From Streptomyces sp. HmicA12 (GTDB lineage Bacteria; Actinomycetota; Actinomycetes; Streptomycetales; Streptomycetaceae), in the NCBI RefSeq assembly GCF_000373565.1, contig NZ_KB891852.1, positions 248,001-312,000 on the forward strand: 64,000 nt of DNA, written 5' to 3'. Within the stretch, counting starts at the first letter, position 1; each line of letters opens with the position of its first letter. Positions 1-64,000 of this stretch are shown here, piece after piece. Position numbers and translations under genes: made by a program. The notes below the pieces were generated by a model. It was not told the DNA's origin. It saw only the letters and a list, made by a program, of their open reading frames with translations, and searched no databases.

Positions 1-1
1 G

Positions 2-928
2 CTGCGCGCGCTCCCCGAGGAGGTGCGCGCGGCGCTGCCGGCCATCGCCCGCGCGGGCTCCCTGTCCGGGCCGCTCGCCGGACTGCGCACGGCGCTGTCG
101 CTGTTCGGCGCCTCCCGCGGCTTCCGGCCCGTCTACGACATCGACGCCGACCGGCGCCGCGAGGACACGCTCGCCGCGGCCGCGGTGGTGCCGACGATGC
201 TCACCGCGCTGCACCGGCTGGGCGAAGGGCTCGAACCGGTGGAGCCGCGCGAGGATCTCTCGTACGCGGCGAACTACCTCTACATGCTGACGGGTTCGGA
301 GCCGGAGGCCGCACACGCGCGGGCCATCGAGCAGTACCTCATCTCCACCATTGACCACGGCTTCAATGCGTCAACCTTCACGGCGCGCGTGATCACGTCG
401 ACGGGCGCGGATGTCGCGGCCTGCCTGGTCGGTGCGGTCGGAGCACTGTCGGGGCCGCTGCACGGCGGGGCCCCGAGCCGCGCCCTCGACACCCTGGACG
501 CGATCGGCACCCCGGACCGCATCGACCCCTGGATCCGCGAGCGGGTCCTGGCCGGTGACCGGATCATGGGCTTCGGACACCCCGTCTACCGCACGGAGGA
601 CCCGCGTTCGAGGATGCTGCGCGGGATCTCGCAGGAGTTCGGCGGGCCGCTGGTGGAGTTCGCGGTCGAGGTCGAGCGCCACGTCGAGGCGATCCTGGCC
701 GAGCTCAAGCCGGGCCGCGAACTGCACACGAACGTGGAGTTCTACGCGGGCGTGGTCATGGAGCTGTGCGGGCTGCCGCGCACGATGTTCACGCCGACGT
801 TCGCCGCTGCGCGGGTGGTCGGCTGGAGCGCCAACATCCTCGAGCAGGCCCAGGACTCGAAGATCATCCGCCCTGCGGCGCGCTATGTGGGGGTGGAGCC
901 GCCGGTGGCGGTGCCGCCGCGGGGTTGA
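2..928 (+). CDS. Citrate synthase family protein (3' part, start outside window)
   Basis: The reading frame is open from the left edge, so the N-terminus is missing. About 308 residues remain, covering most of the large domain and the C-terminus of a citrate synthase (acetyl-CoA + oxaloacetate to citrate, TCA cycle entry). Visible family motifs are the active-site segment GGAPSRAL with its preceding His, the GFGHPVYR segment with the second catalytic His, and the C-terminal NVEFYAGVV and PARYVG-like segments with the conserved Asp/Arg surroundings. Streptomyces carry more than one citrate synthase paralogue; from sequence alone I cannot say whether this is the main enzyme or a citrate/2-methylcitrate synthase-like paralogue. 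The stop codon lies inside a hairpin shared with the convergent downstream gene. Confidence 0.9.
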   Translation: MRALPEEVRAALPAIARAGSLSGPLAGLRTALSLFGASRGFRPVYDIDADRRREDTLAAAAVVPTMLTALHRLGEGLEPVEPREDLSYAANYLYMLTGSEPEAAHARAIEQYLISTIDHGFNASTFTARVITSTGADVAACLVGAVGALSGPLHGGAPSRALDTLDAIGTPDRIDPWIRERVLAGDRIMGFGHPVYRTEDPRSRMLRGISQEFGGPLVEFAVEVERHVEAILAELKPGRELHTNVEFYAGVVMELCGLPRTMFTPTFAAARVVGWSANILEQAQDSKIIRPAARYVGVEPPVAVPPRG

Positions 929-945
929 TCGGGTGGATCAACCCC
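921..945. terminator. Hairpin spanning both stop codons of convergent genes
   Basis: A perfect 10-bp inverted repeat (GGGGTTGATC / GATCAACCCC, loop of 5) covers the stop codon of the citrate synthase gene and that of the facing membrane-protein gene. There is no U-tract, as is common in streptomycetes. It probably acts as a compact bidirectional terminator. Confidence 0.6.
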
Positions 946-1978
946 CGGAGCCCGAGGGGGGATCGACGGTGCTGCGGAAGCGATCGAGGGGCGACGGGCC
1001 ACCCTCGTAGGCGGAACGGGACAAGTGGCACACCAGATCCCACATCTCCCGCTCGTCGGCCAGTCGGCTGGGCAGGGTCAGGTGCAGCGCGGCGGCGAGG
1101 GGCTTCCTGCCGACATTGACCAACGAGCGCACCGCGCAATGCCATGCGTCGGTCGAGGTGACCGCGCAGCGGTACCACACGGGGAGCAGAACGCAGAGCG
1201 AGACGGCGGTGGTCACCACCACGAGGAGGTCCTTGCCGGGCGAGGCGGCTGCGACCGCGGCGCAGAGGATCACGCCGACATGGCCGTAGAGCATGCACAC
1301 GAAGAAGTTCACGCTGGTGCGTGCCGTGTCGACCTGGCGCACCGCCTGCTCGGGGGCGACCGCCGTCAACTCGTCCCACAAGGCCGTGAGATCGATACGG
1401 AACCGTTCGTAGGGCTCCACCTCAAGACGTCGGATGGCATTGCCGAGCGACGTCGGGGAGATCTGTCGCGGATCGCGGGGGTACCGGTCCAGGTGCTCCT
1501 GGAGCAGCGCCCGCCGCGGCGAGGAACGTCGGCTGTCGCGCGCGAAGTGCCGGGCCACACGCCTTTCGTCGCGCAGCCGACTCATGTCGGCGGCGGCCGC
1601 GGGTGGAAGCGGCCTCCGCGCCGCACGTGCCTCCAGGCGCAGACGCTGGAGCCGGTCATCGAGGATCCCGCGCCGCTCGCTGTGCCACCTGACCCGGCTC
1701 TCGTACAGGCTGCCCGGCCACAACAGATAGCCGGTCAGTATCCGGTACAACGGGGTCTGCAGTGCGCTGCTCACGAGCCCGAGGAGCAGCGCACCGACGA
1801 GAAAGGCGACGGCCGCGCGGCCCTGCGCCAGTTCTGCGAGCCGCGCGATCAGCGGCAGCCCCTGCAGGCTGGGCAGGAGGAACACGACCAGCAGGGCAAG
1901 GTTGACGGTGGTCGGCACGATCCAGCCGACCACCAGCCCCCAGGCGCCCCCGAGGACGCCTTTCGCGATCTCTGTCAT
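938..1978 (-). CDS. Multi-pass membrane protein of unknown function
   Basis: 346 residues, family not recognised. Two long hydrophobic segments lie near the N-terminus (about residues 14-37 and 56-88). A highly basic, Arg-rich soluble stretch follows (about 90-225), then two more membrane segments (about 225-275) and a charged C-terminus. The ATG overlaps the stop of the preceding small gene in an ATGA arrangement, so the two are translationally coupled. It is the last gene of a three-gene operon that starts at about 2536. The long basic middle section would lie in the cytoplasm if the N-terminus is inside. No catalytic motif was seen. Confidence 0.7.
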   Translation of the reverse strand: MTEIAKGVLGGAWGLVVGWIVPTTVNLALLVVFLLPSLQGLPLIARLAELAQGRAAVAFLVGALLLGLVSSALQTPLYRILTGYLLWPGSLYESRVRWHSERRGILDDRLQRLRLEARAARRPLPPAAAADMSRLRDERRVARHFARDSRRSSPRRALLQEHLDRYPRDPRQISPTSLGNAIRRLEVEPYERFRIDLTALWDELTAVAPEQAVRQVDTARTSVNFFVCMLYGHVGVILCAAVAAASPGKDLLVVVTTAVSLCVLLPVWYRCAVTSTDAWHCAVRSLVNVGRKPLAAALHLTLPSRLADEREMWDLVCHLSRSAYEGGPSPLDRFRSTVDPPSGSGG

Positions 1979-2298
1979 GACCCCCCGGCTGGTTCCGGTT
2001 CCGGTTCTGGTTCCGGCTCTGGCGGTGGCTCGGTCGGATCTACGGGCGACGGTCCGGTGGGACCGCGATATGCCGGTAGTACAGAGATACCAGGGCTGTC
2101 GGGTGGGTGAGGGTGGGTTACATGGAGTGCGATCCGGATGGCCGGATACGACACCGCGACGGCCGCGGGGACGGTCAGTGCGGCAGCCGCGGTGGCCAGT
2201 GCGAGCACGAGGAGCCCACAGACCAGGACGCTCTGGGCGCGGCCGATGCTTCTGCCCGGCGACCGCTCCGCTGCCTTCGACATGGCTCGTGCCCCCAT
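1975..2298 (-). CDS. Small membrane-anchored protein with proline/glutamate-rich C-terminus
   Basis: 107 residues. A basic N-terminus is followed by a hydrophobic segment (about residues 18-45) that could be a signal anchor. The tail ends in repeated Pro-Glu dipeptides (about residues 88-103), encoded by a low-complexity run near 1980-2030. The start ATG at 2298 is one base after the stop of the upstream gene, and its own stop overlaps the next start. The tight coupling on both sides is the main reason to believe the gene is real. Function unknown; the Pro-Glu tail may be an extracellular spacer. Confidence 0.6.
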   Translation of the reverse strand: MGARAMSKAAERSPGRSIGRAQSVLVCGLLVLALATAAAALTVPAAVAVSYPAIRIALHVTHPHPPDSPGISVLPAYRGPTGPSPVDPTEPPPEPEPEPEPEPAGGS

Positions 2299-2299
2299 G

Positions 2300-2536
2300 T
2301 CATGCGCTCGGGATGTCCGCCTTGGCTCGCACCAGGGTGTCGCGGGTGATGACGACGATCCGCTCGTAGTCGGCCCGCGCCGCGTCGGCGGGCAGCTCGG
2401 CGTCGAGCGTCTCGGTGACATCCGTCCCGATGACGGCGAAGTTGCCGTCGGCGAGCTCGAAGATGTCGGGGCAGGTCTGGCCGGAGGCGCTTCCGCGTTC
2501 GCGTGGAGACGCACCGATACGGCGCACGATTTTCAA
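2300..2536 (-). CDS. Small conserved hypothetical protein
   Basis: 78 residues, first gene of a coupled three-gene operon. It resembles short Streptomyces proteins with a CPDIFELADGNFAVIGTD-type core (residues 22-39) that are often found beside regulators or membrane proteins; function unknown. A TTG at 2536 gives the annotated start. A GTG at 2527 is an equally possible start, and neither has a strong ribosome site. The acidic, compact composition suggests a soluble cytoplasmic protein. Confidence 0.65.
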   Translation of the reverse strand: MKIVRRIGASPRERGSASGQTCPDIFELADGNFAVIGTDVTETLDAELPADAARADYERIVVITRDTLVRAKADIPSA

Positions 2537-2633
2537 AGGGATCCCGGTCCTTGACGCTGGGGAGGGATAAAGGAGCGGGCACAGATTAGCCCGTTCACCA
2601 CCGCAGTCGAGGCGCGGGATAGGCCAACTGGGT

Positions 2634-3134
2634 TCAATCGCAAGGAGGTTCGCCGACGACCCACCACTCGTCGGTCTCCGCTTCCTCCTGGTCCTGGAGC
2701 AGTTGCTCGACCATGCGGCCGAGTTCCGCCTCGTCCGAGCTGCCGTCCAGACTGGCGCGATGGTGCCGCGTCGCGGCCAGATAAGCGCGGACGATCGGGT
2801 TCCGGCAGATCACCCGAAGGTGCCCGTAGAGCTCGCGCCGGTTCATCGCGCCGATGCGGTGGAAGTGCAGGGCGTTGGTGTAGAGCGCGTTCGCGTACAG
2901 GAACTGGCGCTGCTGGTCCGGGGGGATCGTTTCCTCGTACGTGTCGAGGACCGCGGCCAGTGCCGGATCGTCCATGGCCTTGCAGAGCAGGGTGAGGTGC
3001 GCCCGGTGCTGCTCGATGAGGGCAGCGCGTCGTCGGCGTCGCGTCGCCAGCGAGGCCAGTGATTCCGCGGCCGTGCCGGCGCCGGTCGTCACCGCGGCGG
3101 CGAGCGCCCTTACTCCGTAACTTTTAGTGGCCAT
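2634..3134 (-). CDS. DUF6082-like protein
   Basis: 166 residues starting at the ATG at 3134, which has a G-rich ribosome site just upstream; the open frame extends further but without a good start. A short hydrophobic/Ala-rich N-terminus and an RRRRR patch (about residues 32-36) precede a helical core with the pattern LLCKAMDDPALAAVL and a YANALYTNALHF segment. This is reminiscent of the DUF6082 family found in many copies in streptomycetes. Function unknown. It is transcribed away from the metallochaperone gene. Confidence 0.7.
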   Translation of the reverse strand: MATKSYGVRALAAAVTTGAGTAAESLASLATRRRRRAALIEQHRAHLTLLCKAMDDPALAAVLDTYEETIPPDQQRQFLYANALYTNALHFHRIGAMNRRELYGHLRVICRNPIVRAYLAATRHHRASLDGSSDEAELGRMVEQLLQDQEEAETDEWWVVGEPPCD

Positions 3135-3460
3135 GTCAACCCCCGGTCCAGGCGACCGCGAGCCGGTCGTCGGGTGCGGGTCGACGGATACGAAGACCGG
3201 TGAGGCCGGCGAGCGGTGGGCGGCGCGCTTGCCGTCTCCCAGGGTGCCGAGCGGCTCTGATCGGCGGGGAGGCGGAGAGGAGGCGCGCGGAAATGCCGGG
3301 TCGCGCAAACCGGCGCCATGTCCAGACATCTGCCCAGCGATCGGCGTTAGCAATCGTTCACTGCGCGGCCTTTCTACGCGCTCGTATCCTGGGGCGGCAG
3401 CCATCCTTGGTGCGAGAGCCGGTCGCCGGACCGGCGCACCCCTGGTGTGAGAGAGGTCGC
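3135..3460. other. Divergent intergenic region
   Basis: 326 bases between the divergent DUF6082-like and COG0523 genes. Apart from the ribosome sites at both ends I see no convincing palindrome, gene or hairpin. In particular I see no clear Zur-type box, although COG0523 genes are often zinc-regulated. Confidence 0.4.
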
Positions 3461-4567
3461 GTGTTGAGCAAGTCGAACCCGCCGCAGATCCCCGTCGTCG
3501 TCCTGGCGGGCTTCCTCGGATCGGGGAAGACCACGCTGCTGAATCATCTGCTGCACCACAGTGCGGGTACCCGCATCGGGGCGATCGTCAACGACTTCGG
3601 GTCGATCGAGATCGATGCCATGGCGGTCGCCGGGCAGTTGGGCGACTCGACCGTGTCGCTCGGCAACGGATGTCTGTGCTGTGCCGTGGACGCGAGTGAA
3701 CTTGACGTCTATCTGGACAAGTTGACGCGCCCGATCAATGACATGCATGCCATTGACGTCATCGTGATCGAGGCGAGCGGGATCGCTGAACCGCAGGAGC
3801 TGGTCCGCATGGTGCTCGCCAGCGAGAACCCCCGGATCGTGTACGGGGGTCTCGTCGAGGTCGTCGACGCCGCCGAGTTCGACGCCACCCGGGACAAGCA
3901 CCCGGAGGTGACGCGGCACCTGGCTCTCGCGGACCTCGTCGTCGTGAACAAGGCCGACCGGGTGGACGCGGGGGAGCGTGAGCGGGTGCTCGGCGTCGTG
4001 CGGGCGGCGGCGGAGCCTGCCGCCGTCATCCCGGCGTCGTACGGGCGTGTCGACCCGGAGATGCTCTTCGACTGCCGTCCGAGCGAGGAACGCATCGGGC
4101 AGCTGTCGTTCGACGATCTGCACCGGCACGGTGACGGCGACGGAGCAGCCGCGGACGGGGCGCACGACGGGCACCTGCACGACGCCTACGAGAGCGTTGC
4201 CTTCACCTCCGAAGTGGCCATGGACCCGCGCCGGTTGATGGCGTTCCTGGACGGTCGGTCCGAGGGGCTCTACCGCATCAAGGGGTACGTCGACTTCGGC
4301 GCCGGCGATCCGCGCAACCGGTATGCCGTGCACGCCGTCGGACGTTTCCTGCGCTTCTACCCGGAGCCGTGGCCGCGCGGTGAGCCGCGCCTCACCCAGC
4401 TCGTGCTCATCGGGGCGGGCATCGACACGGAGGCGCTCGGCAAGGAACTCGCCGCATGCAGGAGCGACAACGCGGACGCCCCGCACGCTGCGGACGAGCA
4501 CAGCATGTGGGGCGTTCTCCGCTACGTGCAGGAGAAGGGCTCGCAGGACGAGGCCCTGGACTTCTAG
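3461..4567 (+). CDS. COG0523/CobW-family GTP-dependent metallochaperone
   Basis: 368 residues from a GTG at 3461 preceded by GAGAGG. It is a G3E-family GTPase. The P-loop GFLGSGKTT is at residues 17-25, the family metal-binding CxCC motif at C71/C73/C74 within NGCLCCAVD, and the NKAD guanine-specificity motif near residue 164. A His/Asp-rich loop (about residues 219-243) precedes the C-terminal CobW_C domain. These proteins deliver Zn or another metal to client enzymes using GTP. The His-rich loop favours zinc or nickel/cobalt binding, but no client gene is adjacent. The stop codon overlaps the stop of the facing parC gene. Confidence 0.88.
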   Translation: MLSKSNPPQIPVVVLAGFLGSGKTTLLNHLLHHSAGTRIGAIVNDFGSIEIDAMAVAGQLGDSTVSLGNGCLCCAVDASELDVYLDKLTRPINDMHAIDVIVIEASGIAEPQELVRMVLASENPRIVYGGLVEVVDAAEFDATRDKHPEVTRHLALADLVVVNKADRVDAGERERVLGVVRAAAEPAAVIPASYGRVDPEMLFDCRPSEERIGQLSFDDLHRHGDGDGAAADGAHDGHLHDAYESVAFTSEVAMDPRRLMAFLDGRSEGLYRIKGYVDFGAGDPRNRYAVHAVGRFLRFYPEPWPRGEPRLTQLVLIGAGIDTEALGKELAACRSDNADAPHAADEHSMWGVLRYVQEKGSQDEALDF

Positions 4568-7029
4568 ACGGGTCCGGCCACCGCCGCCACCGTCTTCGGG
4601 AGCGAGAGGCCCGAGCCGTCGCGGCGCGGGTCCATCTCCGGCAGTTCGGCCGGCGTGCCGTTCTTCTGCGCCGCTCGGGCGGGCGCCGGGCCCGCCCAGG
4701 CCAGGCTCAGGCAGTCCTCGCCCTTCAGGAACCGCTGGCAGCGCACGCCGCCCGTGGCACGGCCCTTGCGCGGGTACTGGTCGAACGGCGTCAGCTTGGC
4801 CGTCGTCTGCACCGAGTCGTCGAGCGTGCCGCGCGAGCCGGCCACCGTGAAGACCACCGCGTCGACCGCCGGATCGACCGCCGTGAACGAGATGACCTTC
4901 GCCCCGGTCGCCAGCTTGATGCCCGCCATGCCGCCCGCCGGGCGGCCCTGCGGGCGCACGATGGAGGCCTGGAAGCGCAGCAGTTGGGCGTCGTCCGTGA
5001 CGAACACCAGGTCCTCCTCACCCGTCCGCAGTTCGACCGCGCCCACGATCCGGTCACCGTCCTTGAGGGTGATGACCTCCAACTCCTCCTTGTTGGACGG
5101 ATAGTCGGGCACCACGCGCTTCACGACGCCCTGCTCGGTGCCGATCGCGAGGCCCGGTGACGACTCGTCCAGTGTGGTGAGGCAGACGACCGTCTCGTCC
5201 GCCTCCAAGGAGGAGAGGAACTCGGAGACCGGGGCGCCACCGGAGAGGTTCGGCGCGGACGCCGTGTCCGGGAGCTGCGGCAGGTCGATCACGTTCAGGC
5301 GCAGCAGGCGGCCCTCGGAGGTGACCGCACCGATCTCGCCGCGGGCCGTCGCGGGCACCGCCGAGGCGATCAGGTCGTGCTTGACGCGCTTGCCGCTGTC
5401 GTCCTCGAGGAACGGCTCGCCGTTGGCCGTGCGGGCCACCAGGCCGGTCGAGGAGAGCAGCACGCGGCACGGGTCGTCGGCCACCTGCAGCGACACCGCG
5501 GCCACCGGGGAACCCGCGGACTCCAGGAGCACCGTGCGCCGGTCGGAGCCGAACTTCTTGGCCACCGAGGCCAGTTCGGTGGAGACCAGCTTGCGCAGCT
5601 CGGTGTCCGAGTCGAGGATGCCGGTCAGCTCGTCGATCTCGCCGTTGAGCTTGTCGCGCTCCGACTCCAGCTCGATGCGGTCGAACTTGGTGAGGCGGCG
5701 CAGCGGCGTGTCCAGGATGTACTGCGTCTGGATGTCGCTCAGCGAGAAGCGCTCGATGAGGCGCTGCTTGGCCTGCGCGCTGTTGTCACTGGAGCGGATG
5801 AGGCGGATGACCTCGTCGATGTCCAGCAGAGCGACGAGCAGGCCCTCCACCAGGTGCAGCCGGTCCTGCTTCTTGCTGCGGCGGAACTCGCTGCGGCGGC
5901 GCACCACTTCGAAGCGGTGGTCCAGATAGACCTCGAGGAGCTCCTTGAGGCCGAGCGTGAGCGGCTGACCGTCCACCAGCGCCACGTTGTTGATACCGAA
6001 GGACTCCTCCATCGGCGTCAGCTTGTAGAGCTGCTCCAGGACGGCCTCCGGCACGAAGCCGTTCTTGATCTCGATGACCAGGCGCAGGCCGTGCTCGCGG
6101 TCCGTGAGGTCCTTGACGTCGGCGATGCCCTGGAGCTTCTTCGAGCCGACCAGTTCCTTGATCTTCGTGATGACCTTCTCGGGTCCGACCGCGAAGGGCA
6201 GCTCCGTGACGACGAGGCCCTTGCGGCGCGCCGTCACATTGTCCACCGCGACCGTGGCGCGGATCTTGAAGGTGCCGCGGCCCGTCTCGTACGCGTCCTT
6301 GATGCCGGCCAGGCCGACGATCCGGCCGCCCGTCGGCAGGTCAGGACCGGGCACGAACTTCATCAGCGTCTCGAGGTCGGCGCCCGGGTGCCTGATCAAG
6401 TGCCGCGCGGCGGCGATCACTTCTCCCAGGTTGTGCGGCGGCATGTTCGTCGCCATGCCGACCGCGATGCCCGACGTGCCGTTCACCAGCAGGTTCGGGT
6501 ACGCCGCCGGGAGGACGATCGGCTCCTGCTCCTGGCCGTCGTAGTTCGGGATGAAGTCGACGGTGTTCTCGTCGATCGAATCCGTCATCAGGGCCGCGGC
6601 GGCGTCCGGGCGGCACTCCGTGTAGCGCATGGCGGCCGGGCGGTCGTCGTTGCCCAGCGAGCCGAAGTTGCCGTGGCCGTCCACCAGCGGGACGCGCATG
6701 GAGAACGGCTGCGCCAGACGCACCAGCGCGTCGTAGATCGACGCGTCGCCATGGGGGTGCAACTTACCCATGACCTCGCCGACGACACGGGCGCACTTCA
6801 CATAGCCGCGCTCGGGGCGCAGGCCCATCTCGTTCATCTGGTAGACGATCCGACGGTGGACGGGCTTCATCCCGTCGCGGGCGTCGGGCAGGGCGCGGGA
6901 GTAGATGACCGAGTACGCGTACTCCAGGTAGGAGCCCTGCATTTCGTCGACCACGTCGATGTCGAGGATCTTCTCCTCGAAGGCAGCGTCGTCATCGGGT
7001 CGCGGGGTCTTCGTGCTGCGGCGGGCCAT
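4564..7029 (-). CDS. parC: DNA topoisomerase IV subunit A (ParC)
   Basis: 821 residues from the ATG at 7029, with GAAGGAG 11 bases upstream. It is a type IIA topoisomerase A subunit that breaks and rejoins DNA to unlink daughter chromosomes together with ParE, which is not in this window. The catalytic Arg-Tyr pair is R135-Y136 in PAAMRYTE. The quinolone-resistance region reads [10 protein letters not shown] (residues 91-100), with Ala at the position of E. coli GyrA Ser83. The C-terminal beta-propeller has degenerate blades and lacks an obvious GyrA box, which favours ParC over GyrA. The gene stands alone, and its stop overlaps that of the convergent metallochaperone gene. Confidence 0.88.
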
Positions 7030-7051
7030 CGCTGCTGCGGCTCCTTCACCA

Positions 7052-7073
7052 ACATGAACAGGTACATGAACAG
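7052..7073. repeat. Two direct 10-bp repeats upstream of parC
   Basis: ACATGAACAG occurs at 7052-7061 and again at 7064-7073, one helical turn plus two bases apart, in the parC upstream region. Two direct sites on the same DNA face could be a regulator site, but they may be chance. Confidence 0.35.
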
Positions 7074-7286
7074 AGAACTGACGGGGACTGTCGCGAACCA
7101 TTGTGGACCGCCCCACTGACAACGCTGCTCGCGACCCGTCCGTACCGCGTGGTTCGCGGCCCGCGTGAGGGTGCTTTCATCGCTTAGGGCGTAGCCGCAG
7201 CGGGAACTTCGCCAGGGGTCAGCACGCTTGCATACAGTGGCAGGACTGGCAGCACTTCTGCATTTTCCGCGATCGAAGGGACGTAC

Positions 7287-8630
7287 ATGCCCATGGGTCA
7301 CACGGCCACCGCCGAGGCCGGCTCCGGCGGCCTGACAGCGACCGAGCACCGGCTGGCCAACGGCCTGCGCGTGGTGCTCTCCGAGGATCACCTGACCCCG
7401 GTCGCGGCGGTCTGCCTCTGGTACGACGTCGGCTCGCGCCACGAGGTCAAGGGCCGTACGGGCCTGGCTCACCTTTTCGAGCACCTGATGTTCCAGGGCT
7501 CGAAGCAGGTGCCGGGCAACGGCCACTTCGAACTGGTCCAGGGCGCGGGCGGTTCGCTCAACGGTACGACGAGCTTCGAGCGTACGAACTACTTCGAGAC
7601 CATGCCCGCCCACCAGCTGGAGCTCGCGCTGTGGCTGGAGGCCGACCGCATGGGCTCGCTCCTGACGGCTCTGGACGACGAGTCGATGGAGAACCAGCGC
7701 GACGTCGTGAAGAACGAGCGCCGTCAGCGCTACGACAACGTCCCTTACGGCACGGCGTTCGAGAAGCTGACCGCCCTCATGTACCCGGAGGGCCACCCGT
7801 ACCACCACACGCCCATCGGCTCCATGGCCGACCTGGACGCGGCCACCCTGGAGGACGCGCGGAACTTCTTCCGCACCTACTACGCGCCCAACAACGCGGT
7901 GCTCTCCGTGGTGGGTGACATCGATCCCGAGCAGACGCTCGCCTGGATCGAGAAGTACTTCGGTTCCATCGCCGGGCACGACGGCAAGCCGGCCCCGCGC
8001 GACGGAGCCCTGCCCGACATCATCGGCGAGCAGCTGCGCGAGGTCGTCGAGGAGGAGGTCCCGGCCCGCGCCCTGATGGCCGCCTACCGGCTTCCCGAGG
8101 ACGGCCCGCGCGCGTGCGACGCCGCCGACCTCGCCCTGACCGTGCTCGGCGGCGGCGAGTCCTCGCGGCTGTACAACCGCCTCGTACGCCGCGACCAGAC
8201 CGCTGTGGCCGCCGGGTTCGGCCTGCTGCGGCTCGCCGGTGCGCCCTCCCTCGGCTGGCTCGACGTGAAGACCTCCGGCGACGTCGAGGTGCCCGTCATC
8301 GAGGCCGCCGTCGACGAGGAGCTCGCCCGGTTCGCCGAGGAAGGCCCGAGCCCCGAGGAAATGGAGCGCGCCCAGGCCCAGTTGGAGCGCGAGTGGCTGG
8401 ACCGGCTCGGCACCGTCGCGGGTCGCGCCGACGAACTGTGCCGTTACGCCGTCCTGTTCGGCGACCCGCAGCTCGCCCTCACCGCCGTGCAGCGCGTTCT
8501 CGCCGTGACCGCCGAGGAGGTCCAGGAGATCGCCAAGGCGCGCCTGCGGCCCGACAACCGCGCGGTCCTGGTGTACGAGCCCACGGCCCCTGCCGACAGC
8601 GAGAACGACGACGAGGAGGCGGGCCAGTGA
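7287..8630 (+). CDS. M16 family zinc metallopeptidase, catalytic subunit
   Basis: 447 residues from the ATG at 7287, with GAAGGGA upstream. It is an inverzincin (insulinase/mitochondrial processing peptidase-like). The inverted zinc motif HxxEH is at H62-E65-H66 (HLFEHLMF), and the downstream zinc-ligand Glu lies in the segment around NQRDVVKNERR (about residues 131-145). There is no signal peptide, so it is probably cytoplasmic or membrane-associated. Its stop overlaps the GTG start of a second M16 gene that lacks the zinc motif, matching heterodimeric bacterial M16B enzymes built from one active and one inactive subunit. Likely substrates are peptides; nothing nearby indicates which. Confidence 0.9.
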   Translation: MPMGHTATAEAGSGGLTATEHRLANGLRVVLSEDHLTPVAAVCLWYDVGSRHEVKGRTGLAHLFEHLMFQGSKQVPGNGHFELVQGAGGSLNGTTSFERTNYFETMPAHQLELALWLEADRMGSLLTALDDESMENQRDVVKNERRQRYDNVPYGTAFEKLTALMYPEGHPYHHTPIGSMADLDAATLEDARNFFRTYYAPNNAVLSVVGDIDPEQTLAWIEKYFGSIAGHDGKPAPRDGALPDIIGEQLREVVEEEVPARALMAAYRLPEDGPRACDAADLALTVLGGGESSRLYNRLVRRDQTAVAAGFGLLRLAGAPSLGWLDVKTSGDVEVPVIEAAVDEELARFAEEGPSPEEMERAQAQLEREWLDRLGTVAGRADELCRYAVLFGDPQLALTAVQRVLAVTAEEVQEIAKARLRPDNRAVLVYEPTAPADSENDDEEAGQ

Positions 8631-10015
8631 CCGAGCAGCTCGCGACCATGGACTTCCACCCCCAGCCACAGCCGGGCGCGGCCAAGCCGTGGGCGTTCCC
8701 CGCCCCGCGGCGCGGCGCGCTCGGCAACGGCCTCACGGTGCTGCACTGTCACCGCCCCGGCCAGCAGGTCGTGGCCGTGGAGATCAATCTGGACGCGCCC
8801 CTGGAGGCCGAGCCGAAGGGCCTCGACGGCGTCGCCACGATCATGGCACGTGCCTTCAACGAGGGCACCGACAAGCATTCCGCCGAGGAGTTCGCGGCCG
8901 AACTGGAGCGCTGCGGCGCCACCCTGGACGCCCACGCCGACCACCCCGGCGTCCGCGTCTCCCTCGAAGTGCCCGTCTCCCGCCTCCCCAAGGGGCTCGG
9001 GCTGCTGGCCGACGCCCTCCGGGCGCCCGCCTTCGCCGACGCCGAGATCGAGCGCCTCGTACGCAACCGCCTGGACGAGATCCCGCACGAGAGCGCCAGT
9101 CCGGCCCGCCGCGCCGCCAAGGAGCTCTCCAAGCAGCTCTTCCCGGCCGACGCGCGCATGTCGCGCCCGCGCCAGGGCACCGAGGAGACCGTCACCGCGA
9201 TCGACGCGGTGGCCGTGCGTGCCTTCTACGAGAAGCACGTACGCCCCGCCACCGCCACGGCCGTGGTGGTGGGTGACCTGACCGGCGTCGACCTCGACGG
9301 CCTCCTCGCCGACACGCTCGGCGCCTGGACCGGTGACACCGCCGAGGCACGCCCCGTGCCGCCCGTGACGGCCGACGACACCGGCCGCGTCGTGATCGTG
9401 GACCGTCCGGGAGCCGTGCAGACGCAGCTGCTGATCGGCCGCGTCGGGCCCGACAAGCACGACCGCGTGTGGGCCGCGCAGATCCTCGGCACGTACTGCC
9501 TGGGCGGCACCCTCACCTCGCGCCTGGACCGCGTCCTGCGCGAGGAGAAGGGCTACACCTACGGCGTGCGGTCCTTCGCCCAGGTGCTGCGTTCCGCGCC
9601 CGACGGGACGGGCGCGGCGATGCTCGCCATCAGCGGCTCCGTGGACACCCCGAACACCGGTCCGGCGCTCGACGACCTCTGGAAGGTGCTGCGCACGCTG
9701 GCCGCCGAGGGCCTCACGGATGCCGAGCGGGACACGGCCGTGCAGAACCTGGTGGGCGTGGCCCCGCTGAAGTTCGAGACCGCCGCCAACGTCGCGGGCA
9801 CCCTCGCCGACCAGGTCGAGCAGCACCTGCCCGACGACTACCAGGCCCAGATGTACCGCCAACTGGCCGAGACAGGCACCGTGGAGGCCACGGCGGCGGT
9901 CGTGAGCGCCTTCCCGGCGGACCGGCTGGTGACGATCCTCGTGGGCGACGCCGGCCAGATCGAGGAGCCCGTCAAGGCGCTCGGCATCGGCGAAGTGACC
10001 GTGGTCACCGGCTGA
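8627..10015 (+). CDS. M16 family peptidase-like protein, non-catalytic partner
   Basis: 462 residues from the GTG at 8627, overlapping the upstream stop (GTGA). The open frame continues upstream inside the previous gene, but the coupled GTG is the sensible start. The fold-defining segments of an M16 protein are present: an N-terminal GNGLTVL strand, a FNEGTDKHS region where HxxEH would be, and a C-terminal glycine-rich YTYGVRSFAQ substrate-binding segment. The zinc ligands are missing (ATIMARAFNEGT replaces the HxxEH helix). It should therefore be the structural/substrate-binding half of a heterodimer with the upstream gene product. A hairpin terminator follows. Confidence 0.87.
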   Translation: MTEQLATMDFHPQPQPGAAKPWAFPAPRRGALGNGLTVLHCHRPGQQVVAVEINLDAPLEAEPKGLDGVATIMARAFNEGTDKHSAEEFAAELERCGATLDAHADHPGVRVSLEVPVSRLPKGLGLLADALRAPAFADAEIERLVRNRLDEIPHESASPARRAAKELSKQLFPADARMSRPRQGTEETVTAIDAVAVRAFYEKHVRPATATAVVVGDLTGVDLDGLLADTLGAWTGDTAEARPVPPVTADDTGRVVIVDRPGAVQTQLLIGRVGPDKHDRVWAAQILGTYCLGGTLTSRLDRVLREEKGYTYGVRSFAQVLRSAPDGTGAAMLAISGSVDTPNTGPALDDLWKVLRTLAAEGLTDAERDTAVQNLVGVAPLKFETAANVAGTLADQVEQHLPDDYQAQMYRQLAETGTVEATAAVVSAFPADRLVTILVGDAGQIEEPVKALGIGEVTVVTG

Positions 10016-10039
10016 TCGCCCTTCTCCCGTCCGACTCAC

Positions 10040-10075
10040 GAGCCCCAGTGGTCCCCCCCCCGGCCACTGGGGCTC
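10040..10075 (+). terminator. Intrinsic terminator after the M16 operon
   Basis: A 12-bp perfect stem (GAGCCCCAGTGG / CCACTGGGGCTC) has a C-rich loop, starting 25 bases after the stop. No U-tract is present. Confidence 0.75.
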
Positions 10076-10199
10076 AGTGGTGTCGCTCACGTGCGCGGAC
10101 GTGATCACGATGGATCGCATATGTCCGAAATAGTGCATAGGTTGCCTGTCTGCCCTGTGGCATGCACTACAAAAGCCGGGATCTGTTTGTTGAATGAAA

Positions 10200-10437
10200 G
10201 ATGCCCCGCTTAGCGTCGGTCCGGCTGTCCGCCGCACCAGTGCCGCGCCGCGTCACCGGGCAGCCATCGCCGAGTCCCCCATGGCGCGAGCCAGGGGAGC
10301 CGGGGACCCACCGCAGTCCCTGGGGTGAATCGGGCGTTCTTCCTGGCCGTAGGCGTGAGGGAGACACCCGTAGGAGACCTTCCTGCTCCGAACCCGTCAG
10401 CTAACCCGGTAGGCGAGAGGGAAGGAAAGGATCAGCC
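10200..10437 (+). promoter_or_regulatory. c-di-AMP riboswitch (ydaO/yuaA class)
   Basis: The leader in front of the M23 peptidase carries the recognisable conserved blocks of the ydaO class in order. These are GGGAGCCGGGGACCCA near 10294-10311, GGGGTGAATCGG near 10322-10333, GGCCGTAGGCG near 10346-10356, and GAACCCGTCAGCTAACCCGG near 10390-10409, followed by TAGGCGA and GGAAGGA. This class binds cyclic di-AMP and in actinobacteria typically turns off cell-wall hydrolase genes when the ligand is high. Boundaries are approximate. The aptamer ends a few bases before the start codon, so control could be by termination within the leader or by access to the ribosome site. Confidence 0.9.
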
Positions 10438-10442
10438 CCTTC

Positions 10443-11234
10443 ATGGCGTTCACCCGTGCCACCGGGAAGCACCGTCGTCCGAGTCGCATCACGCGTACCA
10501 CCGCGCAGGTCGCGAGTGTCGCGGCGCTCACCACGACCGGTGTCGTCGGAGGCCTCGCCGCCCCCGCCCTCGCCGCCGACACCGCGGCCGCCGATCAGAG
10601 CAACAACCTGACGCAGGCGATCTCCATCGGCGACTCGCTCGCCGACCGGATCGACGCCCAGGCCACCGCGCAGAAGAAGGCCGCCGACGAGGCCGCCGCC
10701 AAGAAGAAGGCCGAGGCCGAGGCCAAGAAGAAGGCGGCCGAAGCCAAGCGCCAGGCCGAGGAGAAGGACAAGAAGGAGCGCGAGGCCAAGGCGCGCGCCG
10801 CCCGTGAGGCCGAGCGCAAGCGCCTCAACACCTTCGTGGCGCCCATCTCCGGCTCGTACGTCTCCACCGCCTACAAGGCGAGCAGCGGTCTGTGGTCCTC
10901 CGGCAGCCACACCGGCATCGACTTCCACGCCGCCAGCGGCACCTCGGTCCACGCGGTCGGCTCCGGCACCGTCGTCGAGGCCGGCTGGGGCGGCGCCTAC
11001 GGCAACAACATCGTCATCAAGATGAACGACGGCACGTACACCCAGTACGGTCACCTGTCGTCCATCGGTGTCTCCGTCGGCCAGTCGGTCACCCCCGGCC
11101 AGCAGATAGGCCTCTCCGGCGCCACCGGCAACGTCACGGGCCCGCACCTCCACTTCGAGGCCCGCACGACCCCCGACTACGGCTCCGACATGGACCCCGT
11201 CGCGTACCTGCGCTCGCACGGCGTGAACGTCTGA
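10443..11234 (+). CDS. Secreted M23 family peptidoglycan endopeptidase
   Basis: 263 residues. A twin-basic N-terminus and hydrophobic stretch ending in APALAAD (cleavage near residue 45) form a Sec signal peptide. Residues 65-125 are an Ala/Lys/Glu-rich coiled coil. The C-terminal peptidase domain (about 130-263) has the LytM zinc motifs HxxxD (in HTGIDFH) and HLHFE (HLH at the end of GPHLHFEAR). It should cut cross-links in cell-wall peptide stems outside the cell. The gene is preceded by a c-di-AMP riboswitch, so synthesis is tied to turgor/potassium signalling like other streptomycete wall hydrolases. A strong terminator follows; it is monocistronic. Confidence 0.92.
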   Translation: MAFTRATGKHRRPSRITRTTAQVASVAALTTTGVVGGLAAPALAADTAAADQSNNLTQAISIGDSLADRIDAQATAQKKAADEAAAKKKAEAEAKKKAAEAKRQAEEKDKKEREAKARAAREAERKRLNTFVAPISGSYVSTAYKASSGLWSSGSHTGIDFHAASGTSVHAVGSGTVVEAGWGGAYGNNIVIKMNDGTYTQYGHLSSIGVSVGQSVTPGQQIGLSGATGNVTGPHLHFEARTTPDYGSDMDPVAYLRSHGVNV

Positions 11235-11255
11235 CGCGACCGCACCAATATCATC

Positions 11256-11288
11256 CGAAAGCCCCGGCTCACCGAGCCGGGGCTTTCG
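11256..11288 (+). terminator. Intrinsic terminator after the M23 peptidase gene
   Basis: A perfect 15-bp stem (CGAAAGCCCCGGCTC / GAGCCGGGGCTTTCG) has a 3-base loop and begins 21 bases after the stop codon. Confidence 0.85.
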
Positions 11289-11468
11289 CGTTGACTGTCC
11301 TGAGCGACCCTCCGCTGTCCAAAAAATATCCATGGATTCCGGGCTGCCGTCGGAAATTCAAGAGTGGTGGAATAGAGTCGTCGGGCAAGCGCGCCGGGCG
11401 GGTGTCCCTCGTGCTTGTACGGGCGTCAATCGACCGCGTTTCGCGGGGATTAAGGCGGAGGTCGGGTC

Positions 11469-12155
11469 ATGCGCATTCCCGCGCACTCGGTATGCACGGC
11501 GATCCGCGACGACATCGTCGCGGGTGTCTACGAGCGCGGCGGCAGGCTCACCGAGGAACTGCTCGCGCGCCGCTACGGCGTCTCGCGCGTCCCGGTCCGT
11601 GAGGCGCTGCGCACCCTGGAGGCGGAAGGCTTCGTCGTCACGCGCCGGCACGCGGGCGCCTGTGTCGCCGAGCCCACCGAGCAGGAGGCCGCCGACCTCC
11701 TGGAGATCCGCATGCTGCTCGAGCCGCTGGGCGCGGCCCGCGCCGCGCAGCGCCGCACCGAGGCTCACCTCAAAGTGCTCCGCGGCCTGGTCAGACTGGG
11801 CCAGGAGCGCTCCAGGAGGGGGCAGAACGAGGACCTGCGCTCCCTGGGCGGCTGGTTCCACGAGACGCTCGCGCAGGCCTCCGGAAGCCCCGGTCTGATC
11901 GCCCTTCTCACCCAGCTCCGGCACAAGATCGCCTGGATGTACGCGGTCGAGACCCCGGCCCAGCCGGCCGAGTCCTGGGCGGAGCACGGCGCCATCGTCG
12001 ACGCGGTGGCCCGCGGCGACGCCGAGCGGGCCCGCGCCCTGACCGCCCTGCACACCGAGCGCGCGACGGCGGCGCACCGGCTGCGCGTCCCCCGCGCGGG
12101 CGAGCGTGTGAGGACTTCGCAACATCCCGTAAACACGGCAGGGCTCCAGCATTAA
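11469..12155 (+). CDS. GntR family transcriptional regulator (FadR/FCD subfamily)
   Basis: 228 residues. An N-terminal winged helix-turn-helix (about 5-70) has the family signature LLARRYGVSRVPVREALRTL at residues 36-55 and GFVVTRRHAGACV as the wing. It is followed by an all-helical FCD ligand-binding domain (about 80-205) containing the expected Asp/His metal-ligand candidates (HETL near residue 123, HGAI near 175). FCD regulators respond to small acids or sugar acids. No obvious target operon is adjacent, so the ligand cannot be inferred. The next gene, HPr, faces it and is separated by a terminator. Confidence 0.88.
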   Translation: MRIPAHSVCTAIRDDIVAGVYERGGRLTEELLARRYGVSRVPVREALRTLEAEGFVVTRRHAGACVAEPTEQEAADLLEIRMLLEPLGAARAAQRRTEAHLKVLRGLVRLGQERSRRGQNEDLRSLGGWFHETLAQASGSPGLIALLTQLRHKIAWMYAVETPAQPAESWAEHGAIVDAVARGDAERARALTALHTERATAAHRLRVPRAGERVRTSQHPVNTAGLQH

Positions 12156-12306
12156 CAGGGGGGCCGTATACAAAGAAGTGCGCTATTCGCTGAATGGGTC
12201 GCGGCATGTTTTCCGCTGCCCTTTTCGGTATTGAATCGGGCGTGATGAATTACTGACGTACTTTCGGTCGTGCGTCAATTCAGGCCGAAGTGTGCGACGC
12301 AAAACG

Positions 12307-12346
12307 ACGGAGCCGCGCGTTCCCGGGGGGAAACGCGCGGCTCCGT
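12307..12346. terminator. Intrinsic terminator downstream of ptsH
   Basis: A 15-bp perfect inverted repeat (ACGGAGCCGCGCGTT / AACGCGCGGCTCCGT) with a 10-base loop starts 15 bases past the HPr stop. It also lies downstream of the GntR gene, so it may stop transcription from both sides. Confidence 0.8.
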
Positions 12347-12360
12347 GGAAATGCCGTGGG

Positions 12361-12642
12361 TCAGACGGTCTCGGGGAGCTCCTCGAGACCCTCGGCGACC
12401 AGCTTGGCCAGACGGTCGAGTGCGGCGTCCGCGCCCTCGGCCTCGGAGGCCAGCACGATCTCCTCGCCGCCCTGGGCGCCGAGACCGAGCACCGCGAGCA
12501 TGGAGGCGGCGTTGACGGGGTTGCCGTCGGCCTTGGCGATCGTCACGGGGACGCCGGCCGCCGTGGCCGCGCGGACGAAGATGGAGGCGGGACGAGCGTG
12601 GAGGCCCTCGGCCCAGCCGACGTTGACGCGGCGCTCAGCCAT
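12361..12642 (-). CDS. ptsH: HPr phosphocarrier protein of the PTS
   Basis: 93 residues from the ATG at 12642. It is the small phosphocarrier that takes phosphate from enzyme I and passes it to sugar-specific EIIA. The active-site His15 lies in GLHARPAS (residues 13-20), and the helix bearing the regulatory-Ser position is NAASMLAVLGLGA (44-56, Ser47). The length matches the family. Enzyme I and EII genes are not in the window; in streptomycetes they map elsewhere. Transcribed divergently from the acetyltransferase/acyl-CoA-synthetase fusion. Confidence 0.95.
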   Translation of the reverse strand: MAERRVNVGWAEGLHARPASIFVRAATAAGVPVTIAKADGNPVNAASMLAVLGLGAQGGEEIVLASEAEGADAALDRLAKLVAEGLEELPETV

Positions 12643-12821
12643 GTGATGCTGCCCTTCAGGTGTCTCACAGTTGTCTAGACCATTCTCACACACCGGGGAA
12701 TGTGCTCGACGCGGACCCACGTCCCGTCCGAGCACCGCTCCTTCGGCCTTCTTCAGCCTGCCTCCCACGCGCGCGGGCCGCGACCCGTACGACTGTCGGC
12801 GCCCGGCCCTACGCTTGCGGC

Positions 12822-15632
12822 ATGGAGACCCCGTCGGACCGGCACGCCTATCCCGCCCACTGGGAGGCCGACGTGGTGCTGCGCGACGGCGGCACCGCCC
12901 GGATCAGGCCCATCACCACCGAGGACGCCGAGCGCCTGACCAGCTTCTACGAGCAGGTCTCGGACGAGTCGAAGTACTACCGCTTCTTCGCGCCCTACCC
13001 GCGCCTGTCCGCCAAGGACGTCCACCGCTTCACCCATCACGACTACGTCGACCGGGTCGGCCTCGCCGTCACGATCGGCGGCGAGTTCATCGCGACCGTG
13101 CGCTACGACCGGATCAACGCCCATGGGATGCCCGCTTCCGCACCGGCCGACGAGGCCGAGGTCGCCTTCCTAGTACAGGACGCCCACCAGGGGCGTGGCG
13201 TGGCGTCCGCCCTTCTGGAGCACATCGCCGCCGTCGCCCGGGAGCGCGACATCCGCCGGTTCGCCGCCGAGGTGCTGCCCGCCAACACCAAGATGATCAA
13301 GGTGTTCCGGGACGCCGGGTACACGCAGAAGCGCAGCTTCGAGGACGGCGTCGTCCGCCTGGAGTTCGACATCGAACCCACCGAGGCCTCCCTCGCGGTG
13401 CAGCACGCGCGAGAGCAGCGCGCCGAGGCCCGCTCCGTGCAGCGCCTGCTCGCTCCCGGATCCGTCGCCGTGATCGGCGTGGGACGTGCGCCCGGAGGAG
13501 TGGGCCGCAGCGTTCTCGACAACCTCAAGGACGCCGGGTACACGGGCCACCTCTATGCGGTGAACAAGGCGTTCCCCGAGGACCTGACCGAGGTCGGCGG
13601 CGTGCCCGCCCACCGCTCCGTGCGCGACATCGACCCGGCCGAACACGTCGACCTGGCCGTCGTCGCCGTGCCCGCCCCCTACGTCCCCGAAGTCGTCGCC
13701 GAGTGCGGCGAGCGCGGCGTACAGGGCCTGGTCGTGGTCTCCGCCGGATACGCCGAGAGCGGCGCCGAGGGCCGCGAGCGCCAGCGCGAACTCGTACGCC
13801 AGGCACGCAGCTACGGGATGCGCATCATCGGGCCGAACGCCTTCGGGGTCGTCAACACGTCCCCCGAGGTGCGCCTCAACGCCTCGCTCGCCCCCGAGAT
13901 GCCGCGTGCCGGACGCATCGGCCTGTTCGCCCAGTCCGGGGCCATCGGCATCGCCCTGCTGTCACGGCTGCACCGCAGGGGCGGCGGCGTCACCGGGGTC
14001 ACCGGGGTCTCCACATTCGTCTCCGCGGGCAACCGGGCCGACGTCTCCGGCAACGACGTCCTCCAGTACTGGTACGACGACGCGGACACCGACGTCGCCC
14101 TCATGTACCTCGAATCGATCGGCAACCCGCGCAAGTTCACACGCCTCGCCCGCCGCACGGCAGCGGCCAAGCCACTGGTGGTCGTCCAGGGCGCCCGGCA
14201 CAGCGGCATCGCGCCCACGGGCCACGCCGTACGAGCGACGCGCCTCCCGTACGCCACGGTCTCCGCCCTCCTGCGCCAAGCGGGCGTCATCCGCGTCGAC
14301 ACGATCACCGAACTCGTCGACGCGGGCCTCCTGCTGGCACGTCAACCGCTCCCCGCCGGCCCCCGCGTCGCCATCCTGGGCAACTCCGAGTCGCTCGGCC
14401 TGCTCACCTACGACGTCTGCCTCTCCGAGGGGCTGCGGCCCAAGCCGCCGCGGGACCTCACCACGGAAGCCTCCGCGGCGGACTTCCGGGCCGCCTTGGA
14501 GGAAGCGCTGGCCGACGACAAGACCGACGCCGTCGTCGTCACCGCGATGCCGGTGGTGGGGGAGGAGTCGACCGAGGACGCCGAGTTGGCGGCAGCCCTG
14601 AGCGCGGCGGCGGCCGCCGCCCCCGCCAAGCCGGTGCTCGTCGTCCACGTGGAGCTGGGCGGTCTCGCCGAGGCGCTCTCCGCCGCGGCCAGCACCGGCC
14701 CGAACGCCCCGTCCCGGCCGGCCCCCGCCACGGCGGAGGCCCCGCGGGAGACGACCCCGCGCCTCATCCCCGCCTACCCCGCCGCCGAGCGTGCCGTGCG
14801 CGCCCTCTCCGAAGCCACCAAGTACGCGCAGTGGCGCCGCGACGCCGCCGAGCCCGGCAAGGTGCCCGAGTACGACGACGTCGACGAGCCGGGCGCCGCC
14901 GCCCTGATCACCGAGCTGCTCGCCAAGGAGGACGACCCCCGCGGCGCGGACCTCGCCCCCGACGACGCCCGCGAGCTGCTGTCCCGCTACGGCATCGGCG
15001 TACGGCAGACGCTGCCCGCGCCTGACCCCGACCAGGCCGTCGAAGCGGCCCGCGCGCTCGGCTACCCGGTGGCACTGAAGACGACGGCCCCGCACCTGCG
15101 CCACCGCCCCGACCTGGGCGGCGTACGGCTCGACCTCGCCGACGAAGAGGATCTGCGCCGCGCCTACGAAGACCTCACCGAGCGGCTCGGCAAGCCCGCC
15201 GAACTGCGGCCCGTCGTCCAGGCGATGGCGCCGCGCGGCGTCGACACCGTCGTCCGGGCCGTCATAGACCCGGCCGCCGGAGCCGTGCTCTCCTTCGGCC
15301 TGGCCGGCGCCGCGTCCGAACTGCTCGGCGACACCGCACACCGCCTGATCCCGGTCACCGACCGCGACGCCCAGGCGGTCGTCCGCTCGATCAAGACGGC
15401 CCCGATCCTCTTCGGGTGGCGCGGCGCCGCCCCCGTGGACACCCCGGCCCTGGAGGAGTTGCTCCAGCGGGTGTCCCGCCTCGTCGACGACCACCCCGAG
15501 GTGGTCGGCGTCGCCCTCGAACCGGTCGTGGTCGCACAAGCCGGACTGACCGTGCTCGGCGCCTCCGTCCGGCTCGCACCCCCACCCGCCCGTGACGACC
15601 TCGGCCCGCGCACCCTGCCCGCCGCGTACTGA
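12822..15632 (+). CDS. GNAT acetyltransferase fused to NDP-forming acyl-CoA synthetase-like domains (Pat-type)
   Basis: 936 residues from the ATG at 12822. Residues about 20-185 form a GNAT domain with the acetyl-CoA loop QGRGVASALL starting at Q123. Next comes a CoA-binding Rossmann domain (about 205-330, SVAVIGVG), a succinyl-CoA-ligase flavodoxin-like domain (about 335-500, FAQSGAIG), a Pro/Ala-rich linker, and an ATP-grasp domain (about 690-930, GYPVALKT). Salmonella Pat has the reverse order (synthetase part first). In such fusions the synthetase part usually senses ligand and the GNAT domain acetylates lysines, for example in acetyl-CoA synthetase. The segment aligned with the catalytic-His SHTG motif reads TGHAVRAT here, so phosphoryl transfer looks lost. 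That alignment was by eye. Confidence 0.88.
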   Translation: METPSDRHAYPAHWEADVVLRDGGTARIRPITTEDAERLTSFYEQVSDESKYYRFFAPYPRLSAKDVHRFTHHDYVDRVGLAVTIGGEFIATVRYDRINAHGMPASAPADEAEVAFLVQDAHQGRGVASALLEHIAAVARERDIRRFAAEVLPANTKMIKVFRDAGYTQKRSFEDGVVRLEFDIEPTEASLAVQHAREQRAEARSVQRLLAPGSVAVIGVGRAPGGVGRSVLDNLKDAGYTGHLYAVNKAFPEDLTEVGGVPAHRSVRDIDPAEHVDLAVVAVPAPYVPEVVAECGERGVQGLVVVSAGYAESGAEGRERQRELVRQARSYGMRIIGPNAFGVVNTSPEVRLNASLAPEMPRAGRIGLFAQSGAIGIALLSRLHRRGGGVTGVTGVSTFVSAGNRADVSGNDVLQYWYDDADTDVALMYLESIGNPRKFTRLARRTAAAKPLVVVQGARHSGIAPTGHAVRATRLPYATVSALLRQAGVIRVDTITELVDAGLLLARQPLPAGPRVAILGNSESLGLLTYDVCLSEGLRPKPPRDLTTEASAADFRAALEEALADDKTDAVVVTAMPVVGEESTEDAELAAALSAAAAAAPAKPVLVVHVELGGLAEALSAAASTGPNAPSRPAPATAEAPRETTPRLIPAYPAAERAVRALSEATKYAQWRRDAAEPGKVPEYDDVDEPGAAALITELLAKEDDPRGADLAPDDARELLSRYGIGVRQTLPAPDPDQAVEAARALGYPVALKTTAPHLRHRPDLGGVRLDLADEEDLRRAYEDLTERLGKPAELRPVVQAMAPRGVDTVVRAVIDPAAGAVLSFGLAGAASELLGDTAHRLIPVTDRDAQAVVRSIKTAPILFGWRGAAPVDTPALEELLQRVSRLVDDHPEVVGVALEPVVVAQAGLTVLGASVRLAPPPARDDLGPRTLPAAY

Positions 15633-15738
15633 CCACCGCTCACCCCGGGGCCGGTGGGCGAACCGCCAGGAAATGCCCTCACGCAGAGTTATCCACAGGC
15701 GCAACGGCAGCCTCTTCCCGGGCCTTAGGATGGACCTC

Positions 15739-16326
15739 ATGGCCAAGACCAGTACGACGACCCAAGGGCTGCGAGCGGCGATCGAGCGCAGCGGCTACTA
15801 CCCGGCCCTCGTGGCCGAGGCGGTGGAGGCCGCGGTCGGCGGCGAGCCGATCTCGTCGTACCTCGTCCACCAGGAGACCACGTTCGACGCGAACGAGGTC
15901 CGTCGTCATGTCACCGTCCTGGTTCTGACCGACACCCGCTTCATCGTCAGCCACACCGACGAGCAGGCCGCCGACACCACGTCCCCGACGCCGTACGCGA
16001 CGACGTCCACGGAGTCCGTGAAGCTCGACCGGATCTCCTCGGTCGTGCTCAGCCGCGTCGTCGCCAACCCGGAGAAGTACGTCCCGGGCACCCTGCCCCG
16101 CGAGGTCGTCCTCACCATCGGCTGGGGCGCCGTCTCCCGCATCGACCTGGAGCCCGCGGCCTGCGGCGACCCCAACTGCGAGGCGGACCACGGCTACACG
16201 GGCAGCTCGACGGCGGACGACCTGAGCCTGCGCGTCAGCGAGGCCGGCGACGGCCCGGAGACCGTGCGCCAGACCCTCGCCTTCGCGCAGGCCCTCTCGG
16301 AAGCCACCGCGGACGCGGGACGCTGA
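15739..16326 (+). CDS. DUF5998 family protein
   Basis: 195 residues. ATG codons at 15730 and 15739 are in frame; the second is preferred because AGGATGGA sits just ahead of it. It is an actinobacterial conserved soluble protein with no recognised catalytic motif; a GYYPALVAEAVEAAVGGE segment (residues 17-34) opens the core. A cysteine pair in ACGDPNCEADHGY (about 150-162) with a following His could bind a metal. Its stop codon overlaps the ATG of the phosphodiesterase-like gene (TGATG), indicating coupling. Confidence 0.8.
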   Translation: MAKTSTTTQGLRAAIERSGYYPALVAEAVEAAVGGEPISSYLVHQETTFDANEVRRHVTVLVLTDTRFIVSHTDEQAADTTSPTPYATTSTESVKLDRISSVVLSRVVANPEKYVPGTLPREVVLTIGWGAVSRIDLEPAACGDPNCEADHGYTGSSTADDLSLRVSEAGDGPETVRQTLAFAQALSEATADAGR

Positions 16327-17513
16327 TGACGCAGGCCGCCTGGGACGACGTAGAGCCGCTGCCCGTCCACACCGCCCCCGTCCCGGCGTACGGCACCGGA
16401 TCCCTCGCGGACCTGCTGCCCACCCTCGGCGCCCACCTCGGCGTACCCGACTGCACCGCCACGATCGAGGAGCTCGCCCCCGTCGACCGGGCCTGCGTCT
16501 TCCTGATCGACGGCCTCGGCTGGGAGCAGGTGAAGGCCCACCCGGACGAGGCGCCGTTCCTGCACTCGCTCATAGCCTCCTCGCGCGGCGGCACCGGCCG
16601 CCCCATCACCGCGGGCTACCCGGCGACCACCGCCACCTCCCTCGCCTCGGTCGGCACCGGCCTGCCGCCCGGCGCCCACGGCCTGCCCGGCTACACCGTG
16701 CGCAACCCGGCCACGGGGGAGCTCATGAACCAGCTCCGCTGGAACCCGTGGACGAAGCCGCAGACCTGGCAGCCCTACCCCACGATCTTCCAGCGCGCCC
16801 ACGCCGCGGGCGTGCACACCGCCCAGGTCTCCGCCCCCACCTTCGAGTCGACGCCCCTGACGAAGATCGCCCTCAGCGGCGGCACCTTCTACGGACGGCT
16901 CTCCGGCGAGGACCGCATGGACCTGGCCGCCGAGCAACTGGCCGCGGGGGACCGGTCGCTGGTCTACACGTACTACAGCGAGGTGGACGGCAAGGGGCAC
17001 CGCTTCGGCATCGACTCCGACCCGTGGCGCGGTCAACTGATGTACGTCGACCGGCTCGCCCAGCGCCTCGCCGAGCAACTGCCGCCGCGCAGCGCCCTGT
17101 ACGTCACCGCCGACCACGGCATGGTCGACATCGCCTTCGACGAGCAGTCCCGTATCGACTTCGACGAGGACTGGGAACTGGGGGCCGGCGTCGCCCTGCT
17201 GGGTGGCGAGGGCAGAGCGCGCCACGTGTACGCCGTCCCGGGCGCGCAGGGCGACGTCCTCGCCGTGTGGCGCGAGGTCCTCGGCGAGCAGTTCTGGATC
17301 GCGAGCCGCGACGAGGCGATCGCGGCAGGCTGGTTCGGCCCCCAGGTCGATCAGCGGGTGTACGACCGGCTCGGCGACGTCATCGCGGCCGCCCGCGACG
17401 ACGTGCTCATCATCGCCTCGCAGAACGAACCGAAGGAGTCGGCGATGGTCGGCAACCACGGCTCCATGACCCCCGCCGAGCAGCTTGTCCCGCTGCTCGA
17501 AGTACGTTCCTGA
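16326..17513 (+). CDS. Alkaline phosphatase superfamily phosphodiesterase/nucleotide pyrophosphatase-like protein
   Basis: 395 residues. It belongs to the type I phosphodiesterase/nucleotide pyrophosphatase fold. The first metal Asp is in FLIDGLGW (about residues 59-66), the likely nucleophile Thr in GYPATTATSLAS (98-109), TADHGMVD is near 260, and NHGSMTP near 378 supplies the last metal His. There is no signal peptide, so the enzyme is probably cytoplasmic. The substrate is unknown (a phosphodiester or nucleotide). It is translationally coupled to the DUF5998 gene and followed closely by thymidine kinase, so the three may form an operon. Confidence 0.85.
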   Translation: MTQAAWDDVEPLPVHTAPVPAYGTGSLADLLPTLGAHLGVPDCTATIEELAPVDRACVFLIDGLGWEQVKAHPDEAPFLHSLIASSRGGTGRPITAGYPATTATSLASVGTGLPPGAHGLPGYTVRNPATGELMNQLRWNPWTKPQTWQPYPTIFQRAHAAGVHTAQVSAPTFESTPLTKIALSGGTFYGRLSGEDRMDLAAEQLAAGDRSLVYTYYSEVDGKGHRFGIDSDPWRGQLMYVDRLAQRLAEQLPPRSALYVTADHGMVDIAFDEQSRIDFDEDWELGAGVALLGGEGRARHVYAVPGAQGDVLAVWREVLGEQFWIASRDEAIAAGWFGPQVDQRVYDRLGDVIAAARDDVLIIASQNEPKESAMVGNHGSMTPAEQLVPLLEVRS

Positions 17514-17565
17514 CCTCCTCCCGCCCCTTCCCCCACCGTGTGACCCGAAAGGTGCTCGACTCCCC

Positions 17566-18216
17566 ATGCCCGAGCTGGTGTTCTTCTCCGGAACGATGGA
17601 CTGTGGAAAGAGCACTCTGGCTCTGCAGATCGAGCACAACCGGTCCGCGCGCGGCCTCCAGGGCATGATCTTCACCCGGGACGACCGGGCCGGCGAGGGC
17701 AAACTCTCCTCCCGCCTCGGCCTGGTCACCGACGCCGTGGAGGTCGCCGACGACCTCGACGTGTACGCGTACGTCATCGACCACCTCTCCCAGGGCGGCA
17801 AGGTGGACTACGTGATCGCGGACGAGGCGCAGTTCCTCGCGCCCGGCCAGATCGACCAGCTCGCCCGCGTCGTCGACGACCTCGAACTCGACGTCTACGC
17901 CTTCGGCATCACGACCGACTTCCGCTCCAAGCTGTTCCCCGGCTCGCAGCGCCTGGTCGAACTCGCCGACCGCGTCGAGGTGTTGCAGGTCGAGGCGCTG
18001 TGCTGGTGCGGTGCGCGCGCCACGCACAACGCGCGCACCGTGGGCGGTGAGATGGTCGTCGAGGGCGCCCAGGTCGTCGTCGGCGACGTCAACCAGGCCG
18101 AGGACCAGATCGGCTACGAGGTGCTGTGCCGACGCCACCACCGGCGGCGGATGACCAGCGCCGGCGCACGCGCCGCGGCGCTCTCGCCCGACGTGCTGCC
18201 GGTCGCCTCGGCCTGA
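17566..18216 (+). CDS. tdk: Thymidine kinase (type II, tetrameric)
   Basis: 216 residues from the ATG at 17566. The P-loop FFSGTMDCGKST is at residues 5-16, and the Walker B/catalytic segment DEAQFL is at about 86-91 with catalytic Glu87. Zinc-ribbon cysteines are in CWCG (about 146-149) and near the C-terminus (CRRHH, about 188). It phosphorylates thymidine in the salvage pathway. The C-terminal extension after the zinc site is Ala-rich and variable. It lies 52 bases after the phosphodiesterase gene and may be co-transcribed with it. The segment corresponding to the lasso loop departs from the usual pattern, but all core motifs are intact. Confidence 0.92.
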   Translation: MPELVFFSGTMDCGKSTLALQIEHNRSARGLQGMIFTRDDRAGEGKLSSRLGLVTDAVEVADDLDVYAYVIDHLSQGGKVDYVIADEAQFLAPGQIDQLARVVDDLELDVYAFGITTDFRSKLFPGSQRLVELADRVEVLQVEALCWCGARATHNARTVGGEMVVEGAQVVVGDVNQAEDQIGYEVLCRRHHRRRMTSAGARAAALSPDVLPVASA

Positions 18217-18289
18217 GCAGGCCGTCTCCCGGTTCTTTGCCGGGCAAACGCGCCACCGGGGTGCGGCAGTTGGATCCCGGCGGACGGCG

Positions 18290-19066
18290 TCAGTCGCTCT
18301 GCGACACCACCAGCGTGAACCGCGCCCCCTCCGGATCCGCCACCGTCGCCACCCGCCCGCGCGAGCCCTCCCGTGCGGGCCTGACCACGTGTCCGCCCAG
18401 GTCGGCGACCCGTTCCACGGCCTCGTCGACGTCGGCTACCTCGAAGTACGTCATCCAGTGCGATCCGCGATCTCGGGGCAGGGCGTGTCCCGCTCCGTGC
18501 ACGGACGCCACGGGGCGGCCCTCCAGGTGCAGCGTCAGATGGTCGAAGTCGGCGGAGACCACGGCCTCTTCGGTGTACCCGAAGACGGTCCGGTAGAACT
18601 TGGCGACGCTCGCGGTCTCCCGCGTCACCAGCTCGTTCCACGCCACCGAGCCCGGCACTCCGGTCACCGCCATGCCCAGGTGCCCGGCCGCCTGCCAGAT
18701 GCCGAAGACCGCGCCCACCGGGTCGGAGGCGATCGCCATCCGGCCCGCCTCACCGGCGTCCAGCGGGCCCACTCCGACCGTGCCGCCGCAGTGCCGCACC
18801 GACTCGGCCGTCGCGTCCACGTCGTCCGAGGCCAGGTACGGGGTCCAGGCGATCGGCAGGTGACGCTCGGGCGGCAGCTGGCCGATGCCGGCCACCTCCG
18901 AGCCGTCGAGGAGTGCTCGCGCGTAGGGGCCGAGCTGTTGCGGTCCGGGCCTGAACTCCCAGCCGAACAATGCCCCGTAGAAGTCCTGGGTCGCCGCCAT
19001 GTCGTGCACCATCAGGCTCACCCAGCAGGGTGTGCCGGGTGCGCGCCGGGCTGCTGCCTCGGTCAT
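18290..19066 (-). CDS. VOC (glyoxalase/bleomycin-resistance fold) protein with two domains
   Basis: 258 residues from the ATG at 19066, with AGGAGAG at a good distance. Two tandem vicinal-oxygen-chelate domains cover about 12-125 and 140-257. Each starts with a PCWVSLMVHD- or VAWNELVTRE-type strand and contains a FYGALFGWEF or FYRTVFGYT helix, and each ends with an SDPVGAVF or ADPEGARF strand. Such proteins range from metal-dependent dioxygenases or isomerases to hydroxylase and resistance proteins. The His/Glu metal ligands are not clearly conserved here, so enzymatic activity is uncertain. It converges on tdk and diverges from the rhodanese gene. Confidence 0.85.
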   Translation of the reverse strand: MTEAAARRAPGTPCWVSLMVHDMAATQDFYGALFGWEFRPGPQQLGPYARALLDGSEVAGIGQLPPERHLPIAWTPYLASDDVDATAESVRHCGGTVGVGPLDAGEAGRMAIASDPVGAVFGIWQAAGHLGMAVTGVPGSVAWNELVTRETASVAKFYRTVFGYTEEAVVSADFDHLTLHLEGRPVASVHGAGHALPRDRGSHWMTYFEVADVDEAVERVADLGGHVVRPAREGSRGRVATVADPEGARFTLVVSQSD

Positions 19067-19351
19067 CGTCACTCTCTCCTCGGACTCCTCAGAACAGATC
19101 TCTCGGGGGCCCTCGCTCGGGATCCCATGTGTCGCGTCGCGCCCGTGCTGATCGTGGCACTCCGTGCCGCGCGGCGCTCCCTGGCCGCGCCGAAACCGCC
19201 GGACTCCTCGCGGAGGATGCCCGAAACGGTGTTTCGCGCGCGTTGCCGCGCCATGACTCGGCGGTGTCCGACCGGTCGACGCTGTGTAGTCGATCGAGCA
19301 CGCTATCCGAACGTGGGCGCTCGGGCCAGAGCATGAGCAAGGATGGCCCTC

Positions 19352-20209
19352 ATGAATGCCATCATCACCGCATCCGAACTTGCGAGCGAGTTGGCGGGAG
19401 AGCGTCCTCCCGTCGTGCTCGACATCCGTTGGCAGCTCAGCGTCGCGAAGGCCGCGGGAGCCCCGGAATTCGACGGCCGCGCCGCCTACGCGGCAGGTCA
19501 CATCCCCAGTGCGGTCTTCATCGACCTCGACCGGGAGCTGGCCGGCACCGCGGGCCCGGGGGAGGGCCGCCACCCTCTGCCCGACCTGGCGGCGTTCGGT
19601 GCCGCGATGCGCGCGGCGGGCGTGTCGGCGGACCGGGACGTCGTTGTGTACGACGGCGGCCAGGGCTGGGCCGCGGCCCGTGCCTGGTGGCTGCTGCGCT
19701 GGACGGGTCACTCGTCGGTACGGGTCCTCGACGGCGGCCTGGCCGCCTGGGACGGCTCCCTGGAGACCTCGGTGCCGACCGTGCGGCCCGGCACCTTCGC
19801 CCCTGCACCCGGTGCCACCGGCCTCCTCGACGCGGACGACGCGGCTGCCCTCGCCCGCTCCGGGCTGCTCCTGGACGCCCGCGCGGCCGAGCGCTACCGC
19901 GGTGACGTGGAACCCATCGACCGCGTCGGCGGCCACATCCCGGGCGCCGTGTCGGCCCCGACCACCGAGAACGTCGCGGACGACGGCCGCTTCCGCCCCG
20001 CCGCCGAACTCGCCGAGCGCTTCAAGTCCCTTGGCGCGACCGGGGATCCGGGCCAGGTCGGCGTCTACTGCGGCTCCGGCGTCTCCGGTGCCCACGAGGT
20101 ACTGGCGCTCGCGGTCGCCGGGTTCGACGCACAGCTGTACGTCGGCTCGTGGTCGCAGTGGTCGGCGGACGAGTCCCGTCCGGTGGCGACGGGCCCCGAC
20201 CCGCAGTAA
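19352..20209 (+). CDS. Sulfurtransferase with two rhodanese domains
   Basis: 285 residues from the ATG at 19352, chosen because AAGGA lies 8 bases ahead; an in-frame ATG at 19343 would add three residues. Two rhodanese modules are present: an N-terminal inactive one (about 8-130) and a C-terminal one whose active-site loop is YCGSGVSG, with the catalytic Cys at about residue 239. It would transfer sulfane sulfur from thiosulfate or 3-mercaptopyruvate to cyanide or thiols. The CGSGVS loop (CGSGV[ST] type) is typical of mercaptopyruvate sulfurtransferases, so that substrate is favoured. It converges on sepH across a terminator. Confidence 0.88.
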   Translation: MNAIITASELASELAGERPPVVLDIRWQLSVAKAAGAPEFDGRAAYAAGHIPSAVFIDLDRELAGTAGPGEGRHPLPDLAAFGAAMRAAGVSADRDVVVYDGGQGWAAARAWWLLRWTGHSSVRVLDGGLAAWDGSLETSVPTVRPGTFAPAPGATGLLDADDAAALARSGLLLDARAAERYRGDVEPIDRVGGHIPGAVSAPTTENVADDGRFRPAAELAERFKSLGATGDPGQVGVYCGSGVSGAHEVLALAVAGFDAQLYVGSWSQWSADESRPVATGPDPQ

Positions 20210-20226
20210 CCCCTCTCCCGCACGCA

Positions 20227-20262
20227 GTCGGGGCCCGGGCGGTGAACGGCCCGGGCCCCGAC
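20227..20262. terminator. Bidirectional terminator between rhodanese gene and sepH
   Basis: A perfect 14-bp inverted repeat (GTCGGGGCCCGGGC / GCCCGGGCCCCGAC) with an 8-base loop lies between two convergent genes. Confidence 0.82.
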
Positions 20263-20278
20263 CACGTACGGAGAGGTA

Positions 20279-21352
20279 CTAATCCTGCTTCTTGCGGCGT
20301 GTGCCGAACACGATCTCGTCCCAGCTCGGCACCGCGGCCCGCCGCCCGGGGCGTACCCCGTCGGCCTCGGCCTGGCGGTCGGTGGTGCCGGTCAGGCGGT
20401 CGCGGTGGCCCGCGACGGAGCGCGGCATGAGCACGTCCGCGTACGCCGCTCCGGCGCCGGCCGACGCGGCGGGTGCCGGCGGCTCCTCCACCTCGGCGGC
20501 AGCGGGCGGCTCCGGCTCCTCCTGCGGCGGCTCGGGAGCCGCCGTGGGACGGTCGGGCACCACGATGTCGCCGCGGTAGCTGGGCACCGCCTCCAGGAGG
20601 CTGGTCAGCGAGTCGCGCTCCGAGGAGGAGGCGATCGCCGGCAGGTTGTCCTCGGTGGGGGGCTCCGGCGGTGGTACCGGACGCTCCAACTGCCGGTCCA
20701 GGGCGCGGTCCAGCGGACGGTCCCTGGGCAGCCGTGCGATGCGCGGCACGAACGGGAACGTGGGCTCGGGCACACCGATGTCGTCGGACTCGCCGATGAG
20801 CGAGCGTGCCTCGTCGTCCACGGCCTGGACGAGCCTGCGCGGCGGGTCGTAGGTCCAGCTCGCCGAGTGCGGTTCGCCCGCGACCCGGTAGACGAGCAGG
20901 ACTTCCCAGGTGCCGTCGTCGCGGCGCCAGGAGTCCCACTGGACGGTTTCCTTGTCGGCGCCGCGCAGCAGAAGACGCTCCTGCACCGCCTCGCCGAGCT
21001 GGGGGCCGGTGGTCTCGCCGGGACGGCGCACGGGAGTCTTCCTGGCGCGCTCGGCCATGAAGGCCCGCTCCGCGAGCACGGGGCCCTCGAAGCGGCGTAC
21101 ACGGTCGACCGGAATGCCCGCGAGCTGGGCGACCTCCTCGGCGGAGGCTCCGGCTCGTATGCGCGCCTGGATGTCACGCGGGCGGAGGTGGCTCTCCACC
21201 TCGATCTCGATCTGGCCGAGACGCGGACGGTCGCCGCGCACGGCGGCCCGGAGGCGCTCGTCGATCGGAAGCGTGTACTCCGTGCTGTCCGCAGCCTTCA
21301 GCACCAGCCGTGTGCCGTCGTTAGAGACGGCCACGACACGCAGTTCGGGCAT
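20279..21352 (-). CDS. sepH: SepH, FtsZ-associated cell division protein (DUF3071)
   Basis: 357 residues from the ATG at 21352. The N-terminal domain (about 1-200) starts MPELRVVAVSNDGTRLVL and contains a helix-turn-helix-like segment (AEEVAQLAGIPVDRVRRFEG, about 68-87). A long Pro/Glu-rich disordered linker follows (about 225-305). The protein ends with the conserved tail VPSWDEIVFGTRRKK. SepH is known in Streptomyces to bind FtsZ and promote its assembly at division sites during growth and sporulation. The gene is monocistronic, with a long upstream region that suggests developmental control. Confidence 0.92.
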   Translation of the reverse strand: MPELRVVAVSNDGTRLVLKAADSTEYTLPIDERLRAAVRGDRPRLGQIEIEVESHLRPRDIQARIRAGASAEEVAQLAGIPVDRVRRFEGPVLAERAFMAERARKTPVRRPGETTGPQLGEAVQERLLLRGADKETVQWDSWRRDDGTWEVLLVYRVAGEPHSASWTYDPPRRLVQAVDDEARSLIGESDDIGVPEPTFPFVPRIARLPRDRPLDRALDRQLERPVPPPEPPTEDNLPAIASSSERDSLTSLLEAVPSYRGDIVVPDRPTAAPEPPQEEPEPPAAAEVEEPPAPAASAGAGAAYADVLMPRSVAGHRDRLTGTTDRQAEADGVRPGRRAAVPSWDEIVFGTRRKKQD

Positions 21353-21873
21353 GGGGACCTCCCGGGTGGTGCCTGCCGACGTCACGTGCGTCGCTGCTTC
21401 CGCTAGTCGAGTGTGGCCTGCCCGGGTGCAGCCTGCCACAACCTTGCCGAGTTGCCCGGCGTGTCGGGCATCGACCCGAGAGCGCCGTTATGGCACGGTT
21501 ACCTGTTCGCAACGCTAAGTGACCGAAGTCGTCACCCTGTGCAACGAGCCCCCTCCCGGCGGTCCTGGAAGGCCCCGGACACCCTGGCGGGAGACCGGAC
21601 CCAGGGCTCGCAACAGTACTCCATTCGGACCACTCGCGTGGATCGGCACGCCGCTCAACTTCTCACGGGGAGAGGGAGTTGGGCATGGGGCGCCGGTCGG
21701 GGGTGCCCGATTCGTGGGGGATCCGCGTGGCGTGCTTCACGAAACCTCCGGAAGCGGAACTGAGGGCTCCTTCCATACGTCCCTCTCTCACGTGACACAA
21801 GAAGTTCACGTAGCCTCGAGAACTTCCATATGAAACAAGTCGGTATGTCGAGAAAGGCAGGCTAGGTCAGGAG
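21353..21873. other. Long divergent intergenic region (sepH / membrane protein)
   Basis: 521 bases between divergent starts. Short open frames here look like noise because their composition and starts are poor. The one clear structure is an inverted repeat at 21801-21826 close to the downstream gene. The region probably holds the sepH promoter and the promoter of the rightward gene. Confidence 0.5.
21801..21826. promoter_or_regulatory. Inverted repeat, candidate operator
   Basis: GAAGTTC (21801-21807) and GAACTTC (21820-21826) form a perfect 7-bp dyad with a 12-base spacer, about 50 bases upstream of the rightward start codon. Spacing of about two turns between half-site centres fits a dimeric regulator. 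The regulator is unknown. Confidence 0.5.
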
Positions 21874-23226
21874 ATGGGCGAGAAGCCGGACAACTCCAGG
21901 GACGATCAAGGCGAGCCCAAGGAGAAGAAGCGGCTGGATCTGAGCGTGCCCCAGGTGGCGGGCAGTGCGGTCGCCGCTGTCGTGGCCGCGAAGCTCGCCT
22001 CCGGTCTCGGTGTCTACGGGACGATCCTGGGCGCCGGCGTGGTCAGCGCCCTCGCCACCTGCGGTGGCACGCTCTTCCAGCACTTCTTCCGGCGCACGGG
22101 CGAGCAGATACGCGACGCCGCCGTGACGTCGAAGCCGAAGGGACGGCAGGTCCCGGTCACGGCGGAGGGCCGCCCGGTGCCGCGCACGTTCCGGTCGGAC
22201 ACGTCGATGGACGCCACGACCGCCATGGTCACCGGCGAGCGGCCGCCCGCGCAGCGGCCCGCCATGGCCGCCGTGCCGACCACCACGACGTGGGGCAGGG
22301 CGGCCGCCGCGGACGCCGAGGAGACGGCGATGGTGCCGCAGCTGTCCATGGACAGCTCCGCCGGTTCCGCCGGTTCCGCCGGATCCGTCGCGGTCGGCGG
22401 ACCGGGGGCGGACTTCGACAAGACGCAGATGCTCGACACGGGCGCGGTGGCCGACCTGCTGGACGACACCGGTGCGGGGGCGACGGGGAACCTGTCGGCC
22501 GACGATCCCGACAGGACCCGACTGCTGGGCACGGCCGGTGCCGCGGACCCGGACCGGACACAGCTCGTCGACTCCCGGGCGACGGACGACGCCACGCGCG
22601 TGCTGCGGCCCGCGCCCGACGACGCCACACGTGTTCTGCGGCCCGCTGCCGGGTCGCCCGGGCAGCCGCTCCCGCCGGGCGGGCCCGACGAGGAGCCCGA
22701 GGAGTTCACCGAGGGCACGGTGCACCGCACGCGCGTCAAGAGCTGGAAGCGGCCACTGATCGCCGCGGCCGTCGTCTTCGGCGTCACGATGGGCGGCATC
22801 ACCACGTACGAGCTGGTGAGCGGCCAGAGCTTCAGCGGGGACGGCAAGAGCACCACCATCGGCGACGCCTTCAAGGGGCGCCACGGCTCGGCCGGCGGCG
22901 GCAGCGAGCCGACGCCGAGCACCTCGCAGCAGCCCTCCGACACCAGCAGCACCGGTTCGGACGACGGCACGCAGAACGGCGACGGCTCGTCGACGAGCGG
23001 CAACACGACGCCCACGCCGACCCCGAGCGGCAGCGGCGACTCGGACACCGGGTCGGACCACGGCACGGGCACCGGTTCGGACACGGGATCCGACTCGGGC
23101 TCGGACAACGGTTCGGACACCGGTGACGACACCTCGAACCCGACGCCCACGCCGACTCCGTCGCAGAGCGGGGACACGGGTACCGGGCCGACGAGCGGCT
23201 CCGGCGGTCAGTCGCCGGCCGAGTAG
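21874..23226 (+). CDS. Membrane protein with repeated threonine motifs and Ser/Thr/Gly-rich exterior tail
   Basis: 450 residues, family not recognised. A hydrophobic Gly/Ala-rich segment (about 24-66) may form a hairpin. A soluble region (70-290) follows, then one clear membrane span (about 293-312) and a tail (313-450) of Ser, Thr, Gly, Asp and Pro repeats such as GSDTGSD and TPTPT. The soluble region holds seven copies of a short pattern, acidic residue-x-Thr-x-(Met/Leu/Val): around T116, T151, T184, T215, T229, T241 and T252. These include DKTQML, DRTRLL, DRTQLV and DATRVL twice. This resembles arrays of phosphothreonine/FHA recognition sites. The start is the ATG at 21874; its ribosome site is either very close (AGGAG) or further up (GAAAGG). 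Confidence 0.8.
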   Translation: MGEKPDNSRDDQGEPKEKKRLDLSVPQVAGSAVAAVVAAKLASGLGVYGTILGAGVVSALATCGGTLFQHFFRRTGEQIRDAAVTSKPKGRQVPVTAEGRPVPRTFRSDTSMDATTAMVTGERPPAQRPAMAAVPTTTTWGRAAAADAEETAMVPQLSMDSSAGSAGSAGSVAVGGPGADFDKTQMLDTGAVADLLDDTGAGATGNLSADDPDRTRLLGTAGAADPDRTQLVDSRATDDATRVLRPAPDDATRVLRPAAGSPGQPLPPGGPDEEPEEFTEGTVHRTRVKSWKRPLIAAAVVFGVTMGGITTYELVSGQSFSGDGKSTTIGDAFKGRHGSAGGGSEPTPSTSQQPSDTSSTGSDDGTQNGDGSSTSGNTTPTPTPSGSGDSDTGSDHGTGTGSDTGSDSGSDNGSDTGDDTSNPTPTPTPSQSGDTGTGPTSGSGGQSPAE

Positions 23227-23236
23227 GACGCCGGCG

Positions 23237-24565
23237 TCAGTCGCCGAGGACCCGCCGCAGGTAGCCGTTGGCGAACAGACGGTCCGGGTCCAGGCGGTCG
23301 CGCAGCTCGGTGAACTCGCCGAAGCGCGGGTAGGCCGCGGCGAAGTACGCGGCGTCGCGGGTGTGCACCTTGCCCCAGTGCGGGCGGCCCTCGTGGGCGG
23401 TGAAGATGCTCTCCGCGGCGGTGAAGTACCGCTGGTACGGGGTGCCCTTGTACATGTGGACGGCGATGTACGCGCTGTCCCGGCCCGACGCCGTGGACAG
23501 CGCGATGTCGTCGGCCGGGGCGGTGCGCACCTCCACCGGGAAGCTGATCCGCAGGTTCGACCGGTCCACCATGGACTTCAGCTCGCGCAGCGTCTCCACG
23601 AGGGCCTCACGCGGAACCGCGTACTCCATCTCCACGAAGCGCACCCGGCGCGGAGATGTGAAGACCTTGTAGGGAATGTCGGTGTACGTCCGGGCTGACA
23701 GCGCCTTGCTGGAGACCTTGGCGATCGCCGGGATCGTGGCGGGCACGGCCCGGCCGAGCGAATTGACCGCCTGGAAGAGGCCGTTGGAGAGGATCTCGTC
23801 CTCCCACAGGCTGCTGAGCGCCGACACCGGGGCCTCGGGACCCGCGCTGCGGTTGTTCCGCTTGGTGTTGCAGTTCCCGGTGTGCGGGAACCAGTAGAAC
23901 TCGAAGTGCTCGTTCTCGGCGTGCAGTTCGTCGAAGGTGCTGGTGACCTTGTCGAAGGTCATCGGCTCCTCGCGCGCGGTGAGCAGGAAGATCGGCTCCA
24001 CGGCGAAGGTGATCGCCGTGACGATGCCGAGCGCGCCCAGGCCGATCCGGGCGGCGGCGAAGATCTCCGGGTTCTCCTTCTCGGAGCAGGTGATCAGTTC
24101 GCCGCTCGCCGTGACGAGCTCAAGTCCCTTGATCTGCGCGGCGATGGAGGCCGATTCGCGGCCCGTGCCGTGCGTGCCGGTGCTGGTGGCGCCGGAGACG
24201 GTCTGCTCCATGATGTCGCCCATGTTCGTGAGCGACAGCCCCTCGCGGGCGAGGGCCAGGTTGAGGCGCTTGAGCGGGGTGCCTGCCTCGACCGTGACGG
24301 TCCCGTTGGCGCGGTCGAGGGTGCGGATGCCGGTCAACAGTTGAGGGCGTATCAACACGCCGTCGGTCGCGGCGGCGGCCGTGAAGGAGTGGCCCGTGCC
24401 GACGGCCTTCACCTTCAGTCCGTCCTCCGCGGCCCGGCGCACGGCGGCGGTCAGTTCCTCCACCGAGGCGGGCGTCACCTCGCGCACGGGGCGGGAGACG
24501 ACGTTCCCCGCCCAGTTACGCCACGCTTCGCTGCTCTTGCTGCTGCCCGTCTGCGCCGTGCTCAT
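23237..24565 (-). CDS. FAD-linked sugar-lactone/alditol oxidase (D-arabinono-1,4-lactone oxidase type)
   Basis: 442 residues. It is a VAO-fold oxidase. The FAD domain (about 15-185) has the GTGHSFT segment (residues 56-62) with the His that is covalently linked to FAD in this family, and GTHGTGRE near 133-140. The C-terminal ALO domain ends with the characteristic RPHWGKVHT (about 396-404) and LDPDRLFAN segments. Members oxidise lactones or alditols such as xylitol with O2. The exact substrate cannot be read from sequence. The start overlaps the 3' end of the upstream MFS gene by 50 bases, so the two are almost certainly co-transcribed. Confidence 0.9.
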   Translation of the reverse strand: MSTAQTGSSKSSEAWRNWAGNVVSRPVREVTPASVEELTAAVRRAAEDGLKVKAVGTGHSFTAAAATDGVLIRPQLLTGIRTLDRANGTVTVEAGTPLKRLNLALAREGLSLTNMGDIMEQTVSGATSTGTHGTGRESASIAAQIKGLELVTASGELITCSEKENPEIFAAARIGLGALGIVTAITFAVEPIFLLTAREEPMTFDKVTSTFDELHAENEHFEFYWFPHTGNCNTKRNNRSAGPEAPVSALSSLWEDEILSNGLFQAVNSLGRAVPATIPAIAKVSSKALSARTYTDIPYKVFTSPRRVRFVEMEYAVPREALVETLRELKSMVDRSNLRISFPVEVRTAPADDIALSTASGRDSAYIAVHMYKGTPYQRYFTAAESIFTAHEGRPHWGKVHTRDAAYFAAAYPRFGEFTELRDRLDPDRLFANGYLRRVLGD

Positions 24566-25769
24566 GGGTTGTTCCTCCCCGCTGCGGAACCGGCTGCTTC
24601 AGCCGGCGGTAGCCCAGGAACGCGACCAGGACCGCGACGGCGCCGGAGATGCCCGGCACCCCGTACCCGGCCTTCGCGCCGGCGGCGTCGATCACCCAGC
24701 CGGCCACGGAGGAGCCGAGCGCGACACCGGCCGTGAGTCCGGTGCTCACCCAGGTCATGCCCTCGGTCAGTTTCGCGCGTGGTACGTGCTGCTCGACGAG
24801 GGCCATCGTCGTGATCATCGTCGGAGCGACGGTCAGGCCCGCTACGAAGAGCGCCACGGCCAGGAGCGACAGGTTCCCGACCAGTTGGAGGGGGATCATA
24901 CTCACGGCCATCACGCACACACCCACCAGCCACCTGCGCGCGGGAGCCCCCTTGAAGTGCAGCAGGCCGAACACCGCACCGGCGAGGCAGGACCCGGCCG
25001 CGTACACGGCGAGCACCAGGCTGGCCATCGACTTGTGCCCCTGGTCCTCCGCGAAGGCCACCGTCACCACGTCGATGGACCCGAAGATCGCGCCCGTGGC
25101 GACGAAGGTGGCCACCAGAACCTGCAACCCGCGCGCGCGGAGCGCCGATCCACCGCTGCCGTGCGTACGAGGGTGAGGGAGCGGCTCGGTGGCCCGCTGG
25201 CCGGTCAGCCAGAAGACGCCGACCGCGAGGAAACAGCCCGCGAGAAGGGGCCCTGCCTCCGGGAACCAGGCGGTGGACAGGCCGATCGAGATGATCGGCC
25301 CGAAGATGAAGCACACCTCGTCGATGACGGACTCGAAGGAGTACGCGGTGTGCAGCTGCCGGGGGGTCTCCCGGTAGAGCACCGCCCACCGGGCACGGAT
25401 CATCGAGCCGACACTCGGTACGCAACCGATGAACGCGGCGCACAGGAACAGCGTCCACTCCGGCGCCTCGTACTTGGCGCACAGGAGCATCCCCGTGACC
25501 GCGACGAGCGAGACCAGCGTGGCGGGGCGGAGCACCCGCCGCTGCCCGTACTGGTCGACGAGGCGCGAGATCTGGGGTCCGATCGCGGCGGCGGACAGCG
25601 CCACCGTCGCCGACAGCGCGCCCGCGAGGCCGTAGCGCCCCGTCAGCTGCGAGACCATCGTGACGATCCCGATGCCCATCATCGACAGGGGCATCCGGCC
25701 CAGGAACCCGGCCACCGAGAAGCTCTTGGTCCCGGGCAGGGCGAATATGGCGCGGTAGGGGCTGGGCAA
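24516..25769 (-). CDS. MFS transporter
   Basis: 417 residues with about twelve hydrophobic segments and a short hydrophilic central loop (about 195-215, Thr/Glu-rich). A TTG at 25769 preceded by GGAG is the best start; no in-frame ATG gives the first helix complete. The fourth-to-sixth helices resemble the drug-efflux-like MFS group of actinobacteria. The substrate is unknown; an exporter is more likely than a sugar importer. The last 50 bases overlap the start of the lactone oxidase gene. Divergent from ferrochelatase. Confidence 0.85.
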   Translation of the reverse strand: MPSPYRAIFALPGTKSFSVAGFLGRMPLSMMGIGIVTMVSQLTGRYGLAGALSATVALSAAAIGPQISRLVDQYGQRRVLRPATLVSLVAVTGMLLCAKYEAPEWTLFLCAAFIGCVPSVGSMIRARWAVLYRETPRQLHTAYSFESVIDEVCFIFGPIISIGLSTAWFPEAGPLLAGCFLAVGVFWLTGQRATEPLPHPRTHGSGGSALRARGLQVLVATFVATGAIFGSIDVVTVAFAEDQGHKSMASLVLAVYAAGSCLAGAVFGLLHFKGAPARRWLVGVCVMAVSMIPLQLVGNLSLLAVALFVAGLTVAPTMITTMALVEQHVPRAKLTEGMTWVSTGLTAGVALGSSVAGWVIDAAGAKAGYGVPGISGAVAVLVAFLGYRRLKQPVPQRGGTTHEHGADGQQQEQRSVA

Positions 25770-25936
25770 AGCGACTCCGGTCAGGCGGGCGCCCCGGGGT
25801 GTGCCTGAAGGCGGCTCGGCACGACACTGGGCGTAAGGGGTAAGGCGTAACTGCGACTGATACAGCTTACGCGTGTCATGGTTCGGGCGGCATGGCAGTT
25901 TTCCGCCTGTCGGTGCCGGGTGGCAGGATCGAACAC

Positions 25937-27076
25937 ATGCCAGACGCGCACGCTGCCGGCCTTGATGCCCGGCCTTACGACGCCCTGTTGCTTCTCTCCT
26001 TCGGAGGGCCGGAGGGCCCCGACGACGTCGTCCCGTTCCTGGAGAACGTGACGAGGGGCCGCGGCATCCCCAAGGAGCGGCTCAAGGAAGTCGGCCAGCA
26101 CTACTTCCAGTTCGGCGGGGTCAGCCCGATCAACGACCAGAACAGGGCGCTGCTCGACGCCCTGCGCAAGGACTTCGCCGAGCACGGCCTGGACCTGCCG
26201 GTCTACTGGGGCAACAGGAACTGGGCGCCGTATCTGACCGACACCCTGCGCGAGATGGTCACCGACGGGCACCGCCGCATCCTGACCCTCGCCACCAGCG
26301 CGTACGCCTCGTACTCGGGCTGCCGCCAGTACCGCGAGAACCTCGCGGAGTCGCTCGCCGCACTGGAGGCCGAAGGCCTGGAGCTGCCGACGATCGACAA
26401 GCTGCGCCACTACTTCAACCACCCCGGCTTCGTGCGACCCATGATCGACGGCGTCCTGAAGTCCCTCGCGGACCTCCCCGACGACGTGCGCTCCGGCGCC
26501 CACCTCGCCTTCACCACGCACTCCATCCCCAACGCCGCGGCGGACACCTCGGGCCCCGTGGAGGACCACGGCGACGGCGGCGCGTACGTGAAGCAGCACC
26601 TGGACGTCGCGCGGCTGATCGCGGACGCGGTGCGCGAGGAGACCGGCGTCGACCACCCCTGGCAGCTCGTCTACCAGTCGCGCTCCGGCGCCCCGCACAT
26701 CCCGTGGCTGGAGCCCGACATCTGCGACCACCTGGAGGAGCGGAAGTCCGCCGGGGTTCCCGCCGTCGTCATGGTCCCCATCGGCTTCGTCTCGGACCAC
26801 ATGGAGGTCCTGTACGACCTCGACACGGAGGCCGAGGCGAAGGCCGCGGAGATCGGCCTCCCGGTCCGCCGCTCCGCCACCGTCGGCGCCGACCCGCGCT
26901 TCGCGGAAGCCGTGCGCGAGCTGGTCCTGGAGCGGGCCGCCGCGGAGAGCGGCAGGAACGTCACACCCTGCGCACTTGGCGCGCTCGGCGCGAGTCACGA
27001 CCTCTGCCCGGTGGGCTGCTGCCCGGCCCGCGCCCTCAAGCCCGCGGCCGCGGGCGCCGACAGCCCGTACGCGTAA
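25937..27076 (+). CDS. hemH: Ferrochelatase (coproporphyrin-type, CpfC/HemH)
   Basis: 379 residues from the ATG at 25937; the frame extends upstream but the alignment starts here. It inserts Fe2+ into coproporphyrin III, the actinobacterial route, rather than into protoporphyrin. Family segments are [14 protein letters not shown] (about 18-31), NRNWAPY near 93-99, the metal-site His in TTHSIP (about 194-199), and Glu in the [16 protein letters not shown] segment. Cys129, Cys345, Cys357 and Cys361/362 fit the [2Fe-2S] cluster ligands of actinobacterial ferrochelatases. The rest of haem synthesis is not nearby. Followed by suhB 9 bases downstream, probably one transcript. Confidence 0.93.
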
Positions 27077-27085
27077 GGACGCCCG

Positions 27086-27901
27086 ATGACAGATCTGACC
27101 GACCTGACGGCCCTGAAGGCAGAGCTGCTCGACGTCGCCCTGGAGGCCGCGGACCGCGCGGGCGCCTTCCTGCGCGACGGCCGCCCCGCCGACCTCGGCG
27201 TCGCCGCCACCAAGACGAGCGCCGTCGACGTGGTCACCGAGATGGACATCGCGTCCGAGAAGCTGATCACGGACTTCCTGGCCGAGCGCCGCCCCGACGA
27301 CGGTGTGCTCGGCGAGGAGGGCGCCGCCTCGGACGGCACCAGCGGCGTCACCTGGGTGATCGACCCCATCGACGGCACGGTCAACTACCTTTACGGGCGC
27401 CCCGACTGGTCCGTCTCGATCGCGGCCCGCAAGGACGGCGAGACGATCGTCGGCGTGGTCGCGGCCCCGATGCGGGGCGAGACCTACCGTGCCGTGCTCG
27501 GCGAGGGCGCCCACGTGAACGACCGGCGCGCCCGCGCGCGCGTGGCACCACCGTTCGCACAGGCCCTCGTGGGTACCGGCTTCGGCTACCTGGAGGAGCG
27601 CAGGGCCCATCAGGCCGACGTCGTACGGGAGTTGATCCCGCGTGTACGCGACATCCGGCGCGGCGGCTCGGCCGCCATCGACCTGTGCGACGTAGCCGTC
27701 GGCCGGCTGGACGCGTACTACGAACGCGGCCTCAACCCCTGGGACTTCGCGGCCGGTGAGCTCATCGCGCGCGAGGCGGGCGCCCTGACCGGCGGCCGTC
27801 CCGGCGACGTCGCGTCGACCGAGCTGACCGTCGCCGCGCCGCCCGGCCTCTTCGAGCCGCTGCAGAAGTGGCTGGAAGAGCTGGGCGCCTGGCACGACTG
27901 A
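27086..27901 (+). CDS. suhB: Inositol monophosphatase family protein (SuhB-like)
   Basis: 271 residues. It is a Mg-dependent phosphatase of the inositol monophosphatase family. The metal-site Glu pair is in GEEGAA (about 74-79), the signature WVIDPIDGTVNY is at about 90-101, and the second signature is NPWDFAAGELIAREAGA (about 217-233). The substrate could be inositol-1-phosphate (phosphatidylinositol or mycothiol routes), histidinol phosphate or fructose-1,6-bisphosphate. Context does not decide, and I keep the symbol only for the family. Probably co-transcribed with hemH; a strong terminator follows. Confidence 0.88.
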   Translation: MTDLTDLTALKAELLDVALEAADRAGAFLRDGRPADLGVAATKTSAVDVVTEMDIASEKLITDFLAERRPDDGVLGEEGAASDGTSGVTWVIDPIDGTVNYLYGRPDWSVSIAARKDGETIVGVVAAPMRGETYRAVLGEGAHVNDRRARARVAPPFAQALVGTGFGYLEERRAHQADVVRELIPRVRDIRRGGSAAIDLCDVAVGRLDAYYERGLNPWDFAAGELIAREAGALTGGRPGDVASTELTVAAPPGLFEPLQKWLEELGAWHD

Positions 27902-27926
27902 GCCCGAAGCTCCCAAGACGCACGAA

Positions 27927-27970
27927 AGGGCCCCGGCGCCCGCCTGGATCGAACCAGGCGCCGGGGCCCT
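27927..27970. terminator. Bidirectional terminator between suhB and a small gene
   Basis: A long stem, AGGGCCCCGGCGCC plus TGG pairing with CCAGGCGCCGGGGCCCT, with a 4-base bulge on the left arm and a short loop. CTCTT follows on the right. It lies between convergent genes. Confidence 0.85.
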
Positions 27971-27988
27971 CTTGCGTGGTGCCGTGTG

Positions 27989-28162
27989 TCAGACGCTCGT
28001 GGCGTGGATCTCCACGCCGTGCTCGGCCGCGAGGCGGTGGAGATCGTCCAACTCGCCCTGCTCGACCTCGGCAAGGAAGTCGTCGCCGGTCTCGCGCGCC
28101 CGCGTCAGGTCGGTCTCGGCCGCCTTTATGCGCTGCAGCAGTCCTGCGGTGAATGCATCCAT
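27989..28162 (-). CDS. Small conserved hypothetical protein
   Basis: 57 residues from the ATG at 28162. It starts MDAFTAGLLQRIKAAETDL and continues as an amphipathic, strongly charged helix pair (Ala/Glu/Leu/Arg-rich), with no membrane segment or cysteine. Small proteins of this type are found beside suhB and cutRS in streptomycetes as far as I recall; function unknown. The terminator at 27927-27970 closes it. The open frame runs further upstream, but its composition there is unlike coding sequence. Confidence 0.6.
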   Translation of the reverse strand: MDAFTAGLLQRIKAAETDLTRARETGDDFLAEVEQGELDDLHRLAAEHGVEIHATSV

Positions 28163-28520
28163 GGTTGCGCCCCCTCGTCCTGGGTCGTGGGTCGGTGGCA
28201 CGGGGGTGTGCCCTGTGGAAGGGGCGATCACGTCTCGAGCCGCTCTGCGGAAAGCAAGCTCGACAGCGGCTCGTGGCATGCCACATACAAAGCGTGATCG
28301 CGGGTGTAGTGCCGTCCTCCCCACGCACTCTTCCGGAGAAACCTCGACCCCTCCAGAAATCCTGAACGAATCCCGCATTCCTCGGACTCCAGGCCGCCTT
28401 ACAGCCGGTTTATGGCCGAAAGGGGCAGGATGGGGAACCACAACCCGTGACCGGACCTGCCCCCGCGCGCCCGAGCGCTGCCGGTGGCCGACCAGAGGCA
28501 TTAGAGGAAGGACAAGCGAC
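28163..28520. other. Intergenic region upstream of cutR with nested inverted repeats
   Basis: 358 bases. The first half contains nested dyads: CGATCACG (28225-28232) with CGTGATCG (28293-28300), CGAGCCGCT (28236-28244) with AGCGGCTCG (28265-28273), and a 12-bp palindrome GTGGCATGCCAC (28273-28284). The second half, next to cutR, shows no gene; GAGGAAGGA at 28504-28512 is the cutR ribosome site. Confidence 0.6.
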
Positions 28521-29174
28521 GTGCGCGTACTCGTCGTCGAGGACGAGCAGCTGCTCGCCGATGCGGTGGCCACCGGACTGCGCCGGGAGGCCATGGCCGT
28601 CGACGTCGTGTACGACGGTGCGGCCGCCCTGGAGCGCATCGGCGTCAACGACTACGACGTGGTCGTCCTCGACCGCGACCTCCCGCTCGTGCACGGCGAC
28701 GACGTCGCCCGCAAGATCGTCGAGCTGGGCATGCCCACCCGCATCCTCATGCTGACCGCCTCCGGTGACGTGAGCGACCGCGTGGAGGGCCTGGAGCTGG
28801 GCGCCGACGACTACCTGCCCAAGCCCTTCGCGTTCAGCGAGCTGACGGCCCGTGTCCGCGCCCTCGGGCGGCGTACGAGCGTTCCGCTGCCGCCCGTCCT
28901 GGAGCGTGCCGGCATCAAGCTCGACCCGAACCGCCGCGAGGTGTTCCGCGACGGCAAGGAGATCCAGCTCGCGCCGAAGGAGTTCGCCGTTCTCGAGGTG
29001 CTGCTGCGCAGCGAGGGCGCCGTCGTCTCGGCCGAGCAGCTCCTGGAGAAGGCCTGGGACGAGAACACGGACCCGTTCACGAACGTCGTGCGCGTCACCG
29101 TCATGACCCTGCGCCGCAAGCTCGGTGAGCCCGCGGTCATCGTCACCGTGCCGGGCTCCGGGTACCGGATCTGA
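28521..29174 (+). CDS. cutR: CutR, OmpR-family response regulator
   Basis: 217 residues from a GTG at 28521, with GAGGAAGGA upstream. The receiver domain (1-115) has acidic residues E7/D8, phosphoacceptor Asp51 in VVVLDRDLP, Thr near 80 and Lys near 101 (LPKPF). The C-terminal OmpR-type winged helix (about 125-217) ends in VPGSGYRI. With the downstream kinase it forms the CutRS pair, which in Streptomyces influences secondary metabolism and the cell-envelope/secretion stress response (remembered literature). The kinase gene starts 7 bases after the stop, so the two are co-transcribed. Confidence 0.9.
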   Translation: MRVLVVEDEQLLADAVATGLRREAMAVDVVYDGAAALERIGVNDYDVVVLDRDLPLVHGDDVARKIVELGMPTRILMLTASGDVSDRVEGLELGADDYLPKPFAFSELTARVRALGRRTSVPLPPVLERAGIKLDPNRREVFRDGKEIQLAPKEFAVLEVLLRSEGAVVSAEQLLEKAWDENTDPFTNVVRVTVMTLRRKLGEPAVIVTVPGSGYRI

Positions 29175-29181
29175 TCCGCCG

Positions 29182-30435
29182 ATGGCCTCCTCACCCGCGC
29201 CACCCAAGCCCACGGCGCCACCGAAGCCGACATGGATGCCCGGGGCGAAGGACGATCCGCCCTTCCCCTGGCTGCGTCCGACCATCCGCATAAGGCTCAC
29301 GCTCCTGTACGGCGGCATGTTCCTGATCGCGGGCATCCTGCTGCTGTCGATCATCTATCTGCTCGCGGCACAGGCACTGAACGTGGGCAGCGAGCTGCCG
29401 TTCAAGATCGTCACCGACGGCAATTCGGTGAAAATCGTCAGCAACCTGTGCAGCTTCCCGTCCAACCCGTCGGACTCCCAGCTGAACGACGCGCTGAACC
29501 AGTGCGTCGCCCAGCAGCGCAATCACGCTCTCGACGTGCTGCTGAGCCGCTCCCTGATGGCGCTGCTCGGTCTCGCGATCATCGCCTTCGCCTTCGGTTA
29601 CGCGATGGCCGGCCGCGTCCTGTCCCCGCTCGGCCGCATCACGCGCACCGCGCGCCGCGTGGCCGGCACGGACCTGACGCGCCGCATCGAGCTGGACGGC
29701 CCGGACGACGAACTGAAGGAACTTTCGGACACCTTCGACGAGATGCTGGACCGCCTGGAGCGGGCGTTCACGGCCCAGCAGCGCTTCGTCGGCAACGCGT
29801 CGCACGAGCTGCGCACACCGCTCGCGATCAACCGGACCCTCCTGGAGGTCCACCTCTCCGATCCGGGCGCCCCCGTGGAGCTCCAGCAGCTCGGCAAGAC
29901 CCTTCTGGCCACGAACGAGCGAAGCGAGCAGCTCGTGGAAGGCCTCCTCCTGCTCGCCCGGAGCGACAACCAGATCGTCGAGCGCAAGCCCGTGAACCTG
30001 GCGGAGGTCGCCTCACAGGCGATCGACCAGACCAGGTCCGAGGCCGACGAGAAGGACGTGGAGATCCGCGGTGAGCGCAAGGAAGCGGTCATCCAGGGCA
30101 ACGGCGTACTCCTGGAGCGCATCGCGCTGAACCTCGTGCAGAACGCCGTTCGGTACAACATCCCCGAGGGTGGCTGGGTCGAGATCGACACCGAGGCGCA
30201 GCACGGACAGGCGGTGCTGGTCGTCGCGAACACGGGCCCGGTGGTCCCCGCGTACGAGATCGACAACCTCTTCGAGCCGTTCCGGCGGCTGCGTACCGAG
30301 CGCACAGGAAGTGACAAGGGCGTGGGCCTCGGCCTGTCCATCGCGCGGTCCGTGGCGCGCGCCCACGGCGGCCGTATCGCCGCCGAGCCCCGTGAGGGGG
30401 GTGGGCTCGTGATGCGGGTCACCCTGCCGATCTGA
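29182..30435 (+). CDS. cutS: CutS, membrane sensor histidine kinase
   Basis: 417 residues from the ATG at 29182. A Pro-rich cytoplasmic N-terminus precedes membrane span 1 (about 39-64). A short extracellular domain (65-120) contains exactly two cysteines, Cys90 and Cys108. Span 2 is at about 122-144, followed by HAMP (about 143-195), then HisKA with His208 in NASHELRTPLA. The HATPase domain has N box QNAVRYN and G boxes near GVGLGLSI. The paired extracellular cysteines suggest sensing of disulfide or redox state outside the cell, consistent with reports on CutS. Partner of CutR directly upstream. Confidence 0.9.
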   Translation: MASSPAPPKPTAPPKPTWMPGAKDDPPFPWLRPTIRIRLTLLYGGMFLIAGILLLSIIYLLAAQALNVGSELPFKIVTDGNSVKIVSNLCSFPSNPSDSQLNDALNQCVAQQRNHALDVLLSRSLMALLGLAIIAFAFGYAMAGRVLSPLGRITRTARRVAGTDLTRRIELDGPDDELKELSDTFDEMLDRLERAFTAQQRFVGNASHELRTPLAINRTLLEVHLSDPGAPVELQQLGKTLLATNERSEQLVEGLLLLARSDNQIVERKPVNLAEVASQAIDQTRSEADEKDVEIRGERKEAVIQGNGVLLERIALNLVQNAVRYNIPEGGWVEIDTEAQHGQAVLVVANTGPVVPAYEIDNLFEPFRRLRTERTGSDKGVGLGLSIARSVARAHGGRIAAEPREGGGLVMRVTLPI

Positions 30436-30864
30436 GGCGGTTCAAGGTGCACAGCGCGTGTGGATCTGACATGCTTCCGCCGACGCGCTGACGGAGTTCG
30501 CTTTTAGCGGAATTTTCGGGACCTGCGCCCGGAGAGGGCGTGTGTGATCGATCACAAGGGCGAATTTCCGGTCATCTACGCTCCGTGATCGCACAAGGCG
30601 CCGGATAGCCGGGAAAATCCGGGTTTTCGGGCGCCATGATCACGGGAAGTACACGGGATGGCGCCTGTGCGGTGCGGCACGAGGACCGTGTACGGTCCCG
30701 TTCGCCACCCAAGCTGATCACTCTTGAGGGATCCGGTTGGGTGTCGATTGAGTAACAGACCTTGATGTGAGGCAAAATCTCCGCCTCAGGTCGGGCACAA
30801 GTCCGGCCTCTCATGCGTTACGTGCGCTGAGACACCTGCAGACACCCAGAGGGGGAGAGGCGAC
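30436..30864. other. Long intergenic region between cutS and the DUF4193 gene
   Basis: 429 bases without a supported gene. It holds a perfect 14-bp palindrome (30543-30556), related GTGATCG and TGATCAC words near 30586, 30636 and 30716, and a small TGAGGC/GCCTCA hairpin near 30767-30787. A GGGGGAGAGG ribosome site serves the DUF4193 gene. No terminator with a convincing stem follows cutS directly. Confidence 0.5.
30543..30556. promoter_or_regulatory. 14-bp perfect palindrome, candidate regulator site
   Basis: TGTGATCGATCACA is a perfect dyad, with the TGTGA/TCACA arms of CRP-like sites but a 4-base rather than 6-base centre. It lies 108 bases past cutS and about 310 bases upstream of the DUF4193 start. 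GntR-type or CRP-type recognition are both possible. Confidence 0.45.
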
Positions 30865-31161
30865 ATGGCTACGGACTACGACACTCCACGCAAGACCGAT
30901 GACGACCTCAATGAGGACAGCATCGAAGAACTGAAGTCCCGGCGGAACGACAAGTCCGCGTCGAACGTCGACGTGGACGAGTTCGAGGCGGCGGAAGGCC
31001 TGGAACTTCCGGGCGCCGACCTCTCGAACGAAGAGCTGGCCGTCCGCGTCCTGCCCAAGCAGCAGGACGAGTTCACCTGCATGAGCTGCTTCCTGGTGCA
31101 CCACCGCAGCCAGCTCGCGCGGGAGAAGAACGGGCAGCCGATCTGCCGCGACTGCGACTGA
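30865..31161 (+). CDS. DUF4193 family protein (zinc-ribbon)
   Basis: 98 residues from the ATG at 30865. An acidic N-terminal half (residues 1-60) is followed by a zinc-ribbon-like C-terminus with CMSC (about 72-75) and CRDC (about 94-97). This is the conserved actinobacterial DUF4193 (mycobacterial Rv2699c type); function unknown. The four cysteines and the acidic tail suggest a protein that binds RNA polymerase, RNA or another protein. It opens the conserved block that continues with DUF3093 and dut. A 13-base gap separates it from the next gene. Confidence 0.88.
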   Translation: MATDYDTPRKTDDDLNEDSIEELKSRRNDKSASNVDVDEFEAAEGLELPGADLSNEELAVRVLPKQQDEFTCMSCFLVHHRSQLAREKNGQPICRDCD

Positions 31162-31174
31162 GGCAGGGTCGGGC

Positions 31175-32176
31175 ATGACTGGCTCGACCCCGCCCTGGAA
31201 GCGCCGCACCTGGACCAAGCGCCGGGATGCGGCTCAAGGCCCGTCCAAGGCCGTGCGTGACGACGAGCGAGGCTCTTTCCCTGGCGTCTCCGGTACCCCC
31301 GGCGACTCCGGAGAAGACGCCTCGCTCGAATCGGCGAACGGACACGAGGTGACGGGCGACCTGGCGGCAGCGGCGACAGCGGGCGTCGTGGACGCCGTGG
31401 AACTGCGTGACGCCGACGCGGCCGTGGGCACGGAGACCAAGGCGCAGCTGACCAGACGCCGGGTCACCGCCGTCAGAGACGGCGTCCGAAAGAGCGGTAG
31501 CGCCGCGAGAACGGGGATGGCCAAGGGCGGCGCCGCCGCCAAGGCCGGCATCGGCTATCTCGCCGACCAGATCATCAGGAACGCTCCGCGAGTGCCCGTA
31601 CGGGACCTCGCGGCCCTCCGCAAGCAGTTCCCGGGCCTCGGGCCCGAGCAACTCGCGGACAAACTCGTCGCCGGCGCGGCGAACGCGACGTCCACGGTGG
31701 GCGCCGGGGTCGGCGCCGCGGCGATGCTGCCCGTGCCGCCCGCCATGCCCACCGAGCTGGCCGCGGAGATCACGGGCGTGGCGGCCATCGAGCTGAAACT
31801 CATCGCCGAACTGCACGAGGTGTACGGCGCGCGCCCGCCCGGCAATCTGAAGGACCGCAGCACGGCCTACCTGCACTCGTGGTCGGACGAGCGGGGCATC
31901 GACGTGTCCAGGCCGACGACGATCAACGTGGCGCTCGGCGGTCAGATGAAGCGCGAACTGCGCCAGCAGATCATGAAGCGCATGGTGCGCAACCTGCCCA
32001 GCCTGACGCCGTTCATGATCGGCGCGGCGGTGGGGGCGCTGATGAACCGCCGCGACACCAAGAGGCTGGCCGAGCGGATCCGTAAGGACCTGCGGGCCAC
32101 CCAGGTGCCCTGGGACGCGCTCGGCGATCTGCCGCCCCTGGAGGCCCCGAGGGACGCCCTGGAGATCGAGGGCTGA
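31175..32176 (+). CDS. Conserved hypothetical protein, possibly EcsC-like, membrane-associated
   Basis: 333 residues. The N-terminal 120 residues are polar and disordered-looking. From about 130 onwards there are Gly/Ala-rich amphipathic helices (GMAKGGAAAKAGIGYLADQI), a hydrophobic stretch AGVGAAAMLPVPPAMPTELAA, and then ITGVAAIELKLIAELHEVYG (about residues 198-217), which recalls EcsC-family proteins. Another hydrophobic helix is SLTPFMIGAAVGALMNRRD (about 275-293). This pattern fits a peripheral or re-entrant membrane protein rather than a transporter. It lies 13 bases after the DUF4193 gene and is likely co-transcribed. The function is not known, and the family assignment is tentative. 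Confidence 0.7.
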   Translation: MTGSTPPWKRRTWTKRRDAAQGPSKAVRDDERGSFPGVSGTPGDSGEDASLESANGHEVTGDLAAAATAGVVDAVELRDADAAVGTETKAQLTRRRVTAVRDGVRKSGSAARTGMAKGGAAAKAGIGYLADQIIRNAPRVPVRDLAALRKQFPGLGPEQLADKLVAGAANATSTVGAGVGAAAMLPVPPAMPTELAAEITGVAAIELKLIAELHEVYGARPPGNLKDRSTAYLHSWSDERGIDVSRPTTINVALGGQMKRELRQQIMKRMVRNLPSLTPFMIGAAVGALMNRRDTKRLAERIRKDLRATQVPWDALGDLPPLEAPRDALEIEG

Positions 32177-32226
32177 ACCTGCCGGGGGTCTGCCGGAGGC
32201 CGAGGCCCGAGCCCGCGGCGCGGGCG

Positions 32227-32679
32227 TCAGACGCCGGCGCTCAGAGCCTTTGCCAAAGCTTCAGGTTCGCGGGTCGAGAGGTACACGTACGGGGTCGGGT
32301 CCTGGGGGTCCGTGATCTCGGCCCGTACGGCCGTCGGGACGTAGCTGCGCAGCACCATGAAGGCGCGCGGGTCGGCCTTGTGCATGCGCCAGGCGCGGGC
32401 CTCCTCGGGGTCCAGGACGTGCACCTCGCCCAGCGCCGACAGCGGGATCTTCGCGTCGCCCGCGATCAGCGAGTCGGCCACCACGCGGATCCGGATCGAG
32501 CCGTACGAGCTGGTGATCACGGCGGACACGAGCAGTCCGGCGACGAAGCCGCCGAGCAGCGGCAGCGTGCCGAAGGGCAGCGCGATGATGCCGCACGCGA
32601 GGCCCACGAGGAATGAGACGAGCCACCACGAACGGGGCGCGGTGAGTCGTTCTTCGTAAGGCGTCGTCGAGAGCTCCAT
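32227..32679 (-). CDS. DUF3093 family membrane protein
   Basis: 150 residues. It starts MELSTTPYEERLTAPRSWW and has two closely spaced membrane spans (about 20-56), followed by a compact soluble domain with a GEVHVLDPEEARAWR segment (residues 84-98) and a TPYVYLSTREPEALA tail. These are the features of actinobacterial DUF3093 (mycobacterial Rv2698 type), which is nearly always found beside dut; function unknown. Divergent from the thioesterase-dut operon, with 113 bases between them. Confidence 0.88.
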   Translation of the reverse strand: MELSTTPYEERLTAPRSWWLVSFLVGLACGIIALPFGTLPLLGGFVAGLLVSAVITSSYGSIRIRVVADSLIAGDAKIPLSALGEVHVLDPEEARAWRMHKADPRAFMVLRSYVPTAVRAEITDPQDPTPYVYLSTREPEALAKALSAGV

Positions 32680-32792
32680 GCGGACAAGCTTGGCACGATG
32701 CGTGAAGCCACAGCTGAATGGGGGCGGTCCGCGCGCAGCGCTGTCGGGTAGGGCGGTGGTGGGAGACGGGCGGGCGGGTAAGGTCTGCGCCT

Positions 32793-33377
32793 GTGAGTGG
32801 TACTTCAGCAGCTCTGACGCCCCCGGCCGACGCCATAGCGCCCGTACGGCACCCCGACGCGCCCGCTCCCGGTGAGCTTCTCGGCGCGCACTACGGACAC
32901 TGTTTCGGCTGCGGCGGCGAACAGCCGCACGGGCTGCACCTGGAGGCGCGGGCCGGCGAGGGTGTCACCGTCACCGCCGAGTTCACCGTGCGCGCCGCCC
33001 ATCAGGGCGCGCCCGGCCTCGCGCACGGCGGTCTGCTCGCCACCGCGCTCGACGAGACGCTCGGCTCCCTGAACTGGCTGACCCAGACCATCGCCGTGAC
33101 CGGGCGCCTGGAGACGGACTATGTGCGGCCCGTGCCCGTGGACACCGTGCTGCATCTGTCCGCCGAGATCACCGCGGTGGCCGGGCGCAAGATCTACTCG
33201 ACCGCGACCGGCCGGATCGGCGGCCCTGACGGGCCCGTCGCCGTCCGCGCCGACGCCCTCTTCATCGAGGTCAAGGTCGACCACTTCATCGACAACGGCC
33301 GCAAGGAAGAGATCCAGGCGGCCATGAGCGACCCGGACCAGATCCGGCGTGCCCGTGCCTTCGAGGTGAACCCGTGA
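32793..33377 (+). CDS. Hotdog-fold thioesterase (PaaI family)
   Basis: 194 residues from a GTG at 32793. A single hotdog domain (about 45-165) contains the PaaI-type motif APGLAHGGLLATALDETLG (residues 70-88), with the catalytic Asp/Glu region and the preceding HGG loop. An N-terminal extension includes CFGCGGEQPHGL (about 41-52), where two Cys and a His could bind a metal; this extension is shared by many actinobacterial members. It probably hydrolyses an acyl-CoA. Its stop overlaps the GTG of dut (GTGA), so the two are translated together, an odd pairing metabolically. Confidence 0.85.
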   Translation: MSGTSAALTPPADAIAPVRHPDAPAPGELLGAHYGHCFGCGGEQPHGLHLEARAGEGVTVTAEFTVRAAHQGAPGLAHGGLLATALDETLGSLNWLTQTIAVTGRLETDYVRPVPVDTVLHLSAEITAVAGRKIYSTATGRIGGPDGPVAVRADALFIEVKVDHFIDNGRKEEIQAAMSDPDQIRRARAFEVNP

Positions 33378-33901
33378 CGCTTGACGTGCTGATCCGCCGC
33401 GTCGACCCCGACGTGCCCCTGCCCGCGTACGCGCAGCCGGGCGACGCGGGCGCCGATCTGCGGACCACCGAGGCGTGCGAGATCGCCCCCGGGGAGCGGG
33501 CCGTGCTGCCCACCGGGGTGTCTGTCGCGCTGCCCGAGGGGTACGCGGCCTTCGTGCACCCGCGGTCCGGTCTCGCAGCGCGCTGCGGTGTCGCCCTGGT
33601 GAATGCCCCAGGGACGGTGGATGCCGGGTACCGTGGGGAGATCAAGGTGATCGTGGTGAATCTCGACCCGCGCGAGAGCGTGCGGTTCGAGCGCTTCGAC
33701 CGGATTGCCCAACTGGTCGTCCAGCAGGTCGAGAAGGTCCGCTTCCAGGAGGTCGCGGAGCTTCCCGCATCCGTGCGGGCCGAGGGGGGCTTCGGGTCCA
33801 CCGGTGGGCATGCCTCCGTAGGCGTCCCGGCCGATGGCGCGGACGGTCAAAAGGGTGGGAATCGATACGCTTCGGTCGTATCCGACCGGGAAGGACAGTG
33901 A
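33374..33901 (+). CDS. dut: Deoxyuridine 5'-triphosphate nucleotidohydrolase (dUTPase)
   Basis: 175 residues from a GTG at 33374. It is a trimeric dUTPase that removes dUTP and provides dUMP for thymidylate synthesis. All five motifs are present: I AGADLRT, II PRSGLAARCGV, III NAPGTVDAGYRGEI with the catalytic Asp, IV RFDRIAQLV, and V GFGSTGGH, which closes over the active site. The C-terminal extension after motif V (about 25 residues) is longer than in most bacteria. Coupled to the upstream thioesterase, and followed one base later by the DUF3710 gene. Confidence 0.95.
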   Translation: MTLDVLIRRVDPDVPLPAYAQPGDAGADLRTTEACEIAPGERAVLPTGVSVALPEGYAAFVHPRSGLAARCGVALVNAPGTVDAGYRGEIKVIVVNLDPRESVRFERFDRIAQLVVQQVEKVRFQEVAELPASVRAEGGFGSTGGHASVGVPADGADGQKGGNRYASVVSDREGQ

Positions 33902-33902
33902 C

Positions 33903-34670
33903 GTGTTCGGACGTCGCAAGAAGAACGGCGCCGCCGAGGATGCGGCGGGCGAGGCCGAGCAGGTCGTCGACGCTGTCGACAGTGCCGACGTGGACGCCGA
34001 GGGTGGCCGGGAGCGTGTCCGGCTCGAGCCCGAGCCGCGTCCCGACGGACCCTGGGACGACTCCGAGGTCCGCGAGCCCGGCGAGGGCCGGGTCGACCTG
34101 GGCGGAATCTTCGTCCCCGGCGTGGAGGGCATGGAGCTGCGGGTGGAGGTCGCGGGTGACGCGATCGTCGCGGCGACCGTCGTCCTCCGGGACAGCGCGG
34201 TGCAGCTGCAGGCCTTCGCCGCCCCCAAGAAGGAGGGCATCTGGGGCGAGGTCCGCGAGGAGATCGCCACGGGCATCACTCAGCAGGGTGGTGTGATCGA
34301 CGAGGTCGAGGGCCCGCTCGGCTGGGAGCTGCGGGCCCAGGTGCCGGTGCAGCTGCCGGACGGCACGGGCGGTTTCCAGGTCGTGCGGTTCATCGGTGTG
34401 GACGGGCCGCGCTGGTTCCTGCGCGGTGTGATCTCGGGCCAGGGCGCGGTGCAGCCGCAGGCCGCCGGTCTCCTCGAGCAGATCTTCCGGGACACGGTCG
34501 TCGTGCGCGGCGAGGGCCCGATGGCCCCGCGCGACCCGATCGTCCTCAAGCTCCCGGAGGATGCGCAGATGGTCGCCGAGAGTGCCGCCCAGGACTCCCA
34601 GGAGGGCTCGCGCTTCTCCGGTGGCATGGGTCAGCTGGCCCGTGGTCCGGAGATCACCGAGGTCCGCTGA
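33903..34670 (+). CDS. DUF3710 family protein
   Basis: 255 residues from a GTG at 33903. A basic FGRRKKN start and acidic N-terminal region (10-65) precede a conserved core with DLGGIFVPGVEGMELR (about 69-84), an AFAAPKKEGIWGEVR segment and GPRWFLRGVISGQGA (about 176-190). This is DUF3710, the mycobacterial Rv2696c type, always next to dut in actinobacteria; its function is not known. No membrane segment or catalytic motif is evident. A strong terminator follows, ending the thioesterase-dut-DUF3710 operon. Confidence 0.9.
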   Translation: MFGRRKKNGAAEDAAGEAEQVVDAVDSADVDAEGGRERVRLEPEPRPDGPWDDSEVREPGEGRVDLGGIFVPGVEGMELRVEVAGDAIVAATVVLRDSAVQLQAFAAPKKEGIWGEVREEIATGITQQGGVIDEVEGPLGWELRAQVPVQLPDGTGGFQVVRFIGVDGPRWFLRGVISGQGAVQPQAAGLLEQIFRDTVVVRGEGPMAPRDPIVLKLPEDAQMVAESAAQDSQEGSRFSGGMGQLARGPEITEVR

Positions 34671-34687
34671 CGCGCTTCTCGTACGTG

Positions 34688-34732
34688 GCCGGGGGCCGCG
34701 CATCCTTCAAGGGTGCGCGGCCCCCGGCTTTT
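34688..34732 (+). terminator. Strong intrinsic terminator after DUF3710
   Basis: A perfect 15-bp GC stem (GCCGGGGGCCGCGCA / TGCGCGGCCCCCGGC) is followed directly by TTTTCG. It is the only terminator here with a clear T-tract. Confidence 0.92.
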
Positions 34733-34855
34733 CGCTGTCCGGGGTCCTCAACTGCCGTTCTTTCTTCAGGCCTTGACGGAAGCCTGGTCCGTACCTAGGG
34801 TCACCGGCCAGCGCCGTGGTTCATATCGGCGCCCCGCGTTCACATACGAGAACGG

Positions 34856-36076
34856 ATGGCCCCCACCATGCAGGCTCGTCACAGAAGATCGCGCACCACC
34901 CTGCTTGCCACCCTCGCCACCACCGTCACGGCCCTGGTCGCCACGGCCGTCGCCTGGCCCGGCGTGGACCGCGCCGAGGCCGCGCCCGCCACCTTCGCCC
35001 ACCCCGGAGTCACCGTCTCCAAGGGGCAGTTGGACTTCGCCAAGGCCAAGGTCGACGCCGGGGTGCAGCCCTGGAAGGGTGCCTTCGACCAGATGATGGC
35101 CAGTAAGTACGCCGACCTGAACCGCACCCCCAAGCCGCGCGCCACCGTCGAGTGCGGCTCGTACTCCAACCCCAACTACGGCTGCACCGACGAGCGCGAG
35201 GACGCGATAGCCGCGTACACCGACGCGCTCGCCTGGTACTTCACGCGCGACGAGCGCTACGCGAAGAAGTCGATCGCGCTCATGGACGCCTGGTCCGGAA
35301 CGATCAAGGAGCACACCAACAGCAACGCGCCGCTGCAGACCGGCTGGGCCGGATCCTCCTGGCCCAAGGCCGCCGAGATCATCAAGTACACGTACAGCGG
35401 CGGCTGGGCGAACGAGAGCCGCTTCCGGACCATGCTGCGCGACGTGTACCTGCCGAAGGTCATCAACGGCTCGAACTCCAACGGCAACTGGGAGCTGTCG
35501 ATGATGGAGGCCGCCGTCGGGATCTCCGTCTTCCTGGAGGACAAGACCTCGTACGACAAGGCCATGGCGAAGTTCCGGACGCGCACGGCCGCGTACGTGT
35601 ACCTGTCGTCGGACGGGGACCTGCCCAAGCCCGTGCCGAGCCAGAACCTCGACACCAAGGCCAAGATCGTCAGCTACTGGCAGGGGCAGTCGACCTTCGT
35701 GACGGGGCTGACGCAGGAGACCTGCCGCGACTTCACGCACACCGGGTACGGCATCTCCGCCATCTCGCACATCGCCGAGACCAGCCGCATCCAGGGCCAG
35801 GACCTGTACGGCACGGACGTCGGCGAGCGGCTGCGGCAGGCACTCGGCTTCCAGTCCAAGTACGAACTCGGAGAGGCACCGCCGAGCTGGCTGTGCGGCG
35901 GCAGCGTCAAGCGCGGGCTCGGGCCCGTCACCGAAGTGGGCTACAACGCCCTGCACACCCGCCTCGGCACCGCCATGACCAACACCCAGAAGCTCACCGA
36001 GCAGCAGCGGCCCGCCGGGTCCGACAACCTGTTCGTGGCATGGGAGACCCTCACCCACGCGGAGAACCCGAGCTAG
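34856..36076 (+). CDS. Secreted alginate lyase family protein
   Basis: 406 residues. A long twin-basic Sec signal (RHRRSRTT, then a hydrophobic run to about residue 43, AEAAP) indicates export. The mature protein is an alpha/alpha-toroid of the alginate-lyase-like type: an early CTDEREDAIAAYTDALAWYF segment, the conserved SNSNGNWELSMMEA (about 203-216) and the CRDFTHTGYGI segment (about 292-302) with His and Tyr candidates for beta-elimination. Four cysteines may form disulfides. The substrate could be alginate or another uronic-acid polymer. Start at the ATG at 34856; an in-frame ATG at 34868 is possible. The gene is isolated, with strong terminators on both sides. Confidence 0.85.
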   Translation: MAPTMQARHRRSRTTLLATLATTVTALVATAVAWPGVDRAEAAPATFAHPGVTVSKGQLDFAKAKVDAGVQPWKGAFDQMMASKYADLNRTPKPRATVECGSYSNPNYGCTDEREDAIAAYTDALAWYFTRDERYAKKSIALMDAWSGTIKEHTNSNAPLQTGWAGSSWPKAAEIIKYTYSGGWANESRFRTMLRDVYLPKVINGSNSNGNWELSMMEAAVGISVFLEDKTSYDKAMAKFRTRTAAYVYLSSDGDLPKPVPSQNLDTKAKIVSYWQGQSTFVTGLTQETCRDFTHTGYGISAISHIAETSRIQGQDLYGTDVGERLRQALGFQSKYELGEAPPSWLCGGSVKRGLGPVTEVGYNALHTRLGTAMTNTQKLTEQQRPAGSDNLFVAWETLTHAENPS

Positions 36077-36083
36077 GGCAGAT

Positions 36084-36134
36084 GTGGGCGGGTGGCTTTG
36101 ACGCATCAGGGTTGCGTCAAAGCCACCCGCCCAC
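36084..36134. terminator. Perfect 22-bp hairpin terminator
   Basis: Arms at 36084-36105 and 36113-36134 are perfectly complementary, with a 7-base loop, 7 bases after the alginate lyase stop. No T-tract on this strand; it is likely a strong terminator isolating kdpDE from upstream transcription. Confidence 0.9.
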
Positions 36135-36214
36135 CAGGCGTCCGTCCCATTTGTGAGAATTGCTGGCCGTAAGGTCGAAGCTGCGTGAAGCAGTGACCGG
36201 AAGACAATGAGGCC

Positions 36215-38788
36215 ATGGGACGCGGCAAGCTACGGATCTACCTCGGATCGGCACCGGGCGTCGGAAAGACGTACGCGATGCTCTCCGAGGCGCACCGCCG
36301 CGTCGAGCGCGGCACCGACTGCGTGGTCGCGCTCGTCGAGCACCACCGCCGGCCGCGCACCGAGGTGATGCTGCACGGCCTGGAGCAGATCCCGCGCAAG
36401 GAGATCGAGTACCGGGGGACCGTCTTCCAGGAGATGGACGTCGACGCCGTCCTGCGGCGCGCACCCGCCGTCGCCCTCGTGGACGAGCTCGCCCACACCA
36501 ACGTGCCGGGCGCGGGCAATGCCAAGCGGTGGCAGGACGTCGAGGAACTGCTGGCCGCGGGTATCGACGTCATATCGACGGTCAACATTCAACATCTTGA
36601 GTCGCTGGGTGATGTCGTCGAGTCGATCACCGGCGTACGCCAGCGCGAGACCGTCCCTGACGAGGTCGTCCGCCGTGCGGACCAGATCGAGCTGGTCGAC
36701 ATGTCGCCCCAGGCGCTGCGCCGCCGCATGGCCCACGGCAACATCTACAAGTCCGACAAGGTCGACGCGGCCCTGTCCAACTACTTCCGTCCCGGGAACC
36801 TCACCGCCCTGCGCGAGCTGGCCCTCCTCTGGGTCGCCGACCGGGCCGACGAGTACCTCCAGGAGTACCGGGGCGAGCACAACATCCGCTCCACCTGGCA
36901 GGCCCGTGAGCGCATCGTCGTCGGGCTGACCGGTGGTCCCGAGGGCCGTACGCTGATCAGGCGCGCGGCGCGGCTCGCGGAGAAGGGCGCCGGGGGTGAG
37001 GTCCTCGCGGTGTACATCGCCCGCAGCGACGGGCTGACCGCCGCCTCGCCCAAGGAGCTGGCCGTCCAGCGCACCCTGGTCGAGGACCTCGGCGGAACCT
37101 TCCACCACGTCATAGGCGACGACATCCCCGCGGCCCTCCTGGAGTTCGCGCGGGGCGTGAACGCCACCCAGATCGTGCTCGGGTCCTCGCGCCGCAAGAC
37201 CTGGCAGTACATGTTCGGGCCCGGCGTCGGCGCGACCGTGGCCCGCGAGTCCGGGCCCGACCTCGACGTCCACATCGTCACGCACGGCGAGGTCGCCAAG
37301 GGGCGCGGCCTGCCCGTCGCCCGCGGGGCCCGGCTCGGCCGCTCCCGGATCGTGTGGGGCTGGCTCATCGGTGTCGGCGGCCCCGCGCTGCTCTCCCTGA
37401 TCCTCACGCACGTCGACAGCGACCTCGGGCTCGCCAACGACATGCTGATGTTCCTGTCCCTGATCGTGGCGTCGGCGCTGGTCGGCGGACTGCTTCCGGC
37501 GCTCGCCTCGGCCGCGTTCGGCTCCCTGCTCCTGAACTACTTCTTCACCCCGCCGCTGCACCTGTGGACCGTCGCGGACCCCAAGAACATCGTGGCCATC
37601 GTGATCTTCATCGGGGTCGCGGTGTCGGTGGCGTCCGTCGTGGACCTGGCCGCCCGGCGCACCCACCAGGCGGCCCGGCTGCGCGCCGAGTCGGAGATCC
37701 TTTCCTTCCTCGCGGGCAGCGTGCTGCGCGGCGACACCAGCCTGGAGGCCCTTCTGGAACGCGTACGGGAGACGTTCGCGATGGAGTCCGTCGCGCTCCT
37801 GGAGCGGGCGGGCGACACCGAGCCGTGGACCTGCGCGGGCAGTGTCGGGGCGCGGGCGGCCATGACGCGGCCCGAGGACGCCGACGTGGACATGCCGGTC
37901 GGCGACCACATGGCGCTCGCTCTGTCGGGGCGGGTCCTGCCCGCGGAGGACAGGCGGGTGCTGGCCGCCTTCGCCGCGCAGGCCGCCGTCGTCGTCGACC
38001 GGCAGCGCCTGCAGTCCGAGGCCGACCAGGCCCGCACGCTCGCCGAGGGCAACCGCATCCGTACCGCCCTGCTCGCTGCCGTCTCGCACGACCTGCGCAC
38101 CCCGCTCGCCGGGATCAAGGCGTCCGTGTCGTCACTGCGCTCCGAGGACATCGAGTGGTCGCCGGAGGACCAGGCCGAGCTGCTCGCGGGGATCGAGGAG
38201 GGCGCCGACCGCCTCGACCACCTCGTCGGGAACCTGCTCGACATGTCGCGCCTCCAGACCGGCACGGTCACCCCCCTGATCCGCGAGATCGACCTCGACG
38301 AGGTGGTCCCGATGGCGCTCGTCGGCGTACCGGACCCGGAACTCAACGTCGACCTGGACATCCCCGAGTCACTGCCGATGGTGACCGTCGACAAGGGGCT
38401 CCTGGAGCGGGCCGTCGCCAACATCGTCGAGAACGCCGTCAAGTACAGCCCGTCCGAGGAGCCCGTCCTCGTCGCCGCCAGCGCGCTCGGCGACCGGGTC
38501 GAGCTCCGTGTGGTCGACCGCGGCCCCGGGGTCCCGGACGAGGCCAAGGACCGCATCTTCGAGCCCTTCCAGCGCTACGGTGACGCACCTCGGGGCGCCG
38601 GAGTGGGGCTCGGCCTCGCCGTGGCGCGCGGCTTCGTCGAGGCGATGGGCGGCACGCTCACCGCCGAGGACACCCCGGGCGGCGGCCTCACCATGGTCCT
38701 GACCCTGCGCGGCGCGACAGCGGCGCCGCAGTCCGGCCCTCATCAAACGTTGATCCGTACGACAGCTCAGAGAGGCAGGTCCGCATGA
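36215..38788 (+). CDS. kdpD: KdpD, sensor histidine kinase for potassium/turgor
   Basis: 857 residues. The N-terminal KdpD domain (about 3-210) has the Walker A-like GSAPGVGKT at 11-19. A universal-stress-protein-like domain follows (about 230-360, VVGLTGGPEGRTLIRRAARLA), then four membrane spans (about 380-480), a GAF-like linker, HisKA with His625 in AVSHDLRTPLAG, and a HATPase with GVGLGLAVARG. The architecture is complete. KdpD phosphorylates KdpE in response to K+ limitation; in firmicutes the USP domain binds c-di-AMP. kdpFABC is absent nearby. The stop overlaps the kdpE ATG. Confidence 0.95.
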   Translation: MGRGKLRIYLGSAPGVGKTYAMLSEAHRRVERGTDCVVALVEHHRRPRTEVMLHGLEQIPRKEIEYRGTVFQEMDVDAVLRRAPAVALVDELAHTNVPGAGNAKRWQDVEELLAAGIDVISTVNIQHLESLGDVVESITGVRQRETVPDEVVRRADQIELVDMSPQALRRRMAHGNIYKSDKVDAALSNYFRPGNLTALRELALLWVADRADEYLQEYRGEHNIRSTWQARERIVVGLTGGPEGRTLIRRAARLAEKGAGGEVLAVYIARSDGLTAASPKELAVQRTLVEDLGGTFHHVIGDDIPAALLEFARGVNATQIVLGSSRRKTWQYMFGPGVGATVARESGPDLDVHIVTHGEVAKGRGLPVARGARLGRSRIVWGWLIGVGGPALLSLILTHVDSDLGLANDMLMFLSLIVASALVGGLLPALASAAFGSLLLNYFFTPPLHLWTVADPKNIVAIVIFIGVAVSVASVVDLAARRTHQAARLRAESEILSFLAGSVLRGDTSLEALLERVRETFAMESVALLERAGDTEPWTCAGSVGARAAMTRPEDADVDMPVGDHMALALSGRVLPAEDRRVLAAFAAQAAVVVDRQRLQSEADQARTLAEGNRIRTALLAAVSHDLRTPLAGIKASVSSLRSEDIEWSPEDQAELLAGIEEGADRLDHLVGNLLDMSRLQTGTVTPLIREIDLDEVVPMALVGVPDPELNVDLDIPESLPMVTVDKGLLERAVANIVENAVKYSPSEEPVLVAASALGDRVELRVVDRGPGVPDEAKDRIFEPFQRYGDAPRGAGVGLGLAVARGFVEAMGGTLTAEDTPGGGLTMVLTLRGATAAPQSGPHQTLIRTTAQRGRSA

Positions 38789-39468
38789 CCCGGGTGCTCG
38801 TGGTCGACGACGAACCGCAGATCGTCCGCGCCCTCGTCATCAACCTGAAGGCGCGCAAGTACGAGGTGGACGCGGCCGCCGACGGCGCGCAGGCGCTGCA
38901 GCTCGCCGCCGCCCGCCATCCCGACGTGATCGTCCTCGACCTGGGCCTGCCCGACATGGACGGCGTCGAGGTGATCAAGGGACTGCGCGGCTGGACGCGG
39001 GTCCCGATCCTGGTGCTGTCCGCCCGGCACTCCTCGGACGAGAAGGTCGAGGCGCTCGACGCGGGCGCCGACGACTACGTCACCAAGCCGTTCGGCATGG
39101 ACGAGCTGCTCGCGCGCCTGCGGGCGGCCGTGCGGCGGGCCGAGCCGACCGGCGGCGGCGAGGACGAAGGCATCGTGGAGACCGCCGACTTCACGGTCGA
39201 CATGGCCGCTAAGAAGGTCAACCGGGATGGCCGGGACGTCCGCCTCACGCCCACGGAATGGCACCTGCTGGAGGTGCTGGTGCGCAACACGGGACGCCTG
39301 GTGAGCCAGAAGCAGCTGTTGCAGGAGGTGTGGGGGCCCTCCTACGGCACGGAGACCAACTATCTCCGGGTGTACATGGCGCAGTTGCGGCGGAAACTGG
39401 AGACCGATCCGTCGCATCCGCGGCACTTCGTCACGGAGCCCGGAATGGGATACCGGTTCGAGAAGTAA
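38785..39468 (+). CDS. kdpE: KdpE, OmpR-family response regulator
   Basis: 227 residues. The receiver domain has D8/D9 near the N-terminus, phosphoacceptor Asp52 in VIVLDLGLPD, and Lys near 102 (VTKPFGMDEL). The OmpR winged-helix domain (about 130-225) has the segment LTPTEWHLLEVLVRNTGRLV (residues 154-173) and the tail EPGMGYRFEK. Translationally coupled to kdpD. In other bacteria KdpE activates kdpFABC; here the nearest potassium genes are the TrkA-type regulators and the KimA-like transporter a few kb downstream. Confidence 0.95.
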   Translation: MTRVLVVDDEPQIVRALVINLKARKYEVDAAADGAQALQLAAARHPDVIVLDLGLPDMDGVEVIKGLRGWTRVPILVLSARHSSDEKVEALDAGADDYVTKPFGMDELLARLRAAVRRAEPTGGGEDEGIVETADFTVDMAAKKVNRDGRDVRLTPTEWHLLEVLVRNTGRLVSQKQLLQEVWGPSYGTETNYLRVYMAQLRRKLETDPSHPRHFVTEPGMGYRFEK

Positions 39469-39533
39469 GGGCCCGCATTCCGGGGTACACCAGCGGGTAC
39501 GACCGTGTCACCGGCCCCGGGTACGCTTCCTGT

Positions 39534-39944
39534 ATGAGTGCTGTTCCTCGTTCCGACAGGGCGTCCGGCAAGCCGGCCGGCCGATTCCGGCGCATGCTCG
39601 ACCGACTGTCCACCTCGCAGGAGGACCTGGAGTCGGAGGAGCTGCGCGAGGACTCGGAGACGACGGGCTGTACACGCATCGGTGACTGCCACGACCGACA
39701 GATCGTCACGGTTACTGGTACGTTGCGCACCGTAACCCTGCGGCCACGCGCCGGAGTTCCGGCCCTGGAGGCGGAGTTGTTCGACGGCTCGGCCGCACTC
39801 GACGTGGTGTGGCTCGGCCGGCGCTCGATCGTGGGAATCGAGCCGGGCCGCAAGCTGATCGCATCGGGGCGTGTCTCGATGAGCCGGGGCCGTAGGGTGC
39901 TCTTCAACCCCAAATACGAACTCAGACCGCTCGGACGGGAGTAG
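39534..39944 (+). CDS. OB-fold nucleic-acid-binding-like protein
   Basis: 136 residues from the ATG at 39534; the frame extends upstream inside kdpE and is discarded. A charged N-terminus (1-45) is followed by an OB-fold core (about 50-130): IGDCHDRQIVTVTGTLRTVTL, LEAELFDGSAALDVVWLG and ASGRVSMSRGRRVLFNP. It matches the mycobacterial Rv2694c type, which always neighbours DUF3159. It may bind single-stranded nucleic acid or another ligand; function unproven. Three bases separate its stop from the DUF3159 start. Confidence 0.85.
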   Translation: MSAVPRSDRASGKPAGRFRRMLDRLSTSQEDLESEELREDSETTGCTRIGDCHDRQIVTVTGTLRTVTLRPRAGVPALEAELFDGSAALDVVWLGRRSIVGIEPGRKLIASGRVSMSRGRRVLFNPKYELRPLGRE

Positions 39945-39947
39945 CCG

Positions 39948-40715
39948 GTGACGTCCCTCGACAAGCCGACCGACCGCGAACCCGCAAGCCAGGAGACCGC
40001 AGACAGGGCGGTGACCGAGGCAGCGCTCTTCGAGGCCTTCGGCGGCGTGCGGGGCATGGTGGAGACCGTTCTGCCCGGTCTCCTCTTCGTGACCATCTTC
40101 ACCATCAACAAGGACCTGCACATGTCGGCCATCGCGGCCCTCGCGGTGTCCTTGGTCCTCGTCGTGGTGCGTCTGGTCATGAAGGACACCGTCAAGCACG
40201 CCTTCAGCGGTGTCTTCGGCGTCGCCTTCGGTGTCGTCTTCGCGATGATGACCGGCAATGCCAAGGACTTCTATCTGCCGGGCATGCTCTACACGTTGGG
40301 GCTCGCGCTCGCCTACATCGTGACGACATTGTGCGGGGTTCCTCTGATCGGGCTCATTCTCGGGCCCGTGTTCAAGGAGAACCTGTCGTGGCGGACGCGT
40401 AATCCCGGGCGCAAGAAGGCCTACGCGAAGGCGAGTTGGGCCTGGGGGCTCATCCTGCTCGCCAAGTGCGCCATTCTCTTCCCGATGTACTGGTGGGCGG
40501 ACACGGCGAAGTTCGGCTGGGTGCTCATCGCGTTGAAGATTCCGCCGTTCCTGCTGGCGGTGTGGCTGACGTGGGTGTTCCTGGCGAAGGCGCCCGCGCC
40601 GATCGACGTGTTCGCGGAGATGGAAGCCGAGGAGGCGGCCGCCAAGGCTGCCGCCGAGGAGCGGGAGGCCTCGGCCGGCGCCGGTGGGCCCGCGCGGCAT
40701 CGCCGTGAGGGCTGA
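39948..40715 (+). CDS. DUF3159 family membrane protein
   Basis: 255 residues from a GTG at 39948. It has about six membrane segments between residues 35 and 210, with the conserved AAFEAFGGVRG-like opening (EAALFEAFGGVRGMVE, about 24-39) and an NPGRKKAYAKASWAWG cytoplasmic loop (about 151-166). The C-terminal 40 residues are Glu/Ala-rich and cytoplasmic. This is DUF3159, the mycobacterial Rv2693c type; function unknown. Conserved neighbourhood with the TrkA-type K+ proteins suggests a role in ion or osmotic physiology. Followed by a 26-bp perfect hairpin. Confidence 0.88.
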   Translation: MTSLDKPTDREPASQETADRAVTEAALFEAFGGVRGMVETVLPGLLFVTIFTINKDLHMSAIAALAVSLVLVVVRLVMKDTVKHAFSGVFGVAFGVVFAMMTGNAKDFYLPGMLYTLGLALAYIVTTLCGVPLIGLILGPVFKENLSWRTRNPGRKKAYAKASWAWGLILLAKCAILFPMYWWADTAKFGWVLIALKIPPFLLAVWLTWVFLAKAPAPIDVFAEMEAEEAAAKAAAEEREASAGAGGPARHRREG

Positions 40716-40772
40716 GGTCGTTTCGGCGGCCTGCGGTCGGTGGGGCTTCTCGTGCAGTTCCCCGCGCCCCTG

Positions 40773-40828
40773 ACAAGCGAAAGGGCTGGTCGGCGAGCAT
40801 AAGCTCGCCGACCAGCCCTTTCGCTTGT
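40773..40828. terminator. Perfect 26-bp bidirectional terminator
   Basis: Arms 40773-40798 and 40803-40828 are perfectly complementary with a 4-base ATAA loop. It sits between the convergent DUF3159 and TrkA-type genes and ends one base before the stop of the latter. Confidence 0.93.
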
Positions 40829-41440
40829 CTACGCCTCTTCGCGGCGGACCGACAGCAGGTCCTCCAACTGCTCCTCCCGGGCCTGCGCCGCGACGAACAG
40901 GAGCTCGTCGCCCGCCTCCAGGGAGTCCTCCTGGCTGGGGGCCAGTACGCGGGTGCCGGCCAGGGCCGACTCCGGCGGGAGCGTCAGCTCGACCAGGTTC
41001 GCGTCGCCGTGGCTGAAGCGGAGCAGGCGCACCAGGTCGCCCACGCTCACGGCCTCTTCGACCAGGGCCGACATGAGGCGCGGCGTCGAGACGGCGACGT
41101 CGACACCCCACGACTCGTTGAACAGCCATTCGTTCTTGGGGTTGTTGACACGGGCGACGACCCGCGGAACCCCGTACTCCGTCTTCGCGAGCAGGGAGAC
41201 GACCAGGTTGACCTTGTCGTCGCCGGTGGCCGCGATGACCACGTTGCAGCGCTGCAGCGCCGCCTCGTCCAGGGACGTGATCTCGCAGGCGTCGGCGAGC
41301 AGCCACTCCGCCTGCGGGACGCGCTCGACCGAGATGGCGGTCGGCGCCTTGTCGACGAGGAGGACCTCGTGGCCGTTCTCCAGCAGTTCGCCCGCGATCG
41401 AGCGGCCGACGGCTCCGGCTCCGGCAATGGCGACCCTCAT
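40829..41440 (-). CDS. TrkA/KTN-type potassium uptake regulator (CeoC-like)
   Basis: 203 residues. An RCK_N Rossmann domain binding NAD(H) or nucleotide (about 1-125) has the glycine motif GAGAVGRSIAGEL (residues 7-19) and the acidic residue after the second strand (LLVDKAP). A TrkA_C domain (about 135-200) follows. It should gate or regulate a K+ transporter at the cytoplasmic face. The ATG overlaps the stop of the upstream paralogue by one base. No TrkH/KtrB-type channel subunit is adjacent; the nearest transporter is the KimA-like gene on the other strand. Corresponds to mycobacterial CeoC by position. Confidence 0.9.
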   Translation of the reverse strand: MRVAIAGAGAVGRSIAGELLENGHEVLLVDKAPTAISVERVPQAEWLLADACEITSLDEAALQRCNVVIAATGDDKVNLVVSLLAKTEYGVPRVVARVNNPKNEWLFNESWGVDVAVSTPRLMSALVEEAVSVGDLVRLLRFSHGDANLVELTLPPESALAGTRVLAPSQEDSLEAGDELLFVAAQAREEQLEDLLSVRREEA

Positions 41441-42111
41441 CAGTGACCGCCCTCCTCTTCAGGACCCTCGGCGAACGCCGCCTCGACCTTCTCGACATCG
41501 TCCGTACGCATCATCACGTGGACGAGGTCGCCCTCCTGCAGCACCGTCTGCGACGTCGGCAGGATCGCCTCGCCGAGCCGGGTCAGGAACGCGACGCGCA
41601 CGCCCGTCTCCTCCTGGAGGCGGCTGATCCGCTGGCCGACCCAGGACGGCGAGGCGTGCACCTCGGCGAGCTGTACGCCGCCGGTGGGGTCGCGCCACAG
41701 CGGCTCCGCGCCGGACGGCAGGAGGCGGCGCAGCATCTGGTCGGCGGTCCAGCGGACCGTGGCGACCGTCGGGATGCCCAGGCGCTGGTAGACCTCGGCG
41801 CGGCGGGGGTCGTAGATCCGCGCCGCCACGTTCTCGATCCCGAACATCTCGCGGGCCACGCGGGCGGCGATGATGTTCGAGTTGTCACCGCTGGAGACGG
41901 CGGCGAAGGCGCCGGCCTCCTCGATGCCCGCCTCGCGCAGGGTGTCCTGGTCGAAACCGACACCGGTGACGCGGCGGCCGCCGAACCCGGAACCCAGACG
42001 GCGGAAGGCCGTGGGGTCCTGGTCCACCACGGCGACCGTGTGGCCCTGCTGTTCCAGGGTCTGGGCGAGTTGGGACCCTACCCGGCCACAGCCCATGATC
42101 ACGATATGCAC
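41440..42111 (-). CDS. TrkA/KTN-type potassium uptake regulator (CeoB-like)
   Basis: 223 residues from the GTG at 42111 (HIVIMGCGRVGSQLA); an in-frame GTG at 42126 is possible but has its ribosome site too close. The RCK_N domain has glycine motif GCGRVGSQLAQ and acidic residues VVDQDP after the second strand. The RCK_C domain (about 135-215) starts VQLAEVHASPSWVGQRIS. It pairs with the downstream paralogue, matching mycobacterial CeoB/CeoC; two different KTN proteins probably form a hetero-oligomeric gating ring. First gene of a two-gene operon. Confidence 0.9.
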   Translation of the reverse strand: MHIVIMGCGRVGSQLAQTLEQQGHTVAVVDQDPTAFRRLGSGFGGRRVTGVGFDQDTLREAGIEEAGAFAAVSSGDNSNIIAARVAREMFGIENVAARIYDPRRAEVYQRLGIPTVATVRWTADQMLRRLLPSGAEPLWRDPTGGVQLAEVHASPSWVGQRISRLQEETGVRVAFLTRLGEAILPTSQTVLQEGDLVHVMMRTDDVEKVEAAFAEGPEEEGGH

Positions 42112-42355
42112 GGCCCTACCCCGCACTCCTCATAGGCATTCTGACCTGCGTAAACGTCCTGCTCATGTCTCTCTCTCGCGGCTCGGTCCAGCCGGTGCGG
42201 CTCGATCTCGGGCACGGGTGCGGGCGTGCCTCGCGGCTCGCGCTCTAGACCACCGTATCGGCAATGTGCTCGAACTCGACCTTCGCGTCAGGGGCTAGAT
42301 CGTCCCGGCTCCCGGGGCGCTTCCTAGACTGGCGGCACCAGAGGCAGGAGGCGGC

Positions 42356-43111
42356 ATGGCCGGGCGTCGTACGCGGTGGGGGTGGCTCGCGCTCGTCGTG
42401 GCCGCGGTCGTGGTGTGGGGCATGGCGGCGCGGCACGGAGACACCGCGCCGTCCGGGGCGGGCGCCGGGTCGGCCTCGCCCAAGGAGTCCCGGCCGGCAA
42501 AGTCGCCGAAGTCACACCCGCCGAGTTCGTCACAGCAGCCGAAGCCGAAGGAGCGATCGGCGTCGTCGTCGTCGCCGTCCTCGGGGGCGCCCTCTCCCTT
42601 TCCCTCTCCCTCTCCGTCGGCGGGCAGCGGCTACGACCCCGCCGACTACGCCCCCGAAGTCCGCGCCCGTGCCCGGCAGGCCGGGGTCGACGCCCGGCTC
42701 GTGATGGCGATCCTCTACAACGAGGCCTACAAGCCGCACGACCCTGCGCTCGAACGCGCCTGGCAGCGCTACAAGCCCGACGCGGCCTTCGGCATCGCGA
42801 ACATGCACCGGGCCGCCTTCGACGACACCCGGCGCGGCCGCGCCTTCGCCGACCGGCGCTGGGAAGAACTGCCGGACGACCGGGACCTGGCGATCGAGGC
42901 GGAGGCCTGGCACCTGCACGACCTGAACGCCCGGCTGCCCGCCCACTGGAGCGGCCCGTACAGCCGCGACGAACTGCTCGCGCTCGGCTACAACACCGGG
43001 GCGGGCAACATGCTCGCCTTCGCCCGCGGTGTCCCGCCCGGCAGCCAGGCCCGCTCGTACCTCGACAAGCTCCGTGCCAACTGGGCGAAGGCGGGCCGGG
43101 CCGTCGCCTGA
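42356..43111 (+). CDS. Membrane-anchored or secreted lytic transglycosylase-like protein
   Basis: 251 residues. A basic start and one hydrophobic segment (about 8-25) act as signal or anchor. A Ser/Pro/Lys-rich spacer follows (30-90), then a domain of about 155 residues with the lysozyme/SLT pattern: ARQAGVDARLVMAILYNEAY with the candidate catalytic Glu (about residue 122), AFGIANMHRAAF and LLALGYNTGAGNM. It would cleave glycan strands of peptidoglycan. The gene interrupts the otherwise conserved ceoB/KimA neighbourhood. It has no obvious terminator before the K+ transporter gene, so the two may be co-transcribed. Confidence 0.82.
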   Translation: MAGRRTRWGWLALVVAAVVVWGMAARHGDTAPSGAGAGSASPKESRPAKSPKSHPPSSSQQPKPKERSASSSSPSSGAPSPFPSPSPSAGSGYDPADYAPEVRARARQAGVDARLVMAILYNEAYKPHDPALERAWQRYKPDAAFGIANMHRAAFDDTRRGRAFADRRWEELPDDRDLAIEAEAWHLHDLNARLPAHWSGPYSRDELLALGYNTGAGNMLAFARGVPPGSQARSYLDKLRANWAKAGRAVA

Positions 43112-43192
43112 AGACAGGCCCCGGCCGCCCGCGTCGGACGAATGGGGGTGGCGGGTGGGCGGCCCCCCGTTCGAACGCTTACGATCCTCTGC

Positions 43193-45238
43193 GTGTCCAA
43201 ACTGACCGACGTGCCCAAACGGATCTTGATCGGGCGCGCACTGCGCAGTGATCGACTGGGAGAAACGCTCCTGTCGAAGCGCATCGCACTCCCCGTTTTC
43301 GCCTCCGACCCGCTGTCCTCCGTCGCGTACGCGCCCGGCGAGGTGCTGCTGGTCCTCTCCATCGCGGGCGTGTCGGCGTACCACTTCAGCCCCTGGATCG
43401 CGGTCGCGGTCGTCGTGCTGATGTTCACGGTCGTCGCCTCGTACCGGCAGAACGTGCACGCCTACCCCAGTGGTGGCGGCGACTACGAGGTGGCCAACGT
43501 CAACCTCGGCCCGAAGGCCGGGCTCACCGTCGCCAGCGCCCTGCTCGTCGACTACGTCCTGACCGTCGCCGTCTCCATCTCCTCCGGCATCGAGAACCTC
43601 GGCTCCGCCGTCCCGTTCGTCGTCGAGCACAAGGTGCTCTGCGCGTGCGCCGTGATCGTGCTGCTCACGGTGATGAACCTGCGCGGTGTGAAGGAGTCCG
43701 GGAAGCTCTTCGCCATCCCGACGTACGTGTTCGTGGCCGGCGTCTTCATCATGATCGCCTGGGGTGCGTTCCGCGGGGTCGTCCTCGGCGACACCATGAA
43801 GGCGCCCACCGCCGACTTCCACATCAAGGCCGAGCACCAGGGCCTCGCGGGCTTCGCGCTCGTCTTCCTGCTGCTGCGCGCGTTCTCCTCCGGGTGCGCC
43901 GCGCTCACCGGTGTCGAGGCGATCTCCAACGGCGTCCCGGCGTTCCGCAAGCCCAAGTCGAAGAACGCGGCGACCACCCTCGCCCTCATGGGCGGCCTCG
44001 CCGTCACCATGTTCTGCGGCATCATCGTCCTCGCGCTCGTGACCGACGTGCGCATGGCCGAACACCCGGCGACCGACCTGATCCACAACGGCGCCGCGGT
44101 CGGTTCCGGTTACGTCCAGAACCCGGTGATCTCCCAGGTCGCGGAGGCCGTCTTCGGCAACGGCAGCTTCCTGTTCATCGTGCTCGCGGCAGCCACCGCG
44201 CTCGTCCTCTTCCTGGCGGCCAACACCGCGTACAACGGCTTCCCGCTGCTCGGCTCGATCCTCGCGCAGGACCGCTACCTGCCGCGTCAGCTGCACACCC
44301 GCGGCGACCGCCTCGCGTTCTCGAACGGCATCGTGCTGCTCGCCGGCGCGGCGATGCTGCTGGTCGTCATCTACGGGGCCGACTCGACCCGCCTGATCCA
44401 GCTCTACATCGTGGGCGTGTTCGTCTCGTTCACGCTGAGCCAGACCGGCATGGTGCGGCACTGGAACCGCCATCTGCGTACGGAGAAGGACCCCAACAAG
44501 CGCCGCCACATGGTCCGCTCCCGCGCGATCAACACCTTCGGCGCCTTCTTCACGGGCCTGGTCCTGGTGGTCGTCCTGTGCACCAAGTTCACCCACGGCG
44601 CCTGGGTCGCGCTGCTCGGCATGTGCATCTTCTACGCGACGATGAGCGCGATCCGTAAGCACTACGACCGGGTCGCCGAGGAGATCGCCGCGCCGGAGAC
44701 CCCGTCCGACGACAGCGTGCGCCCGTCCCGGGTCCACTCGATCGTCCTCGTCTCCAAGATCCACCGCCCGACCCTGCGGGCCCTGGCCTACGCCAAGCTG
44801 ATGCGCACGGACACCCTCGAAGCGCTGAGCGTCAACGTGGACCCGGCCGAGACGAAGGCGCTGCGCGAGGAGTGGGAGCGCCGCGGCATCGACGTACCCC
44901 TCAAGGTCCTCGACTCGCCGTACCGGGAGATCACCCGGCCGATCATCGAGTACGTGAAGAGCCTGCGCCGCGAATCGCCGCGCGACGCGGTCAGCGTGAT
45001 CATCCCCGAGTACGTGGTCGGCCACTGGTACGAGCACCTGCTGCACAATCAGAGCGCCCTGCGGCTCAAGGGACGCCTGCTCTTCACCCCCGGCATCATG
45101 GTCACCTCCGTGCCCTACCAGCTGGAGTCCTCCGAGGCCGCCAAGAAGCGGGCCCGCAGGCGCTCCGAGTGGAACGCGCCGGGTGCGGTGCGCCGCGGAC
45201 CCGTGGAGAAGCGGCCCAAGGAGCCCAGCGCGAAGTAG
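43193..45238 (+). CDS. KimA-like potassium transporter (APC superfamily)
   Basis: 681 residues from a GTG at 43193. Twelve membrane spans (about 40-485) contain segments closely matching Bacillus KimA: SDPLSSVAYAPGEVLL, SYRQNVHAYPSGGGDYEVAN, LLVDYVLTVAVSIS, RAFSSGCAALTGVEAISNG and ANTAYNGFPLLGS. A long cytoplasmic C-terminal domain (about 520-660) with a USP-like fold ends HNQSALRLKGRLLF, as in KimA. KimA is a high-affinity K+/H+ symporter that is inhibited by c-di-AMP. The mycobacterial positional equivalent is Rv2690c. It lies back-to-back with the TrkA-type pair, so those proteins may regulate it. Confidence 0.88.
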   Translation: MSKLTDVPKRILIGRALRSDRLGETLLSKRIALPVFASDPLSSVAYAPGEVLLVLSIAGVSAYHFSPWIAVAVVVLMFTVVASYRQNVHAYPSGGGDYEVANVNLGPKAGLTVASALLVDYVLTVAVSISSGIENLGSAVPFVVEHKVLCACAVIVLLTVMNLRGVKESGKLFAIPTYVFVAGVFIMIAWGAFRGVVLGDTMKAPTADFHIKAEHQGLAGFALVFLLLRAFSSGCAALTGVEAISNGVPAFRKPKSKNAATTLALMGGLAVTMFCGIIVLALVTDVRMAEHPATDLIHNGAAVGSGYVQNPVISQVAEAVFGNGSFLFIVLAAATALVLFLAANTAYNGFPLLGSILAQDRYLPRQLHTRGDRLAFSNGIVLLAGAAMLLVVIYGADSTRLIQLYIVGVFVSFTLSQTGMVRHWNRHLRTEKDPNKRRHMVRSRAINTFGAFFTGLVLVVVLCTKFTHGAWVALLGMCIFYATMSAIRKHYDRVAEEIAAPETPSDDSVRPSRVHSIVLVSKIHRPTLRALAYAKLMRTDTLEALSVNVDPAETKALREEWERRGIDVPLKVLDSPYREITRPIIEYVKSLRRESPRDAVSVIIPEYVVGHWYEHLLHNQSALRLKGRLLFTPGIMVTSVPYQLESSEAAKKRARRRSEWNAPGAVRRGPVEKRPKEPSAK

Positions 45239-45387
45239 CTCCTTGCGGGACAAGGCCCTGGCGAGCGGCCGGGCGACAGCCACGTAGACTGGTGGGCTGT
45301 TGTCCGGCCGCTTTCCTGTGGCCGTACGCGTTCGTTGCGCTGGTTGTTGTTTTTCGTTGTTCCCCCTTACGTACTGGAGCCCCCGCC

Positions 45388-46716
45388 ATGCAGGCAGAAC
45401 CGAAGAAGTCACTGGTGGGGGAGGAGTACGAGGTCGAGGTCGGGCCCGTCGCGCACGGCGGTCACTGCATCGCGCGCACGTCCGAGGGCCAGGTCCTTTT
45501 CGTCCGGCACACGCTGCCCGGCGAGCGGGTCGTGGCCCGGGTGACCGACGGCGAGGAGGGCGCGCGCTTCCTGCGCGCCGACGCCGTGCAGATCCTCGAC
45601 GCGTCCAAGGACCGCGTCGAGGCGCCCTGCCCGTACGCCGGTCCCGGCCGCTGCGGCGGCTGCGACTGGCAGCACGCCAAGCCGGGGGCCCAGCGCCGCC
45701 TCAAGGGCGAGGTCATCGCCGAGCAGCTGCAGCGGCTCGCGGGCCTCACCCCCGAGGACGCCGGCTGGGACGGCACGGTCATGCCGGCCGAGGGCGACAA
45801 GCTCCCGTCGGGCGAGGTGCCGCAGTGGCGCACGCGCGTGCAGTACGCGGTCGACGCGGACGGCAACGCCGGTCTGCGCCGCCACCGCTCGCACGAGGTC
45901 GAGCCGGTCGAGCATTGCATGATCGCCGCCGAGGGCGTCTCGGAGCTGGGCATCGAGCAGCGCGACTGGGCCGGCATGGAGTCGGTCGAGGCGATCGCGG
46001 CGAGCGGTTCGCAGGACCGCATGGTGATCCTGGAGCCCAAGCCCGGCGCCCGCCTGCCCCTCGTCGAACTCGACAAGCCCGTCTCCGTCATGCGCGTGGA
46101 GGAGAAGGACGGCGGCATCCACCGCGTCCACGGCCGCGCCTTCGTGCGCGAGCGCGCCGACGGCCGTACCTACCGGGTCGGCAGCGGCGGCTTCTGGCAG
46201 GTCCACCCGCAGGCCGCCGAGACACTGATGCGCACCGTCATGCAGGGCCTGCTGCCCCGCAAGGGCGACACCGCCCTCGACCTGTACTGCGGCGTCGGCC
46301 TCTTCGCGGGCGCGCTCGCGGACCGGATCGGCGAGAAGGGCGCGGTGCTCGGCATCGAGTCCGGCAAGCGCGCGGTCGAGGACGCCCGGCACAACCTCGC
46401 CTCCTTCGACCGGGTCCGCATCGAGCAGGGCAAGGTCGAGACGGTCCTGCCGCGCACCGGCATCACGGACGTCGACCTGATCGTCCTGGACCCGCCGCGG
46501 GCCGGCGCCGGGAAGAAGACCGTCGCCCACCTCTCGACGCTGGGCGCGCGACGCATCGCGTACGTGGCGTGCGACCCGGCGGCGCTCGCGCGGGACCTGG
46601 GGTACTTCAAGGAGGGCGGGTACCGGGTGCGGACGCTGCGGGCGTTCGATCTGTTCCCGATGACGCATCATGTGGAGTGCGTGGCGATTCTGGAGCCGGT
46701 GAAGAAGGACGACTGA
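45388..46716 (+). CDS. TRAM-domain class I SAM-dependent RNA methyltransferase (TrmA/RlmD family)
   Basis: 442 residues from the ATG at 45388; the open frame upstream is discarded because it runs inside the KimA-like gene. The TRAM RNA-binding domain (about 8-68) is followed by an iron-sulfur-type cysteine cluster CPYAGPGRCGGC (about 80-91), and then the Rossmann methyltransferase. The latter has ALDLYCGVGLFAGAL (about 298-312), DPPRAGAGKK and the catalytic Cys in YVACDPAALARDL. It makes 5-methyluridine in rRNA or tRNA. Equivalent to mycobacterial Rv2689c. An ordinary core gene and the end of the conserved block. Confidence 0.92.
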   Translation: MQAEPKKSLVGEEYEVEVGPVAHGGHCIARTSEGQVLFVRHTLPGERVVARVTDGEEGARFLRADAVQILDASKDRVEAPCPYAGPGRCGGCDWQHAKPGAQRRLKGEVIAEQLQRLAGLTPEDAGWDGTVMPAEGDKLPSGEVPQWRTRVQYAVDADGNAGLRRHRSHEVEPVEHCMIAAEGVSELGIEQRDWAGMESVEAIAASGSQDRMVILEPKPGARLPLVELDKPVSVMRVEEKDGGIHRVHGRAFVRERADGRTYRVGSGGFWQVHPQAAETLMRTVMQGLLPRKGDTALDLYCGVGLFAGALADRIGEKGAVLGIESGKRAVEDARHNLASFDRVRIEQGKVETVLPRTGITDVDLIVLDPPRAGAGKKTVAHLSTLGARRIAYVACDPAALARDLGYFKEGGYRVRTLRAFDLFPMTHHVECVAILEPVKKDD

Positions 46717-46760
46717 CCTTCGGGTTCGGGGGTGGCGGGCGGGACGCGCGGTCTGGCGGG

Positions 46761-47300
46761 GTGTCACTCGGCCGGGCTCGCAGGTCGCCCGGGACGTGGG
46801 CGACGAGCGGCCTGTTCGTCGTCTCGGCGGCGGTCGCCGTGGCCGGTCAACTGCGGCTGACCGGCTGGGCGAAGCGCTGCTGGGAGCCTTCGAGGGCGCT
46901 GGTGTGCGGGCTGGCCGCGATGGGCCTCGCGTTCCTGCCTCCGGCCCTCACCCCGTCCGGTGCCACGGCGGGTGTCGTCGGCGCGCTCGTCGTCGCGGTG
47001 ATCCTGCTGGCCGCCGGCGCGATCGTCTACCCCTTCGAGATGGACACCGTCGTCTCCCTGTCCGGCAACCGGCTCGTGGCCACGCACTACGGGCTCTACA
47101 ACACCGTGTCGGGGCTCGGTATCACCCTCGGCAACCTCGCCATCGGTGCCCTGTGGGACATCGCGGTGCGGCGCGGTGCGCTGTGGCTGCCGTGGCTCGC
47201 TCTGACCGCGACCGGGCTCGCGTGCGCACTCTCCGTCGCCGCGCTCGCCCGTAGCGGCCGCCTCGGCGCACGGAGGGAGCCGCAACTCGTCGCCGCTTGA
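46761..47300 (+). pseudogene. Truncated MFS transporter (C-terminal half only)
   Basis: About 180 residues from an in-frame GTG at 46761 to the stop at 47300, with five to six membrane segments. The segment MDTVVSLSGNRLVATHYGLYNTVSGLGITLGNLAIGAL (split here only for description) is typical of the second half of an MFS transporter; a full-length protein would have about 400 residues. No first half is found upstream, because the TRAM methyltransferase gene ends only 45 bases before. This looks like a deletion remnant, though expression of a half-size protein cannot be excluded. Confidence 0.72.
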
Positions 47301-47356
47301 GGGATGGTGGCGATGACTCCCGGATGCCCCGCCCCGCGGGATCAGTGCGTGCCCCA

Positions 47357-49756
47357 TCAGTGCCCCGACTGCTTCCGCAGGGTCCTCGCGGTGACGGCGA
47401 GCCCGGAGGCGACGGCCGTCAGAAGGGTGACGGTGGCGGCCGTAGTGAGGGTGCCGGTGTTCAGGTGCAGGCCCACGTCGGAGGAGGTGACCTGAGAGAG
47501 CCCGGAGGCCATGCCCATCAGCGGGGGCAGCGTCACGGCGACGCCGAGCACCGTGCCGATGGTCACGACCAGGGCGCTCTCGCCCGCCGAGGCGAGAAGC
47601 AGTTGGCGGGCCGTTCCCCCGGTGGACTTCAGTACGCGGGCATCGTGCCGTCGGCCGTGGGCGGCCATGGCCATGCTGTTCGCCACGGCGATGACGCTGT
47701 AGCCGACGGCGATCACGATGAGCATGGCCGCGAGGCTGTCGGTCAGTTCGGCGTCGGTCTCGTAGTCGGCCAGCGCGTACGCGGCGGCGTCGTGCACGGC
47801 TGTGCCGGGGACCGCGGCTGAGGCCCGGGTGGTTCGGGGGACGAAGATGTCGTCGGTGAGCGCGGCCGGGTCGTGGGCGCGGACCAGGTCACGTGCGACC
47901 ACGAAGTCGCCGCGGGCCGGGTCGTCGGGCAGGACTGCTCCGACGCGCAGCGCGACGGTCGCGCCGTCGGCGAAGCGGATCCGGACTCTCTGGCCCTGCG
48001 CCAAGTCCAATTGAGCGGCGGTGCGTTCGCCGAGGACGGCCTCGCCCGGCTTGCTCCAGCGGAGGTCGCGGCTGCCGAGGACGTCCAGGACCGTCGGACT
48101 GTTGCCGGTGTCCGCGTCCGTGTTCTTGAGCACGAACGCGCGGGTCGGCAGCGCGGCCTTGCCCACCGGGTTGGCGGTGACCACCTCGTCCGTGATGCCC
48201 GGCGTGCCGTGCGAGGTGACGATCGTCTGCCCCTTCACCTTCAGGGCTTCGCCCGCCGGATAGGCCACCCGCATCGTCTCCACCACCCCGCTGAGCAGCA
48301 CCGCGAAGCCGACAGCTGCGATCACCGGGGTCACCAGGGACGCGGCGCGGCGCGGGTGCGCGACGAGCTCGGCCCGGATCAGCACCGGACCCGCCGAGTC
48401 GCCGCGCCGGAACGGGGCCGTCAGCAGCCGGCCGGCCGGTCCGACCAGTACCGGGGTCAGCAGCGCCGCTGCGACGATCAGCGTCATCGTGGCGAAGATC
48501 GCCATGTTGATACGGTCGTCGGCGCCGGAGGTGGCGGTGCCGACGGCGAGGAGCACGCCGAGGGCGAGAGTCGCGAGACCTGCCAGCCAACGGCCGCGTC
48601 CCATCGCGCTGTTGGCCGAACGGCTGTCGAGCAGCGCCTCCATGGGGGCGACCCGGGCGGCTTTGCGGCCCGCGGCCCAGGCACCGACGACGCTGACCCC
48701 GACACCGGTCGCCGCGGCCGTGAGAAGCGGCCAGGCGGCGACGTCGATCCTCATGTCCGGCGGGGTGACGTCGAGGCCGTCGAGGAGCGAGCGCAGCAGG
48801 GGGGTGGCGGCCACCCCGGCCGCGCAGCCGGCGACCGAGCCGAGCAGACCTACCACCGCGGCCTCGCCGAGGATCATGCGGCGGATCTGGGCGGGAGCCG
48901 CGCCCAGGGTGCGCAGCAGGCCGATCTCACGGCGCCGCATCCCGGTCGCCAGGACCAGCAGGGACGCGACCACGAACACCGTGGTGAACAGGCCGAGCAC
49001 AGCCATCGCGCTGATCAACTGGAGTCCCAGGAAACGCTTGTGCTCGATGTACGCGGGCTGCAGCTCGGCCCGTCCGGCGCCGGAGACCACGCCGCCCCGG
49101 TCGCCGACCGCCTTCTCGGCGGCGCTGACGATCGCGCCGGTGTCCGCCCCCTTGCCGGGGATCAGGGCGATGGCCCGGACCCCTGGCTGCTGCCGAGCGG
49201 CGAACGTCTCGCTGAAGTAGTAGCCGGGGCCGTCCACGGTGCCGACGACGGTGAACTGCCTGCGGCCCTGCGTGATGTTGACGGTCAGGTCGCTGCCCAC
49301 GGCCGCGCCCAGGGCACGGTCCACCACGACCTCGTCCGGACCGCGGGGAGCCCGGCCGGCCACCAGCTCGTACGGCGCCGTGCGCGCACTGTCCCAGCCG
49401 TGGCCGGACTCCAGGGCGCCCTCGTCGGCCACCGGTCTGCCGCCCCTGACCGCCTGGGCGTAGAAGGAGCGGTCGAGCACGACCCGGGTCACGCCCGGGA
49501 CTTCGGCGAGCGCGGCCCGCAACGGCCCTGCCTCGGGCGGGCTCCACGGCATCCGGTCCTCGGGGCTGCCGTCCGCGTCGACGGCTTGCTCCGGCAGGAC
49601 CAGGGCGGCGGCGCCCGCGTACCGGGGCTGCACCCTGGGGCGGGAGGAGTCGTAGACGACCAGCGTGGTCGTGATCAGGGCGACGCCCACCAGAACAGCG
49701 GCTAAGGCGCCCAGGAAGGCGGACCAGCGGTCGCGCACGTTCGCAAGGATCAGCAT
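47357..49756 (-). CDS. ABC transporter permease, FtsX/MacB family
   Basis: 799 residues from the ATG at 49756, overlapping the ATPase stop (TGATG). It has an N-terminal span (about 5-30), a large extracellular domain (about 40-245), then three spans with the FtsX signature GMRRREIGLLRTLGAAPAQ (about 285-303). A second FtsX module follows, with spans near 405-460, a long extracellular loop 500-655 and a final set with GRRHDARVLKSTGGTARQLL. Two FtsX units in one chain is the usual design of antimicrobial-peptide or envelope-stress exporters in actinobacteria. Forms an exporter with the ATPase just upstream. Confidence 0.9.
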   Translation of the reverse strand: MLILANVRDRWSAFLGALAAVLVGVALITTTLVVYDSSRPRVQPRYAGAAALVLPEQAVDADGSPEDRMPWSPPEAGPLRAALAEVPGVTRVVLDRSFYAQAVRGGRPVADEGALESGHGWDSARTAPYELVAGRAPRGPDEVVVDRALGAAVGSDLTVNITQGRRQFTVVGTVDGPGYYFSETFAARQQPGVRAIALIPGKGADTGAIVSAAEKAVGDRGGVVSGAGRAELQPAYIEHKRFLGLQLISAMAVLGLFTTVFVVASLLVLATGMRRREIGLLRTLGAAPAQIRRMILGEAAVVGLLGSVAGCAAGVAATPLLRSLLDGLDVTPPDMRIDVAAWPLLTAAATGVGVSVVGAWAAGRKAARVAPMEALLDSRSANSAMGRGRWLAGLATLALGVLLAVGTATSGADDRINMAIFATMTLIVAAALLTPVLVGPAGRLLTAPFRRGDSAGPVLIRAELVAHPRRAASLVTPVIAAVGFAVLLSGVVETMRVAYPAGEALKVKGQTIVTSHGTPGITDEVVTANPVGKAALPTRAFVLKNTDADTGNSPTVLDVLGSRDLRWSKPGEAVLGERTAAQLDLAQGQRVRIRFADGATVALRVGAVLPDDPARGDFVVARDLVRAHDPAALTDDIFVPRTTRASAAVPGTAVHDAAAYALADYETDAELTDSLAAMLIVIAVGYSVIAVANSMAMAAHGRRHDARVLKSTGGTARQLLLASAGESALVVTIGTVLGVAVTLPPLMGMASGLSQVTSSDVGLHLNTGTLTTAATVTLLTAVASGLAVTARTLRKQSGH

Positions 49757-50574
49757 CACGCCTCCAGACGGGTCATCCGGGCGGCGATCGCCGCGGCGTG
49801 GTCGGCGTCGCGGTCCCCGGAGCACCGGTCGAGAGGGAGGCGGTCGCTGATCCGGCCGTCCTTGAGGAAGAGCACGACGTCCGCCGTCGCCGCCGCCAAC
49901 GGGTCGTGCGTGACCATCAGCGTCGTCTGGCCCTCCTGGTCGACGAGCATCCGCATCATCCGCAGCACCTCGCGGGAGGTGACCGTGTCCAGGGCACCGG
50001 TCGGCTCGTCCGCGAAGAGCACGGCGGGGCGGGTGACCAGGGCCCGGGCCAGGGCGACGCGCTGCTGCTGGCCGCCGGACAGTTGGCTGGGGCGGTGCCC
50101 GGCGCGGGCGGTCAGGCCGACGGCGGCCAGTGCACTCGCGACCTGCTCCCGGCTGACCTTGCGGCGCGCGAACCGGGACGGCAGCTCGACGTTCTGCGCC
50201 GCCGTCAGGGACTCCACCAGATTGAACGCCTGGAAGACGAATCCCACGTGGTCACGGCGGAGTTCGGTGCGCTCCTTCTCGCCGCGACCCCCTATGTCCA
50301 CCCCGGCGAGCACGATCCGGCCGTCGGTCGGCTCCTCGAGGCCGGCCGCACACTGCAGCAGCGTCGACTTCCCGGAACCGGAGGGGCCCATGATGGCGGT
50401 GAAGGTGCCACGCGGGAATCCGACGGAAACGCCGTCGAGCGCCGTCACCCTACGCCCGCCAGTGCCATGGATCTTGCGCACGCCCTGCAGCTCGACCGCG
50501 TCCTGCGCGGGAGCTCGCCCCGCGGCTGTCGCTGTCGCAATCGTCGCCGGCGTCGTTGACTTCGCTGTCGTCAT
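49756..50574 (-). CDS. ABC transporter ATP-binding protein (MacB/LolD type)
   Basis: 272 residues. A polar N-terminus (about 25) precedes the NBD: Walker A GPSGSGKST (about 63-71), Q-loop near VFQAFNLV, signature LSGGQQQR (about 163-170), Walker B VLFADEPTG and the H-loop His in MVTHDP. Typical of exporter NBDs paired with FtsX-like permeases. It opens the operon and is divergently transcribed from the kinase/regulator pair, with a palindrome array between them, an arrangement seen for envelope-stress-induced exporters. Confidence 0.92.
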   Translation of the reverse strand: MTTAKSTTPATIATATAAGRAPAQDAVELQGVRKIHGTGGRRVTALDGVSVGFPRGTFTAIMGPSGSGKSTLLQCAAGLEEPTDGRIVLAGVDIGGRGEKERTELRRDHVGFVFQAFNLVESLTAAQNVELPSRFARRKVSREQVASALAAVGLTARAGHRPSQLSGGQQQRVALARALVTRPAVLFADEPTGALDTVTSREVLRMMRMLVDQEGQTTLMVTHDPLAAATADVVLFLKDGRISDRLPLDRCSGDRDADHAAAIAARMTRLEA

Positions 50575-50619
50575 GCGTCGATTTCACTGGTCGGGGCAGG
50601 TGCGGCGCACTGATCCAGC

Positions 50620-50648
50620 CTCTACTTCAGAAGTAGAGCCAGCTCTAC
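50620..50648. promoter_or_regulatory. Overlapping palindromes in the ABC/two-component intergenic region
   Basis: CTCTACTTC-A-GAAGTAGAG (50620-50638) is a perfect dyad. Its right arm is reused in a second perfect dyad, GTAGAGC-CA-GCTCTAC (50633-50648). Three alternating GTAGAG/CTCTAC half-sites therefore lie between the divergent starts (50574 and 50683). Best candidate: the operator of the response regulator encoded at 51888-52535. Confidence 0.65.
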
Positions 50649-50682
50649 CGCGGCGCTCGAGCCGCCCGGCTACCGTGATCAC

Positions 50683-51903
50683 ATGCGTCCGACAACTGCC
50701 TGGCAGGCCATGACCCAGCGCCCGCTGAGCTTCCTGACCTCCAGCTGGCCCTGGCGGTCCCTCGCCTATCTGAGCGGGGGCGTCGTGGTCGGCGCCGCAG
50801 CCGTGCTCTTCTTCGCCCTGGGCCTGGCCGCGGGGATCGCCCTCCTCGTCGTCCTCATCGGCATCGCGCCGCTGGTCGGCCTGGTGCTCGCGTCGACCGT
50901 CGTGGGCCGGGTGGAGCGGCGCCGGCTGCGTCTGGTGGACCTGGACCGGCTGCCCGATCCGCACCGGGCCCCCGACGACCCCGGCCTGCGGGCCTGGGCG
51001 GTCACTCGCCTCAAGGAGCAGGTGACCTGGCGGGAGTTGATGTTCACGCTGCTGTCGGCGGCGGCCCTGTGGTGGCTCGACCTGCTGGTTCTCGGCTTCT
51101 CTTTCGGCCTGCCCGCCGCCACCTTCACCGCGACCGACGGGACCACCTGGCCCTGGACGGTGTTCGGGGCGATCGTGCTGCTCGCCTCGCCCTACACGGT
51201 GACCTCCTGGGCGGGCGCGCGGGCGGCGATGGCCCGCACCTACCTCGCGCCCCGCGACAAGGAGCTCGGGGAGGAGCTGCGCGAGGTGCGCGCCTCACAG
51301 TCGCGGTTGCTCGATGCCTTCGACGCCGAGCGGGTTCGTATAGAACGGGATCTGCACGACGGGGCGCAGCAGCGGCTCGTCTCGCTCGGGATGACCTTGG
51401 GGATGCTGCGCCTCGAAGTTCCCAGCGACTCGACACAGGCCGAGCTGCTGTCCCAGGCGGAGATCCAACTCTCCGCCGCACACAGGGAGTTGCGGTCGTT
51501 GATCCGGGGCCTGAACCCGCCTGTGCTCGCCGATCACGGCCTGGTCGCGGCGATCGAGGACTACGCGGGCCGCTTCCCGATCCCGGTGATGGTGGATCTG
51601 CGGCTGCCCGAGCGGCTGCCCAGGAAGCTGGAGACGACCATGTACTACCTGATCAGTGAGGCGCTGACGAACATCGCCAAGCACAGCGGGGCCCAGCGTG
51701 CCCAGGTGAACGGCCGATGCCATGCCGACCTGCTGACCCTCTACATCCTGGACAACGGTCGCGGCGGGGTCGACCTGGAAGGAGGCACCGGTCTGACCGG
51801 GCTCGCGGACCGGGTGAAGGCGATCGACGGCCGGATACAGGTGTCCAGTCCGGTCGGTGGTCCGACTCTGTTGCACGTGGAGGTTCCGTGTCGCTTCGCC
51901 TGA
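50683..51903 (+). CDS. Membrane sensor histidine kinase (NarL/LiaS-type)
   Basis: 406 residues. The N-terminal half is hydrophobic, with membrane segments near residues 25-75 and 110-190 and only short exterior loops, so the stimulus is probably sensed in the membrane. The DHp helix has His225 in ERDLHDGAQQRL, the HisKA_3 signature. The HATPase has the N box EALTNIAKHS, the D box DNGRGG and the G box GTGLTGLADR. The stop overlaps the response-regulator frame by 16 bases. Divergent from the exporter operon. Confidence 0.9.
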   Translation: MRPTTAWQAMTQRPLSFLTSSWPWRSLAYLSGGVVVGAAAVLFFALGLAAGIALLVVLIGIAPLVGLVLASTVVGRVERRRLRLVDLDRLPDPHRAPDDPGLRAWAVTRLKEQVTWRELMFTLLSAAALWWLDLLVLGFSFGLPAATFTATDGTTWPWTVFGAIVLLASPYTVTSWAGARAAMARTYLAPRDKELGEELREVRASQSRLLDAFDAERVRIERDLHDGAQQRLVSLGMTLGMLRLEVPSDSTQAELLSQAEIQLSAAHRELRSLIRGLNPPVLADHGLVAAIEDYAGRFPIPVMVDLRLPERLPRKLETTMYYLISEALTNIAKHSGAQRAQVNGRCHADLLTLYILDNGRGGVDLEGGTGLTGLADRVKAIDGRIQVSSPVGGPTLLHVEVPCRFA

Positions 51904-52535
51904 TCGTGGCCGAGGACGCCGTTCTGCTGAGAGAAGGCCTGGTCGGGCTCGTCGAACGGGTCGGCCACAAGGTGGTGGCGGCCGTCGGGGACGCCGACGC
52001 CCTGGTCGAGGCGGTCCGCGCCGACCTGCCCGACCTGATCGTCACCGACGTACGGATGCCGCCGACCCTCGGCGACGACGGACTGCGCAGGGCGGTGCAA
52101 CTGCGCGAGGAGTTCCCCGGGCTCCCCGTGCTCGTCCTCAGCCAGTACGTCGAACGCTCCTATGCCCTGCGTCTGTTGGATTCGGGCGGTGGCGCGGGCG
52201 TCGGCTATCTGCTCAAGGAACGGGTGAGCGCGGTCACCGACTTCATGGCCGCGATCGACCGGGTCGCCGCAGGCGGGACCGTGGTGGACCCGGAAGTCAT
52301 CACTCAACTGGTCCGGTTGCGCCAGGACCCGCTGGAAAGACTGAGCCCCCGGGAACGCGAGGTGCTCGCGCTGATAGCGGAGGGACGTACCAATGCCAGC
52401 CTCGCGAAGCACTTGTTCATCAGCGAAGCGGCGGTCAACAAACACATCGGGAACATCTTCAGCAAGCTGGATCTGCCGGTGGACACCGAGGGCCACCGGC
52501 GAGTCCTCGCGGTCCTCGCCTTCCTGAGTGCCTGA
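51888..52535 (+). CDS. LuxR/NarL-family response regulator
   Basis: 215 residues from a GTG at 51888. The receiver domain has E9/D10, phosphoacceptor Asp54 in LIVTDVRMPP, a Ser/Thr near 83 and Lys near 105. A LuxR-type HTH (about 145-205) has LSPREREVLALIAEGRTNAS. It is translated in overlap with the kinase. It likely controls the divergent ABC exporter and itself through the palindromes at 50620-50648. The 3' end, including the stop codon, lies in an 8-bp tandem repeat, so repeat-number change would alter the C-terminal residues. Confidence 0.9.
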   Translation: MSLRLIVAEDAVLLREGLVGLVERVGHKVVAAVGDADALVEAVRADLPDLIVTDVRMPPTLGDDGLRRAVQLREEFPGLPVLVLSQYVERSYALRLLDSGGGAGVGYLLKERVSAVTDFMAAIDRVAAGGTVVDPEVITQLVRLRQDPLERLSPREREVLALIAEGRTNASLAKHLFISEAAVNKHIGNIFSKLDLPVDTEGHRRVLAVLAFLSA

Positions 52536-52554
52536 GTGCCTGAGTGCCTGAGGG
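52523..52554. repeat. 8-bp tandem repeat (CCTGAGTG), four units
   Basis: CCTGAGTG occurs three times followed by CCTGAGGG, in register from 52523 to 52554. The array covers the end and stop codon of the response-regulator gene. A unit of 8 is not a multiple of 3, so a change in copy number shifts the frame. Confidence 0.85.
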
Positions 52555-52578
52555 GCGTATGGGCGTATGGGCGTAAGG
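52555..52578. repeat. 8-bp tandem repeat (GCGTATGG), three units
   Basis: GCGTATGG, GCGTATGG and GCGTAAGG follow immediately after the first array, again with an 8-base period. Confidence 0.8.
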
Positions 52579-52595
52579 GAGGCGAGGGTCGCCCC

Positions 52596-53051
52596 TCAGC
52601 CCAGGCTGTAGCACCGGATCACGATGGCGTCGCCGTCGTCGTGGGCGAGGCCCACGAACACGGTGCGGGTCAGCCAGAGATGGGCGGGGGCGTCGGTGCG
52701 GAAGACGGGGGCCGTGCGGAAGTAGACGTCGGGGGCGCCGGACCCGGCGGGGTCCGGGTGGCTCTCGTGGTAGTAGCCGCGGTTGACGATGTCGATGACG
52801 GCTCCGTCGTCGGCCCGCAGAAGGTAGCGGGCCTCCAGTTGGCAGACCTCGCCGCGGGTGCTCGACCAGTCACCGCCACCGGACAGGACCGTGCCGGTGA
52901 GGCGGGGGCCGCGCACGGTCCCGCCGGTGATCGGGGTGAACTCGGTGTGTTCGCCGGTGCCGTGGCCGATGTGGAGCGGGGTGGCGATCTCGGCGCGGAT
53001 CTCGAAGGCGTAGGAGAGGGTCGGGGAGGTAGGGGAGGTAGGAGTGGGCAT
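52596..53051 (-). CDS. DUF3237 family protein
   Basis: 151 residues. Single-domain DUF3237: a LSYAFEIRAEI strand (about 12-22), GPRLTGTVLSGGGDW (about 48-62), a tyrosine-rich strand and a C-terminal ALIRCY-type strand. DUF3237 proteins are small beta-barrel proteins found with hydrolase and transport genes; the biochemical function is not established. It is the last gene of the hydrolase-ABC operon, starting 9 bases after the ATPase stop, so it should act on, or bind, the imported compound or a product of it. Confidence 0.85.
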   Translation of the reverse strand: MPTPTSPTSPTLSYAFEIRAEIATPLHIGHGTGEHTEFTPITGGTVRGPRLTGTVLSGGGDWSSTRGEVCQLEARYLLRADDGAVIDIVNRGYYHESHPDPAGSGAPDVYFRTAPVFRTDAPAHLWLTRTVFVGLAHDDGDAIVIRCYSLG

Positions 53052-53060
53052 CGGGGCTCC

Positions 53061-53788
53061 TCAGGGGGTCGGGGCGGGGCGGCGTTTCGGTTTCCAGCCG
53101 GGGCGGGGCACCGAGTCGAGCAGTGTGCGGGTGTACGGGTTCTGGGGGTCTGTCAGGACCTCGTGTGCCGGGCCCTGTTCGACGATGCGGCCGTGGTGCA
53201 TCACCGCCACGTCGTCGCAGACGTGTCGTACGACGCCGAGGTCGTGGGTGATGAACAGGTAGGCCACGCCGGTGCGTTCGCGGATGACGCGGAGCAGGGT
53301 GAGGATCTGGGCCTGCACGGACACGTCCAGGGCGGCCACCGCCTCGTCGAGGATCAGGATGCGCGGCCGCACCGCCAGGGCCCGCGCGATGGCGACGCGT
53401 TGGCGCTGGCCGCCGGAGAGGGCGCGGGGGAGCGACGCGGCCTGGCGTTCGTCGAGGCCGACCTGGTCCAGGTGTTCGGCGACGCGGTGATCGCGGGCCG
53501 CGCCGCGCAGGCCGGTGTGGAGCGCGATCACTTCGGCGAGGGCGTCGCGCACCCGTTGGCGGCGGTCGAGGGAGGCGTACGGGTCCTGGAAGACGAGTTG
53601 GACGGCGCGGGGGCCTCCGGCGGTGTGGATGGTGCCGGAGGTGGGGGTTTCCAGGCCGGCGATCATGCGGGCCGTGGTGGTCTTGCCCGAGCCGGACTCG
53701 CCGACGATGGCCAGGGCGCCGCCTTCGCGGAGGGTGAGGTTGACGTCGTCGACCGCCAGGGTGGGGCCGAACTCCTTGCGTAGGTTGG

Positions 53789-53810
<22 letters not shown>
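53061..53810 (-). CDS. Peptide-type ABC importer ATP-binding protein (DppF/OppF type)
   Basis: 249 residues from the ATG at 53810; the frame extends upstream without a better start. Walker A GESGSGKTT (about 37-45), Q-loop VFQDPYASLD, signature LSGGQRQRVAIARA (about 129-142), Walker B ILILDEAVAALD and H-loop FITHDLG. The Walker B region reads DEAVAALD where DEPTSALD is usual, but the catalytic Glu is retained. It overlaps the 3' end of the preceding ATPase by 22 bases. With that partner it forms the heterodimeric NBD pair of a Dpp/Opp-class importer. Confidence 0.92.
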
Positions 53811-54870
<1,060 letters not shown>

Positions 54871-54874
<4 letters not shown>

Positions 54875-55740
54875 CGGGCATCCTCTCCGAGGAGTCGTCG
54901 TGACAGGCCGTTGCCGAGCAGGCTGCACGCGATCACGAAGACGACGATCACCAGGCCCGCGTACAGGGACTGCTCGGCCCGCCCGGCGAGGACTCCGGAC
55001 GTGCCCTGCGCGACCATCAGTCCCCACTCGGCGGTCGGCGGCTGCGCGCCGAGGCCGATGAAGGAGAACGCCGCCACGTCGAGCAGCGTGTAGCCGAACG
55101 AGACCGTGACCTGGACGAGCACCAGCGGCAGCAGGTTCGGGGTGATGTGGCGCAGGCAGATCCGCCACCCGGACAGGCCCAGCATGCGCAGCGCCGACAC
55201 GTACGGCAGATGCGTCTCGCGCAGCGCCGCCCCGCGCACCGTGCGGGCCACGTACGGGAGATACGCGACGGAGAGCGTCACCACCGCCACCCGCAGTCCC
55301 GCGCCGAACACGGCCGCGCCGACCACCGCGAGGATCAGTCCCGGGAAGCCGAAGACCACGTTCAGGGCGGCGGAGACGGCCCGGTCGTACCAGCCGCCCC
55401 GCCACGCCGCCGAGATGGCGAGCGCCGTGCCGACGGTGCTCGCCACGACCGTGACCACGGCGGGCGCGAGCAGGCTGGGCCGTGCCCCGAACAGGATCCG
55501 GGACAGGACGTCCCGCCCGGTGTCGTCGGTGCCGAGCCAGTGCGCCGCCGAACTGCCCTGGTAGACCGCCATGGGGTCGACGGCCTCGGGATCGTACGGG
55601 GCGATCAGCGGTGCGCACACGGCGGCCAGGATCACCAGGGCGACGACGCCGGCCGAGGCGATCAGCGTCCACCGGCCGCGCGCCCGGACCCGCAGACGCG
55701 CCAACACCCCGACAGATCCTGCGATGTGATAGGTCGTCAT
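54871..55740 (-). CDS. Peptide-type ABC importer permease (DppC/OppC type)
   Basis: 289 residues from the ATG at 55740. It has an N-terminal span (about 25-50), the conserved HWLGTDDTGRDVLSRILFGAR segment (residues 67-87), four or five further spans and the EAA loop ALRETHLPYVSALRMLGLSG (about 172-191). Its start overlaps the stop of the upstream permease (ATGA), as does its own stop with the ATPase start. Moves the substrate through the membrane together with the other permease. Confidence 0.93.
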
Positions 55741-56690
55741 GCCGTGGCCTCCAAGGGCGTGCGGCGGTCGAGGAGGGCGGTGACGACATCCACGACCGTG
55801 TTCACGCCGACGAACAGCACCACGCTGATCAGCGCGAGCGCCTGCACCACCGCCAGGTCCTGCTTCGCGGCGCTCTGCACGAGCAGCGCCCCGATGCCGT
55901 TGACGCCGAAGGCCTGCTCCACGACGGCGCAGCCCGCGATCAGGCCGGCCACGGCGACGCCGGAGACCGAGAAGATGGGCGCGGAGGCGTTGCGCAGCAC
56001 GTGCTTGCGGACGACGAGGTGTTCCGGCAGGCCCCGGCCGCGCGCCGTCTGCACGTGCTCGGAGGCGAGTTCGGCACGGACCGCGGACCGAGTCACCTGG
56101 GCCACGTACGCGAGCCAGGTCGCGGCCAGCGCCAGTGCCGGGAGGGTGAGGTGTTCGACGCGGCCGCCGAATCCGCTGCCCGTCCCGTACGCGGGGAACC
56201 AGCTCCAGCGCACCGACAGCCACCAGATCAGCAGCACCGACATCACGAACGTGGGCACCGCCATCAGCGCCGTCGTCACCGTCGTGATGATCGTGTCGCC
56301 GATGCCGCCGCGCAGCGCGGCGAGCGTGCCCAGCGCGACGCCCGCGCCGATGATCAGCACGGCCGCGTACGCGACGAGGAAGAGCGTGTTGCCGATGCGG
56401 TCGCCGACGAGGTGGGTGACCGAGTCCTGATAGCTGAGGGACTGACCCGCGTCACCGTGCAGCAGCCCGGTAAGCCACCGCCAATACCCCTGCAGAAAGG
56501 GGTCGTCGAGGTGGTACGCGCGGTGGATCTCGGCGATCAGCTTCTCGCTGGGCGGCTTGCCCCCGCCCAGCAGCAGGGTCGCCGGATCGCCCGGCGAGAC
56601 GAACAGCGCGCCGTAGACGGCGAGGCTCGCGACGAGCGCGGTCGCCACCAGCAGCCCGGCGCGCCGGACCACGAACCGCCAGACGCTCAT
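55737..56690 (-). CDS. Peptide-type ABC importer permease (DppB/OppB type)
   Basis: 317 residues from the ATG at 56690. An N-terminal span (VRRAGLLVATALVASLAVYG) is followed by an outer loop with LFVSPGDPATLLLGG and PFLQGYWRWLTGLLHGD, four central spans, and the EAA-type loop RAELASEHVQTARGRGLPEH (about 206-225), where the coupling helix lies. The family's standard length. Both ends overlap neighbours in ATGA fashion, so expression in the operon is tightly coupled. Confidence 0.93.
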   Translation of the reverse strand: MSVWRFVVRRAGLLVATALVASLAVYGALFVSPGDPATLLLGGGKPPSEKLIAEIHRAYHLDDPFLQGYWRWLTGLLHGDAGQSLSYQDSVTHLVGDRIGNTLFLVAYAAVLIIGAGVALGTLAALRGGIGDTIITTVTTALMAVPTFVMSVLLIWWLSVRWSWFPAYGTGSGFGGRVEHLTLPALALAATWLAYVAQVTRSAVRAELASEHVQTARGRGLPEHLVVRKHVLRNASAPIFSVSGVAVAGLIAGCAVVEQAFGVNGIGALLVQSAAKQDLAVVQALALISVVLFVGVNTVVDVVTALLDRRTPLEATA

Positions 56691-58327
56691 GACGTGCCGC
56701 CCAGCATCGCCGCCCACGGCATGTTGATGTACGCGAAGGAGGCGGGGGCGCCGCTGAGCCGCTTGTTCAGGAACACGCGCTCGTACGGACAGACGATCGG
56801 GACGACCGGCAGGTCCTCGGAGTAGAGCGCCTGCCCGGCGACGAACTCCTTCGCGGAGCCCGCCGGATCGAGGGTGCTCCTGGCCTTGCGCAGATGTGAA
56901 GTGACCTTGTTGTTCCGGTACTTGATCCAGTTCAGCGGGGACGCGGGATCGGTGAACATCTCCGCGTACGAGAGCGGGTCGGGGATCTCCACGTAGCCGA
57001 GGGCGATCGTCGCGTCGAGGCCCTTGCGCAGCGCCGGGTTGTAGAACATGCCCGACATCTGGGTCGGCTGGAGCTGCCGGATCACGATCTTCAGGCCGAT
57101 CTTCTTCGCGGCGGCCTGGAGGAAGGTGAGGGTCTGCAGGGACTGCTGGTCGCCGGCGGCGGTCGCGAACGTGATCGTGCGCTGCTTCGGCGCGGCCTCG
57201 TCGACGAGCTTCCTCGCCTTCGCCGTGTCGGGGTCGGGGATCTCGGGCAGCGCCGCGTACCCCTGCGCGTACACGTCCTTGGCCTCGCTGTTCTTCCAGA
57301 CCAGGGACGGGACGAAGGTCTTCTCGCGCCGTGCGGCACCGTCGTACACATTGCGGATCAGGGCTGTGCGGTCCAGGACGAGGGAGAGCGCGTCGGTGAT
57401 GCGGCGGTCGGCGAGCGGTGAGGTGGGGCCGGTGCCGGTGAGGAAGACGGTCTGCGCCGAGGGGCCGTAGTAGAGCTTCCCCGCGTCGGAGGAGCGCAGT
57501 GCCTTGGCGACCGTGGACGGGATCTCGTAACTCCCGTCCATCTGACCGGAGATGAGGGCACTCGTAAGCGTTCCGTTGTCGGTGATGAAGCGGAAGGTCA
57601 GCCGCTTCACCTTGGGGCGGAGCTTCGTGTCCCAGTAGTGGGTGTTGCGGGTGACGGTGAGGGACTCGCCGGGCTGCCAGCGCTTCAGCTCGAACGGGCC
57701 CGTGCACATCAGGCCGCCCTTCGCCGTGCCGTAGTCCTGGCCGGCCTTCTTCAGGTACGCGGCCTTGCTGACCGCCCCGAAGCCGTTGACGAGGTACTTC
57801 AGGAACAGCTCGTCGGGCGCGCGGAAACGGACCGTGACCTGGTGGCTGCCGGTCGCCTTGATGGTCGTCACGCCGGCGAGGACGGGCGCGTTGACGCTGC
57901 GGGTGGCCGGGACGCGCTGCCGCTCCAGGCTCGCCACGACGTCCGTGGCGGTCATCGGGGAGCCGTCCCAGAAGGTCACGCCGTGGCGGAGGTTCAGGAC
58001 CAGTGTCTTCGGGTCGGGGCGGTGCCAGGAGGTGGCGAGGCCGGGCGCCGTCGAGTAGTCGGGGCGCAGCCGGATCAGTGGGTCGCAGAGGTTGGAGGCG
58101 ACCGTGCTGGGCGAGTAGTCGCCGACCCGGGCCGGGTCGAGCGTGGTGGGTTCACCGGTCGGCAGGTTCCAGGTGACGTCGTCGAGTGTGCCGTGCGCGG
58201 CGGGCGTCGTGCCGGTCAGCTTCACCGCGCCGCCGGACGAGGGGTCCTTCGCGGTGCCGCCGCCCGCGGAACACGCCGTCAGGGCCAGGGCGGTGAGAGC
58301 GAGGGCGGTGCGTCGGGGAGCGTGCAT
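56687..58327 (-). CDS. ABC importer substrate-binding lipoprotein (peptide/nickel family)
   Basis: 546 residues from the ATG at 58327. It has a lipoprotein signal with lipobox LTAC (Cys19 lipidated), then a Gly/Ser spacer and an SBP_bac_5 fold: PTGEPTTLDPARVGDYS, the HGVTFWDGSPMTATDVVASL signature (about residues 112-131), and a C-terminal domain with EDLPVVPIVCPYERVF. Peptide-family binding proteins also bind other ligands such as oligosaccharides, opines or metal complexes. The neighbouring hydrolase and amidase favour a substituted peptide or other amide/ester. It lies 59 bases after the hydrolase stop, the only sizeable gap in the operon. Confidence 0.92.
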   Translation of the reverse strand: MHAPRRTALALTALALTACSAGGGTAKDPSSGGAVKLTGTTPAAHGTLDDVTWNLPTGEPTTLDPARVGDYSPSTVASNLCDPLIRLRPDYSTAPGLATSWHRPDPKTLVLNLRHGVTFWDGSPMTATDVVASLERQRVPATRSVNAPVLAGVTTIKATGSHQVTVRFRAPDELFLKYLVNGFGAVSKAAYLKKAGQDYGTAKGGLMCTGPFELKRWQPGESLTVTRNTHYWDTKLRPKVKRLTFRFITDNGTLTSALISGQMDGSYEIPSTVAKALRSSDAGKLYYGPSAQTVFLTGTGPTSPLADRRITDALSLVLDRTALIRNVYDGAARREKTFVPSLVWKNSEAKDVYAQGYAALPEIPDPDTAKARKLVDEAAPKQRTITFATAAGDQQSLQTLTFLQAAAKKIGLKIVIRQLQPTQMSGMFYNPALRKGLDATIALGYVEIPDPLSYAEMFTDPASPLNWIKYRNNKVTSHLRKARSTLDPAGSAKEFVAGQALYSEDLPVVPIVCPYERVFLNKRLSGAPASFAYINMPWAAMLGGTS

Positions 58328-58386
58328 GAGGGTGCTCCTGATCGGGGAGTGCTGCGTGGATGCGGGGGTCCTTCGGTGCGGGGGGT

Positions 58387-60123
58387 TCAGTGCTGTGCGT
58401 GGGGTGTGGGGGAGTGCTGTGCGTCGGGTGCGGGCAGGACGGTGAGCACGAGGCGGGAGGGGAGCGCGCCGCCGGTGTGCAGGGTCTGGGTGCTCGGCTT
58501 GGCGGCGACGGTGGTCCACGGGTTCTCGTCGCTTCCCGACGCGGGCAGGTACATCGGGTAGTCGCTGCTCGCCAGGAGCAGCGCGAGCCGGTGTCCCGGG
58601 CGCAGCCGGTAGCCGGTGTGCCCGAGGTCGACCCGTACGTCGTCGGGCGCGGCGTCGGCCCGTACGCAGACCTCGCCGCGCGCGATCGGATGGGCCTGCC
58701 CGTCGGGGCCGAGGTCGAGCAGCTTCACGAAGACGTCGAACACCGGGGCGCTGCTGGTGACATGGAGGTCGAGGGCGAGCGGGCCCGCGAGGTCGAGGGG
58801 CGCGGCGAGGGCGGGACCGGTGAAGGTGAGCACGTCGTCGCGGGTGGTCAGGGGCGCCAGGTCGGGGTAACTCTGCAACTGGGCGAAGGAGTTGGGCACC
58901 AGGGAGGGGACCAGGTCCTCGGGGTCGTACGTCCATTGCGCTGCAGCGCCGCCGGGCGGGGCTGCCGATCCGTCGAGCTTGAGCCCATCGATGCCGTCGA
59001 GTCCGTCGAGCGCGTCGAGCCAGAAGGTGCGCTCGACCGCTTCGGGCGGCGGCCAGGACGTCGACGTACGCCAGCCCGCGTGCCCCAACTCCCATCGGGC
59101 CTTGGGCAGTTCACTCACCCGGCGGGTGCCCTTGAGGAACACGTCGAAGAACTCGACGGCCGGGTCCACATAGTCGGGGAGCATCCGGGCGAGGGCCGCC
59201 GGATTCGTGGCGTGGTCCGTCTCCTCGGTCGCCGGGGCGTCGGCGAGCCGGTAGTTCTCGTGGTCGATCGCGCCCGCCCACAGGTACTGCACGGCGTCCC
59301 AGCCCGGCCGCGCGGCCAGTTCCATGTAGTCGCCCATGTGCGGCGTCACGATGTTGTCGAACCAGCCCACGCAGTGCAGCACCGGCACCGGGCGCGCGTC
59401 GAAGGGGTGCAGGCCGCGCGCCGGGAACAGGTCCGTGAAGCGCGGGGCCAGCAGGTCGAACCAGGTGGAGCGGGCGCCGATCGCGCGGAACGCCTCCTCG
59501 AACTGGTCGATGACCGGGCGGACGGCGCGGTCCGGCTCGTAGTCGTACACGCCTTGGTCGACCCAGTAGTGCGCGAAGTACTCGATGCCCTCCAGCCAGA
59601 CGGGCCGGCCGACCGGAGCCGTGTTCTGCGCGGTCGCGTTGAAGTCGACCGTGGTCACGCGCGGCACGATCGCGCGCAGCGCCGGATGCTGGGAGGCCAC
59701 CGCGGCCCACTGGGTGAACCCGTAGTACGAGTCGCCGAACATGCCCACCAGCCCGTCGGACCAGGGCTGTCGGACGATCCAGTCGATCGTGTCGTAGCCG
59801 TCGTCCGGTTCCCTCAGGAACGGCACGGTCGGGCCCTCGGAGCGGAATTTGCCGCGTACGTCCTGCACGACGACCGCGTAGCCGCATGCGGTGAAGCGGG
59901 CCGCGACCTCGTCGAAGTACACGTAGCGGCTGTTCTTGTCGTAGGGGAGACGGACGAGGACGGCCGGCACGTGGGCGTCCCCGTGCTCGCCCCTGTGCCG
60001 GTCCCCGTGATCGGGCAGGTAGACGTCCGTGGCGAGCCGGACGCCGTCGCGCATCCGCACCCGGAACTCCTGGGCCCTGGACGGGACCGGGGCCGGGCCG
60101 GTGCGCGCGAAAGTGAAGGTCAT
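58387..60123 (-). CDS. CocE/NonD family alpha/beta hydrolase (X-Pro dipeptidyl-peptidase S15 type)
   Basis: 578 residues from the ATG at 60123; the upstream frame is discarded. The N-terminal alpha/beta hydrolase domain has the nucleophile Ser132 in GMFGDSYYGFTQW (residues 127-139), an Asp candidate after the WFDN segment (about 269) and a His candidate in AIDHENYR (about 302-309). A jelly-roll C-terminal domain (about 380-560) ends ...TYRLRPGHRLALLL and is typical of cocaine esterase-like enzymes. No signal peptide, so it is intracellular. It probably cleaves an ester or amide bond in the imported compound. First gene of the seven-gene operon; its promoter overlaps the operator region shared with tetR. 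Confidence 0.9.
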   Translation of the reverse strand: MTFTFARTGPAPVPSRAQEFRVRMRDGVRLATDVYLPDHGDRHRGEHGDAHVPAVLVRLPYDKNSRYVYFDEVAARFTACGYAVVVQDVRGKFRSEGPTVPFLREPDDGYDTIDWIVRQPWSDGLVGMFGDSYYGFTQWAAVASQHPALRAIVPRVTTVDFNATAQNTAPVGRPVWLEGIEYFAHYWVDQGVYDYEPDRAVRPVIDQFEEAFRAIGARSTWFDLLAPRFTDLFPARGLHPFDARPVPVLHCVGWFDNIVTPHMGDYMELAARPGWDAVQYLWAGAIDHENYRLADAPATEETDHATNPAALARMLPDYVDPAVEFFDVFLKGTRRVSELPKARWELGHAGWRTSTSWPPPEAVERTFWLDALDGLDGIDGLKLDGSAAPPGGAAAQWTYDPEDLVPSLVPNSFAQLQSYPDLAPLTTRDDVLTFTGPALAAPLDLAGPLALDLHVTSSAPVFDVFVKLLDLGPDGQAHPIARGEVCVRADAAPDDVRVDLGHTGYRLRPGHRLALLLASSDYPMYLPASGSDENPWTTVAAKPSTQTLHTGGALPSRLVLTVLPAPDAQHSPTPHAQH

Positions 60124-60171
60124 GAGGGTGAACTCCCGGAGGCAGAGCGCGAGAAGCGGGGCGCGGGGAGG

Positions 60172-60212
60172 TGCAACGCCGTGATGTAACGACGTTGTAT
60201 GACAACATTGCA
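60172..60212. promoter_or_regulatory. 41-bp imperfect dyad, candidate TetR operator (hydrolase/tetR gap)
   Basis: Centred at 60192: outer TGCAA/TTGCA arms (60172-60176 and 60208-60212) and an inner 17-bp core at 60184-60200, ATGTAACGACGTTGTAT. A partly overlapping GTTGT-ATG-ACAAC dyad lies at the right. The core is 15/17 identical to the site at 60904-60920. It starts 49 bases upstream of the hydrolase start and 45 bases upstream of the tetR start, as expected for autoregulation. Confidence 0.75.
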
Positions 60213-60256
60213 GCTCCGTGTGAACACGGTCAAGCCATTGCGTTAAGGTCGGCGAC

Positions 60257-60832
60257 ATGCCGATCGAGGTAGACGAGGCCAGGCGGCTCGACGAGATCGC
60301 CGAGGCCACCATTCAGGTCGCCCGCGAGCGCGGCGTCCGTTCCGTGACCATCCGTGCCGTCGCGCAGGAACTCGGCGGCTCCACCGCGATGGTGACCAAC
60401 TACGTGTCCAGCCGCGCCGCCCTGATGATCAACGCCCTGCGGCTCGCCGAGGCCGAGTGGGGCCGCGAGATGGCGGAGGCCCTCGACGGGGTCGAGGGGG
60501 AGGAGAGGCTGCGCGCGGCCGTGCGCTGGATGTGCACCACCGAGCGCGACGACGAGGTGCTGCGCCGGCTGCTGATGGAGATCGCCAGTGCCGGGTCCGA
60601 GGCGGGCGGGGAGATCGAGGCGGTGCGCCGGGGAACGTCCCGTCGGTACCGGGAGGAGCTCGGGGTGTTCGCGGCCGAGGCGGGGCTCGCGGACGCGGAG
60701 TTGGGGGGTGACGTGCTGCATCTGCTGCTGCGGGGGTACTGGCTCGCCACGCTCGAGGACGGGGAGCAGTGGCCCGCGGAGCGGGGGGAGCGGGCGATCC
60801 TGGCGGTGCTGGAGTTGCTGAAATCCGGCTGA
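60257..60832 (+). CDS. TetR-family transcriptional regulator
   Basis: 191 residues. An N-terminal HTH (about 10-55) has RSVTIRAVAQELGGSTAMVTNYVSS, where the recognition helix follows GGSTAMV. A helical ligand domain of ordinary size follows, ending in a Leu-rich segment. It sits divergently from the hydrolase-ABC operon and directly upstream of the amidase gene. Near-identical palindromes occur at both promoters, so it is likely the repressor of both units, released by the substrate or a breakdown product. No separate tetR promoter motif stands out. Confidence 0.9.
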   Translation: MPIEVDEARRLDEIAEATIQVARERGVRSVTIRAVAQELGGSTAMVTNYVSSRAALMINALRLAEAEWGREMAEALDGVEGEERLRAAVRWMCTTERDDEVLRRLLMEIASAGSEAGGEIEAVRRGTSRRYREELGVFAAEAGLADAELGGDVLHLLLRGYWLATLEDGEQWPAERGERAILAVLELLKSG

Positions 60833-60864
60833 GCTCGGCCGAAGCGGGCCTGCGGGGGCGGGGG

Positions 60865-60894
60865 TTGACAGGTTCTCGGGGTGCGGCGCAGTCT
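60865..60894 (+). promoter_or_regulatory. Candidate amidase promoter
   Basis: TTGACA at 60865-60870 and CAGTCT at 60889-60894 are separated by 18 bases. The -35 is perfect and the -10 weak, which is common in streptomycete housekeeping-sigma promoters. The palindrome at 60904-60920 lies just downstream, where a bound repressor would block initiation. Confidence 0.55.
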
Positions 60895-60903
60895 GAGCGC
60901 GTT

Positions 60904-60920
60904 ATGCAACGCCGTTGTAT
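60904..60920. promoter_or_regulatory. 17-bp palindrome, candidate TetR operator at the amidase promoter
   Basis: ATGCAACGCCGTTGTAT contains the perfect core CAACG-C-CGTTG and matches the core of the hydrolase/tetR operator at 15 of 17 positions. Located just downstream of the predicted -10. Confidence 0.75.
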
Positions 60921-61049
60921 TTAAGTGCGGGGCGTTGTGCTCTGCCCTGTGTGGGGGCTCCACCGGATTCGTCGCGCGCACGCGGCGGAGCCGCACGTCG
61001 ACACAGCCCCGCGCCCCTGATGAATCACCGCATCCCGAAGAGGTGCCCT

Positions 61050-62531
61050 GTGACGTATGCAAGCCCGCATGGTGAATTGTGGCAGTGGTCCGCCGTTGAT
61101 CTCGCCGCTGCCGTACGTGCCCGTGAGGTGTCCGCCGTCGAGGTCGTCGCCTCCTGCCTCGGGCGGATCGAGGAAGTGAACCCCGAGGCGAACGCCCTCG
61201 TGGAGGTGCGCGGCGAGGAGGCCCTCGCCGCGGCGAAGGCCGCGGACACCGCCGTCGCCGCCGGCGAGGAACTCGGGCCGCTGCACGGTGTGCCCGTGTC
61301 CATCAAGGTCAACACCGAGCAGCGCGGGTACGCCACCACCAACGGGATCGCCGCGCTCGCCGGGAACGTCGCCGAGGAGGACGCCGCGTGCGTCGGCGCG
61401 TTGCGCGGCGCCGGGGCGATCCCGCTCGGGCGCAGCAACGTCCCGGCGTTCTCGCTGCGCTGGTTCTCCGGGAACGCGCTGCACGGGCGGACCCTGAATC
61501 CCTGGGACCACGGGCGCACGCCCGGTGGGTCGAGCGGCGGCGCGGCGAGCGGGATCGCGGCCGGGTGCACGCCGCTGGCGCAGGGCAACGACATCGGTGG
61601 GTCGATCCGGTTCCCCGCCGCCTGCTGCGGCGTGGTCGGGGTGCGGCCGACGGTGGGCCTCGTCTCCGACTGGGCGCCGCCCGCGTACGCCGAGACGCCG
61701 GACGGGCCGGTGCCGCTCGACTTCCCGCCGACCGTGCACCAGTGCGCGGTGCAGGGGCCGCTCGGGCGGACCGTCGCCGACGCGCGGCTCGCCCTGCACG
61801 CCATGAGCACGCCCGATCTGCGCAGCCCCTACGGGGTTCCGGCGCTGCCCGGAGCGGGTGGCCCGGTGCGGCGGGTCACCGTCGTGCGCGGGATCGAGGG
61901 CGTCACGAACCATCCCGCCGTGGACGCCGCCGTCGGGGTGGCCGCGGCGCGGCTCGCAGACGCCGGCTACGAGGTCGACGAGGTCGACGAGGTCGACGAG
62001 GCGGACGGGACGGAAGGCGCGCCGCTGCTCGCCGAGGCCGCGCGACTGTGGCTGCTGCTGATCACCGAGGACACTCGTGGGCTGCTGCGGGTCGTCGAGC
62101 AGATCGGTGACGACGCCATCCGCACCGCTCTGGGCCGGCACTTCGAGGCCGCCGCGCGGGTGTGGGGCGAGCGGCCCGACCTGGAGACGTACATCAACGG
62201 GTGGGGGCGGCGGGCCACGCTCGTCACCCGGCTGCAGGAACTCCTCGGCGCGGACCGGCTGTTGCTCACCCCCGTCTGCGCCGAGCCGCCCTTCGAGCAG
62301 GACGCCGATCTCGCCGGACGTGACCGGGCCCTCGAACTGTTCCCCGCGATGTGGCCGATGCAGGCCGTGCCGATCCTCGGTTTCCCGGCGGTGAGTGTGC
62401 CGGTGGCGCTGCACGACGGGGTGCCGCTCGGGGTGCAGCTGATCGGCGGGCGGTTCACGGAGGACCGGCTGCTCGACGCCGCGCAGGCCGTCGAGGACCG
62501 GTCACCGGCGCTGCGGGTGTGGGCCCGTTAG
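61050..62531 (+). CDS. Amidase (amidase signature family)
   Basis: 493 residues from a GTG at 61050, chosen because GAAGAGG (61037-61043) is 6 bases ahead; the ATG at 61020 has no ribosome site. The Ser-cisSer-Lys triad is visible: Lys86 in VPVSIKVN, Ser161/162 in GGSSGGAASG, and nucleophile Ser185 in GNDIGGSIRFPA. The rest of the amidase signature domain is complete and of normal length. It hydrolyses an amide, releasing ammonia or an amine. The shared operator ties it to the upstream importer and hydrolase. A 130-base leader precedes it. Its stop overlaps the facing stop of the next gene (62528-62531). Confidence 0.9.
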   Translation: MTYASPHGELWQWSAVDLAAAVRAREVSAVEVVASCLGRIEEVNPEANALVEVRGEEALAAAKAADTAVAAGEELGPLHGVPVSIKVNTEQRGYATTNGIAALAGNVAEEDAACVGALRGAGAIPLGRSNVPAFSLRWFSGNALHGRTLNPWDHGRTPGGSSGGAASGIAAGCTPLAQGNDIGGSIRFPAACCGVVGVRPTVGLVSDWAPPAYAETPDGPVPLDFPPTVHQCAVQGPLGRTVADARLALHAMSTPDLRSPYGVPALPGAGGPVRRVTVVRGIEGVTNHPAVDAAVGVAAARLADAGYEVDEVDEVDEADGTEGAPLLAEAARLWLLLITEDTRGLLRVVEQIGDDAIRTALGRHFEAAARVWGERPDLETYINGWGRRATLVTRLQELLGADRLLLTPVCAEPPFEQDADLAGRDRALELFPAMWPMQAVPILGFPAVSVPVALHDGVPLGVQLIGGRFTEDRLLDAAQAVEDRSPALRVWAR

Positions 62532-63703
62532 CGAGGCTGCCGATCCCGCTCCCAGGCCTCCCGGTCCCGTACGTAGAGGGGGTCCGCCGCGGTGATCGCG
62601 CGGGTCTGCGCCGTGCCCCGGGACAGCCGCCAGCGGACCGTGCCGCAGACCCGGGCGGCGCAGGAGGAGATGAACCGGTCGCAGGCGGTGCGGAGTTCGC
62701 CGAACCAGCGTCCCTCCAGCGCCTCGCGCACCCAGAGCTGTTCGAGGTGCATCTTCTCCCGGACGGTCTCGGCGGCGAGCGTCGCCGTCTCCAGGTGGCG
62801 GTAGGTCTTCAGGAGGAGGGTGGCGGCCGGCATCTCCCGCAGTTCCAGGACCTTGTGGCCGCCGGGCAGGTGCTCCAGGCCGCTGTAGCGGCCGAGGCCG
62901 TGGGCGCCCGCCCGGTGGTTGAGCGTCTCGATCAGGGCGGGCAGCGGCAGCGGCGTACCGTCGAGGGCCGTGGGGACGCCGTGGGTGAAGGCGATCTCCA
63001 GGGTCTCGTCGGCGGGCGGCTCGGCGGGGCGGGCCGTCCACGTGTACAGGTGCTCGGGGACGGTGTGGTCCTGCGGGTCGTCGAGGACGCCCGACTCGAA
63101 CTCGCGGCACCACAGGTTCGCGTCGACGCTCGCCACCCGCTTGCTCAGATGCGGCAGGCCGATCTCCTCCAGCTCCCGCGCCTTCTGGTCGCGGTCGACC
63201 GGGTCGAGGTCGTACGGACTGCCGTAGCGCGCCGTGCAGCCGAGGAGGTCGAGGGCGCCGTTGAGGCGGCGCAGCGTGTTCTGGGACGGGTTCGCCGTGT
63301 GGATCACGGCCGCCGCGTCCAGCTCCGTGGCCAGCTCCAGGGCCAGCCGCGCGATCAGCGGGCGGCTGAGCGACGAGCTGACCGGGTGCGTGTCCAGGTA
63401 CACGGCCTGCGCGGCGATCGCCGGGCGGACGAAGGCATCGGCGAAGACCTGCCGCGCGTCCACCAGATGCAGCCGCACACCCAGGTGGTCCGTGGTGTGC
63501 CGCAGCTCCTCGGCGTCCTCGCCCGCGCCCAGGTCGGCACTGAACGCGTGGACGTCGGTGAAGCCCGCCCGGGTCAGCCGGTGCAGCAGATACGTGCTGT
63601 CGAGCCCGCCGCTGAACAGGGTGACCACCGGGCGATGCCGGTCCGGTGAGCCGTCCGTGAGGTCCGCGAAGGAGCGGATCCGTGGCCCGTGCGCCCTTGT
63701 CAC
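62528..63703 (-). CDS. Argininosuccinate synthase-like PP-loop enzyme linked to an NRPS
   Basis: 391 residues from the ATG at 63703. An N-type PP-loop ATPase with SGGLDS at residues 31-36, an FSADLGAGEDAEEL segment like the ADLGQGEE of ArgG, SRPLIARLALELATE (citrulline-site region) and KRVASVDANLWCREFESG (residues 185-202) with LYTWTARP, all collinear with argininosuccinate synthase. The ArgG loop HGCTGKGNDQ is replaced by HTANPSQNT, so nucleotide or substrate use differs. Its start overlaps the stop of the NRPS gene, so they are co-translated. A role in making or modifying a guanidino- or amide-containing building block in the NRPS product is inferred, not shown. Confidence 0.85.
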   Translation of the reverse strand: MTRAHGPRIRSFADLTDGSPDRHRPVVTLFSGGLDSTYLLHRLTRAGFTDVHAFSADLGAGEDAEELRHTTDHLGVRLHLVDARQVFADAFVRPAIAAQAVYLDTHPVSSSLSRPLIARLALELATELDAAAVIHTANPSQNTLRRLNGALDLLGCTARYGSPYDLDPVDRDQKARELEEIGLPHLSKRVASVDANLWCREFESGVLDDPQDHTVPEHLYTWTARPAEPPADETLEIAFTHGVPTALDGTPLPLPALIETLNHRAGAHGLGRYSGLEHLPGGHKVLELREMPAATLLLKTYRHLETATLAAETVREKMHLEQLWVREALEGRWFGELRTACDRFISSCAARVCGTVRWRLSRGTAQTRAITAADPLYVRDREAWERDRQPR

Positions 63704-64000
63704 CCGCGCTCCTCCCGCACTGTACGCAGCTCGGCGGTGAACGCCCGCGGCGTCGGCTCGTGGAGCAGGGCCGCGAGCGGAATGTCGAGGCCGAGCCGGG
63801 CGCGCAGCGTCTCGACGACCCGGACGACCGTGAACGAGTCGCCGCCCAGATCGAAGAAGTCGTCGTCGGGGTCGATCGCGGCCACGCCGAGCACCTCGCG
63901 CCAGACCGCGACGACGAGCTCCGCGAGATCCTCCGTGGGCCCAGGCGCGACCGGGCGAGGCGCGGGGGCGGCTGCCGCCCGCTTCTCCAGGAGCGCCCGG
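63700..64000 (-). CDS. NRPS, C-terminal end (adenylation tail and peptidyl carrier protein; 5' part outside window)
   Basis: The frame is open to the right edge. It begins with RALLEKR, the usual end of an adenylation domain after the GKxDR motif. A Pro/Ala linker follows, then a carrier domain (about 70 residues) with the phosphopantetheine site DDFFDLGGDSFTVVRV, whose Ser carries the arm, and TPRAFTAEL at the end. There is no thioesterase, so this protein ends in a carrier and either hands its amino acid to another protein or to the coupled ArgG-like enzyme. Confidence 0.88.
   Translation of the reverse strand, partial: RALLEKRAAAAPAPRPVAPGPTEDLAELVVAVWREVLGVAAIDPDDDFFDLGGDSFTVVRVVETLRARLGLDIPLAALLHEPTPRAFTAELRTVREERG

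Follow-up and report, generated by a model that had tools for sequence, protein, structure and literature searches.

The features listed below lie on the minus strand at the end of the window, by which the whole analysed stretch of 64,000 nucleotides is meant. Adding 57000 to a coordinate of locus L003 gives the window coordinate.

62528..63703, minus strand: predicted ArgG-like nitrile synthetase (NF038212 argG_rel / ArtA family), 391 aa, GTG start, TAA stop.
63700..64000, minus strand: 3' end of the A-PCP NRPS gene, the whole of which (L003:6700-8454, GTG start) runs past the window.
63733..63918, minus strand: C-terminal carrier (PCP) domain of the A-PCP protein, PP-binding 61.1 bits; DDDFFDLGGDSFTVVR

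An earlier note on this DNA had described an ArgG homologue coupled to an NRPS that ends in a carrier. The reading frame is borne out by matches to Pfam Arginosuc_synth (71.9 bits), Arginosuc_syn_C (126.8 bits) and the NCBIfam model NF038212, "argininosuccinate synthase-related" (584.3 bits against a curated cut-off of 425). Both loops that had been pointed out were found in the protein, SGGLDST as the PP-loop and HTANPSQNT at residues 135–143, and the C-terminal carrier is confirmed by the PP-binding match, which spans residues 520–581 of a 591-aa query (L003:6700-8475). The overlap of the ArgG-like gene with the NRPS stop also stands (4 bp, GTGA), but the start codon is GTG and not ATG as had been read.

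Seven minus-strand genes make up the cluster, encoding an MFS protein, KS-AT-ACP, aminotransferase-LLM-C-PCP-C, an M18 aminopeptidase, a thioesterase, A-PCP and the ArgG-like protein. Five of these lie wholly past position 64000 and the A-PCP gene does so in part. Biosynthetic genes are thus present beyond the edge, as had been anticipated, but the ArgG-like gene is the last of the series, so that the cluster ends at this edge and does not begin here. The first PCP, in the aminotransferase-LLM-C-PCP-C protein, is accompanied by no A domain in the same protein. The same cluster was found at nine other loci (L047, L049 and L052–L058). All ten tested parts were present in L047 and L049, and in L052–L058 every part was found except the MFS and PKS genes, both of which fall beyond the sequence covered there. 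The adjoining amidase (60915-62531, plus strand) was rejected as a cluster member as it gave zero tblastn matches (E 1e-5) in the nine other full-cluster loci. The cluster is an uncommon one, as the earlier note had supposed, a Streptomyces-type NRPS-PKS hybrid whose product is probably a small peptide that blocks aminopeptidases. No title on this cluster appeared among the top matches listed in a literature search in which subscription journals were mostly uncovered.

The AF2 model of the ArgG-like protein (pLDDT 92.7) had as its best Foldseek matches 9lei and 9leh, annotated 'nitrile synthetase ArtA' (E 6.7e-45, 42% identity), the source of which is probably Zeng et al. 2025, ACS Catal., as cited in PMC13060819. 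Structure alignment to ArtA resulted in a Z of 50.9 at 1.6 A over 381 residues, a closer fold than that of human ArgG, the best ArgG match (Z 42.9, 2.1 A, 367 residues). ArtA also belongs to NF038212, with 524.3 bits over residues 42–419 against the cut-off of 425. Residues Q146, S197 and D199 of ArtA, reported as amide contacts (PMC13060819), correspond to Q141, S192 and D194 of the ArgG-like protein, and at these positions the family alignment has Gln in 49, Ser in 50 and Asp in 50 of 50 rows. The two proteins accordingly have family, fold and amide-contact residues in common at an identity of just 42%. Activation of a carboxylate or ureido group had been proposed earlier. This is not borne out, for ArtA, the nearest characterised protein, is described in one preprint (PMC13060819) as catalysing only amide-to-nitrile dehydration, which together with the three retained residues makes a primary amide the likely target. 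By family and structure the ArgG-like protein is most likely an ATP-dependent amide-to-nitrile dehydratase of the ArtA type.

We consider it probable, taking the cluster as a whole, that an ArtA-type nitrile synthetase acts here on a free amide within a pathway to an aminopeptidase inhibitor, with the M18 protein as the resistance copy. The nitrile synthetase would adenylate the oxygen of a primary carboxamide, such as an Asn- or Gln-like side chain, much as ArgG does with citrulline at its ureido oxygen. Here, however, there would be no aspartate nucleophile to capture the intermediate, and departure of AMP would leave the nitrile. This conversion would take place on the free amino acid, and the resulting cyano-amino acid would then be loaded by the neighbouring A-PCP protein. 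The KS-AT-ACP, aminotransferase and LLM domains may build an alpha-hydroxy-beta-amino acyl unit of the kind present in microginin, amastatin and bestatin, which the C domains would couple to amino acids, the cyano-amino acid coming last. Release and export may be assisted by the thioesterase and the MFS protein, and the M18 aminopeptidase, as an extra copy of the target, would shield the producer.

For the acyl unit a parallel is offered by the microginin (mic) cluster, in which KS-AT-ACP, a class III aminotransferase and a C domain in succession are said to make the beta-amino-alpha-hydroxy acyl start unit (PMC12250027). KS-AT-ACP and an aminotransferase feeding a C domain are present in the window's cluster too. 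The comparison was made with one microginin-type cluster, on a Planktothrix plasmid (L214), which shares the mic layout, includes a fatty acyl-AMP ligase with an ACP, and encodes an aminotransferase to which that of the window's cluster is 52% identical. L214 reads KS-AT-ACP-AMT-C-A-PCP, and an LLM domain was not found in it, whereas the window's cluster has a fused one; L214 therefore gives no check on the alpha-hydroxyl step. Conversely, neither a fatty acyl-AMP ligase nor an ACP loading gene was recognised among the seven genes of the window's cluster, and its M18 protein, separate A-PCP protein and nitrile synthetase are not matched by any annotated gene of L214.

Two M18 genes are present in the genome, a housekeeping copy and the cluster copy, which falls in a separate clade. 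At least two M18 genes were found in all nine full-cluster genomes (9/9), while 19 of 21 other genomes with an NF038212 member (ArgG-rel) had a single one, and in the tree a starred branch sets the cluster copies apart from 19 housekeeping copies. This is the pattern of target duplication, a diverged cluster copy beside a housekeeping copy, with M18 assumed to be the target, and a producer that protects itself from an aminopeptidase inhibitor would be expected to carry such a diverged second copy. Against the resistance reading, L165 (G243) contains an M18 gene that is similar to the cluster copies even though its surroundings include no gene of the cluster. Alternatively, the M18 protein could be a maturation peptidase that trims a prodrug or precursor. 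Its gene sits inside the operon and overlaps its upstream neighbour, and the HTDS, DHEE and SMHS motifs are kept in 39 of 39 M18 rows, all of which would suit such a role. However, the duplicate-plus-housekeeping pattern is in keeping with an aminopeptidase inhibitor, as are the domains predicted to make the alpha-hydroxy-beta-amino unit, and we look upon maturation as possible but doubtful.

The stage at which the nitrile forms was approached through the nine-position code of the A domain, compared between loci only, at positions set by GrsA numbering and its anchors. When A domains with 55% or more identity to that of the window were considered, the code DM[SCVI]YLGL[VI]Y, a pattern defined post hoc after the data had been seen, occurred in 14 of 14 distinct domains beside ArgG-rel and in none of the five without it. 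The claim is limited to this identity range because at L064 a more distant A domain (35–37% identical) with another code, DVFS.CIVY, adjoins ArgG-rel. Among the five negative cases, the code of L195 (DMGYLGIIY) departs from the pattern only by conservative differences. Of the five genomes that have no ArgG-rel over the cut-off, G589 has a relative below it (276.9 bits) on another contig. His occupies the last pocket position in the A domains of G202 and G398. Independent pairs relating code to ArgG-rel presence numbered two on starred branches (four on all branches), too few for significance. The match of code with ArgG-rel hints weakly that the nitrile amino acid is formed in the free state and loaded afterwards, and it weakly favours a free amino acid over a carrier-bound one as the substrate of the nitrile synthetase.

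The genomic contexts of ArgG-rel also bear on this point. They were counted by tblastn because the ORF-based neighbour listing, picked by length and GC, was crude and left ArgG-rel uncalled in 14 of 96 loci. Six of the 96 were dropped (five identical, and L121, which is short), and among the 90 that were counted near-duplicates such as L047 and L054 are left. In 44 of the 90, the companions of ArgG-rel are a 2OG dioxygenase (PF10014) and an EamA exporter, and no A domain was matched within 4.5 kb. A further 20 form the mixed 'NRPS_A_near' group, in which the A-domain match of five Actinomadura rows is only 26–28% identical, and these five are probably other AMP-forming ligases. Were the nitrile formed instead on a carrier-bound residue of the A-PCP protein, the state that the earlier note had considered for the substrate, this would agree with the adjoining, translationally coupled genes, and with the finding that A-PCP and ArgG-rel occur together in two otherwise unlike cluster types (A 58–59% and ArgG-rel 66–69% identical, against 29–31% for C and 41–43% for AT). 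The unlike code at L064 fits it equally well. It is at odds with the 44 dioxygenase and exporter loci and, in the few cases at hand, with the departure from the common code where ArgG-rel is absent, which would be unneeded if the A domain loaded the amide whether or not ArgG-rel is present. We judge carrier-bound chemistry unlikely, though a serious contender, and retain conversion of the free amide.

Other chemistries of the ArgG fold were also weighed. The ArgG-like protein has the PP-loop ATPase fold and the N- and C-terminal Pfam domains in common with argininosuccinate synthase, but its family has Gln in the substrate loop where the three ArgG chains compared have Gly, and Thr (30/50) or Ser (20/50) where they have Asp. 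The fold and the kept PP-loop would be compatible with ligase activity, in which a ureido or amide carbon is coupled to aspartate or a different amine and an amidine or guanidine results. This is highly improbable given the pocket changes from Gly to Gln and from Asp to Thr/Ser, given that no lyase of the argininosuccinate-lyase kind was found among the seven scanned cluster genes, and given that ArtA, a fellow member of NF038212, is reported to be a nitrile synthetase. QueC/ToyM and PesC also form nitriles at the expense of ATP but are reported to use a carboxylate as substrate and to take the nitrogen from ammonia or Gln (PMC13060819), and they belong to other families. A role in sulfur transfer, or in a carboxylate route like that of QueC, was rejected on weak family matches (LarE 15.7, MnmA 13 and only 17.3 bits for QueC); VIA-align of LarE, YcfA and QueC with the ArgG-like model gave Z of about 11–12 over 150–190 residues.

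The ArgG-like protein is not a primary ArgG. It scored below the cut-off of all five ArgG models that it reached (214.7 bits against 334, 192.4 against 268.2, 191.6 against 512, 103.5 against 603 and 41.2 against 657), and the genome has its own true ArgG elsewhere (848.5 bits for NF003779), which is 23% identical to it. In a tree of ArgG-related proteins, built by a quick method, with a long branch and with six rows left out (L100, L101, L103, L105, L108 and L126), four primary ArgG rows stood on one side and the 86 others, ArtA among them, on the opposite side (100), in agreement with the divergent, non-primary homologue of the earlier note. A chance duplication of the primary-metabolism enzyme beside an NRPS has general homology as its one, weak, point and can be set aside as having next to no probability, in view of the scores, the tree position and the second, true ArgG.

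Nitrile-containing peptides are rare in nature, and a 2026 preprint names auranthine as the only earlier example (PMC13060819). We tentatively propose, at somewhat less than an even chance, that the product is a bacterial aminopeptidase inhibitor of a type not met in the literature searched, namely an alpha-hydroxy-beta-amino acyl peptide that carries a nitrile. Its cyano-amino acid would be made free by the NF038212 enzyme and picked by an A domain that has a code of its own, and the M18 copy would mark the target. The proposal extends to many Proteobacteria and Actinobacteria, in which the same enzyme with the 2OG dioxygenase and exporter would yield exported hydroxylated cyano-amino acids. 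If true, the M18 copy supplies an orphan cluster with a testable target, and the code of the A domain becomes a handle with which to find or build peptides with nitrile side chains. NF038212, so far known only by its likeness to argininosuccinate synthase, would likewise become a set of predicted nitrile synthetases. The family is widespread, and within the order its cut-off was passed in 16 of 391 genomes, compared with 0 of 14 control genomes.

The ArgG-like open reading frame was found to be the final gene of a cluster that continues past the edge of the window (bases 248001-312000 of contig C55 in a genome of 9.16 Mb). The genes are listed below, those reaching beyond the window in coordinates of L003, the contig stretch that runs past position 64000 and in which addition of 57000 gives the window coordinate.

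Window 62528-63703, minus strand: ArgG-like open reading frame, 391 aa, GTG start
L003 6700-8454, minus strand (that of the ArgG-like gene): A-PCP protein, upstream of the ArgG-like gene
L003 8451-9230, minus strand: stand-alone thioesterase
L003 9238-10524, minus strand: M18 aminopeptidase
L003 10521-16076, minus strand: 1851-aa protein with class III aminotransferase, LLM monooxygenase (TIGR04020, 437.6 bits), C, PCP and C domains
L003 16073-19213, minus strand: KS-AT-ACP protein, start chosen by eye
Contig C55 324158-325435, minus strand: MFS exporter (PF07690, 97.4 bits), start chosen by eye

Overlaps of 4 bp join the PKS to the aminotransferase protein, the latter to M18, the thioesterase to the A-PCP protein and the A-PCP protein to the ArgG-like gene. 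At the last junction the GTGA holds both the GTG start and the TGA stop of the upstream protein, which has a carrier domain at its end. The earlier note had described this overlap with the stop of a carrier-ended NRPS correctly but read the start as ATG; likewise, the uncommon biosynthetic cluster it expected beyond 64000 is present, but the ArgG-like gene closes the cluster and does not open it. On the opposite strand an amidase gene (window 60915-62531, plus strand) overlaps the 3' end of the ArgG-like gene with its own 3' end; it was absent from all nine other full-cluster loci searched. Also close to the cluster (window 56687-60312, minus strand) are genes for an X-Pro peptidase of family S15 and for a solute-binding protein of family 5, the peptide importer type.

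Both argininosuccinate synthase domains were detected in the ArgG-like protein using Pfam. The protein scored 584.3 bits against NCBIfam NF038212, 'argininosuccinate synthase-related protein' (cut-off 425), and fell under the respective cut-offs of the five ArgG models reached. The nearest PDB chains by sequence were nitrile synthetase (9lei, E 3e-91; 9leh, E 7.8e-91), the best ArgG giving E 6.1e-41. A structure model built on 50 family rows (pLDDT 92.7) had the nitrile synthetase ArtA as its best structural match (Foldseek E 6.7e-45, 42% identity) and superposed on it with Z 50.9 and 1.6 Å over 381 residues, compared to Z 42.9 and 2.1 Å over 367 residues for ArgG, which came next. ArtA also passes the NF038212 cut-off (524.3 bits for its residues 42-419), which puts it in the same curated family as the window protein. 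A separate ArgG is encoded on contig C35 of the same genome (848.5 bits for NF003779, cut-off 657) and is 23% identical to the ArgG-like protein. In a 90-row tree built by a quick method, the window protein and nine full-cluster rows formed one clade (100) and ArtA was a long branch whose place among the others is unsure; four ArgG rows stood apart from the rest (100), so that in the phylogeny called for by the earlier note the protein did not group with primary ArgG.

A 2026 preprint assigns ArtA/NitB the amide-to-nitrile step only and names Q146, S197 and D199 of ArtA as amide contacts, based on docking and mutation (PMC13060819). With 29 subtracted from the chain positions of the sequence alignment to give the ArtA entry numbers, Q146 falls in the ArtA motif SQNS and S197 and D199 in SGDENL; their counterparts in the window protein are Q141, S192 and D194. 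In the 50-row family alignment Q is found in 49 rows and S and D in all 50. The three ArgG chains aligned have Gly at the Q position and Asp two residues further on. In ArgG this Asp binds aspartate; the ArgG-like family has Thr (30/50) or Ser (20/50) in its place. The parsimonious reading is that ATP would activate the amide oxygen, in parallel to ArgG acting on the citrulline ureido oxygen, and that with the aspartate site altered AMP would leave and a nitrile form. The window enzyme is very probably an ArtA-type nitrile synthetase, a further member of an already known type in a cluster that is a new variant.

Relatives of the ArgG-like gene (ArgG-rel) were sought in public genomes, and the cluster was seen, as far as the DNA extends, in seven (L052-L058) of 80 kept from 147 found. 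Together with L049 and L047, the latter nearly identical to L054, this gives nine full-cluster loci besides the window. A related aminotransferase was present in 64 of 391 genomes, and a selection of these supplied further aminotransferase clusters for comparison. Four sister clusters (L164, L180, L181 and L183) hold the aminotransferase-LLM core and M18 (71-74% identity) together with a different A domain (code DFW.VGMVH), without ArgG-rel in the stretch covered, and three others with the core (L166, L179 and L211) hold M18 and a close A domain, again without ArgG-rel in the stretch covered. L164, L181 and L183 also carry a fumarase-superfamily lyase (PF00206), two copies being 92 and 94% identical to that of L164. 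Six clusters with more distant aminotransferases (70-74% identity; L182 and L184-L188) had no M18 within the 18-20 kb covered. Conversely, at L059, L062, L082 and L085 ArgG-rel is paired with an A domain of 58-59% identity, but the surrounding PKS-NRPS genes are quite different and the stretch covered (only 7 kb for L085) has no aminotransferase-LLM core. The cluster thus falls into two separable halves: among the loci seen, M18 tracks the core and ArgG-rel tracks the A-PCP protein.

The window genome has two M18 genes, one of them inside the cluster. Among 30 genomes searched, at least two M18 genes were present in all nine full-cluster genomes and one in 19 of the 21 others; in the two exceptions (G222 and G398) the extra copy lies in an aminotransferase-LLM cluster without ArgG-rel. 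In the M18 tree a starred branch splits 19 housekeeping copies from the cluster copies, with which the additional M18 genes of G222, G243 and G398 are placed, and six fixed differences separate 11 cluster-clade rows from the 19 housekeeping rows. The third M18 of G243 (L165, G243:C1:6342932-6344158), on the cluster side of the branch, is related to the cluster copies, but all the cluster genes tested for are absent from its surroundings. We propose that the cluster M18 is a self-resistance copy.

Microginins, amastatin and bestatin are aminopeptidase inhibitors, amastatin reportedly binding zinc through a hydroxyl/carbonyl pair and microginin being proposed to act likewise (PMC6930480). The microginin unit is reported to be made by KS-AT-ACP and aminotransferase domains (PMC12250027), and the window cluster has both. 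It differs in its LLM oxygenase, which is missing from the microginin-like protein compared and which we infer to add the hydroxyl. A nitrile-bearing aminopeptidase inhibitor is a tentative prediction for the cluster product.

Nine pocket positions, in GrsA numbering with anchors set by eye, were read for A domains that share 55% identity or more with the one in the window cluster. All 14 distinct A domains adjoining ArgG-rel, from both cluster types, follow DM[SCVI]YLGL[VI]Y, and the five distinct ones without it read DMAYLGLIH, DMSYLGLIH, DMGYLGIIY, DMVWLGLMY and DMVWLGLMY. Whole-genome searches of four of the five genomes that hold the latter (G202, G488, G589 and G435) returned no NF038212 member over the cut-off; in the fifth, G398, the sole such member is on contig C255 and the ArgG-rel-free cluster on C352. 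An ArgG-related gene of G589 (L208, G589:C11:49181-50272), on another contig than its cluster, reaches 276.9 bits with the NF038212 model, more than the ArgG-like matches found with it (197-232 bits) and less than the 425 required, and perhaps represents another subfamily. The code pattern suggests that the A domain loads the finished cyano-amino acid. Against this, the pattern was defined on the very data it is judged by, one of the departures is a conservative change, no more than 2 to 4 independent pairs come out of the tree, and at L064 ArgG-rel adjoins a distant A domain with the unlike code DVFS.CIVY.

The 90 distinct ArgG-rel loci (96 less five identical and one short) comprise 44 with a PF10014 2OG dioxygenase and an EamA exporter nearby and no A-domain match within 4.5 kb, nine with the full cluster, a mixed group of 20 with an A-like domain at most 4.5 kb away, nine with an ATP-grasp gene, two with a dioxygenase or EamA gene and six with none of these. 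The operon of ArgG-rel, PF10014 2OG-Fe dioxygenase and EamA/DMT exporter is widespread (L036, L098, L107, L113 and others; plasmids L215 and L216), often with a divergent LysR gene. The dioxygenase-ArgG-rel pair also occurs on Bradyrhizobium and Agrobacterium vitis plasmids, with no exporter adjoining it in the Bradyrhizobium stretch (L215). The predicted product of the operon is a hydroxylated cyano-amino acid, which the exporter would carry out of the cell. Characterised PF10014 enzymes hydroxylate amino acids in their free form, which suggests free amino acids as the substrates in such operons. The window enzyme, too, more likely than not acts on a free amino acid. At the ATP-grasp-type loci a protein of roughly 420-500 aa is encoded directly upstream of ArgG-rel. 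The sole copy scanned (L043:5219-6652, minus strand) gave no Pfam or NCBIfam match; it has relatives in L046, L061, L072, L073, L075, L076 and L079.
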